Program-made: the position numbers and the translations under genes | The notes under the pieces: model-generated | What the model was told of the DNA's origin: nothing | Databases searched by the model: none | What the model saw: only the letters and a program-made list of their open reading frames with translations | NCBI RefSeq assembly: GCF_900199215.1 | Contig: NZ_FZQA01000005.1 | Coordinates: forward strand, 62,001 to 126,000 | DNA length: 64,000 nt | Direction: 5' to 3' | DNA from: Amphiplicatus metriothermophilus | GTDB taxonomy: Bacteria > Pseudomonadota > Alphaproteobacteria > Caulobacterales > Parvularculaceae | In this document: in pieces, positions 1 to 64,000 of the stretch | Layout of the letters: each line of letters begins with the position of its first letter | Numbering within the stretch: the stretch's first letter is position 1

Positions 1-271
1 AGAAATCGAAGGCTTCGTCGAGCTTGTGATCGGCCGCGTCCTGATCGAGAACGCCCGTATGCCAGGGGCGTTCGAACGTGCCGGCGCCGAAGACGTCGAA
101 TCCGTCCCAGCAGAAGGTGTGCCAGTAGCAAACGGCGAAGCGGAGGTGCTCTTCCATGGTCTTGCCGAGCACCACGCGGTTCTTGTCGTAATAGCGGTAG
201 GAAAGCGGATCGTCGCTGTCGACGCCTTTGAATTCGACGGGCGGAATATGCGAAAAGTAACCACGCGACAT
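1..271 (-). CDS. xylA: Xylose isomerase, N-terminal part (runs off the left edge)
   Basis: Converts D-xylose to D-xylulose in the cytoplasm, the first step of the isomerase pathway. About 90 residues are visible. They contain the family signature WHTFCWDGFDVFG, followed by GTFERPW, typical of the N-terminus of class II xylose isomerases. The ATG overlaps the TGA of xylB by one base (TGATG), and an AGGGAGA ribosome site lies 8 bases upstream inside xylB, so the two genes are translationally coupled. The catalytic His/Asp pair and the metal ligands lie beyond the window edge and cannot be checked. The C-terminal three quarters are missing only because the window ends. Confidence 0.93.
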   Translation of the reverse strand, partial: MSRGYFSHIPPVEFKGVDSDDPLSYRYYDKNRVVLGKTMEEHLRFAVCYWHTFCWDGFDVFGAGTFERPWHTGVLDQDAADHKLDEAFDF

Positions 272-1728
272 CAAACGTTCTCCCTGAACAGCGGCGCAAG
301 ACTCCTGTAGAGCTCCTGGAACAGCGGCCTGCGCGCCGCATAGTGGTCTCTCAATTTTTCGGACGGCTCGATCACGTTGCGGATCGGCGGCGGGGCGCAG
401 ACGTCTTCGACGTCCTCGCCGGTCAGCGCCAGACGAGCCAGGCGCGCCGCGCCGTAGGCCGGTCCGACCTCGCCGCCCTCGCGGTAGATCAACGGCTGGT
501 CGAAGACCGAGCTCAGGATCTTGCCCCAATATTGAGAGCGCGCGCCCCCGCCGATGACGGTCAGCGTTTCGATCCGCGCGCCGGTGGCGTGCAGCGAGTC
601 GATGCCGTCGGCGAGCCCGAAAGCGACGCCTTCGAGCGCCGCCTGGCCGAGCGCGACGGCGTCGCTGGACGGCGTCAGGCCGAAAAACACCCCTTGCGCG
701 AGCGGGTCGTTATGGGGCGTGCGCTCGCCGGTGAGATAGGGCAGGAAGATCTCGGTGTCGGCCGGCTTCTTGCGCGCTTCCGCAGCCGCATAGAGCGCCG
801 CGGGGTCGGCGAAGCCGGTCGCGCGCGCCACCCAGTCGATCGCGCTGGCCGCGCTCAGCATGACCGACATCTGATGCCAGCGGCCGGGCAGCGCGTGGCA
901 GAAAGTGTGGACGCCGCCCGCCGGATTCGCCCGGTACTGATCGTCGGCGAGGAAGGTGACGCCCGACGTGCCGAGAGAAAGAAAGGCGTCGCCCGAGCGT
1001 ACGACGCCCGAACCGACCGCGCCCGCCGCATTGTCGCCGCCGCCGGCTGCGACGGGAACGCGCTCCATGCCCCAGGCTTCGGCGAGCTCGCCGCGCAGCC
1101 TGCCGGTGAACGCGTTTCCTTCAAAGAGGGCCGGCATGTTCTCGCGCGAAAGGCCGCAGGCGGCGAGAACCTCGTCGGACCAGTCGCGCTTCTTCGTGTC
1201 GAGCCACAGCGTGCCGGCCGAATCCGACATGTCGGAGGCGTAATCGCCGGTCATTCTAAGGCGCACGTAATCCTTGGGCAGGAGGATTTTCGCGATCTTG
1301 TCGAAGCATTCCGGCTCGTGTTTGCGCACCCAGAGAAGCTTCGGCGCGGTGAAGCCGGGCATCGCGCGGTTGCCGGTGATTTCGCCGAGGGCCGGCAGCG
1401 CGGCTTCAAGTTCGGCGCATTCCGCGAGGCTGCGCCCGTCATTCCACAGGACGGCAGGGCGAAGGGCCTTGCCGTCCCTGTCGAGCAGGGTCGCGCCGTG
1501 CATCTGGCCCGACAGGCCGATCGCGCGCGCCTTTCTGCGATGGTCCTGAGCGATATTGGCGACGGCCTTGTTCGTCGCCGCCCACCAGTCGGCGGGATCC
1601 TGTTCGGAATGCAGCGGCGCCGGGCGCGAGACCGACAGCTCTGCGGAAGACTGATCGACGACCGCGCCGTCGTCGTTGACCGCGACGACCTTGACGCCCG
1701 AGGTGCCTATGTCGATGCCGAGATACAT
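271..1728 (-). CDS. xylB: Xylulokinase
   Basis: Phosphorylates D-xylulose to D-xylulose 5-phosphate, feeding the pentose phosphate pathway. The 485-residue FGGY-family kinase has the N-terminal phosphate loop GIDIGTSGVK, the substrate region HGATLLDRDG followed by WNDGR, and the C-terminal ATP-site signature GGGARSQYW. The length is normal for XylB. It precedes and overlaps xylA, and a 16-bp operator (1768-1783) lies just upstream, so xylBA probably forms a unit repressed by the LacI-family protein encoded at 12.6 kb. The ribosome site before the ATG is weak. The enzyme assignment is secure; the regulation is inferred. Confidence 0.95.
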   Translation of the reverse strand: MYLGIDIGTSGVKVVAVNDDGAVVDQSSAELSVSRPAPLHSEQDPADWWAATNKAVANIAQDHRRKARAIGLSGQMHGATLLDRDGKALRPAVLWNDGRSLAECAELEAALPALGEITGNRAMPGFTAPKLLWVRKHEPECFDKIAKILLPKDYVRLRMTGDYASDMSDSAGTLWLDTKKRDWSDEVLAACGLSRENMPALFEGNAFTGRLRGELAEAWGMERVPVAAGGGDNAAGAVGSGVVRSGDAFLSLGTSGVTFLADDQYRANPAGGVHTFCHALPGRWHQMSVMLSAASAIDWVARATGFADPAALYAAAEARKKPADTEIFLPYLTGERTPHNDPLAQGVFFGLTPSSDAVALGQAALEGVAFGLADGIDSLHATGARIETLTVIGGGARSQYWGKILSSVFDQPLIYREGGEVGPAYGAARLARLALTGEDVEDVCAPPPIRNVIEPSEKLRDHYAARRPLFQELYRSLAPLFRENV

Positions 1729-1767
1729 GCCTGACCGGATCGCCGCGCGGGGCGGAAGAAGTTGGTT

Positions 1768-1783
1768 ATGATACCGCTACCAT
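1768..1783. promoter_or_regulatory. XylR-like operator upstream of xylB
   Basis: ATGATACCGCTACCAT is an imperfect palindrome 40 bp upstream of the xylB ATG. Its right half CGCTACCA matches the right half of the Caulobacter xylose operator TGTTAGCGCTACCA as I remember it. Related copies precede other xylan genes in this window. Confidence 0.7.
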
Positions 1784-1792
1784 AAGGCCAGG

Positions 1793-3682
1793 TCAATCGC
1801 TCGTCCGGCCCTCGTCCAGAAAGGCCGCGATCCAGAACAATGGGGCGTTCCAGTTGATCGCGACCTCGTTCAGCGAATAGGCCTCGGTCTCGTCGGCGTA
1901 GCATGTTTGCGGCGCGCAGGAGCCGTCATGAAGGCGCCGGGCGACTTCTTCCGGCGCGCTCGCGGCGTTGGGCCCGCCGGCGAGGGCGCCCGGCGGCGGG
2001 CCGGGCAGGGACGGATCGACGGCCTTCGCCCAGAAGCGGTGGTGCGGCGCCTTCATGGGGTTTTCTCCGTAGCCGGATATATAAGACTGGCCGAGCGGGT
2101 TGCGCCCCAGAAGATAGTCCATGATGGCGACGACGCCCTGCCGGTATTTCTCTTCGCCAGTAATGTCGTAAGCGGCGGCCAGCACGATCCCGCGATTGGC
2201 CATGTCGCCGTTGGAGCCCCAGTTGTAGCTCCTGTCGAAAGGAACGCCGTAACCGTCCTTCGCGGCCTGAGCGAGATAGGCGTCGGCGCCTTTGACGAAC
2301 GCCTTCCTGAGGCGTTCGAGCTGCTTCGCCTCAAGCCGGTCCGGCGCGGCGAGCAGGGTCAGCGAGCCGAGGGTCTGGACACTGTTCCAGAAAATGTCGT
2401 TGGTCGCGTTCGCGTCGCCCCTGGGCGCGGCGAGATAATGGGGGAGCGCGGCCATGTCCTCGCGATACCTGGCCTCGCCGGTCGTCGCGAACAGCTCGGC
2501 GGCGGCCCAGTAGAACTCGTCCGCCAGATTTCTGTCGCCATAGGCGCCGCCGCCGCCTTCCAGCACGTCGTAAGCGAGAATGTCGGGCAGACGCAGCGCG
2601 GCGTCATACGCCTTTATCGCCGCCTCGAGGCAGCGATCGGCGTAGGCGGCGTCGAAGGGACGAAAGACGCGCGCGCATTGGGCGGTGACCGCGGCGAGAT
2701 TGAGGGTCGCGGCGGTCGAGGGGTATGAGAGATAACGCTTTTCCGTGTCCAGATGCGGCGGCGTGGGCAGCGCCGTCCAATGCTCGTCATGCATTTTGTG
2801 ATGGACGAGGCCGGAGGCGTCGACTTCCGAAAAGGAAAGATTGTCGAGCCGGTCGAACTGGTCGCCGCGGGGCAGCTTCAGCGCGGCTCCGTCAGGAACC
2901 TGCATGGCCAGCATGAAATCGAGCTGCCAGCGGGCTTCGTCGAGAAGGTCCGGCACGCCGTTTCCCGCCTCGGGTACGGCGAGCGCGCCGTCGCCGAATG
3001 CGAAACGCGCAGGATCGCGCCCGTAAGCGCGTTCGAAATAGTTGAGCAGGGTCCACACGGCGATGCCGCCGTTGACGACATATTTCCCATGATCGCCGGC
3101 GTCGTACCAGCCCTTCGAAACGTCGAGCGTGTACGGACAACCGCCCCAGTCGTTGCCGCGAAAATCCTTCGGCCCGTAGCATGTCGCAAGATCGGGCGCG
3201 TGCGCGGCGGGGCGCGCCCATTCGGCGCCGACGAGATCGGCCGAAATCTCTATGCCGCTGCGTTGATGATAGAAGAAGGCGAGCGCGTCGAACTTCAGCG
3301 GACGGTATATCCGCGTCGAGATGGCGAAGGGCGCGCTTTGCGCCGATCCGACCGCGAGCCGATAGCCTTCGCCCTCGGCGGCGACGCCGCTGAAATCGGC
3401 TATGTGGACCGAATGGCCGGCGTTGCGGCTGTAGCCGAAAGGCGCTGTCTCGCCTTGAGCGACGCTTTCGCCGTTCTGATCGACAAGGCGCCAGGCGAGC
3501 GCGCGCTTGCTGTCGGAGACGACCGTGGCGCGCTTTTCCGCATCGGGCGCGAAGCCGTGCTGATTGAGATGGATCGCCTCGACCGCCGCGCGCTCGCCCG
3601 GCGTTTTCTCAGACGCGGCGGCGGCGGCGCTCAGCGAGCCGGCCAGCAAAGCGGCCGCCGCGACGCGGATCGAATGACTCAT
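1793..3682 (-). CDS. Glycoside hydrolase family 9 (endoglucanase-like), secreted
   Basis: A predicted exported inverting hydrolase of 629 residues. It has a cleavable Sec signal peptide (about residues 1-23, ending ASA-type), an N-terminal Ig-like CelD_N domain (about 35-125) and an (alpha/alpha)6 GH9 catalytic domain. GWYDAGDHGKYVVNGG carries the catalytic-base aspartates, and the C-terminal NEVAINWNAPLFW region carries the acid glutamate nearby. GH9 enzymes mostly cut beta-1,4-glucans, with some mixed-linkage or xyloglucan activity. Its place in a xylan locus suggests action on hemicellulose, but substrate cannot be read from sequence. GGGAGGAG lies about 7 bases before the ATG. An operator at 3717-3732 indicates co-regulation with the xylose genes. 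Confidence 0.9.
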   Translation of the reverse strand: MSHSIRVAAAALLAGSLSAAAAASEKTPGERAAVEAIHLNQHGFAPDAEKRATVVSDSKRALAWRLVDQNGESVAQGETAPFGYSRNAGHSVHIADFSGVAAEGEGYRLAVGSAQSAPFAISTRIYRPLKFDALAFFYHQRSGIEISADLVGAEWARPAAHAPDLATCYGPKDFRGNDWGGCPYTLDVSKGWYDAGDHGKYVVNGGIAVWTLLNYFERAYGRDPARFAFGDGALAVPEAGNGVPDLLDEARWQLDFMLAMQVPDGAALKLPRGDQFDRLDNLSFSEVDASGLVHHKMHDEHWTALPTPPHLDTEKRYLSYPSTAATLNLAAVTAQCARVFRPFDAAYADRCLEAAIKAYDAALRLPDILAYDVLEGGGGAYGDRNLADEFYWAAAELFATTGEARYREDMAALPHYLAAPRGDANATNDIFWNSVQTLGSLTLLAAPDRLEAKQLERLRKAFVKGADAYLAQAAKDGYGVPFDRSYNWGSNGDMANRGIVLAAAYDITGEEKYRQGVVAIMDYLLGRNPLGQSYISGYGENPMKAPHHRFWAKAVDPSLPGPPPGALAGGPNAASAPEEVARRLHDGSCAPQTCYADETEAYSLNEVAINWNAPLFWIAAFLDEGRTSD

Positions 3683-3716
3683 GGTCAGGCTCCTCCCGAT
3701 CGGTTATTTGCAGTTT

Positions 3717-3732
3717 TCGTTACCGGTATCAT
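3717..3732. promoter_or_regulatory. XylR-like operator upstream of the GH9 gene
   Basis: TCGTTACCGGTATCAT, between the GH9 gene and dctM, matches the shared palindrome at 14 of 16 positions and lies 35 bp upstream of the GH9 start. Confidence 0.6.
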
Positions 3733-3792
3733 TCTTGCGCGACGAAGGCGAGACTGCGCCTCGCCGGCAACCATTTTCGCGTCGTCCGGCCT

Positions 3793-5073
3793 TCATGAGA
3801 ACAGCGCCGGCAGCCACAGCGACAGGGGCGGCGCATAGGCGACCAGCACAAGCGCGATCAGAAGCGCCAGATAAAAAGGCCAGATGGTTTTGACCACGTC
3901 CTCGGGTTTGGCGTTCCCGATGGCGCAGCCGAGAAAGAGGATCGAGCCGACCGGCGGCGTGACGAGGCCGATGCCCAGCGTCATCAGCATGACGACGCCG
4001 AAATGAACGGGATCGATCCCGACATTGATCGCCACGGGCAGGAAAATCGGCGTCATGATGATGATGAGCGGCGCCATGTCCATGAAGGCGCCAAGAACCA
4101 GGAGAATAATCAGTATAAGGAGCATTATTGCGCCGGGCTCGTCCGAGACCGCCGTGAGAATCGCGGCGAGCCCCGCCGGCACCTCCAGAAGCGCGAAGAG
4201 CCAGCCGAACATCGCCGCCGATCCGATGATCATCATCACCATGGCGGTCGTCTTGACGGAGGCGACGGCCGCCGCGAAAAACTCTTGCGCGCCGAGGGTC
4301 CGGTAAAGCGCGACGCCGATGATGATGGTGTAGACGACGGCGACGGCGGCGCTCTCGGTCGGCGTGAACACGCCGAAAAGGATGCCGAAAACGATGATGA
4401 GCGCGGTCGTCAGGCCAGGAATCATCGCCGCGAAGGCGCGCAGAAACGGCCGCCAGCCGGGAAAAGAACCGCGAGGATAGTCCCGCCGAGCCGCCACGAG
4501 CCAGGCGGCGATCATCAGCGCGGCGCCGGCCAGCAGGCCGGGAACGACCCCCGCGAGGAACAGCGCGCCGACGTCGATTCCGATCGGCGCCGCGGCGGCG
4601 TAAATGACCATGTTGTGGGACGGCGGGATCAGAATGCCGAGAATGGCGGCGGTGATAGTGACGTTCACGGCGTAGTCGGAATCGTAGCCGCGCTCCTTCA
4701 TCATCGGGATGAGCGTGGAGCCCATGGCCGAGACCGACGCCGCGGCCGAGCCCGACACCGCGCCGAACAGCATGCTGGCCCCGACATCGACCTGGCCCAG
4801 CCCGCCGCGCGCGCGGCCGAAAAGGCTTTCCGCGACCGTGATGAGCCGCCAGGCTATGCCCGTGCGCGCCATCAGCTCGCCAGCGAACACGAAAAAAGGG
4901 ATGGCCATCAGCGAGAAGACGTTCATGCCGGCGGCGAGGCGCTGAAAGGCGACGGTCGCCGGGATGTCCAGCGCAAGGAACGCGAACAGGCTCGCCGCGC
5001 CGAGCGCGAACGCCACCGGCGCGCCGGCGAGAAGAAGCGCGAACAGCAGGCAAAGCAGCAGCGTCAGGGCCAT
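3793..5073 (-). CDS. dctM: TRAP transporter large permease subunit (DctM family)
   Basis: The 12-TM channel subunit of a tripartite ATP-independent periplasmic transporter, 426 residues and hydrophobic throughout, normal for DctM. Typical motifs are FSLMAIPFFVFAGELM near the N-terminus, ILGILIPPSHNMVIY in the middle and GIGLVTPPVGSILF near the C-terminus. It imports an organic acid by sodium symport, using DctP as the receptor. It overlaps dctQ by 10 bases, so P-Q-M form one operon. Given the neighbouring glucuronate pathway, a uronate or related sugar acid is the likeliest substrate, but this is inference. Confidence 0.92.
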   Translation of the reverse strand: MALTLLLCLLFALLLAGAPVAFALGAASLFAFLALDIPATVAFQRLAAGMNVFSLMAIPFFVFAGELMARTGIAWRLITVAESLFGRARGGLGQVDVGASMLFGAVSGSAAASVSAMGSTLIPMMKERGYDSDYAVNVTITAAILGILIPPSHNMVIYAAAAPIGIDVGALFLAGVVPGLLAGAALMIAAWLVAARRDYPRGSFPGWRPFLRAFAAMIPGLTTALIIVFGILFGVFTPTESAAVAVVYTIIIGVALYRTLGAQEFFAAAVASVKTTAMVMMIIGSAAMFGWLFALLEVPAGLAAILTAVSDEPGAIMLLILIILLVLGAFMDMAPLIIIMTPIFLPVAINVGIDPVHFGVVMLMTLGIGLVTPPVGSILFLGCAIGNAKPEDVVKTIWPFYLALLIALVLVAYAPPLSLWLPALFS

Positions 5074-5561
5074 GCGCGCTCCGCCTCTTCGCCGCGCAGC
5101 TCCAGAAGGGCGCGCTCGACGGAATAAAGAACGATCAGCGCGCCGGCGACGACGATCGGCGCATAGGCTGCGCCGCGCGGCAGGCCCAGCGTCGGAATGA
5201 CGTGGCTCCAGGTGGCGAGGACGAGGCTTCCGCCGGCCCCCGCCATCGCCGCGCCGAACAGCCCGACGACGGCATGACAGAACAGGCGCAACGCGACGCG
5301 CCCTATCGGCGAAAGTGCGTCCTCAACCAGCGTCAGGCGGATGTGAAAGCCTTCGCGCACGCCCGCAGCCGCAGCGAACAGAATGAACCACAGCATCAGA
5401 AAAAGGGCCGCCGGCTCGGTCCAGGCCGGCGCGGCGTTGAGAACGTAGCGCGCGAAGATCTGCCAGCTGATGATCGCGGTCATCAGCACGAGGCCTGCGA
5501 CGGAGATATAAAGAGCGGCCTTGCTCGTCAGGCGCGATATCCGGGAAAGCAGGTCAAGCAT
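5064..5561 (-). CDS. dctQ: TRAP transporter small permease subunit (DctQ family)
   Basis: A 165-residue protein with four predicted membrane segments, matching the small TRAP subunit that pairs with DctM. The family-like stretch FARYVLNAAPAWTEPAALFL is followed by WFILFAAAAGVREGFHI, which resembles the usual region with a conserved WTEE-type motif and a G-x-R turn. It overlaps dctP by 8 bases upstream and dctM by 10 bases downstream. The function is structural and coupling rather than substrate recognition. Confidence 0.9.
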   Translation of the reverse strand: MLDLLSRISRLTSKAALYISVAGLVLMTAIISWQIFARYVLNAAPAWTEPAALFLMLWFILFAAAAGVREGFHIRLTLVEDALSPIGRVALRLFCHAVVGLFGAAMAGAGGSLVLATWSHVIPTLGLPRGAAYAPIVVAGALIVLYSVERALLELRGEEAERAWP

Positions 5562-6612
5562 CGGCCGCGCGCATGTCCCGGATTTCCTCGGCGAGCGCCC
5601 GGAGGGCCGGCTTCGTCAGGTATCGGTCCCAGACCGGCCTGACCGCCTCGACGAACGGCGCCGGATCGGGCGCGACGATTTCGACGCCGGCCGCGCGCAG
5701 CCGCGCCTCGGCCTGCCGGCTGCGTTCGTCCCAAAGCGCGCGCATGAAGGGCACGCTGTCCGCGGCGCATTCGCGGATCAGATCCTGATCGGACGCGCTC
5801 AGCTTTCGCCAGCGTTTGGCCGACATGAGAAGCGCTTCCGGCGCCATGACATGGCGCGTCAGGCTGTAGACGGGCGCGACCTCGAAATGCCGCGAGCTTT
5901 CATAGGAAGGCCAGTTGTTTTCGGCCCCGTCCACGACGCCCTGAAGCATTCCCTGATAAACCTCGCCGTAAGGCATCGGCACGGCGTCGCCGCCCAGCGC
6001 CTCCACCATCGCCACGAACATGTCGGAGTTCATGACGCGGATTTTCAGGCCCTTGAGATCCTCAGGCCGTTCGATCCGGCGCCCGCGCGTGTAGAACGAG
6101 CGGGCGCCGGCGTCATAGAAGCACAGGCCGATCAGGCCATGCGGCTCGAGCGCGGCCAGAATCTTACGCCCAGGCGGGCCGTCGAGCGCGGCGCGCATAT
6201 GGCGCGCGTCGCGGAACAGAAACGGCAGAGTCGGCACGATCGCCTCTTCGGCGACGGCGCTCAGCGGCGCGATGCTGACGCGGGTGAAATCGAGCCCGCC
6301 CAGAATGGCGATCTCCAGCGTGTCTTTCTCCGCGCCGAGCTGCCCTCCGGCGTAGGTCTTGAGCGCAAGCCGGCCGCCCGATCGCGCGCGCAGCAGCCGG
6401 CCCATCTCATTTACCGCCGCTACGGTCGGGTAATCCGCCGGATGCGCGTCTGCAGAGCGCAGGAGGTTCGCATTCTTCCAGCAGCCGGCGAGCGCCGCGC
6501 CGCCCATGGCCAGGGCGCCGCCGGCGAGGAAGCGCCGGCGCGCAAGGCGAAAGCGCGCGGCGGCGCCGTTTCTCTCTGCGTGCGACGCCGCCATCTTGGA
6601 ACAATCTTTCAT
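5554..6612 (-). CDS. dctP: TRAP transporter substrate-binding protein (DctP family), exported
   Basis: The periplasmic solute receptor for the TRAP system. An RRRFLAGGALAMGG stretch and a following AGC suggest a Tat-type signal with a possible lipobox. The DctP fold is indicated by VNEMGRLLRARSGGRLALKTY near the N-terminus, GLKIRVMNSDMFVAMVEALG (the region that usually holds the carboxylate-binding arginine) and AENNWPSY. The start is uncertain. ATG 6612 is used here; ATG 6594 is equally plausible because a TATAAT-like box overlaps 6612. An upstream in-frame ATG at 6708 would put an unlikely acidic tail before the signal. The substrate is probably an acidic sugar by context. Confidence 0.88.
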   Translation of the reverse strand: MKDCSKMAASHAERNGAAARFRLARRRFLAGGALAMGGAALAGCWKNANLLRSADAHPADYPTVAAVNEMGRLLRARSGGRLALKTYAGGQLGAEKDTLEIAILGGLDFTRVSIAPLSAVAEEAIVPTLPFLFRDARHMRAALDGPPGRKILAALEPHGLIGLCFYDAGARSFYTRGRRIERPEDLKGLKIRVMNSDMFVAMVEALGGDAVPMPYGEVYQGMLQGVVDGAENNWPSYESSRHFEVAPVYSLTRHVMAPEALLMSAKRWRKLSASDQDLIRECAADSVPFMRALWDERSRQAEARLRAAGVEIVAPDPAPFVEAVRPVWDRYLTKPALRALAEEIRDMRAADA

Positions 6613-6768
6613 TATATTCGAAACCGCCACGGCGCGACCGCATTCTCTTCCATGATCCGGTCGCGCCATCGTCGAAGATTCCAAAATCGCGAAATTGGAC
6701 GATGACAAAGCGAAGAATCTCTGTCAACAAATCGGCCGGTCAGGACCAGCCATGCCGGGATCGGGGTC

Positions 6769-7977
6769 ATGAAGATCAGCGCCGCGCGCGTCATCGTCAC
6801 TTGTCCGGGGCGCAATTTCGTCACGCTGAAGATCGAGACCGATGCAGGGGTCTACGGAATAGGCGATGCGACGCTGAACGGCAGGGAGAAGGCCGTCGTC
6901 GCCTATCTCGAGGAGCATGTCGTTCCGGTTCTGATCGGGCGCGACGCCGCGCGCATCGAAGACGCCTGGCAGTATCTTTACCGCGGCGCCTATTGGCGGC
7001 GCGGGCCGGTGACGATGACGGCCATCGCCGCCGTCGACACGGCGCTGTGGGACATCAAGGCCAAGGCGGCGAACATGCCGCTTTACCAGCTTCTCGGCGG
7101 CGCCTCGCGCGAGGGCGTGCTGGTTTACGGCCATGCGAACGGCGCTGACGTCGAACAGACGGTCGACGAAGTCGGCCGTTACATCGAGATGGGCTACAAG
7201 GCGGTGCGCGCGCAGTCAGGCGTGCCGGGCGTCAAGGGCGCCTACGGCGTGGCGCGCGGAACCATGTATTACGAGCCCGCCGACAGCGCGCTGCCGACCG
7301 AGACCGTCTGGGATACGACCGCCTATCTCAATTTCGTTCCGAAGCTGTTCGAGCGGCTGCGCGAAGCCCACGGGCCTGACATCGAGCTGCTGCACGACGT
7401 CCATCACCGGCTGACGCCGATCGAGGCGGCGCGGCTGGGCAAGGCCCTGGAGCCGTTTCGGCTGTTCTGGATGGAAGACCCCACCCCCGCCGAGAATCAG
7501 GAGGCGCTTCGCCTCATCAGGCAGCACACCGTCACGCCGATCGCCATCGGCGAGGTGTTCAATTCGATCCATGATTGCCGCGCGCTGATCCAGGAGCAGC
7601 TTATCGATTACATCCGCACGAGCGTGGTCCACGCCGGCGGGATCACGCAGCTTCGCCGCATCGCCGACCTCGCGAGCCTCTATCAGGTGCGCGCGGGCTG
7701 CCACGGCGCCACGGATCTGTCGCCGGTGACCATGGGCGCGGCGCTTCATTTCGACCTGTGGGTCCCGAATTTCGGCGTTCAGGAATATATGCGGCACACG
7801 GCGGAAACCGACGCGGTGTTCCCGCACGCCTACCGGTTCAGCGACGGCTATCTGCATCCGGGCGACGCGCCCGGCCACGGCGTCGATATCGACGAGGCGC
7901 TGGCGAAAAAATATCCTTATGATCCCAAACAGCTGCCCGTCGCGCGCCTCAAGGACGGGACCATGTGGAACTGGTGA
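6769..7977 (+). CDS. manD: D-mannonate dehydratase, enolase superfamily (ManD/RspA type)
   Basis: Dehydrates D-mannonate to 2-keto-3-deoxy-D-gluconate, the third step of glucuronate breakdown after UxaC and UxuB. The protein is 402 residues, the same length as the characterised Novosphingobium ManD. The metal ligands Asp210, Glu236 and Glu262 and the catalytic Arg147, Tyr159 and His212 fall at the same residue numbers as in that enzyme, which strongly supports true dehydratase activity over a generic mandelate-racemase-family call. It is divergent from the TRAP operon, 156 bp away. No copy of the shared operator is seen directly upstream, so its control may differ from its partners. Confidence 0.95.
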
Positions 7978-8004
7978 AGGGGTGATTTCGGTGGACGGGG
8001 CCAC

Positions 8005-8020
8005 CTGTTAGCCCTAACAT
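8005..8020. promoter_or_regulatory. XylR-like operator upstream of the MFS porter
   Basis: CTGTTAGCCCTAACAT contains the near-perfect palindrome TGTTAGCCCTAACA. It is almost identical, on the opposite strand, to the operator at 12338-12353, and lies 70 bp before the transporter start. Confidence 0.75.
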
Positions 8021-8090
8021 CTGCCTGGCCGCCGCCTGGCGGCGCAATAACAATCCTGTCAAGAATCAAAGGATTACACGGGAGGGTGCA

Positions 8091-9527
8091 TTGTCAGTCA
8101 CTATGACAGCCTCTGGCGCGGCCGCGGCGAAGGGCGAAGGCGACTTCGCGTTCGTGCTTCTGATCAGCTGCGTCGCGACGATCGGCGGATTTCTTTTCGG
8201 TTTCGACAGCGGCGTCATCAACGGCACGGTCGAGGGGCTGCAAAAGGCGTTCAACTCCGACAGCGTCGGCACGGGATTCAACGTCGCCTCGATGCTGCTC
8301 GGCTGCGCGGTCGGCGCGTTCACGGCCGGACGCCTCGCCGATATTCTCGGCCGGCGGAACGTTCTGATCGTGGCCGCGGTGTTTTTCATCGTCAGCGCCT
8401 GGGGATCGGGGGTCGCGAACGGCTCGCTCGAATTCGTCATCTATCGGGTGCTCGGCGGCCTTGCGGTCGGCGCGGCGAGCGTGCTCGCGCCGGCCTATAT
8501 CAGCGAGGTCGCGCCCGCGCGTGTTCGCGGCCGTCTCGCGACGATCCAGCAGATCGCGATCATCGCCGGCCTGTTCTTTTCGTTCCTGTCCAACTATCTG
8601 CTGGCGAGCGCGGCGGGCGGCTCGACGCAAGACTTCTGGTTCGGCTTCGCCACCTGGCGCTGGATGTTCTGGATGGAGCTCGTCCCGGCGTCGATCTTCT
8701 TCTTCGCTCTGTTCGCCATTCCCGAGAGCCCGCGCTTTCTGGTGCTCAAGGGCCGCAAGGAGCAGGCGCTTGCGGTCTTGACGCGGCTGGTCGGGCCGAC
8801 CGCCGCCGCGCAGAAGGTCGCCGAGATCGAGGCCTCGCTCGCCGCCGACCATCACCGCCCGCGCTTTTCCGATCTTATCGACTCTTCGACCAAGCGCGTG
8901 CGCACCATCGTCTGGGTCGGGATCGGCCTGGCGACCTTCCAGCAGCTCGTCGGCATCAACGTCATCTTCTATTACGGCGCGGTGCTGTGGCAGGCGGCCG
9001 GCTTCACCGAAAACGACGCGCTGCTGACCAACGTGCTCTCCGGCGCGCTTTCGATCGGCGCGGTCATCGTGGCGCTGCTCGTCATCGACAAGATCGGCCG
9101 CAAGCCCATGCTGATCATCGGTTCGGTCGGCATGGCCGTCACGCTCGCCCTGGCGGCCTACGCCTTCTCGACGGGCGAGCTGATGGAGAACGGCAATCTT
9201 CGCCTCGACTCCGACATGGGCGTGCTCGCGCTCGTCGCCGCGAACGTCTACGTCGTCTTCTTCAATTTCTCCTGGGGCCCTGTGATGTGGGTCATGCTGG
9301 GCGAGATGTTCCCCAACCAGATCCGCGGCTCGGGCCTCGCCGTCGCGGGCCTCGCCCAATGGGGCTCGAACTTCATGATCACCTGGACGTTTCCGATGTT
9401 GCTCGCTGCGATCGGCCTCGCGGGCGCCTACGGCATCTATACGTTCTTCGCCGTGGTCTCGGTCTGGTTCGTCATCAGAATGGTGCGCGAGACCAAGGGG
9501 CTCGAGCTCGAAGAGATGAAAGGCTGA
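8091..9527 (+). CDS. MFS sugar porter (xylose/glucose:H+ symporter type)
   Basis: A 12-TM sugar:proton symporter of 478 residues. Sugar-porter motifs are present: GFDSGVINGT in TM1, GRLADILGRR between TM2 and TM3, PESPRFLVLKGR after TM6, QQLVGINVIFYYG in TM7 and the second-half DKIGRKPML repeat. Family members import D-xylose, glucose or other hexoses. GGAGGG sits 4 bases before TTG 8091, whereas the first ATG (8103) is 16 bases from it, so TTG is the likely start. The operator upstream and the XylA/XylB genes nearby point to xylose, but xylobiose or another sugar cannot be excluded. Confidence 0.92.
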   Translation: MSVTMTASGAAAAKGEGDFAFVLLISCVATIGGFLFGFDSGVINGTVEGLQKAFNSDSVGTGFNVASMLLGCAVGAFTAGRLADILGRRNVLIVAAVFFIVSAWGSGVANGSLEFVIYRVLGGLAVGAASVLAPAYISEVAPARVRGRLATIQQIAIIAGLFFSFLSNYLLASAAGGSTQDFWFGFATWRWMFWMELVPASIFFFALFAIPESPRFLVLKGRKEQALAVLTRLVGPTAAAQKVAEIEASLAADHHRPRFSDLIDSSTKRVRTIVWVGIGLATFQQLVGINVIFYYGAVLWQAAGFTENDALLTNVLSGALSIGAVIVALLVIDKIGRKPMLIIGSVGMAVTLALAAYAFSTGELMENGNLRLDSDMGVLALVAANVYVVFFNFSWGPVMWVMLGEMFPNQIRGSGLAVAGLAQWGSNFMITWTFPMLLAAIGLAGAYGIYTFFAVVSVWFVIRMVRETKGLELEEMKG

Positions 9528-9707
9528 GCGAAGCGGCGCGCGGGCGGCTTTGTCGCTCCGCGCGCCGCGGCTCCCGGCCGGATCGCGCCCGGCGATGCGG
9601 CGAATGGCTCCTGATCTCTGTCTGGCCGGCCTGTCCCCGCGCGCGCATCGCTCCCTTCTTTCCTTTGAGGAGAAACGGAGGTCCGTACGCGCCTTATATA
9701 ATCTTGG

Positions 9708-9775
9708 GCCGATTCCGGCCGATGTAGCATGTGCGGAGCATGTCTTCTCCCTATCAGGGAGAGGCCGGAATCGGC
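9708..9775 (+). other. Structured element: 13-bp inverted repeat enclosing a 7-bp hairpin
   Basis: GCCGATTCCGGCC (9708-9720) is exactly complementary to 9763-9775. Inside, TCTCCCT and AGGGAGA (9746-9762) form a second hairpin with a 3-base loop. A TATAAT sequence at 9697-9702 would place a start site near 9709, right at the outer stem, so a small RNA is possible. No poly-T tail follows, and a readthrough terminator or chance structure are alternatives. Confidence 0.35.
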
Positions 9776-9888
9776 GCCCCGGCGTCATGAGCCATATCTC
9801 CGCCGGCTGATTTAATTCGTATACGTTACCCCCCCCCTGCCGCGTTCCTGCGGCGCGCGGAAGCGCGATTTCCCGGCGCGATGATGAA

Positions 9889-9938
9889 GCGCGGGGCGAA
9901 ACGGGGGAGGAGGAAGAGGAGGCCGTTTCGCCCCGCGC
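9889..9938 (-). terminator. Hairpin downstream of the GH3 gene
   Basis: A perfect 16-bp stem pairs GCGCGGGGCGAAACGG (9889-9904) with 9923-9938 around an 18-base purine-rich loop, 9 bases after the GH3 stop codon. There is no strong T tract on either side, so it is a candidate transcript end or 3' stabiliser rather than a classical terminator. Confidence 0.5.
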
Positions 9939-9947
9939 GCGTCCGTG

Positions 9948-12311
9948 CTAGCCGCGGACGGTCAGCACGGCGGTCTTGAGGTCCTGCGAATTCGGGCCGA
10001 CCATGATCTCGAATTCGCCGGGCTCGACGACCCGCTTCATGTCCTTGTTCCAGAACCGCAGATGTTCGGGGCCGATGACGAAGCGGACTTCCTTCCTCTC
10101 GCCAGGCTGCAGCGTTACGCGCCTGAAGCCGCGCAGCTCCTTGACGGGACGCGTCACCGAGCTCACGCGGTCGCGGATGTAGAGCTGGACGACCTCGTCG
10201 CCGGCCCGCTCGCCGGTATTGGCGACGCTTACGACGACTTCGGTTTCGCCGTCCGCGTCGATCTCGGGCGCCGTCAGCCTCGGCGCGCTGATCTCGAACG
10301 TCGTGTAACTGAGTCCGTAGCCGAACGGATAGAGCGGTTCTGTCGTGTCGAAGAGATAGCCGCGCAGCGCGCTGGGCTTGCGGTTATAGACGAGGGGCAA
10401 TTGCCCCGCATGGCGCGGAATGGTGACCGGCAGTTTGCCGCCGGGGTTGTAGTCGCCGAAAAGAACCTGGGCCATGGCGGTTCCGCCTTCCTGGCCGAGA
10501 TACCACCCTTCCACGAGGGCGTTCGCGCGCGCGGCGACGTCTTCGACGCCGAGCGGCTTGCCGTTGATCAGCACCACGACGACCGGCTTGCCGAGAGAGA
10601 ACATCGCCTCGGCCAGCTCTTTCTGCTCGCCGACCAGCTCGATATCCGAGCGATCGCCGAGATGATCCGCAGACCACCCTTCGCGGCTCGTGGCTTCGGT
10701 TCCGCCGATCACGAGAACGACGGCGTCGGCTTTTTTGGCGACCTTCTTCGCCTCCCTGATGCGTTTCAGGTTCTCCTCGCGGTCGGCGAGAACGACCTCG
10801 TCCGACCACCAATCGCCGCGCTCGACGATCTTCACGCCTTCATGGTGGAGAATCTCCACCTCCTCTCCGATATGGGCCCGTATGCCGTCGAGGATCGTGA
10901 TCACCCTCGTGGGCACGTCCGAATAGCCGCCGAGCCGAACCGCGTCCGCATTCGGTCCGATCACGGCGAGACGCCTGAGCGATTCCTTCGCCAGAGGCAG
11001 CACGCCGTCGTTCTTGAGAAGCACGATCGCCTTGCGCGCGGCCTCCTCGGCGAGGGCGCGCGCCTCCTCATTGTCGGTGATCGCTTCGGCGTAATCGGCG
11101 TCGGCGTAAGGGTTCTCGAACAGGCCGGCCAGAAACTTGATCTTCAGCATCCGGCGCACGGCGCGGTCGATCTCGGCCTGGCTCACGCGGCCCTTTTTGA
11201 GGGCGTCGGGAAGCAGCGCGAAGGCCTGGCCGTCGGGCAGGTCGAAATCGACGCCCGACTTGAGCGCGCGCACGGCCGCGCTTTCAAGATCCGGCTCGAC
11301 GAAATGCAGGCGTTGCAGATCGTCGATTCCCCAGTAATCGCTGACCACGCCGCCCTTGAATCCCCATTCGCCGCGCAGCACGTCGTTCAGCAGCCAGCCG
11401 TTGGCGTGCGAGGGAACGCCGTCGATCTCGTTATAGGACGCCATGACGGAAAGAATGTTCGTGCGTTTCACGGCTTGCTCGAAAGGTGGAAAGAAGATTT
11501 CGCGCAGCAGCCTTTCGGAGAGATTGGCCGGACCGACATTCGTGCCGCTTTCCGGCTGTCCGTGCCCGGTCATGTGCTTCAGCGTGGCGAACACCTTGTC
11601 CTCGGCGAGCGGAAGGGCGTCGCCCTGAAAACCCTTGATCGCGGCGACGCCGAGCTCGCTGACGAGGTAGGGGTCTTCTCCGTAGGTTTCCTCGATGCGG
11701 CCCCAGCGCGGATCGCGGGCGACGTCGACCACGGGCGAGAGCACGAGATGCGCGCCGCGCGCGCGGATTTCCCGCGCTGCGATCGAATAGACCTTCTCGA
11801 TGAGCTCCGGGTCCCAGGTCGAGGCGAGCGCGATCGCCTGCGGGAAGGAGGTTGCGCCGCGCGCGGCGTAGCCGTGAAGGCCTTCCTCATGGAAGAGAAC
11901 CGGAATGCCGAGCCGGGTTTCCTCGACGGCGTAGCGCTGGACGGCGTTGACCAGCGCGACCGTTTCGCGCGCGTCGCGGAAAGGCTTCTCCAGCGGGCTC
12001 GACGGCCCCTGAAGGTCGTTCGGGCGCGCGAAATGGCCGATTCCGGCTGGATAGAGGACCTTCGCCTTTTCCGGGTCGAACGCCCCGGTCTCGTCGAAGA
12101 GCTCGGTCTTGCGCGTCCAGACCGTCGTGATCTGCGCGATCTTCTCCTCCAAGGTCATGCGGGCGAGAAGGTCGTCGACGCGCGCCTCCACCGGCGCTTC
12201 GGGATTCTTGTAGAGCGGCGTTTTCTCCTCCTGGGCCGCCGCCGACGCGACGGTGGCGAACGTCAGCGCCGCCGCAGCCAGCGGCGCGCGCGCCGGGGTG
12301 AAGAATTTCAT
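9948..12311 (-). CDS. Glycoside hydrolase family 3 (beta-xylosidase/beta-glucosidase), exported
   Basis: A retaining exo-hydrolase of 787 residues, probably releasing xylose from xylo-oligosaccharides. It has a signal peptide at residues 1-26, an N-terminal (beta/alpha)8 domain with SPVVDVARDPRWGRIEE and the nucleophile aspartate in GVVSDYWGI, an (alpha/beta)6 sandwich domain, and a C-terminal FnIII-like domain with the typical GERAGDEVVQLYIRD. The coding frame continues upstream to 12353, but that would overlap the operator. ATG 12311 is chosen because the signal peptide begins there and GGGAGGG lies upstream. GH3 members with this architecture include xylosidases and glucosidases, so the substrate is inferred from the locus. 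Confidence 0.92.
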   Translation of the reverse strand: MKFFTPARAPLAAAALTFATVASAAAQEEKTPLYKNPEAPVEARVDDLLARMTLEEKIAQITTVWTRKTELFDETGAFDPEKAKVLYPAGIGHFARPNDLQGPSSPLEKPFRDARETVALVNAVQRYAVEETRLGIPVLFHEEGLHGYAARGATSFPQAIALASTWDPELIEKVYSIAAREIRARGAHLVLSPVVDVARDPRWGRIEETYGEDPYLVSELGVAAIKGFQGDALPLAEDKVFATLKHMTGHGQPESGTNVGPANLSERLLREIFFPPFEQAVKRTNILSVMASYNEIDGVPSHANGWLLNDVLRGEWGFKGGVVSDYWGIDDLQRLHFVEPDLESAAVRALKSGVDFDLPDGQAFALLPDALKKGRVSQAEIDRAVRRMLKIKFLAGLFENPYADADYAEAITDNEEARALAEEAARKAIVLLKNDGVLPLAKESLRRLAVIGPNADAVRLGGYSDVPTRVITILDGIRAHIGEEVEILHHEGVKIVERGDWWSDEVVLADREENLKRIREAKKVAKKADAVVLVIGGTEATSREGWSADHLGDRSDIELVGEQKELAEAMFSLGKPVVVVLINGKPLGVEDVAARANALVEGWYLGQEGGTAMAQVLFGDYNPGGKLPVTIPRHAGQLPLVYNRKPSALRGYLFDTTEPLYPFGYGLSYTTFEISAPRLTAPEIDADGETEVVVSVANTGERAGDEVVQLYIRDRVSSVTRPVKELRGFRRVTLQPGERKEVRFVIGPEHLRFWNKDMKRVVEPGEFEIMVGPNSQDLKTAVLTVRG

Positions 12312-12337
12312 TGGAACCGACCCTCCCTGACCTCTTG

Positions 12338-12353
12338 ATGTTAGGGCTAACAT
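12338..12353. promoter_or_regulatory. XylR-like operator upstream of the GH3 gene
   Basis: ATGTTAGGGCTAACAT is a near-perfect palindrome, 27 bp upstream of the GH3 start and one of the two strongest copies in the window. A repressor bound here would block the promoter. Confidence 0.78.
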
Positions 12354-12553
12354 TAGCGGCGGGCGCGGCCGCCGTCAAAGTAAAATGAACGTCGGCGCCT
12401 TCCGGGCGACGGAATCGACGCGCCGCGCACGGCCGCGCGGCGCGTTTCTCCCGTGATCCCGGATCAGTGACGCCGATGGAGCGGGTCGAGCGCGGTTCCG
12501 GGCCTGCAGCGCGTCATTTCATGCCGCGCCGCGCCCGGGACGACGGCGCTTCG

Positions 12554-12578
12554 TCCCTAATCCCTAATCCCTGATCCC
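12554..12578 (-). repeat. Heptamer repeat with four GGG runs at the end of the LacI-family gene
   Basis: On the coding strand four GGG runs are separated by loops ATCA, ATTA and ATTA, a textbook G-quadruplex pattern of period 7. It spans the last codons and the TAG stop of the repressor gene. It could mark the mRNA 3' end or cause pausing, or be a chance telomere-like repeat. Confidence 0.55.
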
Positions 12579-13628
12579 GCTGGGCGGCGCGACGGATTCC
12601 CGCTCGATGAGCGCGACGTCGAGAATGTGCAGGCGCTCGGCCAGCTCCACCTCGCCGTGAATCAGACAATCCGTCAGTAGGGAAACCGATTTTCGCGCCA
12701 TGTCGGCGACCGGTTGCCGGATGGTGGTGAGGCGGGGGCACACGACTTCTGCAAGCGCGGTATCGTCGAAGCCCGCGACCGAGAGTTCGTCCGGAAGGCG
12801 CAGGCCGCGCTGGTGCGCGGCGGCGATCACGCCGGCGGCCATCTCGTCATTGCTGGCGAAAATGGCGGTCGGCGGCTCGGCGAGGGAGAGAAGCTGACGG
12901 GCCGCCTCCACGCCGGACTGAAAGGTGTAATCGCCGCTGGCGATGTAGTTCCGGTCGATATGCAGCTTGCGCCTGGCCATCGCCGCCTTGAATCCGGCGA
13001 GGCGCATGGCGCTCGACGTCTGGTTGCGCGCGCCCAAAATGAAGGCGATGCGCCGGTGGCCCTGCGCGATGAGATGCAGGGTCATGATCTTCGCGGCGTC
13101 GGCGTCATTGATGACGACGCTCAGATCCGCGCAGGAAAGATCCCCATGCGCGATGCGCACGAAAGGCAGGCCGATCTGGCGCAGGGCCGTAATGAGCTCG
13201 TGATTGTCGCTGAGGGGCGGGTTGACGATCAGGCCGTCGACCCCGATCCGCCTGACGAGTTCGGCGTAACGGGAAGGCTCGGACTCCAGCGCGGCGACGT
13301 CGATGGCTTCGACGACGAGATGATGGCCGAGCTCGCGGCACTCGTCGAGCGCGCCGTTGAGGAACTCGTTGAGATATCCATAGCTGGGATTGTGGTACAA
13401 AAAGCCGATCAGAAAGGATTTGCCGCCGGCGAGTCCCCGCGCCAGCATGTTCGGCCGGTAGTTGAGCTCCGCGATGGCCGCCTCGACCTTTTCCCGGGTC
13501 GAGGCCTTCACCACCGCCTTCTTGTTGAGCACGCGCGAGACGGTCATCTGCGACACGCCCGCCCGCTCGGCCACTTCCTTGATCGTCACGCCCTGGCGCT
13601 TGTTGCCGCGTTTAGAGTTTTCTTCCAT
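12564..13628 (-). CDS. LacI-family transcriptional repressor (candidate XylR)
   Basis: A 354-residue regulator of standard LacI architecture. The N-terminal helix-turn-helix (about residues 14-35) reads VTIKEVAERAGVSQMTVSRV. It is followed by the hinge helix region NYRPNMLARGLA, which reads the minor groove, and a periplasmic-binding-protein-like effector domain ending with FDDTALAEVVCPRLTTIRQP. It lies between the GH3 gene and the sensor kinase, in the centre of a locus with ten similar palindromes of LacI type, so it is the obvious candidate for binding them. The effector could be xylose, a xylo-oligosaccharide or a uronate. It resembles Caulobacter XylR in role, but the gene symbol is withheld because the ligand is unproven. 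Confidence 0.88.
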   Translation of the reverse strand: MEENSKRGNKRQGVTIKEVAERAGVSQMTVSRVLNKKAVVKASTREKVEAAIAELNYRPNMLARGLAGGKSFLIGFLYHNPSYGYLNEFLNGALDECRELGHHLVVEAIDVAALESEPSRYAELVRRIGVDGLIVNPPLSDNHELITALRQIGLPFVRIAHGDLSCADLSVVINDADAAKIMTLHLIAQGHRRIAFILGARNQTSSAMRLAGFKAAMARRKLHIDRNYIASGDYTFQSGVEAARQLLSLAEPPTAIFASNDEMAAGVIAAAHQRGLRLPDELSVAGFDDTALAEVVCPRLTTIRQPVADMARKSVSLLTDCLIHGEVELAERLHILDVALIERESVAPPSGIRD

Positions 13629-13786
13629 CGCGCGATCGCCTGCTACGGAATCATCGGCCCCCTTAATACGGCGCGTCGCAGAACATCGGTACCGGTTTTT
13701 TCGGCCGAATCGCCGCGTGCGCTGGGGGCGGCCCGGCCCGCGAAGGCCGCCGGTAGAATAGTTTTAACGTGTTTGCTTAATAATCG

Positions 13787-13802
13787 ACGGTAGCGCCAAC
13801 AA
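13787..13802. promoter_or_regulatory. Possible XylR-like operator upstream of the sensor kinase
   Basis: ACGGTAGCGCCAACAA matches ATGGTAGCGCTAACAT at 13 of 16 positions and sits 28 bp before the kinase ATG. It is the weakest single copy listed. Confidence 0.4.
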
Positions 13803-13830
13803 CGCTGACAATAATCAGGGGGAGCGCCTG

Positions 13831-16800
13831 ATGTCGACCGACTTCTCTTCCGCTCTGCTGGCGGATGTCGGCCATGACGAGTGCCGCCTCGCGCTCATGC
13901 GCGAGACCGCGGGCGAGCGGCCGAGCTTCGCGCACAACGCCCGGTTCTCCTCGTCCGAGTTCCCGTCTTTGGCGGCGTTGTTGCGCCATTACCTCTCGCT
14001 CCTCGGGGATGAAACGCCGGAAGTTCTGGGGCTTTCGCTCGCCCAGCCGGTGACGCGGGACGTGATTCGGCTGCCGTCGCCGCAGTGGACGGTGGACAGG
14101 CGGGTGCTGCGCGACGGGTTCGGCTTCGCCGACGTCGTGTTCGTCAACGATACGAGCGCGGTGGCTTCCTCGCTGCCCTGGCTCGGCCCGCACGACGTGA
14201 AATCCATAGGGCGCGAGGAGCAGGGATTCAGCGTCTCGCCCGAAGGACGTTATAGCGTGATGAGCCTGCGTTACGGGCTCGGCATCGCGGCGCTCGTAGG
14301 AGAAGGCGGCGCGTTCGCCGTCGTCGATTCCGAGGGCGGACATTCCGGCTACGCGCCCCAGACGCCGGAGGAGATGCGCATCCTCGCCGAGATGTTGAAA
14401 CGCGAGCCGCATGTCAGCAAGGAGATGATTCTCGCCTCGGACGGGATTCGCGCTATCTATACCGCGCTTTGTGCGGCGAACGGCGACTTCGACGCCAAGC
14501 TGAGCCCGCTGGAGATCGTTCTTTACGGCAAGACCGGCGCGGAGGAGACCTGCCGGAAGGCGCTCGACCTCTATTTCGACATGCTCGCGTCGGCGGCCGG
14601 GGACGTGGCGCTCAATCTGTGCGCCGTCGACGGCCTTTTCATATGCGGCGAAATCCTGAACGGCGTCGCCGAAATCATGCCGCATGACCGGTTCAGAGAG
14701 ACCTTTCAGAGAAAAGGGTCGTTTACGGACTTCGTCGGACGCATTCCGACTTATGTCGTCTCGAATCCGAGCGCGCGCCTCATCGGCCTGGCGCGGCTCA
14801 TCTCCAAACGGATGGAGGCCCAACGGCGACGGGCGAAGGGAACGGATAATCCCGAAAAGCTCCTGGAGGAGATCACCGCCGCTATCGACCAGTCGATCAC
14901 GATCGTCGGCCCTGACCTCACCATCGTCGCCTGCACCGGCCAGCCCTGGTACAACCAGCCGGGCGCGCCCGGCGCGGCCCGGGCCGGGCAGTCCGCGGAA
15001 GCCTATCTTCGCGCGCTCGCCGAAGCCGGCCAGCTCGGCCTCGGCGAGGCGCGCCAGTGCGTCGACGGGATCGTCGAGAAGATGAAGGCGGGAGAACGCT
15101 TCGAATTCGCGCGCATGACGTTCGGGGGCCGGCTTCTGCACGCGCGCGCCGAGCCGCGCGAAGGGGGCGGCTTCATCATCATCGAGACCGATTACACCGA
15201 GCGGGATGCGAGAACGAGAGAGCTCGAAGGTTTGGCGGCGAATCTGCGCGAGGCGAAGATGAAGTCGGATGCGGCGAGCCGCGCCAAGTCCGAATTCCTC
15301 GCCAATATGAGCCATGAAATCCGCACCCCGCTCAACGGCGTTCTCGGCATGGCCGACGTTCTTCAGCGCACGCCGCTCAGCGAATCCCAGGCCGAGATCC
15401 TCGACGTCATCATCAAATCCGGGAACAGCCTGCTTACCGTCATCAACGACATCCTCGATTTCTCGAAGATCGAGGCGGGCAAGCTGCGGCTGAAGGAGGA
15501 TCCGTTCGATCTGCGCACGACGATCGAGGACGTGGCGGCGATGTTCGCCGCCCATGTGGAGAAGAAGGACGTGGAGCTGATGGTCCGCGTCGCGCCGGGA
15601 ACGCCGGCGAACCTTATCGGCGATGCGGGCCGGCTGCGTCAGGTGCTCACCAATATCGTCGGCAATGCGGTCAAGTTCACCGACAAGGGCCATATTCTCA
15701 TCGACGTGGCCGGGGCCCGCGAAGGCGGGCGCGCCAGACTCGCGATCGCGGTCAAGGACACTGGCTGCGGCATCCCGCCGGAAAAGATCGAGACCGTGTT
15801 CGACATGTTCGAGCAGGCGGACGGGTCCGCCACCCGCGCCCATCAGGGCACGGGCCTCGGCCTGGCCATCACGAAGCGCATCGTCGAGGCGATGGGCGGG
15901 GCGGTCAGGGCCGAAAGCGCCGTCGGAGAGGGGACGACCTTCCGCATCGATCTTGCGCTGCCGGTTCACGATCATCAGGAGGACGATCCGTGCTGCGCCG
16001 AGATCGATCCTGTGGACGTGTCCGGCGCGCGCGTTCTGGTCGTCGACGATCAGGAGGTCAACAGACAGATTCTGTGCGAGCAGCTGCAGGGTTGGGGCAT
16101 GACGCCGCTGTCGGCGGCGGGCGGCGAGGAGGCTCTTGCGACGCTCCTGGGCGAAAGGCGCGCGGGCGCCCCCGTCGACCTCGCCGTTCTCGATTACCAG
16201 ATGCCGGAGATGGACGGCCTCGCCCTCGCCCGGCGGATCAAGACGCATCCGCACCTTTCGGCGACGCCTCTGGTGCTGCTGACGTCCGTCGGCCATGTCG
16301 GCGATACGGACGATCGCGTTTATGAGGATTTCGCCGGCTATCTGGTGAAGCCGGCGCGCGCCGCCCAGCTTCTGGAGAACATTCGCCGCGCGCTGTCCGG
16401 CGGCTTCGTGCCCCGGCCCGCCGAATCCGCGCCGGCGCAGGAGCAAAAGCAGGCGGGCCGCGCGCCGGAAAGCGCTGAAACCGTCGCGGTCGACGATGAA
16501 GCGGAGCCCGCGCGTCCCGCCGCCAAAGCCGTTGCGCCGGCGCACGCCGCGCCGTGCGGGAACGGGGCGGCGCAGCCGCCGCAAGCCGACGAGGGCGGCA
16601 GGAAGATCAAGGTCTTCGTGGTCGAGGACAATCTCGTCAACCGAAGGGTCGTCGGCGAGATGCTGAAAAACTCCGGCTACGAACTTGTCGAGCTGGAGGA
16701 CGGCGAGAAGGCGGTGGCGGAATACATGAACGGGCCGCCCGACCTCATTCTCATGGACGTTTCCATGCCCAATCTCGACGGCTACGCCGCCACGCGCAAG

Positions 16801-16977
16801 ATCCGCGAGATCGAGAAGGCGCAAGGCCGGCCGGCCGGCGTTCCCATCATCGGCGTGACGGCCCACGCCATGCCGGAAGATCGCGCCAAATGCGCCGAAA
16901 GCGGGATGAACGACTATCTCGCCAAGCCGATCCGGCAGGAGGCGCTGGAGGCGGCGATCAGGCGGCACTGCGCCTAG
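13831..16977 (+). CDS. Hybrid histidine kinase with an N-terminal pseudo-glucokinase sensor domain
   Basis: A 1048-residue cytoplasmic sensor with no membrane segment. Residues 1-325 are a glucokinase-family domain. Asn106-Asp107, Glu168, His171 and Glu198 correspond to E. coli Glk N99, D100, E157, H160 and E187, with nearly identical spacing. The ATP loops are eroded: DVGGTN became DVGHDE and GPGTGLG became SLRYGLG. Then come a PAS-like region (about 345-465), a dimerisation and phosphoacceptor domain with His495 in [11 protein letters not shown], an ATPase domain with DTGCGIP and GTGLGLA, and two receiver domains (Asp788 and Asp976). It most likely binds a sugar in the dead kinase fold and signals through phosphorelay. 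No DNA-binding partner regulator is seen nearby. GGGGGAG precedes the ATG. Confidence 0.9.
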
Positions 16978-17130
16978 CGCCCGCCGCCGCGCCCGCGGCC
17001 GTCCGGTCATGGACAGGCCGCGTCCGGCCGGATCATAATGAAAAAGCGTTTCGCAATCGCCGGCGGCGCCGGGCCGGCCTTCACGGCCGTCCGCGGCGCG
17101 CGCGCCGAACAGCCGCGCAGGGAGCGGACA

Positions 17131-18036
17131 TTGCATCACAAGCCGCAGATCAGGAAGGAGGCGTCGCTGTCGAGACGGAGCTTCATCGCCGGCGCGGCGG
17201 GACTGGCGGCGGCGACGGCGTGCGGGCCCCTCCGCGCCGGCGAGAGGGCGCGCGCGATCGGCCTTCAGCTTTACACCATTCGCCGCGCCATGAGCGAGGA
17301 CGCGCCGGCGGCGCTCCGGCGCGTCGCCGAGATCGGGTACAGGCATGTCGAATTCGCCGGCTATTTCGGCATGGCGCCAGGCGCGCTCAGGACGCTCTTG
17401 TCCCATCTCGGCCTCGCCGCGCCGAGCGCGCACATGGACGCGCGCCTTCTGCGCGACGATCCGGGACCGCTCATCGACGCGGCGGCGCAGATCGGCCACG
17501 AATTCGTCGTGCTCGGATGGCTTCGCCCGGAAGACCGCCGCACGATCGATCAGTACAAGGCGTGGGCCGAGACGTGCAATCATGTCGCAGAGCGATGCCG
17601 CGCGGCCGGCCTGCGCTTCGCCTGGCATAATCACGACTTCGAGTTCCATCCGATCGGCGGCGTCGTCCCTTATGACGTTCTTCTCGAACGCGCCGATCCG
17701 GATCTCGTATCCTTCGAGCTTGACTTCTATTGGGCGCGCAAGGCGGGCCAGAACATTCTGGGTCTTCTTGAAAAGGCGCCGGCCCGCTTTCCTCTGTGCC
17801 ATGTCAAGGACATGGATCGGAAAGGGAACATGACCGACATCGGCGAGGGCGTCATCGACTTCGCAGGCGCGCTCGCAGACCGCGCTACGGCGGGGATCAA
17901 ACATTGTTTCGTCGAACGGGACGACGCCCCGGCGCCGTTCCGCACGGCCGAGCAGGGCCTGGCGGCGATGACGCGCATCCTCGAAGACGCCGGCGCGCGC
18001 GCGGACCGGGCGCGATCGCTGGAGAGCGAGCGATGA
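17131..18036 (+). CDS. Sugar phosphate isomerase/epimerase-like TIM-barrel protein, Tat-exported
   Basis: About 300 residues with a twin-arginine signal SRRSFIAGAAGLAAAT and a xylose-isomerase-like TIM-barrel (AP endonuclease 2 family). Key stretches are IGLQLYTIRRAM at the first strand, FAWHNHDFEFHP with metal-ligand histidines and Glu, FELDFYWARKAGQ and CHVKDMD. Family members isomerise, epimerise or dehydrate sugars. The reaction here is unknown. TTG 17131 with AGGGAG 7 bases upstream is preferred; ATG 17038 is an alternative that would bury the Tat motif about 46 residues in. The stop overlaps the next start (ATGA), so it is coupled to the cupin-like gene. Confidence 0.75.
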   Translation: MHHKPQIRKEASLSRRSFIAGAAGLAAATACGPLRAGERARAIGLQLYTIRRAMSEDAPAALRRVAEIGYRHVEFAGYFGMAPGALRTLLSHLGLAAPSAHMDARLLRDDPGPLIDAAAQIGHEFVVLGWLRPEDRRTIDQYKAWAETCNHVAERCRAAGLRFAWHNHDFEFHPIGGVVPYDVLLERADPDLVSFELDFYWARKAGQNILGLLEKAPARFPLCHVKDMDRKGNMTDIGEGVIDFAGALADRATAGIKHCFVERDDAPAPFRTAEQGLAAMTRILEDAGARADRARSLESER

Positions 18037-19103
18037 CGGATCTGCGCCGCCTCGGCGCCGGGACGACGCCGGTCCGGGAGAATGTCGACCGGGCGCTGTT
18101 CGAACGGGAGATCGTTCCGGGAAACAGGCCTGTCGTGCTGAAAGGGCTCGCGGACGACTGGCCGGCGACGCGCCTGGGAAAGCGCTCGCCTCAGGCGCTC
18201 GCCGATTACATAAAAAGGTTCAGCAGCGACAGGCCTGTCGAGATACTGCTCGGGCCGCCGTCGATCAGGGGCTATTTCTTTTATCGGGACGAGCTCGGCG
18301 GCGTCAATTTCGTCCGTAGGCAGGCGAATTTCGTCGCCGCCGTGGACAAGCTGTTGTCCTTCATAGGCGAGGCGTCGCCGCCTGCGCTTTATATCCAGTC
18401 CGCGCCGATCGACGACTATCTTCCGCAGTTCGGCGAGGAGAACCGGGTTTCCCTTCTTGACGGGACCGTCGCGCCGCGCATCTGGATCGGCAACGCCGTC
18501 ACGGTGCAAACCCATTTCGACCTGTCCGAGAACATCGCCTGCGTCGTCGCAGGGCGCAAACGCTTCACGCTTTTTCCGCCCGAGCAGATCGTCAGCCTTT
18601 ATCCCGGCCCGCTCGAATTCACCCTTTCGGGTCCGCCGGTGAGCATGGTCCGGCTCGACGAGCCCGATTTCGAACGCTATCCGAAATTCCGCGACGCGAT
18701 CGCCAGCGCCGAGGTCGCCGAGCTTGGACCGGGCGACGCGCTCTATATTCCCTATCACTGGTGGCATCATGTCGAGTCGCTCGATCCATTCAACGTGCTG
18801 GTGAACTGCTGGTGGAGCGGCTCGCGGCCCGATGCGGGCTCGCCGCGCGACTGTCTTCTTCATGCGCTGATCGCCCTGCGCGCGCTGCCGCCCCGGCAGC
18901 GCGCGGTCTGGCGCGCGGTGCTCGATTACTACGTCTTCGAAACCCATGGCGATCCGGCCGCGCATCTGCCGCCCGCGCGCCGGGGGGTGCTGGGCGAACC
19001 CACGCCGGAACGGCTTGCGCAGATGCGCGCGATGCTCGCCGGCGCGCTCGCGCGCTCCGCAAGGCCGGACGAGCGCCAGCGGCGCCCGGCCGAGAAGCCG
19101 TAG
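18033..19103 (+). CDS. Cupin/JmjC-like Fe(II)/2-oxoglutarate oxygenase family protein, copy 1
   Basis: A 356-residue cupin_8/JmjC-like protein. The metal-binding facial triad is visible as His-x-Asp in QTHFDLSENIACVVAG and a distal His in IPYHWWHHVESL; RKRFTLFPPEQ follows the first pair as in asparaginyl/lysyl hydroxylase relatives. Members hydroxylate protein side chains or small molecules. It overlaps the preceding sugar-isomerase-like gene by 4 bases. A paralogue with the same motifs lies at 31980-33026 after the TonB receptor, and such genes often accompany TonB receptors and halogenase-like proteins in Caulobacter-type genomes. The true substrate is unknown. Confidence 0.82.
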   Translation: MTDLRRLGAGTTPVRENVDRALFEREIVPGNRPVVLKGLADDWPATRLGKRSPQALADYIKRFSSDRPVEILLGPPSIRGYFFYRDELGGVNFVRRQANFVAAVDKLLSFIGEASPPALYIQSAPIDDYLPQFGEENRVSLLDGTVAPRIWIGNAVTVQTHFDLSENIACVVAGRKRFTLFPPEQIVSLYPGPLEFTLSGPPVSMVRLDEPDFERYPKFRDAIASAEVAELGPGDALYIPYHWWHHVESLDPFNVLVNCWWSGSRPDAGSPRDCLLHALIALRALPPRQRAVWRAVLDYYVFETHGDPAAHLPPARRGVLGEPTPERLAQMRAMLAGALARSARPDERQRRPAEKP

Positions 19104-19167
19104 ACTTATGCTGCGTGCACGGACCTTCGTCGCTCGGCGGGCGTAGGCAAGCGAGCGGCTTTCGCCG

Positions 19168-20304
19168 TCAGCGCGCCGGCGCGGCCCGAAGCGCGGCGGC
19201 GACCGCCTCGCGCAGGGGTTTCGGGCGATACGCCGCGTCATAGAGCGTGGGCCGCTTGGGAACACCGTCCTCGCGAGGCAGAAAATCCTGCAGCCAGCTG
19301 TAGGAGTCGACCATGCCCCAGACCAGCAGATCCTTGGTCTGCTCATAGCTCAGCATCATGTCGAGATAGTCCTTCGCATAGCCGGCCATAAGCCGGTCGC
19401 GCGTTTCGACGTCGGGCGGGAGGTCGGTGTCGTTGACGTCGAACTCCGTCAGATAAACGTCGAGGCCCATCGCGACGACTTCATCGACGAATTCGCGCCA
19501 GGCGCGCTGCTTCTCCGGCGTGAAGGCGTCCGGCATGTCATAATTCGAATGGCTCTGGACGCCGAGCGCATCGATGGGAACGCCGTTCTTCACCAGCCGT
19601 TCAAGCAGCTTCAGAACGCCCTTGCGATGGTTCTCGTTGCCGCTTTCCCAGCTCATATAGTCGTTATAGGCGAGCGTCGCGTCGGGGGCGGCTTCTTTCG
19701 CCTTATGGAAGCAGAAGTCGATCGCTTCCGGTCCCATGGCCCGGGAGAAGGCGGTTTCGCGCAAGGCGCCGGTCTTGTCGTCGACGGCTTCGTTGACGAC
19801 GTCCCATGAATAGATGAACGGGTGATAGCGGCTGGCGACGCGGGTCACGTAATCGCCGAGCATGGCTTCGGCTTGCGCCGCGGAGTCGAACTCAAGCGCG
19901 TTGACCCAGTCCGGCAGCCAGCGCGGGTGATGCCATAAAAGCGTATGCCCGCGCATTCCGAGCCCTTCGGTCTTCGCGAAGTCGACCAGCGCGTCCGCCG
20001 GCTGAAAATTCCACTGATCCGACTGCGGATGAATGACATACCATTTATGCTCGTTCTCCGCGACGATGACCCCGCATTCGCGCCGGATGACCTCGACATA
20101 GCGCGGATCGCTCAGCTGATGGGCGGCCATCGCCGATCCGAAGCGCAGGCCTTTGGCCGCGGCGAGGTCTTTGAGAGGGGTCGCGTCGGCGCCTGCGCCG
20201 GCCGGCGCGTTGCGCGCGCACGCGCCGGCGGCGAGGGACAAAGGGCCGACCGCAGCGGCGCTCGCGGCGAGCTTAAGGATCTTGCGGCGGTCATGCTTTG
20301 TCAT
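19168..20304 (-). CDS. Endo-1,4-beta-xylanase, glycoside hydrolase family 10
   Basis: A secreted retaining xylanase that cuts the beta-1,4-xylan backbone. About 378 residues follow a Tat-like signal (DRRKILKLAAS, then an alanine-rich h-region). The acid/base Glu172 lies in WDVVNEAVDD and the nucleophile Glu287 in VYLTEFDVND. Subsite residues such as HTLLWH and GVQSHSN are also in place. The ATG at 20304 is chosen over TTG 20313. It is divergent from the GH43 gene, and an operator (20363-20378) lies in the shared promoter. It is probably the main depolymerase of the locus, feeding GH43, GH115 and GH3. Confidence 0.95.
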   Translation of the reverse strand: MTKHDRRKILKLAASAAAVGPLSLAAGACARNAPAGAGADATPLKDLAAAKGLRFGSAMAAHQLSDPRYVEVIRRECGVIVAENEHKWYVIHPQSDQWNFQPADALVDFAKTEGLGMRGHTLLWHHPRWLPDWVNALEFDSAAQAEAMLGDYVTRVASRYHPFIYSWDVVNEAVDDKTGALRETAFSRAMGPEAIDFCFHKAKEAAPDATLAYNDYMSWESGNENHRKGVLKLLERLVKNGVPIDALGVQSHSNYDMPDAFTPEKQRAWREFVDEVVAMGLDVYLTEFDVNDTDLPPDVETRDRLMAGYAKDYLDMMLSYEQTKDLLVWGMVDSYSWLQDFLPREDGVPKRPTLYDAAYRPKPLREAVAAALRAAPAR

Positions 20305-20362
20305 GGCGTTCAAAACCTTTTCCGGGCGGCCAAAGGCGGCGTCTGTTCAGCGCCAAGCTAAA

Positions 20363-20378
20363 ATGTTATCGCTATCAA
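20363..20378. promoter_or_regulatory. XylR-like operator in the xylanase/GH43 divergent promoter
   Basis: ATGTTATCGCTATCAA is positioned 59 bp from the GH10 start and 46 bp from the GH43 start, so one site could control both genes. Confidence 0.68.
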
Positions 20379-20423
20379 ATATCGGGCGCAACCCGCGCCG
20401 ACGAATGCGATAAGGGGGACGAC

Positions 20424-22154
20424 ATGCCTTGCAGACTCGCCTGGGCTCTCATGATCGCCGCCGGCGCGCTATCCGCATGCGCGGCGGGAGGCGACGGTGC
20501 CGGGGAGCCCGCGCCGGCGCCGTACGCGGCGTTCGACTGGTTCCGTTATGAAGGGACCGAAGCGGAAGGCGCGCCTGAGCCGGCCGCCGACGAATATCGA
20601 AACCCGGTGATAGCCGGCTTTTATCCCGATCCGAGCGTCGTCCAGGTCGGCGCGGACTATTATCTCGTCAATTCGACCTTCGCCTGGTTTCCGGGCGTTC
20701 CGGTGTTTCACAGCCGCGATCTCGTCGGGTGGCGGCAGATCGCGAACGCCATCGACCGGCCGGGCATGGTCGATTTCACGGGACTCGGCGTTTCACGCGG
20801 AATTTTTGCGGCGACGATCGAGCATCATGAGGGAAAATACTACATTGCGACGACCTGCGTCGATTGCGGCGACAATTTCATCATCACGGCTGACGATCCG
20901 GCGGGGCCCTGGTCGGAGCCGATATGGCTGCCGGAGGTCGGCGGCATCGATCCGTCGCTGTTTTTCGACGAGGACGGCGCCGTTTATTTGCTGAATAACG
21001 ACGCGCCGCCGGGCGAAGCGCGGTATGACGGGCACAGAGCGATCTGGATCAGGCGAATCGATCCCGAGACGCTCCAGCCGCTGACGAAGCCGAGAGTTCT
21101 GATCGACGGCGGCGTGCGTCCGGAAGAAAACCCGATCTGGATCGAGGGCCCGCATCTCTACAAGATCGGCGGCTGGTACTATCTGATCGCGGCGGAAGGC
21201 GGCACGGCGATCGGACATTCGCAGGTCGCGCTGCGCGCGCGCGAAATCTTCGGCCCTTATGAGCCGTATGACGGAAATCCGATTCTCACCCAGCGCGACC
21301 TGCCCGAGAATCGCGAAAATCCCGTGACCTCGGTCGGACACGCCGATCTCGTGCAGGATGCAAAAGGCGGCTGGCATGCGGCGTTTCTGGGCGTGCGCCC
21401 CTATGAAGGCGATTATTACAACACGGGCCGGGAGACCTTTCTCCTGCCGGTCGAATGGCGGGAGGGATGGCCGATCATTTTGCCGCCCGGCGAGCCGGTT
21501 CCGATGGTCGTCAAGCGGCCTCCTTCGGAAGACGCGCCCACGGGCGCTGCGTCGGCAGATGACGCGCCGGCGCCGACGACGGGTCCGTTCTCCGTCTACG
21601 AATCGTTCGACGCTCCAGCGCTCGCGCCTTATTGGCTCTCCCTGCGCGGTCCCGCCGCGCCGTGGCTGCGTCTGGAGAACGGCGCGGCGAAGCTGTACGC
21701 GCAGGCGGACGGACTTGGCGATTTCGGCCGACCGGCGTTTCTCGCGCGTCGGCAGCAGCATCTGTTCGCGCTGGCCGAGACGGAGGTTTCTCTTGCGCGG
21801 GCCGGCGGGGCGGAGGCGGGTCTCGCCGCTTTTCAGAACGACGAATTTTATTACGCGCTGGGCGCAGTGCGGGACGGGGACGGAAAGACGGTCGTTCGGC
21901 TGCGTCGTCGCGCCGGACCTGAGACGCCGCCGGCCGGCGAGGTCATCGCCTCGGCGGCGCTCGCCGGCGCCGAGGCGATCCGGCTTCGCATCCGCGCGCG
22001 CGGCGCGCTTTACGATTTCGAATACGCCGGCGCTGACGGCGAATGGCGCATGCTCCTCGCCGGCGCCGACGGGCGCATCCTCAGCACGCGCGAGGCGGGC
22101 GGCTTCGTCGGCGCCGTCTTAGGATTATATGCGCAATATTCGGCCCGTCCGTAA
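20424..22154 (+). CDS. Glycoside hydrolase family 43 (beta-xylosidase/arabinofuranosidase), lipoprotein
   Basis: A 576-residue inverting enzyme with a lipoprotein signal: ALSAC puts the lipidated cysteine at residue 19. The five-bladed propeller carries the catalytic base Asp69 in FYPDPSVV, the pKa-modulating Asp176 in GIDPSLFF and the acid Glu241 in WIEGPHLYK. The C-terminal part (about 390-576) is a concanavalin-like beta-sandwich typical of beta-xylosidases. AAGGGGGA precedes the ATG; an in-frame extension upstream has no signal peptide. It probably removes xylose or arabinose from oligosaccharides at the cell envelope. It ends only 8 bases from the convergent halogenase operon. Confidence 0.93.
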   Translation: MPCRLAWALMIAAGALSACAAGGDGAGEPAPAPYAAFDWFRYEGTEAEGAPEPAADEYRNPVIAGFYPDPSVVQVGADYYLVNSTFAWFPGVPVFHSRDLVGWRQIANAIDRPGMVDFTGLGVSRGIFAATIEHHEGKYYIATTCVDCGDNFIITADDPAGPWSEPIWLPEVGGIDPSLFFDEDGAVYLLNNDAPPGEARYDGHRAIWIRRIDPETLQPLTKPRVLIDGGVRPEENPIWIEGPHLYKIGGWYYLIAAEGGTAIGHSQVALRAREIFGPYEPYDGNPILTQRDLPENRENPVTSVGHADLVQDAKGGWHAAFLGVRPYEGDYYNTGRETFLLPVEWREGWPIILPPGEPVPMVVKRPPSEDAPTGAASADDAPAPTTGPFSVYESFDAPALAPYWLSLRGPAAPWLRLENGAAKLYAQADGLGDFGRPAFLARRQQHLFALAETEVSLARAGGAEAGLAAFQNDEFYYALGAVRDGDGKTVVRLRRRAGPETPPAGEVIASAALAGAEAIRLRIRARGALYDFEYAGADGEWRMLLAGADGRILSTREAGGFVGAVLGLYAQYSARP

Positions 22155-22162
22155 ATAGCAGG

Positions 22163-23683
22163 TCATCTGTATGGGAAGCCGTCGAAGGCGCAATGCCGAG
22201 CGATGAATTCTTCGTGCGGCGGCATGTGGCCGGCGCACGTCGCGATGGTCGCGCGAATATGATCGAGGCGCGCGCGCGTCTCCTCAATCGATAGAACGTC
22301 CGCGACCGGGTCGTACCCATTCGGGCGGATATTCTGCCCCGTCATGACGGCGAACCAGCTCGTGTCGTTGAAAAGCTCTTCGTTCTCACGAAAAATGCGG
22401 CCATAGCTTTTAAAAAGCCTTATTTTGTCCTGTAGATAGTCTGGGATGTTCATTTCACGAACATAATCCCAGAAAGGCTGCCGTCGCCGCTGCGTGGCCT
22501 TGTAATGAAGAATAATGAAATCGCGAATGCGTTCGAACTCGAACGCTGTGACGCGATTGTAGCGATCGATATCCGCCTGGTTGAAGCGGCGGTCCGGAAA
22601 CATCTGCAAGAGCTTGGCGACGCCGCTCTGGATGAGATGGATGCTCGTCGACTCAAGCGGCTCGATGAAGCCGGCGGCGAGCCCGATGGCTACGCAATTC
22701 TTGATCCAGAAAAGCTTTCGTCGACCCGGCGTAAAGTTGAGAAAACGCGGGTCGGCGAGGGGCTTGCCGTCAAGGTTTGCGAGCAGAATCCCGGCTGCTT
22801 TATCGTCGTCGATATAACCGCGCGAGAAAACGAGCCCGTTGCCTATGCGATGTTGAAGAGGAATTCGCCATTGCCAACCGGCTTCGCGCGCCGTCGATCG
22901 GGTGAAGGGCGTCGGCGGGCCGGCGCTTTCGCATGGGACAGCGACGGCAGCGTCGCACGGCAACCAGTGCGACCAGTCAATATAGCCCGCGCCGAGTTTC
23001 TGATCGATCAAGAGGCCGCGAAAGCCTGAACAATCGATGAAGAGGTCGCCTTCAACGGTGCAGCCATCCTCGAGAATGACGGCTTCGATATAACCGGTTT
23101 GCGAATTCTGCACGGCGTCGACGATTTTTCCCTCTCGGCGTGCGACGCCGCGCGCTTGCGCGTAGCGGCGCAAGTACTGCGCATAAAGGCCGGCATCGAA
23201 ATGGAAAGCGTAAGCAATCTTACTTAAAGGCGAATTGCCTGCATTGACGGGGCGCATGAACTTGCCATGCCTGGCCGCCTGCGCTTGAAGGGAATATTGC
23301 TCCAGTGTGCGCGCAGTCCAGTCGGGATGCGCCTTTAGGAAGAAGGCGTGAAAGGATACGCCTTCCATGTCGAGGCCATAAGTTCCGAAGGGGTGGATAT
23401 AGCGCTCGCCCGGCGCGCCCCAGTCAACGAACTCGATGCCCAGTTTGAAGGTGGCGCGCGTTTCGCGCACGAATTCGTTTTCTTCTATCCCGAGCGTACG
23501 ATTATAGGTTCCGATCTGAGGGATGGTGGCCTCGCCGACGCCGACCGAGCCGATTTGCTCGGATTCGACAAGCTCGATTTCGCAGTAGTTATTTCTGAGG
23601 ATTTTCGCGCAGGCCGCGGCTGTCATCCACCCGGCGGTGCCGCCGCCCACGATGACGATTTTCCGTATACGCGTGTTGTTCAC
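22163..23683 (-). CDS. Flavin-dependent tryptophan-halogenase family protein, copy 1
   Basis: A 506-residue FAD-dependent halogenase-like protein. It has GGGTAGWM at the FAD-binding N-terminus, GVGEATIP, FKLGIEFVDW with the lysine matching the catalytic Lys of PrnA, and the WQWRIPLQHR signature (WxWxIP) that separates halogenases from monooxygenases. The start is GTG 23683, which overlaps the TGA of the next upstream gene (GTGA). It is last of a four-gene operon on this strand. Family members act on indoles or free tryptophan with a flavin reductase, and no reductase gene is seen nearby. The real substrate of this TonB-associated subgroup is unknown. Confidence 0.9.
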   Translation of the reverse strand: MNNTRIRKIVIVGGGTAGWMTAAACAKILRNNYCEIELVESEQIGSVGVGEATIPQIGTYNRTLGIEENEFVRETRATFKLGIEFVDWGAPGERYIHPFGTYGLDMEGVSFHAFFLKAHPDWTARTLEQYSLQAQAARHGKFMRPVNAGNSPLSKIAYAFHFDAGLYAQYLRRYAQARGVARREGKIVDAVQNSQTGYIEAVILEDGCTVEGDLFIDCSGFRGLLIDQKLGAGYIDWSHWLPCDAAVAVPCESAGPPTPFTRSTAREAGWQWRIPLQHRIGNGLVFSRGYIDDDKAAGILLANLDGKPLADPRFLNFTPGRRKLFWIKNCVAIGLAAGFIEPLESTSIHLIQSGVAKLLQMFPDRRFNQADIDRYNRVTAFEFERIRDFIILHYKATQRRRQPFWDYVREMNIPDYLQDKIRLFKSYGRIFRENEELFNDTSWFAVMTGQNIRPNGYDPVADVLSIEETRARLDHIRATIATCAGHMPPHEEFIARHCAFDGFPYR

Positions 23684-25224
23684 TTGCTCTGTTCCCTGAC
23701 TGGCTTCGCTGCTGCGCAGAAGCGGTCGATATAGGCTTGATGACGGGGCATTTTCTCCGCCGTCGAGCGGATGAGCGCATGCATTCGCATGAGCTGGCCG
23801 CGGATCTGGGCGTAATCCAGCGCGTCGACGAACGGATCCCATGTGCGGGGTCGGATATTTTGCCCCAGCAGAACAGACAGCCAGTTAGATTCGCCAAATA
23901 GCTCATCCTGGAAACGGAAAATTCTGCCCTTCGAACGGAAAAGCTCGATCTTAGCTTTCAGCGTTTCAGGGATCGGAATCGAGCGCGTATAGCGCCAGAA
24001 CTCAGAATCATCCCGCTCTGTCGCATGATAATGGAGAATCAGAAAGTCTCTTATTTGCTCAAATTGAAGCGCCGTCAGCCTATTGTATTCGTCCCGCTCT
24101 ATCGGGTTGAATTCGCCGTCGGGAAAAAGCGCGATCAGTTTCGAAACGCCGGCCTGGATAAGATGGATGCTGGTCGACTCGAGCGGCTCGAGAAATCCGG
24201 CGGAGAGCCCGATGGCTACGCAGTTCTTCTTCCAGAACTCCTTTCGCCGTCCGGCCGTGAATTTCAGATAACGCGGCTCGCCTGTTAGCGGAGAATCGAG
24301 ACCGGCGACAAGCTGCGCCATCGCCGTTTCATCGTCCATATGCTCGCTGCAGTAAACGCAGCCATTGCCTGTGCGATGCTGAAGCGGAATGCGCCAACGC
24401 CAGCCCGCCGAATGCGCGCTGGCGCGCGTATAGGGAATGGGATCGCGGACGCGCTCGCTGGGCGCGGCCACGGCACGATCGCAAGGCAGCCAACGCGTCC
24501 AACTTTCATAGCCAGCGTGAAGGGCTTGTTCGATCAGGAGGCCGCGGAAACCCGAGCAGTCAATAAAGAACTCGCCGCCGATTTTTTCGCCGCTCTCAAG
24601 CCTGATCGCCTCGATGAAGCCGTCCTCGCTGCGGAGAGTCGTATCGACGACTTTGCCTTCAATGCGCTTGACGCCGCGCGCTTCGGCGTAGCGGCGCAGA
24701 TAGGCGGCGTACTGGGTTGCATCGAAATGGAAAGCGTAGGCCAGACTCGACATCACCGATCGCGGATCAGTGCTGGGCTTGAGAAAGCGCTCCAGCTTCG
24801 CCGCTACGGCGGAGAGGTTAAATTCATCAATATACGGAATATCATCTTCCAGGCTATAAAGCTTGAGCCATATTTGATAGAATTTAACTGCTTCTATATC
24901 AAGGCCATATTCGCCGAAAGGATGGATATAACGATGACCGCGCCGAGTCCAGTCGACGAACTCGATGCCGAGCTTGAAGGTCGCCTGGGTTTTTGCGACG
25001 AAGTCGTTTTCGTCAATGCCCAACAGTTTGTTGAATGCGGTGATCGGCGGGATTGTCGCTTCGCCGACGCCTATCGCGCCGATTTCATCGGACTCGATCA
25101 AGGTTATCGATGAATGGCCGTTCCGCATCAGACGAGAGAGCGCAGCGGCGGTCATCCATCCGGCGGTTCCCCCGCCGATAATGACGATCCGCCTGATCGC
25201 AGAGCGGGACAGGGCGTCAGTCAT
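23680..25224 (-). CDS. Flavin-dependent tryptophan-halogenase family protein, copy 2
   Basis: A 514-residue paralogue with all diagnostic motifs: GGGTAGWM (about residues 17-24), GVGEATIP (52-59), Lys84 in ATFKLGIEF at the position expected for the catalytic lysine, and WRWRIPLQHR. NCVAIGLSAGFLEPLESTSI is the C-terminal FAD and active-site region found in all intact copies. Its ATG overlaps the TGA of the copy 3 gene (ATGA), and its own stop overlaps copy 1, indicating strict co-translation. No tryptophan-biosynthetic or natural-product genes lie nearby, so a role tied to the TonB receptor is more likely than antibiotic synthesis. Confidence 0.9.
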   Translation of the reverse strand: MTDALSRSAIRRIVIIGGGTAGWMTAAALSRLMRNGHSSITLIESDEIGAIGVGEATIPPITAFNKLLGIDENDFVAKTQATFKLGIEFVDWTRRGHRYIHPFGEYGLDIEAVKFYQIWLKLYSLEDDIPYIDEFNLSAVAAKLERFLKPSTDPRSVMSSLAYAFHFDATQYAAYLRRYAEARGVKRIEGKVVDTTLRSEDGFIEAIRLESGEKIGGEFFIDCSGFRGLLIEQALHAGYESWTRWLPCDRAVAAPSERVRDPIPYTRASAHSAGWRWRIPLQHRTGNGCVYCSEHMDDETAMAQLVAGLDSPLTGEPRYLKFTAGRRKEFWKKNCVAIGLSAGFLEPLESTSIHLIQAGVSKLIALFPDGEFNPIERDEYNRLTALQFEQIRDFLILHYHATERDDSEFWRYTRSIPIPETLKAKIELFRSKGRIFRFQDELFGESNWLSVLLGQNIRPRTWDPFVDALDYAQIRGQLMRMHALIRSTAEKMPRHQAYIDRFCAAAKPVREQSK

Positions 25225-26729
25225 GAACCGGACCTTTCCGGCGCTGTCGCGCGGGCCTGGCGCAGATAAATCATCTGGTCCGGCATCGCGCGAACGGTCT
25301 CGGCTATTTTCTCGCGCAGCGCGGCGAGACGGGCGTCAAGCATGGTTTCGGACAAGCCGTCTGCGAACGGATCATATCGTTCCGGATTTACTCCGGCGCC
25401 GAGTAAACTCGCAATCCACATTTCCTGATCGTAGATTTCCTCATCGAATTGCACGATCTGCCCGCGGCTGCGAAACTGCTCGATCTTGCGCCTGAGGTGG
25501 GGCGAAAGCGCTTTCTCCGCGCCGGCGGCCCAGGCATGCTGGCCAAGCTGTTCCGCCAGCCAGTACTGCAAAGTCACAAAATCATTGCACCGCTCAAACA
25601 CGTCGCTCATGATCCGGTTATATTCGTCCGTTTCGGCGCCGCTTTGCGAAGCTGGCAAGAGCTCGACCAGCGTTTTGAGCCCGGCGATCAGCGTCGCCGG
25701 CGCAGGGCAAAATAGCGGATCGAGACGGCAGGCCGACTCTCCAAGAGCCGCCACGTTGCCGATAGCCGGCGCGCGCCGGCCGCGGACAATTCGCTTCGCC
25801 TCCAGATTTTCCAGCGGACCGTGTTCGCGCGCCAGCGCATCGAGGCTGACCGCCCTGCTGTCATAGCCGATCATGCAGCGCGCGCCGTCCTGAAAAGGTA
25901 TGTCCATGCGCCAGCAGGTCTTCGCCGCGACGATGCGGGTCATGGAGGGCGAAGCGACCGACGAGGCGGCGAAAGTTATGACGCTATCGACGGCGCCAGG
26001 CGAGGGGAAGGAGGTCCAGGTCGCGCCCAGCGCGCCCTCGATGAGGGGAGCGGCGGCGCTGGCGCAGTCAAGCGCCAGGAAGGCGGGAATGATTTCGCCG
26101 TCGGCAAGCCTGACCGCATCAATCCCCTCTCGGCGCTCCTTCAGTAAGGCGTTCGCATAGCGCGCCCCGGCCTTTTTTGCGCCGTAATGCATCGCATAGC
26201 GACGCATGTAATCAGTATACAATTCAACGTCAACATGATAGCCGTATCTGTATGTCGAGCGGATATCTGCGGGATCGCGTGAAGGGTGTGCGAACTTCCC
26301 CGCGCGAGCGGCGGTTGCAGAAAGCGAGTAGCTGTCGAAGCGGTCTCCGCCCTTGACGATTCGCTGACGTTTTCGCCAGCATTGATGGAACGCAATCGTT
26401 TCGATCGGCGCGCCATATGCGCCAAAGGCGACCACGTAGTCTTTTCCAGGCTTCGTCCAGTCCAGAAAATGTGCGCCCAGCGAAAACGTTCCTCGGCAGT
26501 AACGGAGAAGGTCTCGCTCGTCGACGGCGAGTTCGGCGTGCAATGAACTCGTCGCCGGGCCGGCGAAAACGGCACAGTGGTCTTGCATCTCTTCGCGCGG
26601 GGGCGCGCAGACCACAATGTCATACCCGGCGCGCAATTTGCGTGTAAGATAAGCTGCGCTCAGCCATGCGTCGAATCCGTCGCCGATGATGACGATGTTG
26701 CGCGTCTCGCCGTGCGATTGGTTTGGCAT
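25221..26729 (-). CDS. Degenerate tryptophan-halogenase-like protein, copy 3
   Basis: A 502-residue paralogue that aligns along its length but has lost key motifs. GGGTAGWM is IIGDGFDAWL, GVGEATIP is absent (GPATSSLH region), the catalytic lysine is Ser83 in GTFSLGAHF, and WxWxIP is CWRMDIP. It is unlikely to halogenate. The frame is intact with no stop or frameshift and the ATGA overlap with its neighbour is kept, so it is probably selected as a non-catalytic partner or binding protein, not a recent pseudogene. The next upstream stop is 5 bases away, so it is fully within the operon. Confidence 0.82.
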   Translation of the reverse strand: MPNQSHGETRNIVIIGDGFDAWLSAAYLTRKLRAGYDIVVCAPPREEMQDHCAVFAGPATSSLHAELAVDERDLLRYCRGTFSLGAHFLDWTKPGKDYVVAFGAYGAPIETIAFHQCWRKRQRIVKGGDRFDSYSLSATAARAGKFAHPSRDPADIRSTYRYGYHVDVELYTDYMRRYAMHYGAKKAGARYANALLKERREGIDAVRLADGEIIPAFLALDCASAAAPLIEGALGATWTSFPSPGAVDSVITFAASSVASPSMTRIVAAKTCWRMDIPFQDGARCMIGYDSRAVSLDALAREHGPLENLEAKRIVRGRRAPAIGNVAALGESACRLDPLFCPAPATLIAGLKTLVELLPASQSGAETDEYNRIMSDVFERCNDFVTLQYWLAEQLGQHAWAAGAEKALSPHLRRKIEQFRSRGQIVQFDEEIYDQEMWIASLLGAGVNPERYDPFADGLSETMLDARLAALREKIAETVRAMPDQMIYLRQARATAPERSGS

Positions 26730-26734
26730 AAGTC

Positions 26735-28252
26735 TCAGACGGTTCCAGGCGCAGGACAGTAGCGCCGAATGAAATCGCTATGGTCGGGAAGGGACTCCGC
26801 CGTTTTCCTGATCAGGTTTCTCATGGCCGACAAAGTCTTTTCGAGTTCGTCTTCGGCGATGAATTCGGCGCGGGGATCGTACATGTCAGGCATGACCCGC
26901 TGCCCCAGATACACTGCGATCCAGCTCGGGTGCAGAAAAAGGCCGTCTTTGTATTTTACGACCACCCCGCGCTTGCGAAACAATGTCATTTTATAGGCGA
27001 GCGAGTCCGGGATTTTCATTGTACGTACGTAATCCCAGAATGGCGTGTCGTCGCGCTCGGTGGCATGGTAATGCAGGATGAGAAAATCACGGATTCGCTC
27101 ATACTCGAGATCCATCGCTCGGTTGAATTCGTCGATATCGCAGGCGCGAAAATCGCGATCCGGGAAGAGTTCAAGCAGCTTCGTGACGCTCGCCTGGATC
27201 AAATAAATGCTGGTCGATTCCAGCGGTTCGAGAAAGCCGCTTGAAAGGCCGATCGAAACGCAATTCTTCACCCATTGTCTGCGCCGCTTGCCGGCGCGGA
27301 AGCGCAGAAAATTTGGTTCCGCCCGCGGTCTTCCCTCGAGGCTGGCCATCAACGTTTGCGCCGCCTCGTCGTCGCTGACGTGCTCGCTGCAATAGACATA
27401 GCCATTGCCGACGCGGTGCTGAAGCGGGATTCGCCATTGCCAGCCGGCGCCGCGCGCCGTCGCGCGCGTATAGGGCAGAGACGGCGCCGCGTTTTCGCAT
27501 GGAACGGCGACCGCCCGGTCGCAGGGCAGGACTGCCGACCAGTCCTCGAAGCCGGCTTTCAGCGTCTGCTCGATCAGGAGGCCGCGAAAACCGGAGCAGT
27601 CAACGAACAGATCGGCCTCGACTCGCCTTCCGTCCTCGGTTTTGACCGCTTCGATGAATCCATCCTCTCCACGCTGTATTACGGTGGTGATTTTTCCCTC
27701 GATACGGCGCACGCCGCACGCTTCGGCGAAGCGTCGCAAGTATTTCGCATAAAGGCCTGCGTCGAACTGGTACGCATATGAGAAAGACGACATGACGGAG
27801 CGCTCGTCTTCGACCGGCATGGCGAAGCGTCCAAACTCGGAAATCATGACTGGCGCGGAGAATTCGCCAATGCGCCATGCGCGCCCCCGTTGGCGCAGCC
27901 TCAACCAGTAGTGGTGGAAGGGAACTCCCTTGATGTCGCGGCCATAGTCGCCGAAAGGATGGATGTAGGCGTCGCCCTTACGCGCCCAATCGCGAAACTC
28001 GATGCCGAGTTTGAACGTTGCGGCTGTCTGGGCCATGAAGTCGGCCTCGTCGATCCCGAGCCGACGATTGAAAAATCGGATATGGGGCAGCGTCGCTTCG
28101 CCGACGCCGACCGTGCCGATTTGGTCTGACTCCAAGAGCGTCACGTCGATCTTGAGCGGCGCGAGAAGCTTTCCCATCGCAGCCGCCGTCATCCATCCTG
28201 CGGTTCCGCCGCCGACGATCAAAATGCGTTTTATCAAAGCGCTCTGGCTCAT
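26735..28252 (-). CDS. Flavin-dependent tryptophan-halogenase family protein, copy 4 (first gene of operon)
   Basis: A roughly 505-residue intact halogenase-like protein with GGGTAGWM, GVGEATLP, FKLGIEFRDW with the expected catalytic lysine, and WQWRIPLQHR. It is the promoter-proximal gene of the four-copy operon, divergent from the TonB receptor. ATG 28252 is used because the FAD-binding strand begins about 8 residues later; the frame stays open to 28384, but that would add a tail of low-complexity basic sequence and approach the operators. Two operators at 28388-28424 lie in the shared upstream region. Confidence 0.9.
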   Translation of the reverse strand: MSQSALIKRILIVGGGTAGWMTAAAMGKLLAPLKIDVTLLESDQIGTVGVGEATLPHIRFFNRRLGIDEADFMAQTAATFKLGIEFRDWARKGDAYIHPFGDYGRDIKGVPFHHYWLRLRQRGRAWRIGEFSAPVMISEFGRFAMPVEDERSVMSSFSYAYQFDAGLYAKYLRRFAEACGVRRIEGKITTVIQRGEDGFIEAVKTEDGRRVEADLFVDCSGFRGLLIEQTLKAGFEDWSAVLPCDRAVAVPCENAAPSLPYTRATARGAGWQWRIPLQHRVGNGYVYCSEHVSDDEAAQTLMASLEGRPRAEPNFLRFRAGKRRRQWVKNCVSIGLSSGFLEPLESTSIYLIQASVTKLLELFPDRDFRACDIDEFNRAMDLEYERIRDFLILHYHATERDDTPFWDYVRTMKIPDSLAYKMTLFRKRGVVVKYKDGLFLHPSWIAVYLGQRVMPDMYDPRAEFIAEDELEKTLSAMRNLIRKTAESLPDHSDFIRRYCPAPGTV

Positions 28253-28387
28253 TACCGTGCGATCCGGATGCGACGCGTTTGGCTGTTCTCGGGCAGCCCG
28301 TTGCGCGCCATGAACTTGCAGCGTTCGACGATAGCGAGGCGCGTCGAAACGGGGTGTTGGATTTTTGCCATACCTGCGGCCCAAGTG

Positions 28388-28403
28388 TTGTGAGCGCTAC
28401 AAA
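28388..28403. promoter_or_regulatory. XylR-like operator, halogenase/TonB receptor promoter, site A
   Basis: TTGTGAGCGCTACAAA has a perfect AGCGCT centre. It lies 21 bp, two helical turns, from site B, which would suit cooperative binding on one face of the DNA. Confidence 0.5.
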
Positions 28404-28408
28404 AGATA

Positions 28409-28424
28409 TTGATAGCGCAAACAT
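28409..28424. promoter_or_regulatory. XylR-like operator, halogenase/TonB receptor promoter, site B
   Basis: TTGATAGCGCAAACAT matches the shared palindrome strongly on its right half. It lies 98 bp upstream of the TonB receptor start. Confidence 0.6.
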
Positions 28425-28522
28425 TCTGTGTTCACATCCCCGTCATCAATACGAATCCATGCGGGCGAACCGCTTGGCCAGGCGCGCTCGGGACCATCCG
28501 GCGGGGCGATAGGGAGGCGAAG

Positions 28523-31500
28523 GTGTTGAAACTCAAGGCGAAAAATAGTTCGAGAACGCGCGCGCCGCATAACCGCGCGCTTTTCTTTTGCGGCGCCTCG
28601 GCCATGGCTTTGGCGGCTGCGCAGCCCGTTTGGGCGCAAGAAGAGATTGATGAGACTGCGGGTGTTGCGCTGCAAAATGAAGACGGCCAAGATGAAATCG
28701 TCGTCAGGGGCATCAGGCGGTCGCTTCAGAACGCGCAAAGCATAAAGCAAAACGCGGACACGTTTGTCGATGCGGTGACCGCGGAGGATATCGGCGCGCT
28801 GCCGGACCGTTCCGTCACTGAGGCTTTGCAACGCGTGCCCGGCATCGCGATCAGCCGCTTCGCGGCGGCGGACGATCCGGATCACTTCTCTATCGAAGGG
28901 CAGGGCGTCGTCGTCCGCGGTCTGACCTATGTTCGCTCTGAACTGAACGGGCGCGACACTTTCAGCGCAAACAACGGCCGGGCGCTGAGCTTCTCCGACG
29001 TGCCGCCCGAGCTGCTGGCCTCCGTCCAGGTGTTCAAGAACCAAACGGCCGACCTAATTGAAGGCGGCATCGCGGGGTCGATCAATCTTGTCACGCGCAA
29101 GCCCTTCGATCAGCCCGGACATCTCATCGCCGGCTCGGCGGAATACAACTATTCCGATTTTCGCGATCAGGGCGCGCCAACCTTCTCCGGGCTTCTGTCA
29201 AATCGGTGGGAAACCGGCGTCGGCGAGTTCGGCGTTCTCGTGAACGCCGTCTATTCGGAGCTTGAAACGCGCTCCGACGGCACGCAGATATCCAGCTTCC
29301 AGCCGCGGGATGATCTGGCGCCTCAGCGCGTGTGGGTTCCGGAAGGCGCGGTCGTGCGCACTCAGGATTATGATCGCGAGCGGTTGGGTTACGGCGGCTC
29401 TGCTCAATGGCAAAATCCGGACAAAACTATCCTGGCGACGTTCGAGTTCCTGCGCTCGGAGGCGACGACGTCGTGGAACGAGCACGTTTCCGAAATCGCT
29501 ACGGACAATGTCGGCGATACCGCGTTTTTCTTCGTTCCCGGCACGGAATTCGGTTTTGGTGCGGATGATCTGCTGACTCATGGCGTTCTTTCCGCGCCGA
29601 CGGGGTGGAAAGCCGACCAGGGCGCGCGCGTCGACGAAGGCGGGCGCCGCACGCCGATTTACGGACTGCAGTCCAACAATATCTTCCGAGGGGTCGAGCA
29701 GGAGTACATGACCCAGGACCTCTCCTTCAATCTGAAGTGGGCGGCGTCGGATCGATTGAGATTCAACTTCGACTTCCAGCGGGTCAAGTCGACCGTCGAC
29801 AATGTCGACTTCGGACTATGGGGATCGACATTCCAGGATGTCGCGCTCGACATGCGCACGAGCATCCCGAATATTACCTTCCTGCCACCAAATGAAATTC
29901 CGGGGAACGGCGGCGGCCAACCATCAGACGTCGATTGCGCTCCGATCACCAGCGGGGCCGTCCCCCCGGAGGAAGGCGTCGCTTCGTGTCCTGTGTATTT
30001 CGATCCGCCCCATGACAGCTTCGCCGATCCCTTCAATTCTTTCTGGCGTGCCGCCATGGATCATTTCGAGGACAGCGAGGGCACAGAAAACGCTTTTCGC
30101 GCCGACGCCGAGTACGACTTTGACGGCGACGCCGGCTGGTTGCAGGCGGTTCGCATCGGCGGGCGCTATTCGGAACGCGACCAGACCACTCGCTTCTCGA
30201 CCTACAATTGGGGCGCGCTGAGCGAAATCTGGGGGAATGGCGGACCGGTGTGGTTCGACGAAGTCGGCGTTCCTGAAGGAATGGTCGCTAATTTCGACTG
30301 GGAGGATTTCCATCGGGGCGACACGATACAACCGCCGCCTTTCCCCTATTTCGCGCTCAATCCCGCGAAAAATTACGATGCGACCGCCGATTTTGCAGAC
30401 AGCGTCGTCTCGGCGTGGCTAAGCGGAGGCGCGCCTGCGGGAGGGTCGGGCGGATGGCGGCGGCTGTCCGAGCGCGAAGGGCTCGTCGCAGGCACTCCCT
30501 ATCTCCCCGGCGAAATCGCCGACGTGGTCGAGGAAAATTGGGCCGGATACGTCAAGTTCGATTATGAGATTGATGACTTCCTGAATTCCGGTTGGGGACT
30601 CAACGGGAATTTCGGCGTGCGCTATGTCAGAACGAATGTGACGTCTACAGGCGCGTTCCAGTTTCCCGACGCCTCCGCCGATTTCCCGATCAATACCGGT
30701 CTGCCGCCGATTTCAGACCCCGACAATCCGGATTTTCCCGGCGGCGACAATCGCTGTGCGACGCCTATCGTCGACGACATGGGGCCGGGACCGGGCGTGC
30801 CGCAACCCGGCTATACGGCGCCAGGCTTTTGCGACTTGCCGGCTCAAGAGCAGGCTGATCTTATTCAGTTTGCCAACAATAGCTTCGAAGTCCGCGATGT
30901 CGATCACAAGTATGACGTCTGGCTGCCGAGCTTCAATGCGCGGCTGGAGTTGGGCGAAGGCCGCCTGATCCGCTTCGCTTACTCGAAGTCAATCGCACGG
31001 CCAGATGTCGGTTTGCTGAGGACGTCCTTTACGATCGATCCGCTGACGCAGGACGATCCGAGAACGCCTGGCCCTGATCCGACGCCGGGCGGTTCAGGCT
31101 TTTTCGGCTTCACTGCGAGCGGCGGCAATCCGTTCCTGGATCCGATCAAGTCGCACAATTTCGACCTGTCATATGAATGGTACTTCGCCGATGTCGGCTC
31201 GCTGACGATCAGCGCCTTTTACAAGCTGATCAGCGACATCATCATTCAAGGGGCAGGCGACGTGACCTTTTCCAATAACGGGGTCACGGTCGACAACGTC
31301 TATACTCGACAGCCGACAAACTCGCCGGAAACGGCGACGATCCGAGGGTTCGAGATCGCCCATCAGCAGTTCTACGACTTCCTGCCCGGCGTGCTGAGCG
31401 GGATCGGGACGCAGTTCACGTACACCTTCATCGACAACAAGGGGGTTCCCTCGGCGGGCGTCAATCCAACTTCGTCGACGCCGGCGGGCAATGACCCTTT

Positions 31501-31864
31501 GATCGATCTGTCCGATTTCCCGCTGGAAGGACTTTCGAAGCACAACATCAACGCTTCGGTGATCTACGAAAAAGGACCGATCTCGACGCGTCTGTCTTAT
31601 AACTGGCGGAGCGATTATCTGGTGACGGCGCGCGACGTTATTACGCCGTTCTATCCGATCTTCCAAAATTCGACCGGGCAGCTCGACGGGTCGTTCTTCT
31701 ATACGATCAACGACAATGTGAAGATCGGGGTGCAGGCGGCGAATATCCTGAACGAAATCACCGAAACCGAATCCTTTATCCCGGATTCGGACGGTCGACG
31801 CGGCGCGCGCTCCTTCTTCGAGAACGACCGACGCGTAACGCTGTCGGCGCGGTTCAGTTTCTAG
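28523..31864 (+). CDS. TonB-dependent receptor (Caulobacter/Xanthomonas type), probable xylo-oligosaccharide uptake
   Basis: An outer-membrane transporter of 1113 residues. It has a signal peptide ending PVWAQ, a TonB-box region around DEIVVRG, a plug domain with RSVTEALQRVPGIAISRF and a long beta-barrel ending in ARFSF with the C-terminal Phe. Its size and plug type match the carbohydrate-associated receptors of Caulobacter and Xanthomonas, not siderophore receptors. GTG 28523 is the chosen start, with GGGAGG upstream. It is divergent from the halogenase operon, with two operators between. Glucuronoxylan-derived oligosaccharides are the likely cargo by context. Confidence 0.9.
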   Translation: MLKLKAKNSSRTRAPHNRALFFCGASAMALAAAQPVWAQEEIDETAGVALQNEDGQDEIVVRGIRRSLQNAQSIKQNADTFVDAVTAEDIGALPDRSVTEALQRVPGIAISRFAAADDPDHFSIEGQGVVVRGLTYVRSELNGRDTFSANNGRALSFSDVPPELLASVQVFKNQTADLIEGGIAGSINLVTRKPFDQPGHLIAGSAEYNYSDFRDQGAPTFSGLLSNRWETGVGEFGVLVNAVYSELETRSDGTQISSFQPRDDLAPQRVWVPEGAVVRTQDYDRERLGYGGSAQWQNPDKTILATFEFLRSEATTSWNEHVSEIATDNVGDTAFFFVPGTEFGFGADDLLTHGVLSAPTGWKADQGARVDEGGRRTPIYGLQSNNIFRGVEQEYMTQDLSFNLKWAASDRLRFNFDFQRVKSTVDNVDFGLWGSTFQDVALDMRTSIPNITFLPPNEIPGNGGGQPSDVDCAPITSGAVPPEEGVASCPVYFDPPHDSFADPFNSFWRAAMDHFEDSEGTENAFRADAEYDFDGDAGWLQAVRIGGRYSERDQTTRFSTYNWGALSEIWGNGGPVWFDEVGVPEGMVANFDWEDFHRGDTIQPPPFPYFALNPAKNYDATADFADSVVSAWLSGGAPAGGSGGWRRLSEREGLVAGTPYLPGEIADVVEENWAGYVKFDYEIDDFLNSGWGLNGNFGVRYVRTNVTSTGAFQFPDASADFPINTGLPPISDPDNPDFPGGDNRCATPIVDDMGPGPGVPQPGYTAPGFCDLPAQEQADLIQFANNSFEVRDVDHKYDVWLPSFNARLELGEGRLIRFAYSKSIARPDVGLLRTSFTIDPLTQDDPRTPGPDPTPGGSGFFGFTASGGNPFLDPIKSHNFDLSYEWYFADVGSLTISAFYKLISDIIIQGAGDVTFSNNGVTVDNVYTRQPTNSPETATIRGFEIAHQQFYDFLPGVLSGIGTQFTYTFIDNKGVPSAGVNPTSSTPAGNDPLIDLSDFPLEGLSKHNINASVIYEKGPISTRLSYNWRSDYLVTARDVITPFYPIFQNSTGQLDGSFFYTINDNVKIGVQAANILNEITETESFIPDSDGRRGARSFFENDRRVTLSARFSF

Positions 31865-31891
31865 CCGACGCCGGCGCTCCTCTCTCAGGAA

Positions 31892-31921
31892 ACGCGCCGC
31901 AGCTTCCGGGCTGCGGCGCGT
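31892..31921 (+). terminator. Hairpin after the TonB receptor
   Basis: A perfect 11-bp GC-rich stem (31892-31902 with 31911-31921) with an 8-base loop, 27 bases after the receptor stop. The downstream run is only weakly T-rich, so termination may be partial and the following cupin-like gene may be co-transcribed. Confidence 0.55.
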
Positions 31922-31979
31922 CCGTGTTCTCACGGGCATGGCGATGGCGACCGCAGATCCGCCCTGTTATGCTGGGATC

Positions 31980-33026
31980 ATGGAAGTGAAACCTCGCCAG
32001 ATCAGCGTGATCGAAGTACTGGCGCCGCAAGAATTCCACGCAGAAATCGTCCCTGCCGGGCAGCCAGTCGTCTTGAAGGGGCTCGCCGCCCATTGGCCGG
32101 CTGTCGAGCAGGCGCGGCGTGGAGAGGCGGCGCTGGTCGAGTACGCGCTTCGCTTCGATTCGAAAAAGCCGGCGGAAACGATTATCGGCGATCCGGGGAT
32201 CAAGGGACGATTTTTCTATACGGAAGACCTAAAAGCGCTGAATTTCGCACGCCGGCCGATCCCGATCGCCGCAACGCTCAGACACCTTCTCGCAATCCGA
32301 ACGGTTGATGCGCCGCCCGCCTGTTATATTCAATCGGTTCCGATTTCTGAGTATCTACCGGGATTTGAAGATGAAAACAGGCTGGAATTCGCTCCCCCCT
32401 CGGCCGAGCCCCGCATCTGGATCGGCAACCGGTTGACGGTTCAGACGCATTTTGATCTCTCCGAAAACATCGCCGTCGTCGTAGCGGGCCGGCGCCGTTT
32501 CACGCTCTTTCCGCCTGATCAGCTTCCCAATCTTTACCCCGGCCCGTTCGAGCTGACGCTGGCCGGCCCGCCGGTGAGCATGGTGCGCCTCGATGCGCCG
32601 GACATGGAAAAATATCCTAGATTCGTCGAAGCCATGTGCCGGGCGCAGACTGCTGAACTCGAACCTGGCGATGCGATCTACATCCCTTATTTCTGGTGGC
32701 ATCACGTCGAGTCGCTTGAATGGTTCAACGTGCTCGTAAATTATTGGTGGAGCGAGTCGGCGCCGGATCTCGGCTCGCCTTTCGACTGTCTTCTTCATGG
32801 TCTTATCGCATTGCGCGACATGCCGCCGCGCTATCGCGAGATCTGGCGCATGGTGTTCGACCATTATGTGTTCAAGCGCAATGGCGAGCCTGTCGAACAT
32901 TTGCCTCCTGACGCGCGCGGCGCGCTTGGCGATCGCGATCCCAGGCGGATCGAACGCATGCGCAAGATGCTGGCGCATGCTTTGGCGCGTGAGGCGGGGC
33001 TGGCACGTCCGAGCCGCGCCGGTTGA
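31980..33026 (+). CDS. Cupin/JmjC-like Fe(II)/2-oxoglutarate oxygenase family protein, copy 2
   Basis: A 348-residue paralogue of the 18033-19103 protein, sharing PVVLKGLA-type N-terminal sequence, the His-x-Asp pair in QTHFDLSENIAVVVAG, RRRFTLFPPDQ and the distal histidine in YFWWHHVESL. It lies directly downstream of the TonB receptor. ATG 31980 is preferred because it lines up with the start of copy 1; an in-frame ATG at 31938 is possible. It is probably an iron-dependent hydroxylase of a protein or glycan in this uptake system. No characterised function is known to me. Confidence 0.82.
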   Translation: MEVKPRQISVIEVLAPQEFHAEIVPAGQPVVLKGLAAHWPAVEQARRGEAALVEYALRFDSKKPAETIIGDPGIKGRFFYTEDLKALNFARRPIPIAATLRHLLAIRTVDAPPACYIQSVPISEYLPGFEDENRLEFAPPSAEPRIWIGNRLTVQTHFDLSENIAVVVAGRRRFTLFPPDQLPNLYPGPFELTLAGPPVSMVRLDAPDMEKYPRFVEAMCRAQTAELEPGDAIYIPYFWWHHVESLEWFNVLVNYWWSESAPDLGSPFDCLLHGLIALRDMPPRYREIWRMVFDHYVFKRNGEPVEHLPPDARGALGDRDPRRIERMRKMLAHALAREAGLARPSRAG

Positions 33027-33075
33027 GCGCGCGGGATTTCGCTCGCATGACGCTTCGCGCCGCTCGCCGCCGCTT

Positions 33076-36039
33076 TCAAGGAACGCGCAGGCTCTCCGGC
33101 GGGCCGAGATAGCTCGGCGCGGCGCCTTCCGTATGGATCGTGACCTTCTGAAAGACGAGCGCCGGGTCGATCAGCCAGAGCTTGAGCGTATGCGCCCCGG
33201 GCGAGGAAATCACATGCCGGCTCGCGCGCAGATGGGCGTTGTCGGCCACGGACCGGCTCCAGGCCTGTTCGGAGCCGTCTTCATGGACGTTGACGATCAC
33301 GGGCGTTTGGTCGTCGATGGACACGGCGTAACGCAGCCCGCCCGCCGCCTTGAAGTCGAGCGTCGGGGCGAGGACGACGTCGACCGCCACTTCGCCGGCC
33401 GTGAAGGCGTAAAAGTCGAACTCGAGGCGCGGGCTGTCTTCGGCGAGCGCGACGGCGCCGCCGGCGCGAGGAAAGGCGCTCACGCCGTCGCCCGTCCGGC
33501 CGAGATTGGGGATCGTTTTCCATTTCACGCCGTCGCCGTCGATGGCGCGCGCGTAGTGGGCCGCTTCGAAGGAGACATAACCGTCCGCTTCGATGAAGGC
33601 GCCTGCCGGCGCGTCGGGCGTTCTGTTGCGCGCGAGAACGGGAAATTCGACCCGCTCGCGCGGTCCGCCGCTCGCCGGCTTCGCCGTGATCGCGACGACG
33701 GCCGGCGCGTCGCCTTCGGGCGCGGCCGTCCAGTCGACGGCGAGCCTGACGTCCTGCTCGCCGTCAAGGACTCCCGCGCGCGGCTCGACGCGCAGCCACG
33801 CGGGCGCGTCGACCTCAAAGCGAATTTCGCCGTCGATCCGGCTGTAAACCGTTGCGACGGGCGGCGCGGCGGGGCTGTTGCGATCAAATATGAGCGGCGC
33901 GTCGAACGCCTTGCCGCCCGGCGCGAGCGCCTGCCGACGCCGGTCGAACGCGACGCTGAAGGCCGGCCCGATCGGTCCGCTGACGCGCCTTACGGCCGGC
34001 ATCGTGTTGTGGTCCGGCTGCTGCCAGTATGTGTAGCCGATATGGGTCTGGGACATCATATGGCGCCATTTTCCGCCGGCGACGTCCTCGTGATAGATGC
34101 GCGTCAGCTCGGCGTCCCGTTCGAACAGCGCCTGCGTTTTCGTCGCCCATTCGCTCGCGCAGCTTCGCCCCTGATCCGCACACAAATGGTTCTTCGCGGC
34201 GGCGACATAGAGGGCGTTGAGATTCGCGCTGGCGTGAATGGGAAACCAGACGAGCTGCACATAGGCGTCGTCATATCGCTCGGGCAGCTTCTGCCGCAAT
34301 GCGTCCGCCCGCGCCGCGAGGGCCTCATAGTCGGCGACGATGCGATCGGCCTCGGCGTAATTCACGAGGCTGTAGGTCTCCGGGCTTAACAGCTCCGGCT
34401 TCCGGCGGGCGTTGTATTTCGCGTGGGTCGTGAGCAGGTCCGCGATCTCGGCGGCGTGCGCGTCGCCGAACTGGGCGGCGGCCCAGGCTTTCGGATAGTC
34501 GGCGAGCCGCGCCAGCGGCCATTTTTCCGGACTCCAAGCATAGTCCAGGAAAAACGACGTGGGAAACTCCATCGGCTTCAGGTCGCCGACATTGACGATC
34601 CACAGCTCGCGCGCGCCGTATTCCCACGCGAGATTCATCTGCTCCCAGACGCGTTCGATCTGATTCGTGCTCAGCCATTTATAACTGCGCGGCCCGCCTA
34701 CGTAATCGAAATGATAGTACACGCCATATCCGCCGGCGCGCGTCGCGCCAGGCGCGGGCAGGCGGCGGATATTGCCCCAGTTGTCGTCCGCGAAGAGCAG
34801 CGTGACGTCGTCGGGGACCTCCATTCCCTGATCGTAGTAGTCCTGCACTTCCTTGTAGAGCGCCCAGACCTGCGGCGTCTGCGCGGCGGGCGCGCCGGTC
34901 GCTTCCTCGATGATTCGGCGCTGGTCGGCGACGATCCGTTCAAGAAGACCGATCGCCGTCTCCTCGCTCATCGGCTCGTCGCCGTCGCCGCGCATGCCGA
35001 TGGTGACGATGGCTTCGCGGCCGGCCAGGCGCTCGACGCCCTCGCGCCAGAATTCGCGCAGAACCTCGGCGTTCTTCGCGTAATCCCACGGGCCTTCGCC
35101 ATATCGCGCCCATTCCGCATGCGCCCGGCCCATCGGTTCGTGATGAGAGGTTCCGATGACGATCCCCATTCTGTCGGCGAGAACGGCGTTCATCGGGTCA
35201 TCGTCATAGAACGCCTTTCCCCACATGGCCGGCCAGAGGTAGTTGCCCTTCAGGCGCAAAATCAGCTCAAAGACCTTTTCATAGAATGCGTGATTGAACC
35301 CGCCGAAAGTTTCTCTCGCCCAGCCGCCCAGGGCGGGCTCCTCGTCGTTGAGGAAAATGCCGCGATAGCGCACCGCGGGCCTTTCCGCCCGCAGGCCGGG
35401 CGCGACATGGAGGTTTCGCGCTCGTTTGACCGGAACGTCGGCCCACCAGGTCCAGGGCGAGATCCCGGCCCGCCGGGCGAGATCGTAGACGCCGAAAATC
35501 GTGCCCCGCCGGTCCGCGCCGGCAATGACGAGCGCCTGCTTCACGCCGGGCCAGGGCGCCTCGACGACGATCTGGGCGAAGGCTTCCCATGCGCCTGCGA
35601 TCGACGAAGGGTCGAGCCGGCTGCGCGCGACGAGATCGTCAATGAGGCGCGAGCGTCCCAGCGTGCCGACGACGACGATGCGCTCGCCGGTCGGCGCCGC
35701 GCCCGAGAGGACGAGCACGCCGGTCCTGCCGCCGACGGCGGCCAGATCCTTTCTGAGATTGCGAGCCGCGATGAGGACGCCCGCGTCATCCTCATCATCA
35801 ACGACGATGGGGGCGGGCCGGCCGTTTCGGATAAGGGCGAAGCCGTTCGCAACCGGCTCGGCGGCGATCGCGCCGGGCGCGGTCCCGGCGGCCGCCGGCG
35901 TCGGCGAGCAGACGAGGACGGCGGCCGCCAGGGCAAGGACGAAAGCTCCGATGATAGCGTTATCCAGATTGGGCCGGCCGTGCGCGGCGACGGCGGCGCG
36001 GAGCGCGGTTGCTGGGCGGGGAGCTGTTAAGAAAGCCAT
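33076..36039 (-). CDS. Alpha-glucuronidase, glycoside hydrolase family 115
   Basis: Removes 4-O-methyl-D-glucuronic acid side chains from xylan, including internal ones. The protein is 987 residues, normal for GH115. An N-terminal membrane or signal segment (about residues 28-50) precedes the catalytic core. The core has RYRGIFLNDEEPALGGW, LKGNYLWPAMWGKAF, GTSHHEPMGRAHAEW and VTIGMRGDGDEPM, all strongly typical of the family, and a C-terminal beta-rich domain follows. The released uronate would feed UxaC, UxuB and ManD. It is divergent from the mutarotase gene, with an operator at 36110-36125. The ribosome site is poor, so the exact start is uncertain. Confidence 0.93.
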   Translation of the reverse strand: MAFLTAPRPATALRAAVAAHGRPNLDNAIIGAFVLALAAAVLVCSPTPAAAGTAPGAIAAEPVANGFALIRNGRPAPIVVDDEDDAGVLIAARNLRKDLAAVGGRTGVLVLSGAAPTGERIVVVGTLGRSRLIDDLVARSRLDPSSIAGAWEAFAQIVVEAPWPGVKQALVIAGADRRGTIFGVYDLARRAGISPWTWWADVPVKRARNLHVAPGLRAERPAVRYRGIFLNDEEPALGGWARETFGGFNHAFYEKVFELILRLKGNYLWPAMWGKAFYDDDPMNAVLADRMGIVIGTSHHEPMGRAHAEWARYGEGPWDYAKNAEVLREFWREGVERLAGREAIVTIGMRGDGDEPMSEETAIGLLERIVADQRRIIEEATGAPAAQTPQVWALYKEVQDYYDQGMEVPDDVTLLFADDNWGNIRRLPAPGATRAGGYGVYYHFDYVGGPRSYKWLSTNQIERVWEQMNLAWEYGARELWIVNVGDLKPMEFPTSFFLDYAWSPEKWPLARLADYPKAWAAAQFGDAHAAEIADLLTTHAKYNARRKPELLSPETYSLVNYAEADRIVADYEALAARADALRQKLPERYDDAYVQLVWFPIHASANLNALYVAAAKNHLCADQGRSCASEWATKTQALFERDAELTRIYHEDVAGGKWRHMMSQTHIGYTYWQQPDHNTMPAVRRVSGPIGPAFSVAFDRRRQALAPGGKAFDAPLIFDRNSPAAPPVATVYSRIDGEIRFEVDAPAWLRVEPRAGVLDGEQDVRLAVDWTAAPEGDAPAVVAITAKPASGGPRERVEFPVLARNRTPDAPAGAFIEADGYVSFEAAHYARAIDGDGVKWKTIPNLGRTGDGVSAFPRAGGAVALAEDSPRLEFDFYAFTAGEVAVDVVLAPTLDFKAAGGLRYAVSIDDQTPVIVNVHEDGSEQAWSRSVADNAHLRASRHVISSPGAHTLKLWLIDPALVFQKVTIHTEGAAPSYLGPPESLRVP

Positions 36040-36109
36040 TTTGAATCAAATGCCTGTCCATGTGCGACCCTGCGCAGGCGCCGCGGAGGGTTTGCGCGAT
36101 GCGCCCGTT

Positions 36110-36125
36110 ATGTTACCGTAAACAT
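36110..36125. promoter_or_regulatory. XylR-like operator between alpha-glucuronidase and mutarotase
   Basis: ATGTTACCGTAAACAT is a near-palindrome in the divergent promoter, 70 bp from the GH115 start, so it can serve both directions. Confidence 0.65.
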
Positions 36126-36231
36126 TTCTTGCGGGGGATGGGAAGACGTTTGGTTTTTGATCCGGCGAGCCGTCGCTATCAGCTCCGGCAGCGGCGCCGT
36201 CAGCGCCCGTCCGCAGATCGGGGATGCAGTT

Positions 36232-37140
36232 TTGAGCGCCGCCGCTGAGACCATCGAATGCGCGACCATCGCCAGCGAGGGCTGGACGGTCGCCGTCGCG
36301 CCGAGAAGGGGCGCCGTCCTTTCCTGCGACTACCGGGGCGGCGAGATTCTGCGCCGGACCGCCGCGCAAGGCGGGGCCGATCCTTTCGGCGTCGGCCATT
36401 TTCCGCTCGCGCCCTATTCCAACCGCATCGCTGACGGCTCCTTCGTGTTCGAGGGCGAACGCTACGTCATCAAACCGAACGTGCGCGGCCACCCGCACCC
36501 CCTGCACGGAACGGCCTGGCTGGGCGGCTGGTCGCTCGTCGCCAGGGCCCGCGATTCCCTATCGCTGGCGTTCGAGCATGCAGCGGGGGCGGGCTGGCCG
36601 TGGCCGTTCAGCCTTCGCCAGACGATCGGCGTCGACGGGCCGGCGCTGACGATCGGGTTGACCCTGAAAAACATGGCTGATCGCGCCGCGCCGGCAGGCA
36701 TGGGCTTTCACCCGTATTTTTCCGATCCGCATGCGGCGCGATTGTCCTTCGAGGCGGCCGGCCTGTGGGAGGCCGACGAGTCGGCCCTTCCGGTCGCATG
36801 GAAGCCGCTTTCCCCGTCGTCGGACTTCAGCAGGGGCCGGCCGCTGGCGGGAGCGTCCATCGATAATTGCTTCACGGGCTGGAAGGGGCCGGCGCGCATC
36901 CTTTGGCGCGACCGCCCGTTCGGCGTCGAGATAAGCGCGAGCCCCGATCTCGCTTTCGCGGTGCTGTATGTATCCCAGGCGCAAGGATGTTTCTGCTTCG
37001 AGCCCGTCAGCCATATGAACGACGCGCTCAACTGGGCCGCCCGCCGCAATGACACGGGCCTGCGCGTTCTTCAGCCGGGCGAATCATGGACGGTTTCCAT
37101 GACGCTGCGCGCTTTTGATGCGGGAAACGCGGCCGCGTGA
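36232..37140 (+). CDS. Aldose 1-epimerase (galactose mutarotase family)
   Basis: A cytoplasmic mutarotase of about 302 residues interconverting alpha and beta anomers of free sugars, probably xylose or glucuronate here. Family features are the N-terminal APYSNRIADG, HPLHGTAW with the first histidine, GMGFHPYF with the catalytic histidine, and CFEPVSHMNDA with the catalytic glutamate. No signal peptide is visible. The start is not settled: TTG 36232 (CGGGG upstream) is preferred, while TTG 36157 would add 25 unusual residues. It is divergent from the alpha-glucuronidase gene and shares its operator. Confidence 0.85.
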   Translation: MSAAAETIECATIASEGWTVAVAPRRGAVLSCDYRGGEILRRTAAQGGADPFGVGHFPLAPYSNRIADGSFVFEGERYVIKPNVRGHPHPLHGTAWLGGWSLVARARDSLSLAFEHAAGAGWPWPFSLRQTIGVDGPALTIGLTLKNMADRAAPAGMGFHPYFSDPHAARLSFEAAGLWEADESALPVAWKPLSPSSDFSRGRPLAGASIDNCFTGWKGPARILWRDRPFGVEISASPDLAFAVLYVSQAQGCFCFEPVSHMNDALNWAARRNDTGLRVLQPGESWTVSMTLRAFDAGNAAA

Positions 37141-37151
37141 CCGCAAACCTC

Positions 37152-39095
37152 CTACTCGATGGCGAGCTCGAACGGCGTGACCGGCGTTGCGTGCGCGTCG
37201 CGCCAGTTGCAGATCGGCGCGTCGCCCCAGCAGTAGCGGACGCGCGCCGGCTTCAGGCCGCGCGGAACCTTCAGGACGATCCTGTCGCCGTCAAGCCGCG
37301 CGGCGACGAAGCGGCACGCGCCCGGCGCCGCTTCGCAAAGCTCGAAGGCGATCGGCTCGCGCGCGCTAACGATCTGCGTATCGCCGGCGTTGGCGAAGAA
37401 GACCGTCACCGCGTCGCCTTTGCGCTCGGCGCGGAGGGGCGCGGGGGCCGGCCGCACGGAGTCCTCGCCGTAGATCAGCCGCCGGGCGCGGCGGACGGCG
37501 CGCTCGGCGACCGCCTGTTTGTTGGGAGGATGCAGCTCGTGCGGATCGCCGAGGTCGATGGCGACCACGAGATCCGCCAGCGGATCGTCGGCGACGGCGC
37601 GCCGCTGCGCGTCGCGAAGGCCGGCCCAGCCGGACTCGGCGGGCTCGCTCGGCGCCGCGCCGAAGGCGGGAAGCTGGACGACGAGGAACGGCAGGTCGGC
37701 TCCGAACTGCGCCCGCCAGTCGTTTATCATCAGCCTAAGAAGCGTTTCGTATGTTTCCGGCTCGCCCGTGTTCGATTCCCCCTGATACCAGAGGACGCCT
37801 TTGAGCCTCATCTCGCCGAGGGGCGCGATCATGGCGTTGTATAGGCCGGAAAGGCCGTTGATCGACTGCCACGGCGCCTGCGGCGGCGCGCCCGCGGCGG
37901 CGGCGGAGACCTTGCGGTAACGCCAGCCTTCGGCGAGCGGAATCGAGGAGCCGTCGGGAAAGACGAGCCTCATTTTTTCGTCGGGCCCGTACATGCCGGC
38001 TCCGGCCCAGGAGCTGTAGACGTTCACAAACAATTCGTTCTCGCCTGCTCGCAGGGCTTCGGCGGGAACCTCGTAGCGGCGCTCGTCGCCCCATCCGAAC
38101 ATGCCCCCGATGAATGCGCCGTTCAGCCAGGTCATGTCGACTTCGTCGACGCCCCCGAGGAACAGAACGGCGTCCTGCGCGGCCTGCGCTTCGCTCAAGA
38201 CGAATGTCTTGGCGAACCAGACCATGCCGTCATGATCGGCGAGCTCGGGCGCGCCCCAGTCCTTCCAGCTCGATTTCGCATCCGGGGCGGCCGGCCAGCC
38301 AGCGGCCTCGTCCGTCGTCCATGGCAGGGGCGCGTCCGGAAAGACCTTATTCCACCACGCCGTCCACAGCGCCGCGAACCCTTCGCCCGCCTTGCGCGGA
38401 TCGTCCGCGTAAAGCGCGAGAAGCTCAAGGAAAGGGCGCAGGCGCGGCAGGGCGGCGAGGCGCTCGGCGCTTATCCAGGCCTCGATCCTTGATCCGCCCC
38501 AGGATGAGTCGATGAGACCGATGGGCGCCCCGTACCGTTCGGACAGCCGCTTTCCGAAGAAGAAGCACAGTGCGGAGAAGTCCGCGGCGCTTTCCGGGCC
38601 TGAGACGCGCCATTGCGGCGCGCCTGCGAGCGTCTTCGCCGGCGTCACGGCGCTAGCGCGCTCGATTTTGAGCAAGCGGATCGAGTCCTTCGCCGAGGCT
38701 GCGAGCGCCGCTTCCGGATTGAGCGCCCGCGAGACCGGCCAGGCCATGTTCGACTGGCCCGAGCACAGAAAAACGTCGCCGACGAGCACGTCGGAAAGAA
38801 CGCGCCGGTCGCCGTCCGCGCCGCGCGCGCTGATCTCATAAGGCCCGCCCGCCTGCATGGGCGGAAAAACGACGCGCCAGGCGCCGGCTTCGTCGGCCCG
38901 CGCCGTTTCGGTCCGCCCGCCGATCGCGACTGAGACCTGCGCGCCGGGCTCAGCCGTCCCGCTGACGGCGATCGGCGCGCCCTGCTGCAGCACCATATGA
39001 TCGGAAAAGGCCGCGTCGAAGGATATCGCCGCCGCTGCGGGACCTGCGACGAGCCAGAGCGCCGACAGCGCGGCTGCGAATGACGAAACTCTCAT
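37152..39095 (-). CDS. Sialate O-acetylesterase-family (SGNH-like) esterase, probable xylan deacetylase
   Basis: A 647-residue secreted esterase with a signal peptide at residues 1-22, the block FLCSGQSNMAWPV holding the nucleophile serine, and KGVLWYQGESNT in the second conserved block. An inserted beta-rich domain (about 280-390) lies between them. In hemicellulose loci this family includes acetyl esterases acting on xylan or xyloglucan. It ends the uxaC-uxuB-esterase operon, overlapping uxuB by 4 bases, which ties deacetylation to uronate metabolism. Substrate specificity is inferred. An acetyl-sugar esterase is likelier than a true sialidase partner because no sialic-acid genes are present. 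Confidence 0.85.
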   Translation of the reverse strand: MRVSSFAAALSALWLVAGPAAAAISFDAAFSDHMVLQQGAPIAVSGTAEPGAQVSVAIGGRTETARADEAGAWRVVFPPMQAGGPYEISARGADGDRRVLSDVLVGDVFLCSGQSNMAWPVSRALNPEAALAASAKDSIRLLKIERASAVTPAKTLAGAPQWRVSGPESAADFSALCFFFGKRLSERYGAPIGLIDSSWGGSRIEAWISAERLAALPRLRPFLELLALYADDPRKAGEGFAALWTAWWNKVFPDAPLPWTTDEAAGWPAAPDAKSSWKDWGAPELADHDGMVWFAKTFVLSEAQAAQDAVLFLGGVDEVDMTWLNGAFIGGMFGWGDERRYEVPAEALRAGENELFVNVYSSWAGAGMYGPDEKMRLVFPDGSSIPLAEGWRYRKVSAAAAGAPPQAPWQSINGLSGLYNAMIAPLGEMRLKGVLWYQGESNTGEPETYETLLRLMINDWRAQFGADLPFLVVQLPAFGAAPSEPAESGWAGLRDAQRRAVADDPLADLVVAIDLGDPHELHPPNKQAVAERAVRRARRLIYGEDSVRPAPAPLRAERKGDAVTVFFANAGDTQIVSAREPIAFELCEAAPGACRFVAARLDGDRIVLKVPRGLKPARVRYCWGDAPICNWRDAHATPVTPFELAIE

Positions 39096-40624
39096 GCCGT
39101 AACGCCTCCCGTTGAATCTTGCGCCGGCGAACCGGCGTTGATCCGCTTGACCGCGGCGATGACGCCGTCCGCGCGCAACGCCGCGAGGCCCCTTGCGAGG
39201 GCGGCGCGAAAGCGCCCGGAATCGGCGAGGTCGGCGCCGAAAACTTCCCTGAACCGAAGAAAGGCGGCGGCCCTTTCCTCAGGATCGTCCCCCGCTTCGG
39301 CGCTCAGGCGCATCAGCCTGTCCGCAAGCGGATCGTTTATCTCGATGGGCGCGCCGCGCCGGTCGACGCCGCGCAGGCATTCGATCCAGGCCGCGATCGC
39401 GAGGGCGATCCGTTCGATGGGCCCGCCGCGTTCGAGCTGCGCGCGCGCCGTTTCCAGAAGCCGCGGAGGCAGCTTCTGCGAGCCGTCCATGGCGATCTGC
39501 GCCGTGCGGTGGCGCAGCGCCGGATTGCGGAACCGCTCGAGAAGCGCGTCGATATAGGTCTCATATGCGAGGCCCTCGACCGGCCTCAGCGTCGGCGCGA
39601 TCTCTTCGGTTTGCATCGCGGCGATGAAGGATGCGAACGCCGGCTCCGCCATCACGTCGGCGACATGATCGTAGCCGGCGAGCTGTCCGAGATAGGCGAT
39701 CGTCGAGTGGGCGCCGTTGAGAAGGCGCAGCTTCGCAAGCTCATAAGGCGCGACGTCGTCGACGATCAATGCGCCGGCCTCCTCCCAGGCGGGGCGGGCG
39801 GCCATGAATCGGTCCTCGATCACCCATTGCGTGAAGGGCTCGGCGACGACCGCCGCTTCGTCGCGCAGGCCGATCCGTTCCGCGATCTTGTCGAGGTCCG
39901 CCGGAGTCGTCGCGGGCGTGATGCGATCCACCATCGTGTTGGGAAAGGCGGTGATGTCGTCGACGGCGCGGGCCAGGGCCGGATCCCAAAGCTCGGCGAA
40001 GCGGCGCACGCTCGCACGCAGCCGCGCGCCGTTGGACGAGAGATTGTCGCAACTCAGCACGGCGAGCGGCGCGCGCGCGGCGAGGCGCTTTTTCAGCGCG
40101 GCCGCGATGAGCCCCGCCGCGGTGCGCGGCGCTTCGGGATGGGCGAGATCGCGGCGGATGTCGGGATGGTTCTCATCGAGCGCGCCGGAAGCCGGATCGA
40201 GGCAGTAGCCCTTTTCGGTGATCGTCAGGGTCACGATCTTGACGGCGGGATCGGCGAGCGCGTCGACCACGGCGCCGGGGTTTTCAGGCGCGACGAGCAT
40301 GTCCTTCAGGACGCCGATCAGAGTCGTGCGGGGTCCCGCCGCGTCCGTTTCCGTGACGGTGAAGAGATGATCCTGCGGGGCGAGCTCGTCGCGCGCGTCC
40401 GGGCGGCGCAGGCTGACCCCGATGACGCCCCAGCCGCCGCCGGCGCGCTCGATCGCCTGTTGCGTATAGGGGGCAAGATGCGCCTTGAAAAAAGCGCCGA
40501 CGCCGAGATGGACCTGACCGGCGCCGAGCTTTCGGCGGTCGAGGGCCGGCCGGACGACGCCCCCGCGCAACTGCGCCGCCGTTCTTTCGCAAAGGCGCGG
40601 AAGCGTTTTCGGATCCTGCGTCAA
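39092..40624 (-). CDS. uxuB: Fructuronate reductase (mannitol dehydrogenase family)
   Basis: Reduces D-fructuronate to D-mannonate with NADH, joining UxaC to ManD. The protein is 510 residues of the long-chain mannitol dehydrogenase family, with the N-terminal GVGAFFKAHLA nucleotide-binding region and the C-terminal catalytic-domain motifs NGAHSTIAYLG and FPNTMVDRITP. It lies between uxaC and the esterase gene with 4-base overlaps on both sides (ATGA type). The related tagaturonate reductase (UxaB) or mannitol dehydrogenase are alternatives, but the neighbouring glucuronate isomerase and ManD favour UxuB. Confidence 0.9.
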   Translation of the reverse strand: MTQDPKTLPRLCERTAAQLRGGVVRPALDRRKLGAGQVHLGVGAFFKAHLAPYTQQAIERAGGGWGVIGVSLRRPDARDELAPQDHLFTVTETDAAGPRTTLIGVLKDMLVAPENPGAVVDALADPAVKIVTLTITEKGYCLDPASGALDENHPDIRRDLAHPEAPRTAAGLIAAALKKRLAARAPLAVLSCDNLSSNGARLRASVRRFAELWDPALARAVDDITAFPNTMVDRITPATTPADLDKIAERIGLRDEAAVVAEPFTQWVIEDRFMAARPAWEEAGALIVDDVAPYELAKLRLLNGAHSTIAYLGQLAGYDHVADVMAEPAFASFIAAMQTEEIAPTLRPVEGLAYETYIDALLERFRNPALRHRTAQIAMDGSQKLPPRLLETARAQLERGGPIERIALAIAAWIECLRGVDRRGAPIEINDPLADRLMRLSAEAGDDPEERAAAFLRFREVFGADLADSGRFRAALARGLAALRADGVIAAVKRINAGSPAQDSTGGVTA

Positions 40625-42021
40625 AGCCTGTACGCCTTCTTGACGAGGTTGTAGGCGAGGTCGACGGCGACTTCCGCGGCTTCGTCTTCGTCAAGCCTGC
40701 GGTCGGCGACGAGACGCGCCAGGAAAGCGCAGTCCATCCGCCGCGCCACGTCGTGCCGCGCCGGGATTGACAGGAAGGCGCGCGTGTCGTCGTTGAAGCC
40801 GACGGTGTTGTAAAAGCCCGCCGTCTCGGCGGTCTGCTCGCGGAAGCGCCGCATGCCTTCGGGGCTGTCGAAAAACCACCAGGCGGGCCCGAGCCTGAGC
40901 GCCGGATAGACGCCGGCGAGCGGCGCGAGTTCGCGCGAGTAGGTCGACTCGTCTAGCGTGAAGACGATGATCGTGAGCGCAGGCTCGTGGCCGAAAGCGT
41001 CGAGCAGGGGCTTCAGCTCGCGGACATATCCCGTGCGCATGGGAATGTCCGCGCCCTTGTCGCGTCCGAACCGGGCGAACAGCCGCTTGCTGTGATTGCG
41101 GAACGAGCCGGGATGTATCTGCATTACCAGTCCGTCGTCGAGACTCATGCGCGCCATTTCGGTCAGCATCTGCGCGCGGAAAAGCTCGGCGTCCTCGGCG
41201 CTGAAGTCGCCCGACATGATCTTACGGAACAGGGCCTCCGCCTCGCCCTGCGACAGGTCCGCCGTGCGAGCGGTCGGATGGCCATGATCCGTGGACGTCG
41301 CGCCGAAGCTCTTGAAATAAGCGCGCCGTTCGCGATGGGCGGCGAGATAGCCGCGCCAGGTCTGCGTGTCGCGTCCCGTTAGAGCGCCGAGCCGCGCCAC
41401 GTTTCCGGCGAAGTCTTCGAACTCGGGGTCTACGACCGGATCGGGCCGGTAGGCGGTGATGACGCGGCCGGGCCATCCGCTCCGCCGGATCGCCTCGTGA
41501 TGGGAAAGATCGTCGAGCGGGCTTTCCGTGGTCGCCAGCGTTTCGATGTTGAAGCGCTCGAAGAGCGCGCGCGGGCGAAAATCCTCGCGCGCAAGGTGCT
41601 CCTCCATGCGATCGTATATGCGGTCGGCGGATTCTTCATTCAACCGCTCCGATATGTCGAATACGGAATGAAGAACCCAGTCCGTCCAGATGCGCGTCGG
41701 CGTTCCCCGGAACAAGTAGTAATGAGCAGCGAAGCGACGCCAGATTTCGCGAGGGTCGGTTTCGAAAGGCGACCCGTCGAGCGGGCGCACGCCGAGGGAC
41801 TCGAGGGGGAGACCCTGCGAATAGAGCATCCGGAAAATATAGTGGTCGGGAACGATCAGCAGGTTCGCCGGATCGGGGAACGGCTCGTTTCTCGCGAACC
41901 AGGCCGGATCGGTGTGTCCGTGCGGGCTGACGATCGGCAGCGACTCGACCAGGCGGAAGAGCCGCCGCGCGACGGCGCGCTCGGTCGGATCGGGCGGGAA
42001 AAGTCGGTCGGGATGAAGCAT
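40621..42021 (-). CDS. uxaC: Glucuronate isomerase
   Basis: Converts D-glucuronate to D-fructuronate (and galacturonate to tagaturonate). It is a 466-residue amidohydrolase-superfamily protein with the metal motif SPHGHTDPAWF near the N-terminus, LIVPDHYIFRMLYSQG, and LGPAWWFFDSPEGMRRF near the C-terminus, all characteristic of UxaC. ATG 42021 is used; an upstream in-frame ATG at 42084 would lie only 15 bp from the operator. It starts the uxaC-uxuB-esterase operon and would process uronate released by the GH115 enzyme. Confidence 0.94.
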   Translation of the reverse strand: MLHPDRLFPPDPTERAVARRLFRLVESLPIVSPHGHTDPAWFARNEPFPDPANLLIVPDHYIFRMLYSQGLPLESLGVRPLDGSPFETDPREIWRRFAAHYYLFRGTPTRIWTDWVLHSVFDISERLNEESADRIYDRMEEHLAREDFRPRALFERFNIETLATTESPLDDLSHHEAIRRSGWPGRVITAYRPDPVVDPEFEDFAGNVARLGALTGRDTQTWRGYLAAHRERRAYFKSFGATSTDHGHPTARTADLSQGEAEALFRKIMSGDFSAEDAELFRAQMLTEMARMSLDDGLVMQIHPGSFRNHSKRLFARFGRDKGADIPMRTGYVRELKPLLDAFGHEPALTIIVFTLDESTYSRELAPLAGVYPALRLGPAWWFFDSPEGMRRFREQTAETAGFYNTVGFNDDTRAFLSIPARHDVARRMDCAFLARLVADRRLDEDEAAEVAVDLAYNLVKKAYRL

Positions 42022-42098
42022 GAGACGGTTCGAAGACTCCAGGCTGACTCGCGTGAATGGAATGCTCGGCCCGCGTCGGGGCAAGCCTGCGGCGCTTT

Positions 42099-42114
42099 AT
42101 GTTAAGGCTACCAT
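42099..42114. promoter_or_regulatory. XylR-like operator upstream of uxaC
   Basis: ATGTTAAGGCTACCAT ends in GGCTACCAT, very close to the xylB copy. It lies 78 bp upstream of the chosen start and places uronate catabolism under the same control as xylose. Confidence 0.7.
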
Positions 42115-42139
42115 TGCGCGCCGGGCAAGGCGGGCGCGA

Positions 42140-42177
42140 AAAGAACGGCCCGCGTCGCAAAAGGACGCGGGCCGTTC
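42140..42177 (-). terminator. Rho-independent terminator after the siderophore receptor gene
   Basis: A perfect 14-bp stem (42143-42156 with 42164-42177) with a 7-base loop, followed on the minus strand by TTTT. It lies about 70 bases after the receptor stop and insulates the uxaC operon from iron-regulated transcription. Confidence 0.78.
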
Positions 42178-42249
42178 CACGCTCGGGAGAAAACGGGGAG
42201 TCGTCGAACCTTGCGCCCGCGGACCGGGGCGGCGGCTGTCGGACGGGAA

Positions 42250-44385
42250 TCAGAACCTCACGGCGAGGCGCCCGACGATCGTGCGCTTTTCGCCGGGGAA
42301 GCAGTCCCCCCGCGCAAGGCAGGTTCCGTAATAGTCTTCGTCCGTGATGTTGCGGACGTTGACCGTCAGGTCCCACGAATCGGTTCCGTAGCCGACCATG
42401 AGATCGCCCAGCACGTAGCCGTCGGTGACCACGCTGACCACGCCGCCGGAGGCGACGGCGTTACTTTCGTTCTCGCCGGCGTAGCGCAGCCCCGCCCCGA
42501 TGCGGAAGCCCGCCAGCGGTCCGGCCGAGGGCTGGTACTGAACCCAGGCGGAGCTCTGCGTTTCCGGGATGTAGTGGAACGGAAAGCCGTCCGGATTCTC
42601 CGTATCGAGAATGCTGAAATTGCCTTCGAGATAGAGATCGCCGATAGTCGTCTGCGCTTCGGCCTCGAAGCCTTTGACCTTGCCGACGCCTTCCTGCTGG
42701 CTGTCGGGCTGGCCGATCAGCGAGGCGGGATTGGGCAGGTTCGACTGACGGATGTCGAAATAGGCGAGCGTGATATAGGTTCGCGTGCCCGGCGGCTGGT
42801 ATTTGACGCCGACTTCCCACTGCTCGCCTTCCTGCGGCTTCAGCGGGTTCATGGTGAAGCCGTCGAGGCCGATCACCGGCTCGAAGGATTCGGCGTAGCT
42901 GACATAGGGCGACAGGCCGAAATCGAAGGCGTAAAGTAGGCCGGCGCTGAAGGAGACGGCGTCGTCCTTCTGCGTCGTTCCGTCGGCGCTTTCTGTCTCG
43001 GTGTCGTCATAGCGCAGGCCGAGATTGATCTTGAACCCGCCGAGGGAGACCTGGTCGTTTAGGTAAACGCCGATATCCTCCGTTTGCGTATCGCCCAGAT
43101 CGAAGAAGTTGCCGTCATCGAGAAGGGCCGGCGGGATCGCGCCGTAAACGGGATCATAGATGTTGAGCGCGCCGAAGCTCTGCGAGACGGGATCGGAGAG
43201 ATAAATGATCCGGTTTCCGGTCGTCACGTCCTGATAGGCGACGCCGCCGAACACTTCGTGCTCGAACGGTCCGGTCGTGAATGTCAGCCGGCCGCGAACG
43301 TCGATGGCGTATTGTTCCGACCCCGCGTCGCTGCGGTACCAGGTGAGTCCGCCGTCGCCATTCGCATCGACGCGCGGGACGCCTGCGCCCAGAAAATCGA
43401 TCCATGTCTGACGATAGTCGGCCTCGCCTTTTTTGTAGCGGAAGACGCCTTCAAGCGAGAAGTGATCCGTAAACGCATGATGTCCAAGGACGCTCACGAG
43501 CGTTGAATTGGTGTCGTAGCGGTTGAAATCCGGATGGCCGAGATAGGTCGAGGCCTCGATGACCTCGCCGGTCGCGTTGGCGCAGAACGACGCCGGGGTC
43601 ACGGAAACGTTCTCGCTGACGCAAGCCGTGCCGGTCAGCGGCAGAAACTGATGGGCGGTGTCGCTGTCGCGGTCGGCGATCTCCACCATCGCCGTCAGGC
43701 TGGTGCGGCCCGTCTGATAGGTGATCGAGGGCATGACGATGATCGCGTCGTCCTCGACGAAATCGACCTGGGTGTCGCTGTCGCGATAGAGCCCGACGAG
43801 CCGGACATAGAAATTCCCGCCCAGCGCGGCGTTGAGATCGCCCGCGATCTGATAGCGGTCATGGGTTCCGATATCGAAGACGAGTTCATCGTCCCTGTCG
43901 GGGCCGGCGAGCTTCGAAATCGCGTTGACGATGCCCCCCGGCGTGCCCTTGCCGTAGAGTACGGAGGCGGGGCCTTTGAGCACCTCGACCTGCTCAAGCA
44001 TGTAAACGTCAGAGCGCGTATTGTTGTAGTAGCCGAACACCACTTGCTGGCCGTCGCGATATTCCGCCGAATCGAAACCTCGGATCTTCGGAAAGTCGCC
44101 GCGCGTCGAGAATCCGAACGTGTCGCCGATGACGCCGGCGGTGTAGTTCAGCGTGTCGTCGAGCGTCAGCGCGCCCTTTTCGCGGAACTGGTCTTCCGTC
44201 TCGATGGAGACCGAGCGCGCGGTTTCGAGAATCGGCGTCGCCGATTTCGTCGCGCCGTAACGCGACAGCTCGCCCGTCACGACGATCTCATCGCCGAAGT
44301 CGTCCATGACGGCGTCGTCCAGCGCCTGGGCGTGGCCGGTCGCGACGAGCGCGCCGGCGGCCAAGGCCATGCTCTTGAAGCGCAT
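42250..44385 (-). CDS. TonB-dependent siderophore receptor (FhuA/FpvA type)
   Basis: A 711-residue outer-membrane ferric-siderophore transporter with a signal peptide at residues 1-21, a plug domain containing SIETEDQFREKGALTLDDTL and QVEVLKGPASVLYGKGTPGG, and a barrel ending VRF with a C-terminal Phe. The stretch AGFRIGAGLRYAG is typical of the hydroxamate-siderophore group. No N-terminal signalling extension is present, so it is not a FecA-type transducer. A Fur-like box at 44507-44533 lies in the divergent upstream region, which suggests iron repression. The siderophore is unknown, and no biosynthetic genes are nearby. Confidence 0.92.
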   Translation of the reverse strand: MRFKSMALAAGALVATGHAQALDDAVMDDFGDEIVVTGELSRYGATKSATPILETARSVSIETEDQFREKGALTLDDTLNYTAGVIGDTFGFSTRGDFPKIRGFDSAEYRDGQQVVFGYYNNTRSDVYMLEQVEVLKGPASVLYGKGTPGGIVNAISKLAGPDRDDELVFDIGTHDRYQIAGDLNAALGGNFYVRLVGLYRDSDTQVDFVEDDAIIVMPSITYQTGRTSLTAMVEIADRDSDTAHQFLPLTGTACVSENVSVTPASFCANATGEVIEASTYLGHPDFNRYDTNSTLVSVLGHHAFTDHFSLEGVFRYKKGEADYRQTWIDFLGAGVPRVDANGDGGLTWYRSDAGSEQYAIDVRGRLTFTTGPFEHEVFGGVAYQDVTTGNRIIYLSDPVSQSFGALNIYDPVYGAIPPALLDDGNFFDLGDTQTEDIGVYLNDQVSLGGFKINLGLRYDDTETESADGTTQKDDAVSFSAGLLYAFDFGLSPYVSYAESFEPVIGLDGFTMNPLKPQEGEQWEVGVKYQPPGTRTYITLAYFDIRQSNLPNPASLIGQPDSQQEGVGKVKGFEAEAQTTIGDLYLEGNFSILDTENPDGFPFHYIPETQSSAWVQYQPSAGPLAGFRIGAGLRYAGENESNAVASGGVVSVVTDGYVLGDLMVGYGTDSWDLTVNVRNITDEDYYGTCLARGDCFPGEKRTIVGRLAVRF

Positions 44386-44506
44386 GTAACTTTCCCCTTC
44401 CGAAACGCGAGTTGGAACATCAGAACGATGCGGCCGCGCGTCCGCCGCCGACGGCCGCGCGGCCGCATCGCCGGAGAGAGGTCCTGCCAGAAGCGCCCGC
44501 AGATGT

Positions 44507-44533
44507 AAATGAAAATTATTTGCATTCTCATTT
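44507..44533. promoter_or_regulatory. Fur-box-like element, divergent promoter
   Basis: An AT-rich partial palindrome of about 27 bp reads AAATGAAAATTATTTGCATT and then CTCATTT. It resembles a Fur box and stands out in very GC-rich DNA. It lies between the siderophore receptor and the two membrane-protein genes, so all three are probably iron-repressed. Confidence 0.65.
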
Positions 44534-44602
44534 CGGACCGGATAAGGTCCGCGCCGTTGAGAGAGCCCTGAAAGGGCGGCGGGAGTCGGACGGCTATCGA
44601 CG

Positions 44603-45187
44603 ATGGAAACGGTTGGCGGCGCGATCGGCGCGGCGGCGACGGCCGTTGGCGTATTTCTTCTCTGGCGGAGCTGGGCTAGGCGGCGAGAGCCCCACGCCGT
44701 TCAGCTGATCGCGGCTTGGGCGTTGCTTTTCGCCGCCCTGACGGCCTGGGGGATCGCCGGCGGCGACCGCGGCGCGGCGGTCGGCGTCGCCGCGATCGTC
44801 GTCGCCGCCTGTGCGGCGCTGACGCTCAGCGCCGGCGCGGCCTATGGCGCCCGCCGACCGGCGCCGGCGCGCGCAGCGACGAGCAATGCAAGCGCGGCGG
44901 AGCGGCGCGCCTCGTTTTCGCTCTATGCCCGCAGCGGCGCCGTATTTCTTCTGGCGGGCCCGCTCGCCGGCGGCGCGACATTGCTCCTTACGCTGTTCTT
45001 CTTTAGACTGATGAAGGCGTTTGGAATGGGAGAGGCGGACCGAATCGCAGCGGCGCTTCTCGTCGCGCCGGCGCTGTGGGCGGGGCTTGCCGTCTATGTC
45101 GTCATGGACGAGAGCCTGAGGCGCAGGTCGGCGGTCGTCGCCGGCGCGGCCGCGTTCGGCGCGGCGTGTCTGGCTTTGCTTGCGTGA
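44603..45187 (+). CDS. Small membrane protein of unknown function, iron-associated context
   Basis: A 194-residue alanine- and leucine-rich protein with about five predicted membrane segments. No recognisable family motif is seen. It is divergent from the siderophore receptor and lies 12 bases upstream of the PepSY-type gene, so it probably belongs to the same iron-responsive operon, by analogy to small membrane proteins beside PepSY transporters in other Proteobacteria. Function is not assigned. Confidence 0.65.
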   Translation: METVGGAIGAAATAVGVFLLWRSWARRREPHAVQLIAAWALLFAALTAWGIAGGDRGAAVGVAAIVVAACAALTLSAGAAYGARRPAPARAATSNASAAERRASFSLYARSGAVFLLAGPLAGGATLLLTLFFFRLMKAFGMGEADRIAAALLVAPALWAGLAVYVVMDESLRRRSAVVAGAAAFGAACLALLA

Positions 45188-45199
45188 GGGGAGGGTGAG

Positions 45200-46705
45200 A
45201 TGACCGCGTCGATCTGGCCGAAATCGTCATCGAAGCTCGTGGCCAAGGCGGCGTCCGGCCACTCGGCCATCGGCCTCGCCGTCGCCGCGCTCATATACGT
45301 TCTGTGCGTGAGCGGTGCGATCGCCGTGTTCAATCACGAATTGCAGCGGTGGGAGCAGCCGGGCGCGCCGGAAATATCCGCGATTTCGCCGGACGCCGCC
45401 GAGCGCGCAGCGAAAACCGTGCTTGCGGCCGAAGCGGGGCGCACGTCGCATTTCTATATTCAACTGCCTACGGACGACATGCCGCGGGTCGTGCTGACGA
45501 CCGACACGCAGGCCGTGTTCGCCGATGCGGAGGGAAACATCGTCGGGGCCGAAGCCCATCCCTGGACGCAGTTCGTGCTCGATCTGCACTATTACTTGCA
45601 CCTGCCGCATACGCTCGGCATCACCATCGTGGGGATTCTCGGCGTGATGCTGTTGGGGCTCGCGATGTCCGGCTTCATCGCGCATCCGCGCATTTTCCGC
45701 GACGCCTTCACGTTCCGTTTCGCGGGCAATGCTCGGGTGACGCAAACCGATCTGCACAATCGACTGAGCGTGTGGACGGCGCCCTTTCATGTTCCGGTCG
45801 CGCTCACGGGCGCGTGGATCGGGCTCGCCTCGATCGTCGGCTACGCCCTCGCGACGCTCGACTATGGCGGCGATCTCGAAGCGGCGTTCGCCCCGGTCTT
45901 CGGCGAAGAGCCGGCCGAGGATGGCGCGCCCGCGCCGCTCGCCGGCATTGCGAACGCGCTCGCTTACATGGCGGCGAACGAACCGGACGTGAAGCCGACC
46001 TACGTCATCATGCACGAGCCCATGACCCGGGGGCAGCATCTGCAGGTGCTCGCCGAGCATGATCGGCGGCTGATTTTCGGCGAGTACTACAATTTCGACG
46101 CCAATGGCGGCTTCGTCGGTACGGTCGGCATGGCGGACGGAACGCTCGGCCAGCAGATCGCCGCCTCCACCTATCGGGTTCATTTCGGCTCGTTCGGCGG
46201 CGCGCCGGTGAAGATTATCTACGGCGTTCTGGGCGCCGCGCTCGCCTTCATCACAGCGAGCGGCATGACCATCTATTTCCTGAAGCGACGGGAAAAGGCG
46301 CGCCCTGCGCCGCGTCTCGAGGCGATGTGGGCGGGGGTCGTGTGGGGAACCCCCGCCGCGCTCGCGCTCACCATGCTGGCGAGCGTCGTCGGCCTCGCCG
46401 GGCCGTCGGCGCTGCCGGCCGGCTTCTGGCTCGCGCTCGCCGGATTCATCGTCGCGGCGGCGCTGCGACCGGACCGGCGGCGCGTCGCGGCTCGGCTGCG
46501 CGCGCTTGCGGCCGCCGCGCTGGCGCTGGCGCTGGCGATCCATGCAGGGCTCCACCAGGATGCGTTCTTTTCGCCCGCCGCCGTCTGGACGTCGCTCGTC
46601 GGCGGGCTCATCGCGCTCGCCTTCGTCGCGCCCGAGATCCGGGCGCGCGCGGCGGGGCGACGCGCGCGAACCGGCGCAGCGACGATCCGCCAGCCGGCGG
46701 AGTGA
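45200..46705 (+). CDS. PepSY-type iron-uptake membrane protein (PiuB-like)
   Basis: A 501-residue inner-membrane protein of the PepSY_TM/PiuB family. It has an N-terminal TM (GLAVAALIYVLCVSGAIAVF), a periplasmic PepSY-like domain (about residues 70-135), and further membrane helices including LHYYLHLPHTLGITIVGILG, where histidines suggest haem or metal contact. These proteins accompany siderophore receptors and have been implicated in ferric reduction or siderophore processing. Placed 12 bases after the small membrane gene and downstream of the Fur-like box. The role is by association, not proven. Confidence 0.85.
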   Translation: MTASIWPKSSSKLVAKAASGHSAIGLAVAALIYVLCVSGAIAVFNHELQRWEQPGAPEISAISPDAAERAAKTVLAAEAGRTSHFYIQLPTDDMPRVVLTTDTQAVFADAEGNIVGAEAHPWTQFVLDLHYYLHLPHTLGITIVGILGVMLLGLAMSGFIAHPRIFRDAFTFRFAGNARVTQTDLHNRLSVWTAPFHVPVALTGAWIGLASIVGYALATLDYGGDLEAAFAPVFGEEPAEDGAPAPLAGIANALAYMAANEPDVKPTYVIMHEPMTRGQHLQVLAEHDRRLIFGEYYNFDANGGFVGTVGMADGTLGQQIAASTYRVHFGSFGGAPVKIIYGVLGAALAFITASGMTIYFLKRREKARPAPRLEAMWAGVVWGTPAALALTMLASVVGLAGPSALPAGFWLALAGFIVAAALRPDRRRVAARLRALAAAALALALAIHAGLHQDAFFSPAAVWTSLVGGLIALAFVAPEIRARAAGRRARTGAATIRQPAE

Positions 46706-46917
46706 CGTCCCAACGCCCAAAGCGGGTCGGCGCTCATTATTATATATTTCTCTCGCGCCTCTCGGGGGCTTTTCTGCGGCGGGCGCTAGTGCTAATGCCC
46801 GCAATCCCCGGAGCGGCGCCGAAGCGGTCGCCCGCCGGCTTCGTCAGCGAAGCCTGGTTGGTTCGACCGCTCGCATGGCGGAGTACGGGGCCCGGCCGCG
46901 CCCTCAAGCGGCCGCGT

Positions 46918-47009
<92 letters not shown>

Positions 47010-47327
47010 ATCCTGTAGCGAACCCGAGATGAGGCTCCCGTTGGGGGCCTTTTTCTTTTTGTTTCAAAGGCGTTTAGCCGAGGCAGCCGAACCTCGGAGA
47101 CTGACGCTGGGTTCAATTTCCGTCTCTGAACGGCCCTCCGTCTCTAACCGAGCGAACCTGGTCCGGCCCGGTTCGGTCAATGAAAGCACAGTTTTCTCAA
47201 TCGCCTGGCTTATGGCTCCACCTGATGGGTTTCCGGCGCTTTCGTCGGCAGCCGGGCCGAGAGAGACAGCCCGTGGTGGGCATAGTGCTGTGTTTCGATG
47301 CGAGCGTCTGGGTAAGCCCACGCACCC
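47010..47327. other. Interval between tRNA-Ser and the first accessory gene
   Basis: About 320 bases without a convincing gene. Apart from the terminator I see no direct copy of the tRNA 3' end, so no attachment repeat can be confirmed within the window. Confidence 0.5.
47031..47061 (+). terminator. Rho-independent terminator after tRNA-Ser
   Basis: AGGCTCCC (47032-47039) pairs with GGGGGCCT (47043-47050), including one G-T wobble, with a GTT loop, followed by TTTTTCTTTTT. A classical strong terminator for the tRNA transcript. Confidence 0.88.
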
Positions 47328-47996
47328 TCAATGGCGTGTCGGCTTGGCCGTGCCCACCGTGCCCATCAGCTGCCGCCGAGCGCGTGTGCAGTCCAGAACG
47401 ACGCGATTGATCTCGGTGTCCGCGATCCGGGTCATTTCCCGCAGGTGCTTCATCGTCGTAGCGATTTCGGATGACTCCGCAGGCTTGGCGGCATCGCTGG
47501 CGACCTCGTGGATGCCAGCGAATAGGGCGCGCATCTCACCGAGGATGTCGAGAGAGGCGGATGCCTTCTGCGGCAGGTCGAGGACTTCCGCGCCGTTGAA
47601 AAGCCCCTCGACGAACCCGTCGAGTTCCTGCCGGCGTATCAGCGCCAATCCTGCGAGCCCGACCCTGCTTTCCTGCACCGTGGGTCGAACCAGGCGGAAG
47701 GGCTCGCTGCGCCTCTGGTGACGCGTGAGGGAGTTCCAGAGGCCATTTACGAGCACGCCGATCAGCTCGTTGACTGCATCGAGGCTTTCGAACTCGGGAA
47801 GTTCGCCGCCCCACAGGTTCTTCACGACGGCGATCGGCGAGGCCGACATAGATGGCGTCGCAATATTTCCTAGGAATCGTGCTCTGACTTCGTGAAACGG
47901 AACCGGGCACGCGTAGGCTTCGAGTAAAGCGCGGACCTTTTTCTCGTCAACGGCAGGCGGCGGGCTTTTAGCAAGAGACATGAAGCGACGGCTCAC
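47328..47996 (-). CDS. Unrecognised protein, accessory region
   Basis: A 222-residue protein, mostly predicted helical, with no signal peptide or membrane segment. The stretch AVNELIGVLVNGLWNSLTRHQ and a C-terminal helical bundle ending in DTEINRVVLDCTRARRQL are the most regular parts. I do not recognise a family. It lies downstream of and on the same strand as the recombinase operon, 69 bases away. It could be a cargo gene of the element. Confidence 0.6.
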   Translation of the reverse strand: MSRRFMSLAKSPPPAVDEKKVRALLEAYACPVPFHEVRARFLGNIATPSMSASPIAVVKNLWGGELPEFESLDAVNELIGVLVNGLWNSLTRHQRRSEPFRLVRPTVQESRVGLAGLALIRRQELDGFVEGLFNGAEVLDLPQKASASLDILGEMRALFAGIHEVASDAAKPAESSEIATTMKHLREMTRIADTEINRVVLDCTRARRQLMGTVGTAKPTRH

Positions 47997-48065
47997 AGTT
48001 CGAGTGCGACCCGTTCTTTATGCCTTGACGGCGTTACGTGCGCCATCCCTCCAAGCGCGGTCGGC

Positions 48066-48449
48066 TCAATCGAAAACGCGCCGCATCTGCTCCGCCCATG
48101 GTCGGTCGGCGACAGCGACAAGGTCGTTCAGCGAGAGTGCCGGCGGCACTCGCCTGATGACGAGGTGTTCGAGCACCTCCGGCGACAGATAGGCGAGCCG
48201 CATCATGCGGCTCACGAACCGGTCGGAGACCTTCTCGGCCGCGGCGATATCCTGAATGGTGGAAGCGGCACCGGATTCCAGCTGCCGCCGCCAGTTCCAA
48301 GCGCGGGCGATGGCGCGCAGCACATGAGGGTCTTGCGACCGGCCGTCCCGGACCGTCACCTCGTCGGGCGGGAGGATCTTCGGCCGCCCATTGCGTTTGC
48401 GGATCGTCAGGGGGATGACGACGCGGATGGTGTTCGTCGTGTCGGTCAT
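48066..48449 (-). CDS. Small HTH protein of the recombinase operon
   Basis: A 127-residue protein with a central helix-turn-helix (about residues 67-88) reading IQDIAAAEKVSDRFVSRMMR, similar to the ParB/KorB-type or resolvase-partner HTH. It overlaps the recombinase gene by 4 bases (ATGA) and is last in a four-gene operon that recurs as a unit in alphaproteobacterial genomes, as far as I recall. It is likely a DNA-binding accessory factor for recombination or its regulation. Confidence 0.72.
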   Translation of the reverse strand: MTDTTNTIRVVIPLTIRKRNGRPKILPPDEVTVRDGRSQDPHVLRAIARAWNWRRQLESGAASTIQDIAAAEKVSDRFVSRMMRLAYLSPEVLEHLVIRRVPPALSLNDLVAVADRPWAEQMRRVFD

Positions 48450-49783
48450 GCGCGGGCCTCCGTCTGGTGGGGGGCCATCATGTCACGCAGGACCGAATCC
48501 AGCCCGTCGTGGCGCAGATCGACTGCAATGCCGTCTTCGCCGACGGTCACCCGCTCGACCAGCAGCTGGACGATGCGGGTCTGCTCCGCCGGATAAAGCG
48601 CCGCCCAGAGCTGATCGAACTCGCCGAGCGCCTGGACGACCGCCTTCTCATCGACGGCCGTGCTCTCTTCGCGAAGGGCCTTTATGGTCCGCGCCGCGAT
48701 CTCGGGCGCGCGGATCATGCGGCGGATTTCGCCGACGACGGCGTCCTCGACCATGCCGGCGGGCAAGCGCAGCGGGCCCGAGGCGTCGCCGGTCGGGCGA
48801 TTTCGTATCAAGTCCATCGACGCGTAGTAGCGGTAGAGGCGCGTGCCCTTCTTCGTCGCCGTCGGCGTCATCGCCGTGCCTGTCTCGGTGAAGATGATCC
48901 CTTTCAGCAGGGCCGGCGTCTGGCGGCGGGTGTTCTTCGCCCGCAGGCGCGGGCTCTCCTGCAGGATGCTGTGAACCTTGTCCCACAGGACCTGATCGAT
49001 GATGGCTTCGTGCTCGCCCGGATAGGCCGTGCCCTTGTGCACGGCTTCGCCCAGGTAGACCCGGTTGTTGATCAGTTTGTAGAGGAAGCCCTTGTCGATC
49101 GGCTTGCCGCGCTTGTTCAGCACGCCTTCAGCCGCGAGCGCTTTGGCCAGCGTCGTGGCGGAGCCGATGGCGACGAACCGCTCGAAGATCATCCGGACCG
49201 TCGCGGCCTCGGCCTCATTGATCACCAGCTTGCGGTCGTGCACGTCGTAGCCCAGTGGGACGTGGCCGCCCATCCACATGCCGCGCTTGCGGGATGCTGC
49301 GACCTTGTCGCGGATGCGCTCGCCGATCACCTCCCGCTCGAACTGTGCGAAGCTGAGAAGGATGTTCAGGGTCAGGCGGCCCATCGAGGTCGTGGTGTTG
49401 AACGACTGCGTGACCGAAACGAAGGTCACCTGATTGCGGTCGAAGATCTCGACCAGCTTGGCGAAATCCATCAGTGAGCGCGATAGCCGGTCGATCTTGT
49501 AGACCACGATCACATCGATCAGACCGGCCTCGACGTCCTGAATGAGACGCTTCAGGCCGGGGCGCTCCAGCGTGCCGCCGGAAAAGCCGCCGTCGTCGTA
49601 GCGTTCACGGATCGTGGCCCAGCCTTCCGCCTTCTGGCTCGTCACGAAGGCCTCGCAAGCCTCGCGCTGGGCGTCGAGGCTGTTGAACTCCATGTCGAGC
49701 CCTTCCTCGCTCGACTTGCGGGTATAAATGGCGCAGCGCTGGCGGCGCGGAACGACCGCGACGGCTTCCTGATGACGGCTCAT
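48446..49783 (-). CDS. Large serine recombinase (integrase/resolvase family)
   Basis: A 445-residue site-specific recombinase. The catalytic N-terminal domain has the nucleophile serine in YTRKSSEEG, the YDDGGFSGGTLERPGLKRL loop and VIVVYKIDRLSRSL with conserved arginines. A DNA-binding recombinase domain (about 165-270) and a C-terminal coiled region follow. ATG 49783 overlaps the TGA of the upstream DUF2924 gene; the longer frame to 49942 covers that gene and is rejected. It is smaller than phiC31-type integrases but has the same architecture. It may catalyse integration or excision of this element. Confidence 0.92.
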   Translation of the reverse strand: MSRHQEAVAVVPRRQRCAIYTRKSSEEGLDMEFNSLDAQREACEAFVTSQKAEGWATIRERYDDGGFSGGTLERPGLKRLIQDVEAGLIDVIVVYKIDRLSRSLMDFAKLVEIFDRNQVTFVSVTQSFNTTTSMGRLTLNILLSFAQFEREVIGERIRDKVAASRKRGMWMGGHVPLGYDVHDRKLVINEAEAATVRMIFERFVAIGSATTLAKALAAEGVLNKRGKPIDKGFLYKLINNRVYLGEAVHKGTAYPGEHEAIIDQVLWDKVHSILQESPRLRAKNTRRQTPALLKGIIFTETGTAMTPTATKKGTRLYRYYASMDLIRNRPTGDASGPLRLPAGMVEDAVVGEIRRMIRAPEIAARTIKALREESTAVDEKAVVQALGEFDQLWAALYPAEQTRIVQLLVERVTVGEDGIAVDLRHDGLDSVLRDMMAPHQTEARA

Positions 49784-50289
49784 CGGTCGTCCCTCCGCGC
49801 CTCGCGGAGGCCGAAGAAGCGGTAGCCGTTCCACTGCGTGCCGGTGATCGCCCGCGCCACCGCCGACAGCGACTTGAACTTGCGCCCCTGCCAGTCGAAG
49901 CCGTCCTTCATCACCGTGACGGTGTGCTCCACCCCGTCCCATTCACGCACGAGGCGGGTTCCGACCACGGGGTTGCGGGGATCCGCGATGATCGTCTTGC
50001 GCCCGGCCCGGCCCTCGATTTCGTCAGCCAGCAAGTCCAGCGTCCGCCGCGTCTCGCGGGTCAGGCCGCCGAGGGTCAGTTCCTGGACCCGGTAGCCGAG
50101 CCTCAGCTCGAGGTAACTGCGGCTGTTGTTCGGAGCGGGGGTGCCGAAGAGGCTTTCCCACTTCGCCTTCAGCTCGACCACCGTCATTCGCTTCAGCGCT
50201 GCAAGCTGCGTGACCACGCCCGCGTGCGCCGCATCGCGGTTGCCCGGTTGCCATGGTGCGGCGTCAGTCTTTCTCTTTGTCCCTGGCAT
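49780..50289 (-). CDS. DUF2924 family protein
   Basis: A 169-residue protein of the DUF2924 family, which is regularly found next to serine recombinases. It contains ELKAKWESLFGTPAPNNSRS and WQGRKFKSLSAVARAITGTQ, a fold reminiscent of DNA-binding 'start/stop' partners of recombinases. Its TGA overlaps the recombinase ATG, and its ATG overlaps the TAA of the small upstream gene (TAATG). Probably it assists recombination. The biochemical role is unknown. Confidence 0.85.
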   Translation of the reverse strand: MPGTKRKTDAAPWQPGNRDAAHAGVVTQLAALKRMTVVELKAKWESLFGTPAPNNSRSYLELRLGYRVQELTLGGLTRETRRTLDLLADEIEGRAGRKTIIADPRNPVVGTRLVREWDGVEHTVTVMKDGFDWQGRKFKSLSAVARAITGTQWNGYRFFGLREARRDDR

Positions 50290-50513
50290 TATTGCCCTCC
50301 AACTCGGTTGCTCGGTTTGCGACGACCAACACGGCGTTTGAGGGCGAGAATGTCGAATGAACTGTCTTCGCCAGGTGCAGATAAAGAACTGGACTGTTCC
50401 GGCAGGATACGCCTCAGCCCCGCAGCAAGAATCTGCGCGAGTTCATCGAGGCGTTCGTCCGCCGACAGACGGACGGGCAACAAGGGGTTGGGACCGGATC
50501 GGGCGTCTTGCAT
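50289..50513 (-). CDS. Small conserved protein of the recombinase operon
   Basis: A 74-residue protein with a helical core (LSADERLDELAQILAAGLRR) and a polar tail. It starts the four-gene operon. ATG 50513 is chosen because the conserved-looking sequence begins MQDARSGPNPLLPVRL. The function is unknown, but its tight coupling to DUF2924 and the recombinase suggests a shared role. Confidence 0.68.
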   Translation of the reverse strand: MQDARSGPNPLLPVRLSADERLDELAQILAAGLRRILPEQSSSLSAPGEDSSFDILALKRRVGRRKPSNRVGGQ

Positions 50514-50671
50514 GAGACCGTTCGCAACAGAGGATGACTGGCGAAACGGTAGTCGCAAAACCATGGTGTGCAATAAGATTCAATGGCTTATCGCGTTGCT
50601 GCGGAATCATTAGAAGTGGCGCGCACATACCTGGCTAAAGTAAAGGCATCAGATCGGGTATTTTGCGACTA

Positions 50672-50920
50672 TCAGAAGTCGAACAGCTCGCCCAAAAACG
50701 ATTCCTTCTTCTTGCGGTACGGCTTTTGGCTATGCCCATGGCCTTCATAGCGCTGCGCCGTCGGCGCCGGGGCGGAACTTGGCGCGCTGGCCGACCGTTC
50801 GATGATCTTGTCCAGCTCTCCGCGATCGAGCCAAACGCCGCGGCATTTGGGGCAATAATCAATCTCGACGCCATTGCGGTCGGTCATGACAAGGGTTTCG
50901 TTGTCGACTGGACACTTCAT
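50672..50920 (-). CDS. Zf-TFIIB-like zinc-ribbon protein
   Basis: An 82-residue protein with an N-terminal zinc ribbon (Cys3 in MKCPVD, then CPKCRGVWLDRGELD) typical of the zf-TFIIB family, followed by a linker and a short basic and aromatic C-terminus (KKKESFLGELFDF). Members are small zinc-binding proteins of uncertain function. It sits alone on this strand, 160 bases from the recombinase operon. Confidence 0.88.
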   Translation of the reverse strand: MKCPVDNETLVMTDRNGVEIDYCPKCRGVWLDRGELDKIIERSASAPSSAPAPTAQRYEGHGHSQKPYRKKKESFLGELFDF

Positions 50921-50981
50921 CTGAGCTGGGCTCCTTTCGATTAATCCGGTTCATCGCATTTTTTATGTAGGTGCGATTCCT

Positions 50982-51242
50982 CTATTTGCAATTTTTTGAT
51001 CCCACGGGGTTGCGGTCTGTGTACTCATGATGAGCAGACAGCTGAACGCCCAGAACCCGCAGCAAATGCAGGACCTTCCCAATCTGGCTCGTTTGCTTGC
51101 CGCGTTCCACGTCGATCACGAAGCGCAGCCCCACCCCCGCCGCTTCCGATAGCTCCCGCTGTGTCAGGCTGCGCGCCTTGCGAGCGGCCCTGATCATTGC
51201 GCCGACATCCTCGGGCGCGTCGATCATGTGTTCGTTGCTCAT
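50982..51242 (-). CDS. XRE-family HTH regulator (HipB-like)
   Basis: An 86-residue DNA-binding protein with a standard five-helix XRE fold: IRAARKARSLTQRELSEAAG and RFVIDVERGKQ, resembling HipB-type antitoxins. No HipA-like kinase follows it, so it is probably an orphan regulator or the remnant of a toxin-antitoxin pair. It is divergent from the corA-type gene, 151 bp away, and might regulate it. Confidence 0.8.
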   Translation of the reverse strand: MSNEHMIDAPEDVGAMIRAARKARSLTQRELSEAAGVGLRFVIDVERGKQTSQIGKVLHLLRVLGVQLSAHHEYTDRNPVGSKNCK

Positions 51243-51393
51243 GACTGCTTGATGAAAGCGAACTTGCGTCGGCCGGTCAAGAAAGATTACCGCTCCGGAA
51301 TATTTGATTGGCTTGCGCCTCGGTCTCGGTTACCGTCGCGCTCGACGCAAGTCGCATATTCCCGGAGAGCTGCATGAACGAAAGGAGGCGCCG

Positions 51394-52365
51394 ATGATCC
51401 GCGGATTCCTGAACGAAGGCGGTCGGCTGAAAGCCGTTGAGGGGGCATCGGAGCTTTCTGAAAACCTGGTCTGGATCGATCTCATCAACCCAACGGACGC
51501 TGAGGAGAACGATCTTGAGAGTCGCCTCGGGATCGACATTCCGACCAAGGAGGAGATGGAGGAGATCGAGATCTCCTCACGCCTCTACAACAAGGATGGC
51601 GCCGCCTTCATGACCGCCACGCTGCCGGCCCAGGCCGATGGCGATGATCCGCAGATGCACCCGGTGACGTTCGTTCTATCGGGCGTCCGTCTGATCACCG
51701 TGCGCTACCATGATCCACGAGCTTTTCAGACATTTCCCCAGCGCGCCGAAAAGGTCCCGATGGGATGTGACACTGGCGAGGGTGTGCTGGTTGCGCTGCT
51801 GGAAGCGATCGTCGATCGGTTGGCCGATATCCTGGAGCGGGCCGGCCGGGAGATTGATGGCATCTCTCGCGATGTCTTCCAGCACAAGGGCGCCAAGCCG
51901 ACCAAGAGCCAGGATTTCCAAAAGGTTCTGGAAGCCATCGGCCGCAAGGGCGATCTCACGTCGAATATTCGCGATAGCCTCGTGACGCTCGAACGACTCA
52001 TCGGCTTTCTTGGCCATGGTGCCATGCAGCGCAAGAGCGGAAAAGACTTGAGAGAGCGCATCAAAACTCTCTCTCGCGACGTGCGATCGCTTGCCGACCA
52101 CGCGAGCTTCCTTTCCCAGAAGATCACCTTCCTGCTCGATGCCACGCTCGGCATGATCAATATCGAGCAGAACGCCATCATCAAGATTTTCTCGGTCGCG
52201 GCTGTGGTTTTCCTGCCGCCGACGCTGGTCGCATCGAGCTACGGGATGAACTTCGAACACATGCCGGAACTTGAATGGCTTCTCGGCTACCCGTGGGCAA
52301 TCGGCTTGATGATCCTGTCGGCGATCATTCCCTACGTTTATTTCAAGCGCCGTGGATGGCTCTGA
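51394..52365 (+). CDS. CorA-family divalent cation transporter
   Basis: A 323-residue CorA-family magnesium or cobalt channel. It has the cytosolic N-terminal alpha/beta domain, the long helical neck, two C-terminal TM helices and the signature YGMNF in SSYGMNFEHMPE. AGGAGG lies 7 bases upstream of ATG 51394; the longer frame to 51304 is rejected. It is followed by an antiporter gene 22 bases downstream and a uppP gene, forming a compact envelope and ion operon that looks like element cargo. Confidence 0.93.
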   Translation: MIRGFLNEGGRLKAVEGASELSENLVWIDLINPTDAEENDLESRLGIDIPTKEEMEEIEISSRLYNKDGAAFMTATLPAQADGDDPQMHPVTFVLSGVRLITVRYHDPRAFQTFPQRAEKVPMGCDTGEGVLVALLEAIVDRLADILERAGREIDGISRDVFQHKGAKPTKSQDFQKVLEAIGRKGDLTSNIRDSLVTLERLIGFLGHGAMQRKSGKDLRERIKTLSRDVRSLADHASFLSQKITFLLDATLGMINIEQNAIIKIFSVAAVVFLPPTLVASSYGMNFEHMPELEWLLGYPWAIGLMILSAIIPYVYFKRRGWL

Positions 52366-52386
52366 CTGGTTGGAGAACGAATTATA

Positions 52387-53352
52387 ATGCTGTTGGATTT
52401 CGGACTGGTCGCATCGGGGCTCGTGCTGCTGTTCATTGGGGGCGAGAGTCTCGTGCGGGGCAGCGTCGCCATCGCCGAGCGCCTCGGCCTGTCCAAGCTC
52501 ATCATCGGGCTGGTGATTGTCGGGTTCGGCACATCGACGCCAGAGCTTTTGGTCTCGGTCAATGCCGCCCTCGGCGGCTCCCCTGAGATTGCGCTGGGAA
52601 ACGTCGTCGGCAGCAATATTGCGAATATTCTGCTGATCGTGGGCGTTTCTGCGCTGATCCTGCCCATCACAGGCTGGAAGCGGACGGCGGTGCGCGAGGC
52701 GCTCGTTGCGGGACTGGTGGCGTTGGCGCTGTTCGGCCTTGTTCAGGGGCAAGCGATTACGACCATCGAGGGAGCCGCTCTACTGGGGGTGCTCTGCGTC
52801 TATCTGCTCGCCAGCTACTGGCTGGAGAAGCGTGAGACAGCCGCCAATGTTTTCGAGCAGGAAGCGGAGGAGTTCGAAGACATTCCGATCAGGCGTGCCT
52901 GGCTGGCGCCCATCCTTGCCCTTGGGGGCATCGCACTGCTGGTCTTTGGCGCGGATTTCCTCGTGGACGGCGCTGTATCGATTGCGCGCAGCTTCGGGGT
53001 GCCTGACGCTGTCATTGGCCTTTCACTGGTCGCGGTTGGGACGTCGCTGCCGGAACTGGCGACAGCCATCGTCGCCGCCATCCGCCGCCACTCGGATGTC
53101 GTGCTGGGCAATGTCATCGGCAGCAACATTTTCAACGTGCTGGCGATACTTGGTACAACGGCCGTCATTCAGCCGATCGACATCAGCGAACGCTTCAGAG
53201 TCATCGATACGCCGATCATGCTGGCCGCCAGCTGCGTCTTCATATTGCTTCTCTTCGCAACCAAGACAATCGGGCGAGTGTGGGCTGCCCTGATGCTGCT
53301 GACTTATGCGGGATATATGGCATTCCTGTTCGGCAACGGAATGGCTGCGTGA
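52387..53352 (+). CDS. Calcium/sodium antiporter (CaCA family, YrbG-like)
   Basis: A 321-residue, ten-TM cation exchanger. Both alpha-repeats are plain: GFGTSTPELLVS with GNVVGSNIANILL, and AVGTSLPELATAI with GNVIGSNIFNVLA. It probably extrudes Ca2+ in exchange for Na+ or H+. A GGAGAA ribosome site lies upstream of the ATG. It lies 22 bases after corA, and its TGA overlaps the uppP ATG by one base. Confidence 0.93.
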   Translation: MLLDFGLVASGLVLLFIGGESLVRGSVAIAERLGLSKLIIGLVIVGFGTSTPELLVSVNAALGGSPEIALGNVVGSNIANILLIVGVSALILPITGWKRTAVREALVAGLVALALFGLVQGQAITTIEGAALLGVLCVYLLASYWLEKRETAANVFEQEAEEFEDIPIRRAWLAPILALGGIALLVFGADFLVDGAVSIARSFGVPDAVIGLSLVAVGTSLPELATAIVAAIRRHSDVVLGNVIGSNIFNVLAILGTTAVIQPIDISERFRVIDTPIMLAASCVFILLLFATKTIGRVWAALMLLTYAGYMAFLFGNGMAA

Positions 53353-54182
53353 TGGGAGAGAGTGAAGCCGGCGTTCCGCTGTTGCACCTGATCGTCCTGG
53401 CGGTCGTTCAAGGCATCACCGAGTTTTTGCCCATCAGTTCCTCGGCGCATCTCATTCTCGTGCCGGCGATTACCGGCTGGGCCGATCAGGGGCTGGCCAT
53501 CGACGTGGCCATGCACATGGGCACCCTGTTCGCCGTGATACTCTATTTCAGGCAGGATGTGGCGCGTCTGGCGAGCGGTGGCCTTGACGCGATCCGGGGT
53601 ATCATGACGGCGGACGCGCGGCTCTGCCTGCAGGTGATCGCTGCCACGCTCCCAGTCGTGGTGGCAGGGTTTCTGCTGAAGGACACGATCGCGAACGACT
53701 GGCGAAGCCCTGCGCTGATCGCTGCGACGACGATCATATTCGGCGTGGTGCTTTGGCTGGCGGACCGGCACGCCGACCAAGCGAAGGGGGGCATCGCCGG
53801 TCTCACCTGGCGCGACGCCATGATCATCGGCGCGGCACAGGCTCTGGCTCTGGTGCCAGGCGTGAGCCGGTCCGGGATCACCATGACGGCCGCATTGTTC
53901 TTGGGACAGAGCCGTCCGGAGGCGGCGCGCTTTTCGTTACTGCTCTCCATCCCCACTACCGCCGCGGCGGGCCTACTTGGAGGTTATGATCTCGCTCGAT
54001 CCGGGGATGCCGCGCTTCAGAGCGACGCAGTGCTTGCCGGAATGCTTGCGTTTGCAAGTGCACTTGCCGCGATTGCCGGGCTGATGGCTTGGCTCAAGCG
54101 CGCCAGCTTTACTCCTTTCGTCATTTACCGGCTGGCGCTAGGGCTCATCCTGACCGTCGCTCTGTTCGCGGGTGCCTTTTAG
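53352..54182 (+). CDS. uppP: Undecaprenyl-diphosphate phosphatase
   Basis: A membrane phosphatase (BacA/UppP family) of 276 residues that recycles the undecaprenyl lipid carrier for peptidoglycan synthesis and can confer bacitracin resistance. QGITEFLPISSSAHLIL and PGVSRSGITMT are the two diagnostic active-site motifs. ATG 53352 is used; the frame upstream overlaps the antiporter gene. A housekeeping function encoded as the third gene of this accessory triplet suggests a second copy that helps the element or its host under envelope stress. Confidence 0.93.
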   Translation: MGESEAGVPLLHLIVLAVVQGITEFLPISSSAHLILVPAITGWADQGLAIDVAMHMGTLFAVILYFRQDVARLASGGLDAIRGIMTADARLCLQVIAATLPVVVAGFLLKDTIANDWRSPALIAATTIIFGVVLWLADRHADQAKGGIAGLTWRDAMIIGAAQALALVPGVSRSGITMTAALFLGQSRPEAARFSLLLSIPTTAAAGLLGGYDLARSGDAALQSDAVLAGMLAFASALAAIAGLMAWLKRASFTPFVIYRLALGLILTVALFAGAF

Positions 54183-54230
54183 GCTGGGGCAGTCTCTTGC
54201 TACGCTGTGCCCGACGTTCGATGTTCCCGC

Positions 54231-55163
54231 TCAGCGTTGCCCGAACGAAACGAACTGGTCGTAGCTGTCCCAAGGCTCCTCATCTTCAATCTCAGCCCGG
54301 TAGTCGGCGGGATCGAACTGCAGAAGAGACACCGCCAAACCGAGCCGGTCAGAGAAGAAGGTCAGTTCTCGGACTGGTTCGGAGCCCCGACTAAATGTCC
54401 AAATGCCGGCGGGCAAAGCCACCGGGCGCTGAGAACTGGTGTGCTGCGACGCCGAACCCATGGCCATGATGGAGCCGTCGGGAATCGGCATGCCCGATTG
54501 AATGAAGACACCGCTTCTGTAGGCGCGCGTGCTCGCTCTGCCCCACAACGCGAATCCGTCTCGCGCAACCACCATGGCCGCTCGGGTGTCGGTGAATTCG
54601 ATCCACTTGCGCGCGGCCGCAAGAAGCGAAACTCCGTATCGGTCAGTCACATGGCCAAGGAGGTCGCGAGTTACCTCCTGACTGCCGACCTGGTTCCGAT
54701 AGTCGTCGATCGGCATCAACAGGAAGGAGGCGAAGGTATCGGCCTCTTCTTCACGCTGCTTCTCCCCGTCCTTCCAGCCGTTGGCTTGCAGTGGAAGACA
54801 CTCGAAGTCGAAATCGTCCGAGAGCTCGCCGTTACGGTAGTGCTCTGCGGTCAGCGGGCGCCGGTGCAGCAAGTAGTGCCCGAACTCATGAGCGAGCGTG
54901 AAGCGCTCGCGTCCGCGGTAGCGGGGCTGAGTGTTGTAGAGAATCTGCCAACCGGGCTTCTTGCGCCGTGCCCGGAGCATGCCCTCGAAGCCGTCGATGT
55001 CGATGCCCTTCACTGCCGTAATCGGGTCTTCGTGGTTTCGGGAGACTTCGAGCGCCAGCGCCTCCACGTCCACAGGGAACCGGTCTTCTCCCAGCACGGT
55101 GCGGAGAAGCACAGTCAGATCGTTTGCGGCCCTTTGGGGCGATTTTCTGCCGCTATTGCTCAT
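54231..55163 (-). CDS. ImmA/IrrE-family metallopeptidase
   Basis: A 310-residue protein with the zinc metallopeptidase motif LAHEFGHYLLHR (HExxH). In ICE and phage systems such proteins cleave a neighbouring XRE repressor to trigger induction. It overlaps the XRE gene at 55160 by 4 bases, exactly the ImmA/ImmR-type arrangement. The N-terminus is likely a regulatory domain; the C-terminal half (about 190-310) is of unknown function. Its stop lies near the convergent end of uppP. Confidence 0.88.
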   Translation of the reverse strand: MSNSGRKSPQRAANDLTVLLRTVLGEDRFPVDVEALALEVSRNHEDPITAVKGIDIDGFEGMLRARRKKPGWQILYNTQPRYRGRERFTLAHEFGHYLLHRRPLTAEHYRNGELSDDFDFECLPLQANGWKDGEKQREEEADTFASFLLMPIDDYRNQVGSQEVTRDLLGHVTDRYGVSLLAAARKWIEFTDTRAAMVVARDGFALWGRASTRAYRSGVFIQSGMPIPDGSIMAMGSASQHTSSQRPVALPAGIWTFSRGSEPVRELTFFSDRLGLAVSLLQFDPADYRAEIEDEEPWDSYDQFVSFGQR

Positions 55164-55528
55164 TCATCTTCATCGTCCAGGATTTTGAGCATCTCGCGAA
55201 GCTTCTCTTTGCTCTTCGGCTTCATCTTCTGATACTTGCGAAAGAAGGCAGTGTCCGTCGCGTCCGCTTCGGTGACTTCGTCGGCAGAAATCAGGTAATC
55301 GGTCGTAGTTTCCAGGGCGGCCGCGATCTGGTGAAGCTTCTCAGCCGAAGGGCGCGCGACGTCCTTGTTCTCGATCTCCCACATGTAGCTCTTGCTGGAT
55401 CCGACCCTTTCGGCCAGCGCCTCCAGGGTCAATCCTCGCTTCAGTCTGAGCTCGCGAACGCGCTCTCCCAAGGGTGTTGGCACCGGGTGTTCTCCTGTTT
55501 GTCCGTCAGGTTCGTTATCGCGATACAT
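55160..55528 (-). CDS. XRE-family repressor (ImmR-like)
   Basis: A 122-residue regulator with an N-terminal HTH (VRELRLKRGLTLEALAERVG) and an acidic, helical C-terminal tail. It is coupled to the ImmA/IrrE peptidase gene by an ATGA overlap and is divergent from the DUF2188 gene, 95 bp away. It probably represses that promoter and itself, with cleavage by the peptidase as the switch. This is inferred from the pair's family behaviour. Confidence 0.85.
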   Translation of the reverse strand: MYRDNEPDGQTGEHPVPTPLGERVRELRLKRGLTLEALAERVGSSKSYMWEIENKDVARPSAEKLHQIAAALETTTDYLISADEVTEADATDTAFFRKYQKMKPKSKEKLREMLKILDDEDE

Positions 55529-55623
55529 CTAGTCCTTGACACGCCGCACCTGCAATACCTATCTTGCGCACAAGTTCGTAGTAACGAACCCACTTTCGCG
55601 CTTTCACGATACAGGAGGCCGTC

Positions 55624-55866
55624 ATGGCTAAAGCAGGTAAAGGTTCGGGCACCCACCACGCGGTCCCCAATCCCAATGGCGGATGGGATGTCCGCCGTGG
55701 CGGCGCCGAGCGCGCCAGCGGACACTTCGACACGAAGCGGGAGGCGATCGACCGTGGGCGGGAGATCAGCCGCAACGCTGGGACGGAGTTCAAGATCTAC
55801 AATCAGGACGGCCGGATCGGCCAGTCCGATTCGCACGGGAATGACCCGCGCAACATCAAGGGCTAA
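55624..55866 (+). CDS. DUF2188 family protein
   Basis: An 80-residue DUF2188 protein. The compact domain HHAVPNPNGGWDVRRGGAER with HFDTKREAIDRGREI is typical of this small basic family, which often accompanies phage or stress genes. CAGGAGG is a strong ribosome site. It lies 12 bases upstream of the next gene and is likely co-transcribed with it. Function unknown. Confidence 0.88.
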   Translation: MAKAGKGSGTHHAVPNPNGGWDVRRGGAERASGHFDTKREAIDRGREISRNAGTEFKIYNQDGRIGQSDSHGNDPRNIKG

Positions 55867-55878
55867 GGAGAACCGATC

Positions 55879-57066
55879 ATGGCCTCAGTGACGAGTTTCA
55901 TCCGCAACATGCCTGCCTCGTCGCTGCAGGCCTATTTCCACCACACCGGCATCGAGCTTCCGACCGAGGTCGATTGGGAGGCGCCCGAGCCGGAAGTCGC
56001 CCGCGTCACTTTGCGAGCCGTCGACGAATTGGACGACGAAGCCCGCGCCCGGATCGTCAATGACGCCGAGCGTGTGAGCGCCCTGGCCAATGATGCGGGG
56101 CAGACCGCACTCTACAGCGTGATCGACGACCGCACGGTGCTCGATGATCTGGCAAATGGCCATGCGCGTTCGCTCTGGATGTTCCTGAACGAACCGGTTC
56201 GGTTCCGCCATGCCGAGGAGGTCCGCTACACCGATGAGCGGCGCCGTGGTCGGAGCTGGGACGGGTTCATCGGCGAGCCGAACCTCGATCTGCGCCGGGA
56301 CGAGGCATCCATCGATGCCTTCAAGGCGGCGCTGCGCGAACGGTTCGCTTCCAACAACATCCACATCGATATCTTCGAGCGCTACCGGCCGACCTTCGAC
56401 GGCGAGGATTGCGAGCTTGTCCAGATCGCGATTTACCGCGAAGGCCTCCTCGACGATTTCCTGGCGTTCGATGACGCGGGAACGCTCGTCCGCCGCGCCC
56501 GCCGTCCCGTGTTCGAGGCGGCCATGACTTATGAACCGGCGACCGGCGTCATCGAAGTCGTCGCCAACGACCGCGAGAGCCGCGAGGAGATGGTCCGCTT
56601 CATGGCGCGCGACCTGCTGGGGATCGAGTTCCAAAGCGAGAAGGTACCCTTCCGCACCTACGACCTCGCGGTTCTGCTTCATCCTTTCGATTTTCCGACC
56701 GACCCGGAGGATGGGATCGAGTCCGTCGAGGTAAAGCAGCTGCGTCTGATGCCCATCGACAATGTGGGCGAGCGCGTCACGCTGGAATGTCTTCGGAAGG
56801 CTGACCGCACCATCTGGAGCATGTCGGCGGAGCGGTTCGGCGCCAACGATCCGCTGGCTGGCGGTTGGGTGGCGACACAGGCCAAACTCTCCATCAAATT
56901 CCATCCCAAGGGCGATGCCAAACGCGGTCGGACGCTGCCGTTGACGATCACGATGCCGCATGGCTGCAATCTCAAGGACCAGACCGAAAAGGAGCAGCTG
57001 ATCGGCGAGAAGTATCTCCGGCGCTGGGGCATCCTTTCCGGAGACGGCGGTGTCGTCGTTGATTGA
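55879..57066 (+). CDS. Unrecognised protein A of a two-gene unit
   Basis: A 395-residue soluble protein with an acidic N-terminal half, no signal, membrane segment or obvious motif, and only sparse cysteines. A central helical segment (RFMARDLLGIEF) and a C-terminal beta-rich region (about 280-380) are the clearest blocks. TAAGGAGAA precedes the ATG. Its last 17 bases overlap the next gene in another frame, so the two are probably expressed together. I see no known family, and nothing in the sequence gives a reaction. Confidence 0.7.
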   Translation: MASVTSFIRNMPASSLQAYFHHTGIELPTEVDWEAPEPEVARVTLRAVDELDDEARARIVNDAERVSALANDAGQTALYSVIDDRTVLDDLANGHARSLWMFLNEPVRFRHAEEVRYTDERRRGRSWDGFIGEPNLDLRRDEASIDAFKAALRERFASNNIHIDIFERYRPTFDGEDCELVQIAIYREGLLDDFLAFDDAGTLVRRARRPVFEAAMTYEPATGVIEVVANDRESREEMVRFMARDLLGIEFQSEKVPFRTYDLAVLLHPFDFPTDPEDGIESVEVKQLRLMPIDNVGERVTLECLRKADRTIWSMSAERFGANDPLAGGWVATQAKLSIKFHPKGDAKRGRTLPLTITMPHGCNLKDQTEKEQLIGEKYLRRWGILSGDGGVVVD

Positions 57067-57988
57067 TCTGAGGGCGGCGGACCTATTGCTGTCGGTGATC
57101 GAGACGCCGGATGCAGTTATCAGCGGCTCGGTCCTCGACGGCTACTATGGCCCGATTTCGCCAGTGCTGAAAGGGGCTGGGATCCTTCAGCCGAAAGATC
57201 ACTCGCGGGCAGCCGTTTCACTCGTCGACCACGAGGACGAGCCCGTCAATCTGATCTGGTCACCTGAACATCGGGTATATGGGTATTTCAGCCCGTCAGC
57301 GGGTTGGGTGAGCGTCCCCGGAAATCAGTTGGCAACGTACCGCGTCAACTTCAGCATGTTGCTCGATCAGCTGTTCGAGCGGCTGGATTTCTCCCCGCGA
57401 ACCGGCCCTGTCGAACTCGTACCCGACCTTCTGTGGGAGATCGGCGACGCGCGCCTCCCAGGACGCAGCAAACGTACATCTGTCTGGATTGGCCGTCGGC
57501 TAGGCGATCCGACGATATGGAAACGTTTCATCGATGCTGCCCGCATGCGTCCGGCGCCCGGTTTGCGAGTTGTCCTGAGCTTCACAGCTGGAAATCGCCT
57601 GCCGACTGACGTGCACCTCGGTCATACGCTCATCGCCGTTCGAGACGTTGCCGATCACAACGGTCTTGCCATCGCTCCCGAGCTATTGGCCGCCCGCGTC
57701 GCGACGGGCTCACAGCTGAACGACGACTTGATCACCATGGCGGCCGACGGAGCATCCCTCACCGTTCGCGGAGCACGTTATTCTTTCTCTGGATCAAAGC
57801 AGCGCGCGATCATCAGGCAACTATATGACGCTTGGAAATCGGGTAACCCGGAACTCCTGACTGCCGAGGTTCTGGAGATCGCTGGATACAGCACCAGCGT
57901 CAACACGCTGGCGAAGGCTTTCTCCGGAAGACCTGACTGGCGTGATTTCATCAGCGAGGAGCATGGCCGCTGTTGGATGTTCCTCTGA
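57050..57988 (+). CDS. Unrecognised protein B of a two-gene unit, with C-terminal winged-helix-like domain
   Basis: A 312-residue protein starting at GTG 57050, overlapping protein A by 17 bases. The C-terminal 70 residues look like a winged helix: YSFSGSKQRAIIRQLYDAWK, then ILEIAG-type and a final DWRDFI region. That could bind DNA or mediate self-association. The N-terminal 230 residues show no recognised fold. A terminator at 58011-58036 ends the unit. Together with protein A and DUF2188 it might be a regulated defence or stress module, but that is conjecture. Confidence 0.68.
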   Translation: MSSLIDLRAADLLLSVIETPDAVISGSVLDGYYGPISPVLKGAGILQPKDHSRAAVSLVDHEDEPVNLIWSPEHRVYGYFSPSAGWVSVPGNQLATYRVNFSMLLDQLFERLDFSPRTGPVELVPDLLWEIGDARLPGRSKRTSVWIGRRLGDPTIWKRFIDAARMRPAPGLRVVLSFTAGNRLPTDVHLGHTLIAVRDVADHNGLAIAPELLAARVATGSQLNDDLITMAADGASLTVRGARYSFSGSKQRAIIRQLYDAWKSGNPELLTAEVLEIAGYSTSVNTLAKAFSGRPDWRDFISEEHGRCWMFL

Positions 57989-58010
57989 TGACCTGAACTC
58001 TCTCATCTGA

Positions 58011-58036
58011 AAGGCCGCCCGGTGGGCGGCTTTCTT
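58011..58036 (+). terminator. Rho-independent terminator after protein B
   Basis: GCCGCCC (58014-58020) pairs with GGGCGGC (58024-58030) around a GGT loop, followed by TTTCTT. It separates the two-gene unit from the replication module. Confidence 0.8.
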
Positions 58037-58155
58037 CATTTCTGAGCCGCTTTCCCCGATTCCTACCTTGAGCCCTACCTGGCTCCTTCCCGGCTCCTAC
58101 CCGCCCGGCAGCCATCCTCTCCGCAGGTTTTCGACAGGAACCCAAGGAGACACAA

Positions 58156-58365
58156 ATGGCTACGAAACACCTCAACCAGATCGACCTGGCTGCGCGCTGG
58201 AACATCAGTCACCGCACGCTTGAGCGCTGGCGCTGGACGGGCGAAGGCCCGCGCTTCGTCAAGCTCGGCGGTCGCGTCGTGTATCGCCTCGAAGACGTCG
58301 AGGAGTACGAGCGCGAGCAGATCCGGGCGAGCACCGCCGACCACCCCAGCAAGCCTGCAGCATGA
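58156..58365 (+). CDS. Excisionase-like/MerR-type HTH protein
   Basis: A 69-residue winged-HTH protein: LAARWNISHRTLERWRWTGEGPRFVKLGGRVVYRLEDVEEY is a clear HTH_17/excisionase pattern (IDLAARWN, FVKLGGRVVYR wing). AAGGAG precedes the ATG. It starts the phage-type module, 10 bases before the next gene. It could direct excision or regulate the replication genes. Confidence 0.88.
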   Translation: MATKHLNQIDLAARWNISHRTLERWRWTGEGPRFVKLGGRVVYRLEDVEEYEREQIRASTADHPSKPAA

Positions 58366-58375
58366 GGTGGTGGTG

Positions 58376-58864
58376 ATGACGATCTCCAACCGCATCTCCC
58401 TCGATGAGCTCCGGCGCATGGCTGTCGGCGACATCGCCGCTCTGTCCGCCGAGCAGCTCGCCCTCCTGCAGGACGAGGCCGCCGACGCTCTGCGCCGCGC
58501 CAAGACCGTCTGCGACTGGCTCGATGGGGCCGTCGCGCTGAAGTACGGCGATCGTGCCCACGCCGCACGGCAGGCCGCCGGCAAAGACACCGGGACCATC
58601 CGCTTCGACGACGGCGCGGTCACCGTGATCGCCGACCTGCCGAAGCGCGTCGACTGGGACCAGGACAAGCTCACCGCTCTCGTCGAACGCATCCGGGCCG
58701 AGGGCGACGACCCCACCGAATACGTCGATGTCGCGATCAAGGTGTCCGAGCGCAAGTACGCGGCCTGGCCGAGCCACATCCGCTCCGCCTTCGAGGACGC
58801 GCGCACCGTCCGCACCGGCAAGCCCAGCTTCCGTCTTTCCCTGAACACCGAGGTGACGTCATGA
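58376..58864 (+). CDS. Phage-type protein of unknown function
   Basis: A 162-residue protein with a helical N-terminus (ISLDELRRMAVGDIAALSAEQ) and a second region RFDDGAVTVIADLPKRVDWD. Similar small proteins precede RecA-like ATPases in alphaproteobacterial phage modules, as far as I recall. ATG 58376 is chosen (GAGGTGGTG upstream); a longer open frame exists to 58220. Overlaps the next gene by 4 bases. Function unknown. Confidence 0.72.
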   Translation: MTISNRISLDELRRMAVGDIAALSAEQLALLQDEAADALRRAKTVCDWLDGAVALKYGDRAHAARQAAGKDTGTIRFDDGAVTVIADLPKRVDWDQDKLTALVERIRAEGDDPTEYVDVAIKVSERKYAAWPSHIRSAFEDARTVRTGKPSFRLSLNTEVTS

Positions 58865-59157
58865 GCATCACGAAGAAGCTCGCGATGCTCCGCGAGCAAC
58901 ATTTCGGGCTGGACAAGCTGCCCGAGACCATCCGGGTGCCGGCCCTTGGCGAGCGTCACGACGAGACCGTCAAGCCGGTCGGGGCGGCCTCGATCGACGA
59001 CCTGGCCTTCGCCCTCATCGGGCTGAACGAGCAGGCATCGGCTCTCTACCGCGAGATCGACGCGGTGCGCACCCTCCACGACGAGGCCCGCAAGGCCGGC
59101 GCGCTGGGAGCGGACATCGCGGTCGACGCCTTGATCGCGGCGAAGGGAGGCAAGTGA
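58861..59157 (+). CDS. Phage-type protein of unknown function
   Basis: A 98-residue acidic helical protein, overlapping its neighbour by 4 bases (ATGA). Contains LPETIRVPALGERHDE and a C-terminal LIAAKGGK. No family recognised. It is likely part of the same replication operon by position only. Confidence 0.65.
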   Translation: MSITKKLAMLREQHFGLDKLPETIRVPALGERHDETVKPVGAASIDDLAFALIGLNEQASALYREIDAVRTLHDEARKAGALGADIAVDALIAAKGGK

Positions 59158-60086
59158 TGGCGATTCCTGCCTCTCCCTGTCAGGCCTCCGGCCTTCCTCG
59201 CCTCTTGCCAATCATCTCGGCCGATCAGCGGCTCGCCGAGCCGCGCGGCATCAAGGGCACGATCTTCGGCAAGTCCGGGATCGGCAAGACCTCGCTTCTC
59301 TGGACGCTCGACCCCGCCACTACATTGTTCATCGACCTGGAGGCGGGCGACCTCGCCATCGAGGGATGGTCCGGCGACAGCGTCCGGCCGCGCACATGGG
59401 CCGAGTGCCGCGACTTCGCGGTCTTCATCGGCGGCCCCAATCCGGCGCTGCGGGACGACCAGGTCTACAGCGAGGCCCACTTCGCGGCGGTGTGCGAGCG
59501 CTTCGGCGATCCGGCTTCGCTCGACCGCTATCACACGGTCTTCATCGACTCGATCACCGTCGCCGGGCGGCTCTGCTTCCAATGGTGCAAGGGGCAGCCC
59601 GAGGCGTTCTCGGAGAAGACCGGCAAGCCCGATGTCCGCGGCGCCTATGGCCTGCACGGCCGCGAGATGGTCGCGTGGCTCACGCATCTGCAGCACACGC
59701 GGGCGAAGAACGTCTGGTTCGTCGGGATCCTCGACGAAAAGCTCGACGACTTCAATCGACGCATCTTCCAGCCGCAGATCGACGGCTCGAAGACCGGCCT
59801 CGAGCTGCCGGGCATCGTCGATGAAGTCCTGACGATGGCGGAGATCAAGGACGAGTCCGGCGCGCCGTACCGTGCCTTCGTCTGCCAGACGATCAACCCC
59901 TGGAACTTCCCGGCGAAGGATCGATCCGGCCGTCTCGACCTGATCGAGGAGCCGCATCTCGGCCGCCTGATGGCCAAGATCCGCGGCCCCGTGAAGCCCG
60001 CCTCCGAGCGGCTGGCCTATCGCAGCCCGCCCCCGGCCGCGACGGCGCCGACCTCCGACGCCCCCACCCATTCCGAAAACGCCTGA
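59157..60086 (+). CDS. Phage RecA-like ATPase (AAA_24/Sak4-like)
   Basis: A 309-residue NTPase with the Walker A motif FGKSGIGKTSLLW, a Walker B-like TVFIDSITVAG and downstream HGREMVAWLTHLQ. It resembles the Sak4 single-strand annealing/recombination ATPases encoded by temperate phages. ATG 59157 is preferred because GGGAGG lies 7 bases upstream; GTG 59154 is an alternative. It overlaps the previous gene's stop and is followed by the next gene after 17 bases. It probably acts on phage DNA with the SSB-like protein. Confidence 0.88.
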   Translation: MAIPASPCQASGLPRLLPIISADQRLAEPRGIKGTIFGKSGIGKTSLLWTLDPATTLFIDLEAGDLAIEGWSGDSVRPRTWAECRDFAVFIGGPNPALRDDQVYSEAHFAAVCERFGDPASLDRYHTVFIDSITVAGRLCFQWCKGQPEAFSEKTGKPDVRGAYGLHGREMVAWLTHLQHTRAKNVWFVGILDEKLDDFNRRIFQPQIDGSKTGLELPGIVDEVLTMAEIKDESGAPYRAFVCQTINPWNFPAKDRSGRLDLIEEPHLGRLMAKIRGPVKPASERLAYRSPPPAATAPTSDAPTHSENA

Positions 60087-60103
60087 ACGAGGAGACCCCA
60101 GCC

Positions 60104-60700
60104 ATGACTGGATCCTGGAACGATTTCAACGACGCCAAGCAGAACAGCAACATCATCCCCAAGGGCACGCTGGCCAAGGTGCGCCTGACGATCCGTCCGG
60201 GCGGATTCGACGATCCGGCGCAGGGCTGGACCGGCGGATACGCCACGCGGGGGACGACCGGCTCGGTCTATCTCTCGGGCGAGTTCACGGTTCTCGAAGG
60301 GCCCTACGCCCGGCGCAAGATCTTCACCCTGATCGGGCTCTACAGCCCCAAGGGGCCGGACTGGGCGAACATGGGCCGCAGCCTGATCCGCGGCATGCTC
60401 AACTCCGCGCGCGGCATTTCGGACAAGGACACGTCCGCTCAGGCCCAGGCCGCGCGTCGCATCAGCGGCTTTGCCGATCTCGACGGCCTCGAGTTCGTGG
60501 CGCGGATCGACATCGGCACCGACACCAACGGCGAGGAGAAAAACGAGATCCGCGCAGCCGTGACGCCGGATCACAAGGACTATGCCGCCCTCATGGGCGT
60601 GCCCGGTGCGGCACCGCAGCCGCAGGCTCAGCCTTCCCAGCCCTCCATGCCGCACTCTTCAGCACCGGCGGCGGGCACGCGCCCGTCTTGGGCGCAGTGA
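60104..60700 (+). CDS. Small beta-rich phage protein, possibly single-strand DNA-binding
   Basis: A 198-residue protein with a beta-rich core (KVRLTIRPGGFDDPAQGWT, then VYLSGEFTVLEGPYARRKIF) and a proline/glutamine-rich C-terminal tail ending SWAQ, a layout similar to phage SSB or DUF669-like proteins, in which tails bind partners. It lies between the RecA-like ATPase and the helicase. The SSB role is inferred from fold impression and position only. Confidence 0.7.
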   Translation: MTGSWNDFNDAKQNSNIIPKGTLAKVRLTIRPGGFDDPAQGWTGGYATRGTTGSVYLSGEFTVLEGPYARRKIFTLIGLYSPKGPDWANMGRSLIRGMLNSARGISDKDTSAQAQAARRISGFADLDGLEFVARIDIGTDTNGEEKNEIRAAVTPDHKDYAALMGVPGAAPQPQAQPSQPSMPHSSAPAAGTRPSWAQ

Positions 60701-60707
60701 GGCGGCC

Positions 60708-62411
60708 ATGCTGCTGCGTCCCCGCCAGAAGCAGTTCGTCGAGCGCAGCGTCCGCGCGCTCGACGAGCACGGAAACACCCTCGGCGTGGCCCCGACCGGA
60801 GCCGGCAAAACGATCATGCTCTCGGGGGTCGTCGGTCGCATGGTCGGCGAAACCCCGAAGAGCACGGGCGCCAAGGCCTGCGTGCTCGCCCACCGCGACG
60901 AGTTGACCGCGCAGAACCGCAGCAAGTTCGGCCGGGTGAACCCGAAGATCACGACCTCGGTCGTCGATGCGAAGGAGAAGTCGTGGGCTGGACAGGTCAC
61001 CTTCGCGATGGTGCCGACGCTGGCGCGCGCGGGCAATCTCGACCAGCTGCCCGCGCTCGACCTCCTGGTGATCGACGAGGCGCATCACGCGGCAGCCGAC
61101 AGCTATAGGCGCATCATCGACACCGCGCTCCAGCGCAATGCCATGTGCCGGATCTATGGCGTCACCGCGACGCCCAACCGGGGCGACAAACGCGGTCTGC
61201 GCCCGGTGTTCTCCAACGTCGCCGATCAGATCCGGATCGGCGAACTGATCGCCTCCGGCCATCTCGTGCCGCCGCGCACCTTCGTCATCGATGTCGGCGT
61301 CCAGGACCAGCTCACCAAGGTGCGCCGCACGGCCGACGATTTCGACATGGCCGAGGTCGACGCGATCATGAACCGGTCGCCGGTCACGGACGCCGTCATC
61401 CGCCACTGGCGGGAAAAGGCGGGCGAGCGCCAGACGGTGGTGTTCTGCTCGACCGTGGACCACGCGCGCAACGTGACAGCCGCCTTCAACGCGGCCGGTG
61501 TCGCCGCTGGGCTGATCCACGGCGACATGGCCGATACCGACCGCAAGACGACCCTTGACGCCTACGCCGCCGGAGAGCTGCGGGTCGTCGTCAATGTCGC
61601 GGTGCTGACCGAGGGCTGGGATCATCCGCCGACGGGCTGCGTCGTGCTGCTGCGGCCGAGCTCCTACAAGTCGACCATGATTCAGATGGTCGGGCGCGGT
61701 CTGCGCACGGTCTCGCCCGAGGAACATCCAGGCGTCATCAAGACCGACTGCATCGTGCTCGACTTCGGCACCTCGACCCTGCTGCACGGTTCGCTGGAGC
61801 AGGATGTCGACCTGGACGGTCGCGAACGCTCCGGCGAGGCGCCGACCAAGGATTGCCCCGACTGCGGCGCCATCGTGCCGCTCGCCACCACCGAATGCCC
61901 GCTGTGTGGGCACCTCTGGGAGCGTCCCGACGGCGGCGAAGCAGCGCCGCTCGGTGACTTCGTGATGTCCGAGATCGACCTCCTGAAGCGGTCGAGTTTC
62001 CGCTGGTGCGACCTCTTCGGCGACGATGCCGCGCTCATCGCCAACGGCTTCAACGCGTGGGGCGGCGTCTTCTTCCTGAACGGCCGCTGGTACGGCATCG
62101 GCGGTCTGCAGAAGCAGCGCCCTCATCTGCTGGCGATGGGCGAGCGCACTGTCTGTCTGGCGGCGGCGGACGACTGGCTCAACGAGCATGAGAGCGACGA
62201 GAGCGCGCACAAGACGCGCCGCTGGTTGAACCAGCCGCCCACCGACCGGCAGCTCGCCTTCCTGCCGCCGGAGTACCGGCAGGACTTCGGGCTCACCCGC
62301 TACCAGGCATCGGCGCTGCTGGCCTTCCGCTTCAACCGCGACGCCATCCGCTCCCTCGTCTTCGGGGCGGCCGATGCCGCGCCCGAAGCAGCCATAGGGA
62401 GGGCGGCATGA
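60708..62411 (+). CDS. DEAD/DEAH-box superfamily 2 helicase, phage type
   Basis: A 567-residue SF2 helicase. Motif I is APTGAGKTIM, motif II is VIDEAHHAA, motif III VTATPNRGD, and the second RecA domain carries QMVGRGLRT (motif VI). The C-terminal region has a Cys4 element (CPDCGAIVPLATTECPLC), a likely zinc ribbon, then a specific tail. Such helicases serve phage replication. ATG 60708 is used; an open frame to 60582 overlaps the previous gene and is rejected. Confidence 0.92.
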   Translation: MLLRPRQKQFVERSVRALDEHGNTLGVAPTGAGKTIMLSGVVGRMVGETPKSTGAKACVLAHRDELTAQNRSKFGRVNPKITTSVVDAKEKSWAGQVTFAMVPTLARAGNLDQLPALDLLVIDEAHHAAADSYRRIIDTALQRNAMCRIYGVTATPNRGDKRGLRPVFSNVADQIRIGELIASGHLVPPRTFVIDVGVQDQLTKVRRTADDFDMAEVDAIMNRSPVTDAVIRHWREKAGERQTVVFCSTVDHARNVTAAFNAAGVAAGLIHGDMADTDRKTTLDAYAAGELRVVVNVAVLTEGWDHPPTGCVVLLRPSSYKSTMIQMVGRGLRTVSPEEHPGVIKTDCIVLDFGTSTLLHGSLEQDVDLDGRERSGEAPTKDCPDCGAIVPLATTECPLCGHLWERPDGGEAAPLGDFVMSEIDLLKRSSFRWCDLFGDDAALIANGFNAWGGVFFLNGRWYGIGGLQKQRPHLLAMGERTVCLAAADDWLNEHESDESAHKTRRWLNQPPTDRQLAFLPPEYRQDFGLTRYQASALLAFRFNRDAIRSLVFGAADAAPEAAIGRAA

Positions 62412-62414
62412 GCC

Positions 62415-62825
62415 ATGGCATCTGTTTCCCCCACCACGGCCGAGGACCGGCGGCGGCTCTGGCATCCGCGTGGAACGCTCTGTGCTGTCTGCCGGCGACC
62501 CTCCCGTGGCTTTGGCTGGTTCGACCCGGTGCGGTCGAAGCAACCGCGCCCCTCGGTCTGGTTCTGCTCGATGGCCTGCCAAGGCTTCTGGACGCGCTTG
62601 GCGCGGGAGCGCTGGGCCATGGTTGATCTCACCGAACAGGAGAAGGCGGCGATCCGCGCCGCCATGAAGCCGGTCGCCGAGATCATGGAGGAAATCGGCT
62701 GGCAGGCGCGCTTCTCCGACCTCACGGAGGCGCAGGTGCTCACGCTCATCGAGGTCGCCGTCGGCGGCTTCCAGGACGCCATGCACGCCATGGCAGCCGA
62801 CGCCGACGCGGAGGTGCCGTTCTGA
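62415..62825 (+). CDS. DUF6511-like zinc-finger phage protein
   Basis: A 136-residue protein with a Cys-rich N-terminal part (CAVCRRPSRGFGWFDP, then WFCSMACQGFW), probably binding zinc, and a helical C-terminus. It resembles proteins labelled DUF6511 in phage replication modules. It starts 3 bases after the helicase, and its TGA overlaps the nuclease ATG by one base. Confidence 0.75.
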   Translation: MASVSPTTAEDRRRLWHPRGTLCAVCRRPSRGFGWFDPVRSKQPRPSVWFCSMACQGFWTRLARERWAMVDLTEQEKAAIRAAMKPVAEIMEEIGWQARFSDLTEAQVLTLIEVAVGGFQDAMHAMAADADAEVPF

Positions 62826-63592
62826 TGCTCGACTACAACCACCGCCCCACCTGCGCCGAACGCATCAATGCGGTGATCGACAAGGCGATCGCCGCTGAAC
62901 GCGCGGCGGTTGCGCCCAGGACCTACCTCGGCGGCTCCCGCCTTGGACACGGCTGTGAGCGCGCTCTGCAATTCGAGTTCGCGGGTGCGCCGAAGGATGA
63001 GGGCCGGGAGTTCTCTGGCCAGACTCTGCGGATCTTCGAGATCGGACACGCGCTCGAAGATCTTGCCATCCGCTGGCTGCGCGGTGCCGGGTTCGATCTC
63101 TATACCCGCAAGGGCAACCGTCCAGATGGCGAGCAATTCGGCTTCTCGGTCGCTGGTGGCCGCATCCGCGGTCATGTCGATGGGATCATCGCCGCCGCAC
63201 CCCAGCTGCTGGGCATCGGCGTTCCCGCGCTCTGGGAATGCAAGACGATGAACGCCAGGAACTGGCGAAAGACCGTGGCCAAGGGCGTGGTTGTCGCGAA
63301 GCCCGTCTACGCGTCCCAGATCGCCCTCTACCAAGCCTATATGGAAGCGCAGGTCCCCGGCATCTCCGACAATCCCGCGCTCTTCACCGCCATCAACAAG
63401 GACACCGCCGAACTGCACCACGAACTCGTGCCGTTCGACGCGGGGCTCGCCCAACGCATGAGCGATCGCGCCGTGCGGATCCTTGAAGCGACGGATGCAG
63501 GGGATCTGCTGCCGCGCATCGCCACGACCCGTGACTTCCACGAGTGCCGAATGTGCCCGTGGGCGGAACGCTGCTGGGGGTTGCCGGCATGA
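62825..63592 (+). CDS. PD-(D/E)XK nuclease-like phage protein with a C-terminal cysteine cluster
   Basis: A 255-residue protein of the RecB/Cas4-like nuclease superfamily. GHVDGIIAA provides the Asp and ALWECKTMN the Glu-x-Lys of the PD-(D/E)XK site. A C-terminal CRMCPWAERCWG cysteine cluster may bind an iron-sulfur or zinc centre, as in Cas4/AddB-type nucleases. It lies between the DUF6511-like gene and the primase-like gene, and probably processes DNA ends for phage recombination. Its ATG and stop both overlap the neighbours. Confidence 0.85.
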   Translation: MLDYNHRPTCAERINAVIDKAIAAERAAVAPRTYLGGSRLGHGCERALQFEFAGAPKDEGREFSGQTLRIFEIGHALEDLAIRWLRGAGFDLYTRKGNRPDGEQFGFSVAGGRIRGHVDGIIAAAPQLLGIGVPALWECKTMNARNWRKTVAKGVVVAKPVYASQIALYQAYMEAQVPGISDNPALFTAINKDTAELHHELVPFDAGLAQRMSDRAVRILEATDAGDLLPRIATTRDFHECRMCPWAERCWGLPA

Positions 63593-64000
63593 GCGGGAAC
63601 AAGGTCATCTCCCTCGATGCCTGGCGCGACTTCAACGACGCCGCGCCGCAGGCCGATCCGTTCGACATCGAGCCGGATCCAGAGCAGATCGCCGTCTTTC
63701 TCGACGTCGTCTTCGGTTACTGCGAGGGCTGGGTGCCCCTGCGCGGGTTTGTGGACAAGGGCCAAGGCATCGACGGCCGACCCCACAACGCCTGGATCGA
63801 GATCGACGACAGTTTGCTGGAGAAGGCGGTTTCCTTTGCCGGTTGGGCAGCACGCGAAGGGGCGGCCTTCTATGTGGTGCCGGGAACGGTCGCCGAGACC
63901 GGCAAGGCCAAGGCCGCCGATGTCCAGCAGATGCAGACGGTCCTGGTCGACCTCGACGCCGGAGACATCGTGGCCAAGCTTGACCACCTCGTCCGTCATC
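63589..64000 (+). CDS. Phage primase/polymerase-like protein, N-terminal part (runs off the right edge)
   Basis: 137 residues are visible. The ATG overlaps the nuclease stop (ATGA). It contains TVLVDLDAGDIVAKLDHL, an acidic D-x-D pattern reminiscent of archaeo-eukaryotic primase or primase-polymerase proteins, and the FYVVPGTVAETG segment often found upstream. The remainder lies outside the window, so the assignment rests on little sequence. Confidence 0.6.
   Translation, partial: MSGNKVISLDAWRDFNDAAPQADPFDIEPDPEQIAVFLDVVFGYCEGWVPLRGFVDKGQGIDGRPHNAWIEIDDSLLEKAVSFAGWAAREGAAFYVVPGTVAETGKAKAADVQQMQTVLVDLDAGDIVAKLDHLVRH

Follow-up and report, generated by a model that had tools for sequence, protein, structure and literature searches.

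Sensors derived from sugar kinases have precedents: yeast Gal3 and plant hexokinase 1 are of this kind, as are the repressors NagC and Mlc, which belong to the ROK group and carry a DNA-binding head. To our knowledge, histidine kinases that read free intracellular sugar are little described. NagC and Mlc are presented as sugar-kinase superfamily members acting as transcription repressors (PMC12696579). The protein examined here differs from them in being a PF02685 glucokinase on a phosphorelay protein: Pfam returned PF02685 and neither a ROK nor a DNA-binding family, so the DNA-binding head on a ROK kinase that marks those repressors is missing. Bacteroides HTCS are histidine kinases tied to polysaccharide use (PMC10766802). 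In HTCS, the ligand is bound by a transmembrane protein, whereas the present protein has no membrane segment or DNA-binding output; Pfam and hydropathy analysis recovered none of the HTCS features (membrane segments, an external sensor and a DNA-binding output). HexR–glucokinase bifunctional proteins (NCBIfam PRK14101) likewise fuse a PF02685 glucokinase to a regulator, but in the examples judged by eye (L106, L107, L113 and L114), this is a C-terminal RpiR-like regulator and there is no histidine kinase. Their first nucleotide loop reads DVGGTN in L113 and L114 and is variant in L106 and L107 (by eye, GGLY and GATH instead of DxGGTN).

We analyzed a 64,000-nucleotide stretch of the Amphiplicatus metriothermophilus genome (G000), hereafter the window. 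A single open reading frame at 13831–16977 on the plus strand, with an ATG start preceded by a ribosome-binding-like stretch (AGGGGGAG), encodes a protein of 1048 residues. Pfam matched glucokinase (PF02685) at residues 9–324 (E 6.8e-63), PAS_7 at residues 352–460 (14884–15210, plus strand; E 8.6e-9), HisKA at residues 485–550 (15283–15480, plus), HATPase_c at residues 597–710 (15619–15960, plus) and Response_reg in two stretches. The better of these two covers residues 928–1044 (16612–16962, plus; Asp976), and the first receiver spans roughly residues 733–850 by boundaries that we set (16027–16380, plus; Asp788). The proposed input domain, a degenerate glucokinase domain of residues 1–335, occupies 13831–14835 on the plus strand and was delimited using Pfam, matches to solved structures, alignment, column counts and model superposition. 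The defining motifs of a hybrid sensor histidine kinase were all found, namely the phospho-acceptor histidine of HisKA (H495 in NMSHEIRTP), the N and G boxes of the HATPase domain and the receiver aspartates 788 and 976. No membrane segment was detected in the 1048-residue protein: the highest 19-residue Kyte–Doolittle mean was 1.54, the usual cut for a membrane segment being about 1.6. The glucokinase-headed kinase is therefore apparently soluble, as predicted from its sequence. The preliminary description had proposed exactly this fusion of glucokinase, PAS-like, HisKA, ATPase and two receiver domains free of membrane segments, and the domain, motif and hydropathy analyses agree with it. Its further remark that it knew of no described histidine kinase with this architecture also stands, in that we recognized no glucokinase–histidine kinase protein in the literature searched, most subscription papers lying outside its coverage.

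The glucokinase identity of the first ~325 residues, another early claim, was supported by both sequence and predicted structure. Bacterial glucokinases were the nearest solved sequences (E 3e-42 for 3vpz and E 7.4e-37 for E. coli 1q18/1sz2). For residues 1–336, an AlphaFold2 model built from four alignment rows and of moderate confidence (mean pLDDT 66.1, pTM 0.61), placed 3vpz, 1q18 and 1sz2 in the top Foldseek ranks and superposed on the E. coli glucokinase–glucose complex 1sz2 (TM 0.77/0.80, rmsd 3.9, 28% identity). This model was weak at residues 126–175 and 258–283, and that of a longer piece (residues 1–482) was poor (pLDDT 58.6, low TM). Compared with E. coli glucokinase (PF02685, 1SZ2), the window protein shares the fold and has five sugar contacts in register by alignment, but differs in three changed nucleotide-site elements and in its fusion to a hybrid kinase. 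The sugar contacts are N106, D107, E168, H171 and E198, corresponding to N99, D100, E157, H160 and E187 of E. coli (the E. coli residue numbers presuppose an 11-residue tag). In the first phosphate loop, G12-T13-N14 of E. coli is replaced by H15-D16-E17 (DVGGTN to DVGHDE); in the second, G136-T137 is replaced by R147-Y148 (GTG to RYG). Both glycine loops had been described as broken, which proved correct, and a third nucleotide site is changed as well, with G263 of E. coli replaced by E274 (GG to GE at 273–274). Hence, of the characteristics of a catalytic bacterial glucokinase, PF02685 homology, the fold and, by alignment, the glucose contacts with the catalytic aspartate are present, and DxGGTN, GTG and the nucleotide-proximal GG are absent. 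The front domain appears, from these residues, to have lost its grip on ATP and kept its sugar pocket, and thus probably reports intracellular sugar rather than consuming it.

We searched 62 Parvularculaceae genomes using the glucokinase domain and a profile of the fusions as queries. The fusion occurs in five of them (G000, G050, G052, G057 and G058), and stand-alone relatives with the same loop pattern were found in three further genomes (one each in G009 and G010, two in tandem in G016), so the glucokinase–HisKA fusion suggested by the single locus does recur. Among the 66 glucokinase-domain matches, the GG pair of the first loop was missing in these nine proteins and kept in the other 57, one of which is a partial frame and a few of which vary at single positions (e.g., A for T in L030). 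Every one of the eight carrier genomes also encodes another glucokinase with intact GGTN and GTG loops. In a midpoint-rooted tree of 78 rows, the nine proteins formed one clade (support 100/99) with 69 other glucokinases outside; within it, G050 lies on a long branch at the base, and the other four fusions and the four stand-alone copies are sisters; with this rooting, the change may have run from fusion to stand-alone or the reverse. The stand-alone forms adjoin ffh in all three genomes, which represent two genera (ffh identified by Pfam in G009 and by eye in G010 and G016). In G016, the two tandem proteins next to ffh (L060:6168-8275) both have broken nucleotide loops.

The group appears narrowly distributed. 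The window's genus is represented by eight other genomes (72–99% complete), none of which yielded the fusion. No further match covering the PAS domain was among the matches listed for three overlapping samples, namely 398 genomes of the order (E up to 1e-30), 385 of the class and 398 of the phylum, at most four candidates per genome being scored in the phylum search and in one of the class searches. Among plasmids, 61 records matched and none covered 80% of the query, and viral contigs yielded no relative. A scan of genome contigs used one narrow pattern and is no proof of absence. Part of the long glucokinase frames from the three samples was opened: by eye, the eight loci opened from the order and phylum contained no histidine kinase, and neither did L058 and L059. 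The frames inspected comprised HexR-type fusions in appearance (L106, L107, L113 and L114), a HexR-like tail behind a spurious-looking upstream extension (L104), a plain glucokinase (L105) and glucokinases with spurious-looking upstream extensions (L111, L112, L058 and L059).

To quantify the loss of conserved positions, we compared the nine proteins with 66 distinct other glucokinases, that is, all other distinct alignment rows after dropping duplicates and identical sequences, none being removed for its motifs; 34 glucokinases fetched later stand outside this count. In 51 columns, conservation among the 66 reached 90% or more; the column of E. coli N14 fell below this cut and was left out. 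The sugar-contact and nucleotide columns were picked from the list in the preliminary description and from recall, not measured on a structure. The nine proteins retained 39 of the 45 sugar-contact cells, 6 of the 54 nucleotide-loop cells and 230 of the 360 others. Sugar and nucleotide columns differed when permuted by column (p 0.002). Compared with the full set of 51, loss was unusually high in the nucleotide columns (P 0.00025) and retention modestly raised in the sugar columns (P 0.043, the nine sequences being related). We place no weight on a Fisher test across cells (9e-15), in which related sequences count as independent. The pattern of dead loops and a kept pocket thus extends beyond the window to nine proteins and sets them apart, column by column, from the 66 other glucokinases.

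That the domain is still an active or weakly active glucokinase, coupling sugar phosphorylation to signaling, is very improbable. In its favor, the catalytic base D107 is kept in the window protein and in six of the nine; however, it is missing in the G057 and G058 fusions and in one stand-alone copy, the changes to DVGHDE, RYG and GE fall, apart from the N of GGTN, in columns where the 66 glucokinases show at least 90% conservation, and the intact-loop second glucokinase is present in eight of eight carriers. Loss of glucokinase catalytic activity seems probable.

The sugar side is itself not uniform. N106, E168 and H171 are invariant in all nine proteins, whereas D107 and E198 are each kept in six, and the G058 fusion lacks both; the early claim of five preserved contacts accordingly holds in register for the window protein but only in part for the group. 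In addition, the canonical T at position 82 is kept in two of the nine proteins, and the canonical N at 83, F at 108, R at 199 and G at 203 in none. With five further conserved positions lost in seven to nine of the proteins, the active-site region is not simply untouched, and the D107 and E198 changes suggest that some of the proteins may bind a different ligand or none. A sensor or scaffold whose old pocket takes not free sugar but a sugar phosphate, some other metabolite or a partner protein would fit this variation and the lack of any window sugar gene near the other four fusions. We nevertheless consider such a ligand unlikely, given that N106, E168 and H171 never vary in the nine proteins, unlike the nucleotide loops.

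Pairwise identity among the five fusions was 70–88% for HisKA and 59–75% for HATPase, compared with 28–44% for the glucokinase domain and 22–52% for PAS. Such faster divergence at the front could mean that the glucokinase domain is a decaying passenger of structural use only and that the PAS domain is the real sensor. The window genome also encodes a PAS_7-HisKA-HATPase-REC-REC paralogue (G000:C15; 1168 residues) that is 41% identical over residues 320–1047, which makes this C-terminal part common to both proteins; its N-terminus is different and, read by eye, has PAS-like repeats and hydrophobic segments that probably span the membrane in place of the glucokinase. The paralogue, having PAS domains and no glucokinase, lends the passenger idea some weight, but we judge it quite improbable, since open frames are preserved over deep divergence in five genomes, the retention on the sugar side is non-random and three genomes from two genera maintain stand-alone copies close to ffh.

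We consider it likely, on these comparisons of sequence, that a dead glucokinase, deprived of ATP binding and catalysis and with its sugar pocket kept, serves as the cytoplasmic sugar sensor of the hybrid kinase. A glucokinase that lost both functions would now head the PAS_7-HisKA-HATPase-REC-REC chain. Hexokinase-fold enzymes close on sugar, and binding of a free cytoplasmic sugar, most likely glucose or a similar hexose, may close the two-lobed glucokinase domain. D107 is a contact of the distal sugar hydroxyls, and its retention in the window protein weakly favors a hexose over xylose. Closure could then be passed through the PAS domain and the pre-HisKA helix (residues 456–490) and alter autophosphorylation of H495, from which phosphate might travel to the receivers, a separate Hpt protein and an unlinked response regulator, the relay partner and target genes being our conjecture. 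Three Hpt matches were found in G000, two of them in short frames, and there is no response regulator among the 20 annotated neighbors of the kinase gene. A short Hpt-domain protein is encoded near TRAP-transporter-like genes (L110:3708-4052, G000:C8; by eye).

We give about even odds to the broader proposal that a lineage-restricted family of glucokinase-derived cytoplasmic sugar receptors arose in Parvularculaceae and works both fused to histidine kinases and free-standing; here too, a sugar kinase would have independently become a sensor, in this instance one wired to a phosphorelay. The group would exemplify an enzyme that became a receptor, one bacterial family containing its intact, fused and stand-alone forms. 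Because the input domain derives from a well-understood enzyme, E. coli glucokinase can guide predictions of its ligand, closure motion and mutants, and the intact glucokinase in all eight carriers serves as an internal control that makes the order of events testable.

The kinase gene had also been placed inside a xylan regulon. Its neighbors in the window encode GH9, TRAP transporter parts, an MFS sugar transporter, GH3, a LacI-family regulator, a TIM-barrel protein, two Cupin_8 proteins, GH10, GH43, four tryptophan-halogenase-family proteins, a TonB receptor and GH115, and the GH9, GH3, GH10, GH43 and GH115 genes indicate that the xylan setting is real at this locus. It does not extend to the other fusions: when 25 window protein queries (23 from sugar-locus neighbors and 2 from the kinase) were compared by tblastn with 20 kb of surrounding sequence for each of the remaining four, no window sugar gene was found, and the only matches were to the fusion or, in G050, to another kinase. 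In G057 and G058, the fusion has carB as a neighbor; in G050, it is flanked by serine acetyltransferase and NUDIX genes. On contig C1 of G057, the genome's own xylan locus lies at about 0.10 Mb, some 0.84 Mb from the fusion at about 0.95 Mb. Conversely, G019 and G042 have a matching xylan locus (GH43-GH10-LacI-MFS) with no kinase block, and their counterpart of the window LacI, 75% identical, sits beside GH10 with the kinase absent. After this comparison, we rejected the xylan regulon as a general inference about the regulated target. In G052, the gene 5′ of the fusion, on the same strand, encodes a protein of 1176 residues with PAS and HATPase_c domains (L052:5956-9486).

Within the window, the LacI gene (12564–13628, minus strand; identified by annotation and locus comparison) is divergent from the kinase gene, and an imperfect palindrome between them (13682–13699) is a possible LacI operator. 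It was discarded as a shared operator for the xylan genes because the window contains a single copy, and scanning 14 intergenic stretches for such an operator yielded nothing consistent. Sixty bases 3′ of the kinase gene, a xylose-isomerase-like TIM-barrel protein is annotated (AP_endonuc_2; 17038–18036, plus strand). It occurs in 6 of the 62 family genomes, five of which also have a glucokinase-like sensor protein (hypergeometric 5e-5); we draw no conclusion from this, as the protein is not beside the sensor elsewhere, the genomes are related and the test was post hoc. Four consecutive tryptophan-halogenase-family genes lie beside the TonB receptor gene within the sugar locus (22163–28384, minus strand), and the one at 25221–26729 is far more divergent than the others (E 2.7e-76 versus 6e-194 or better).
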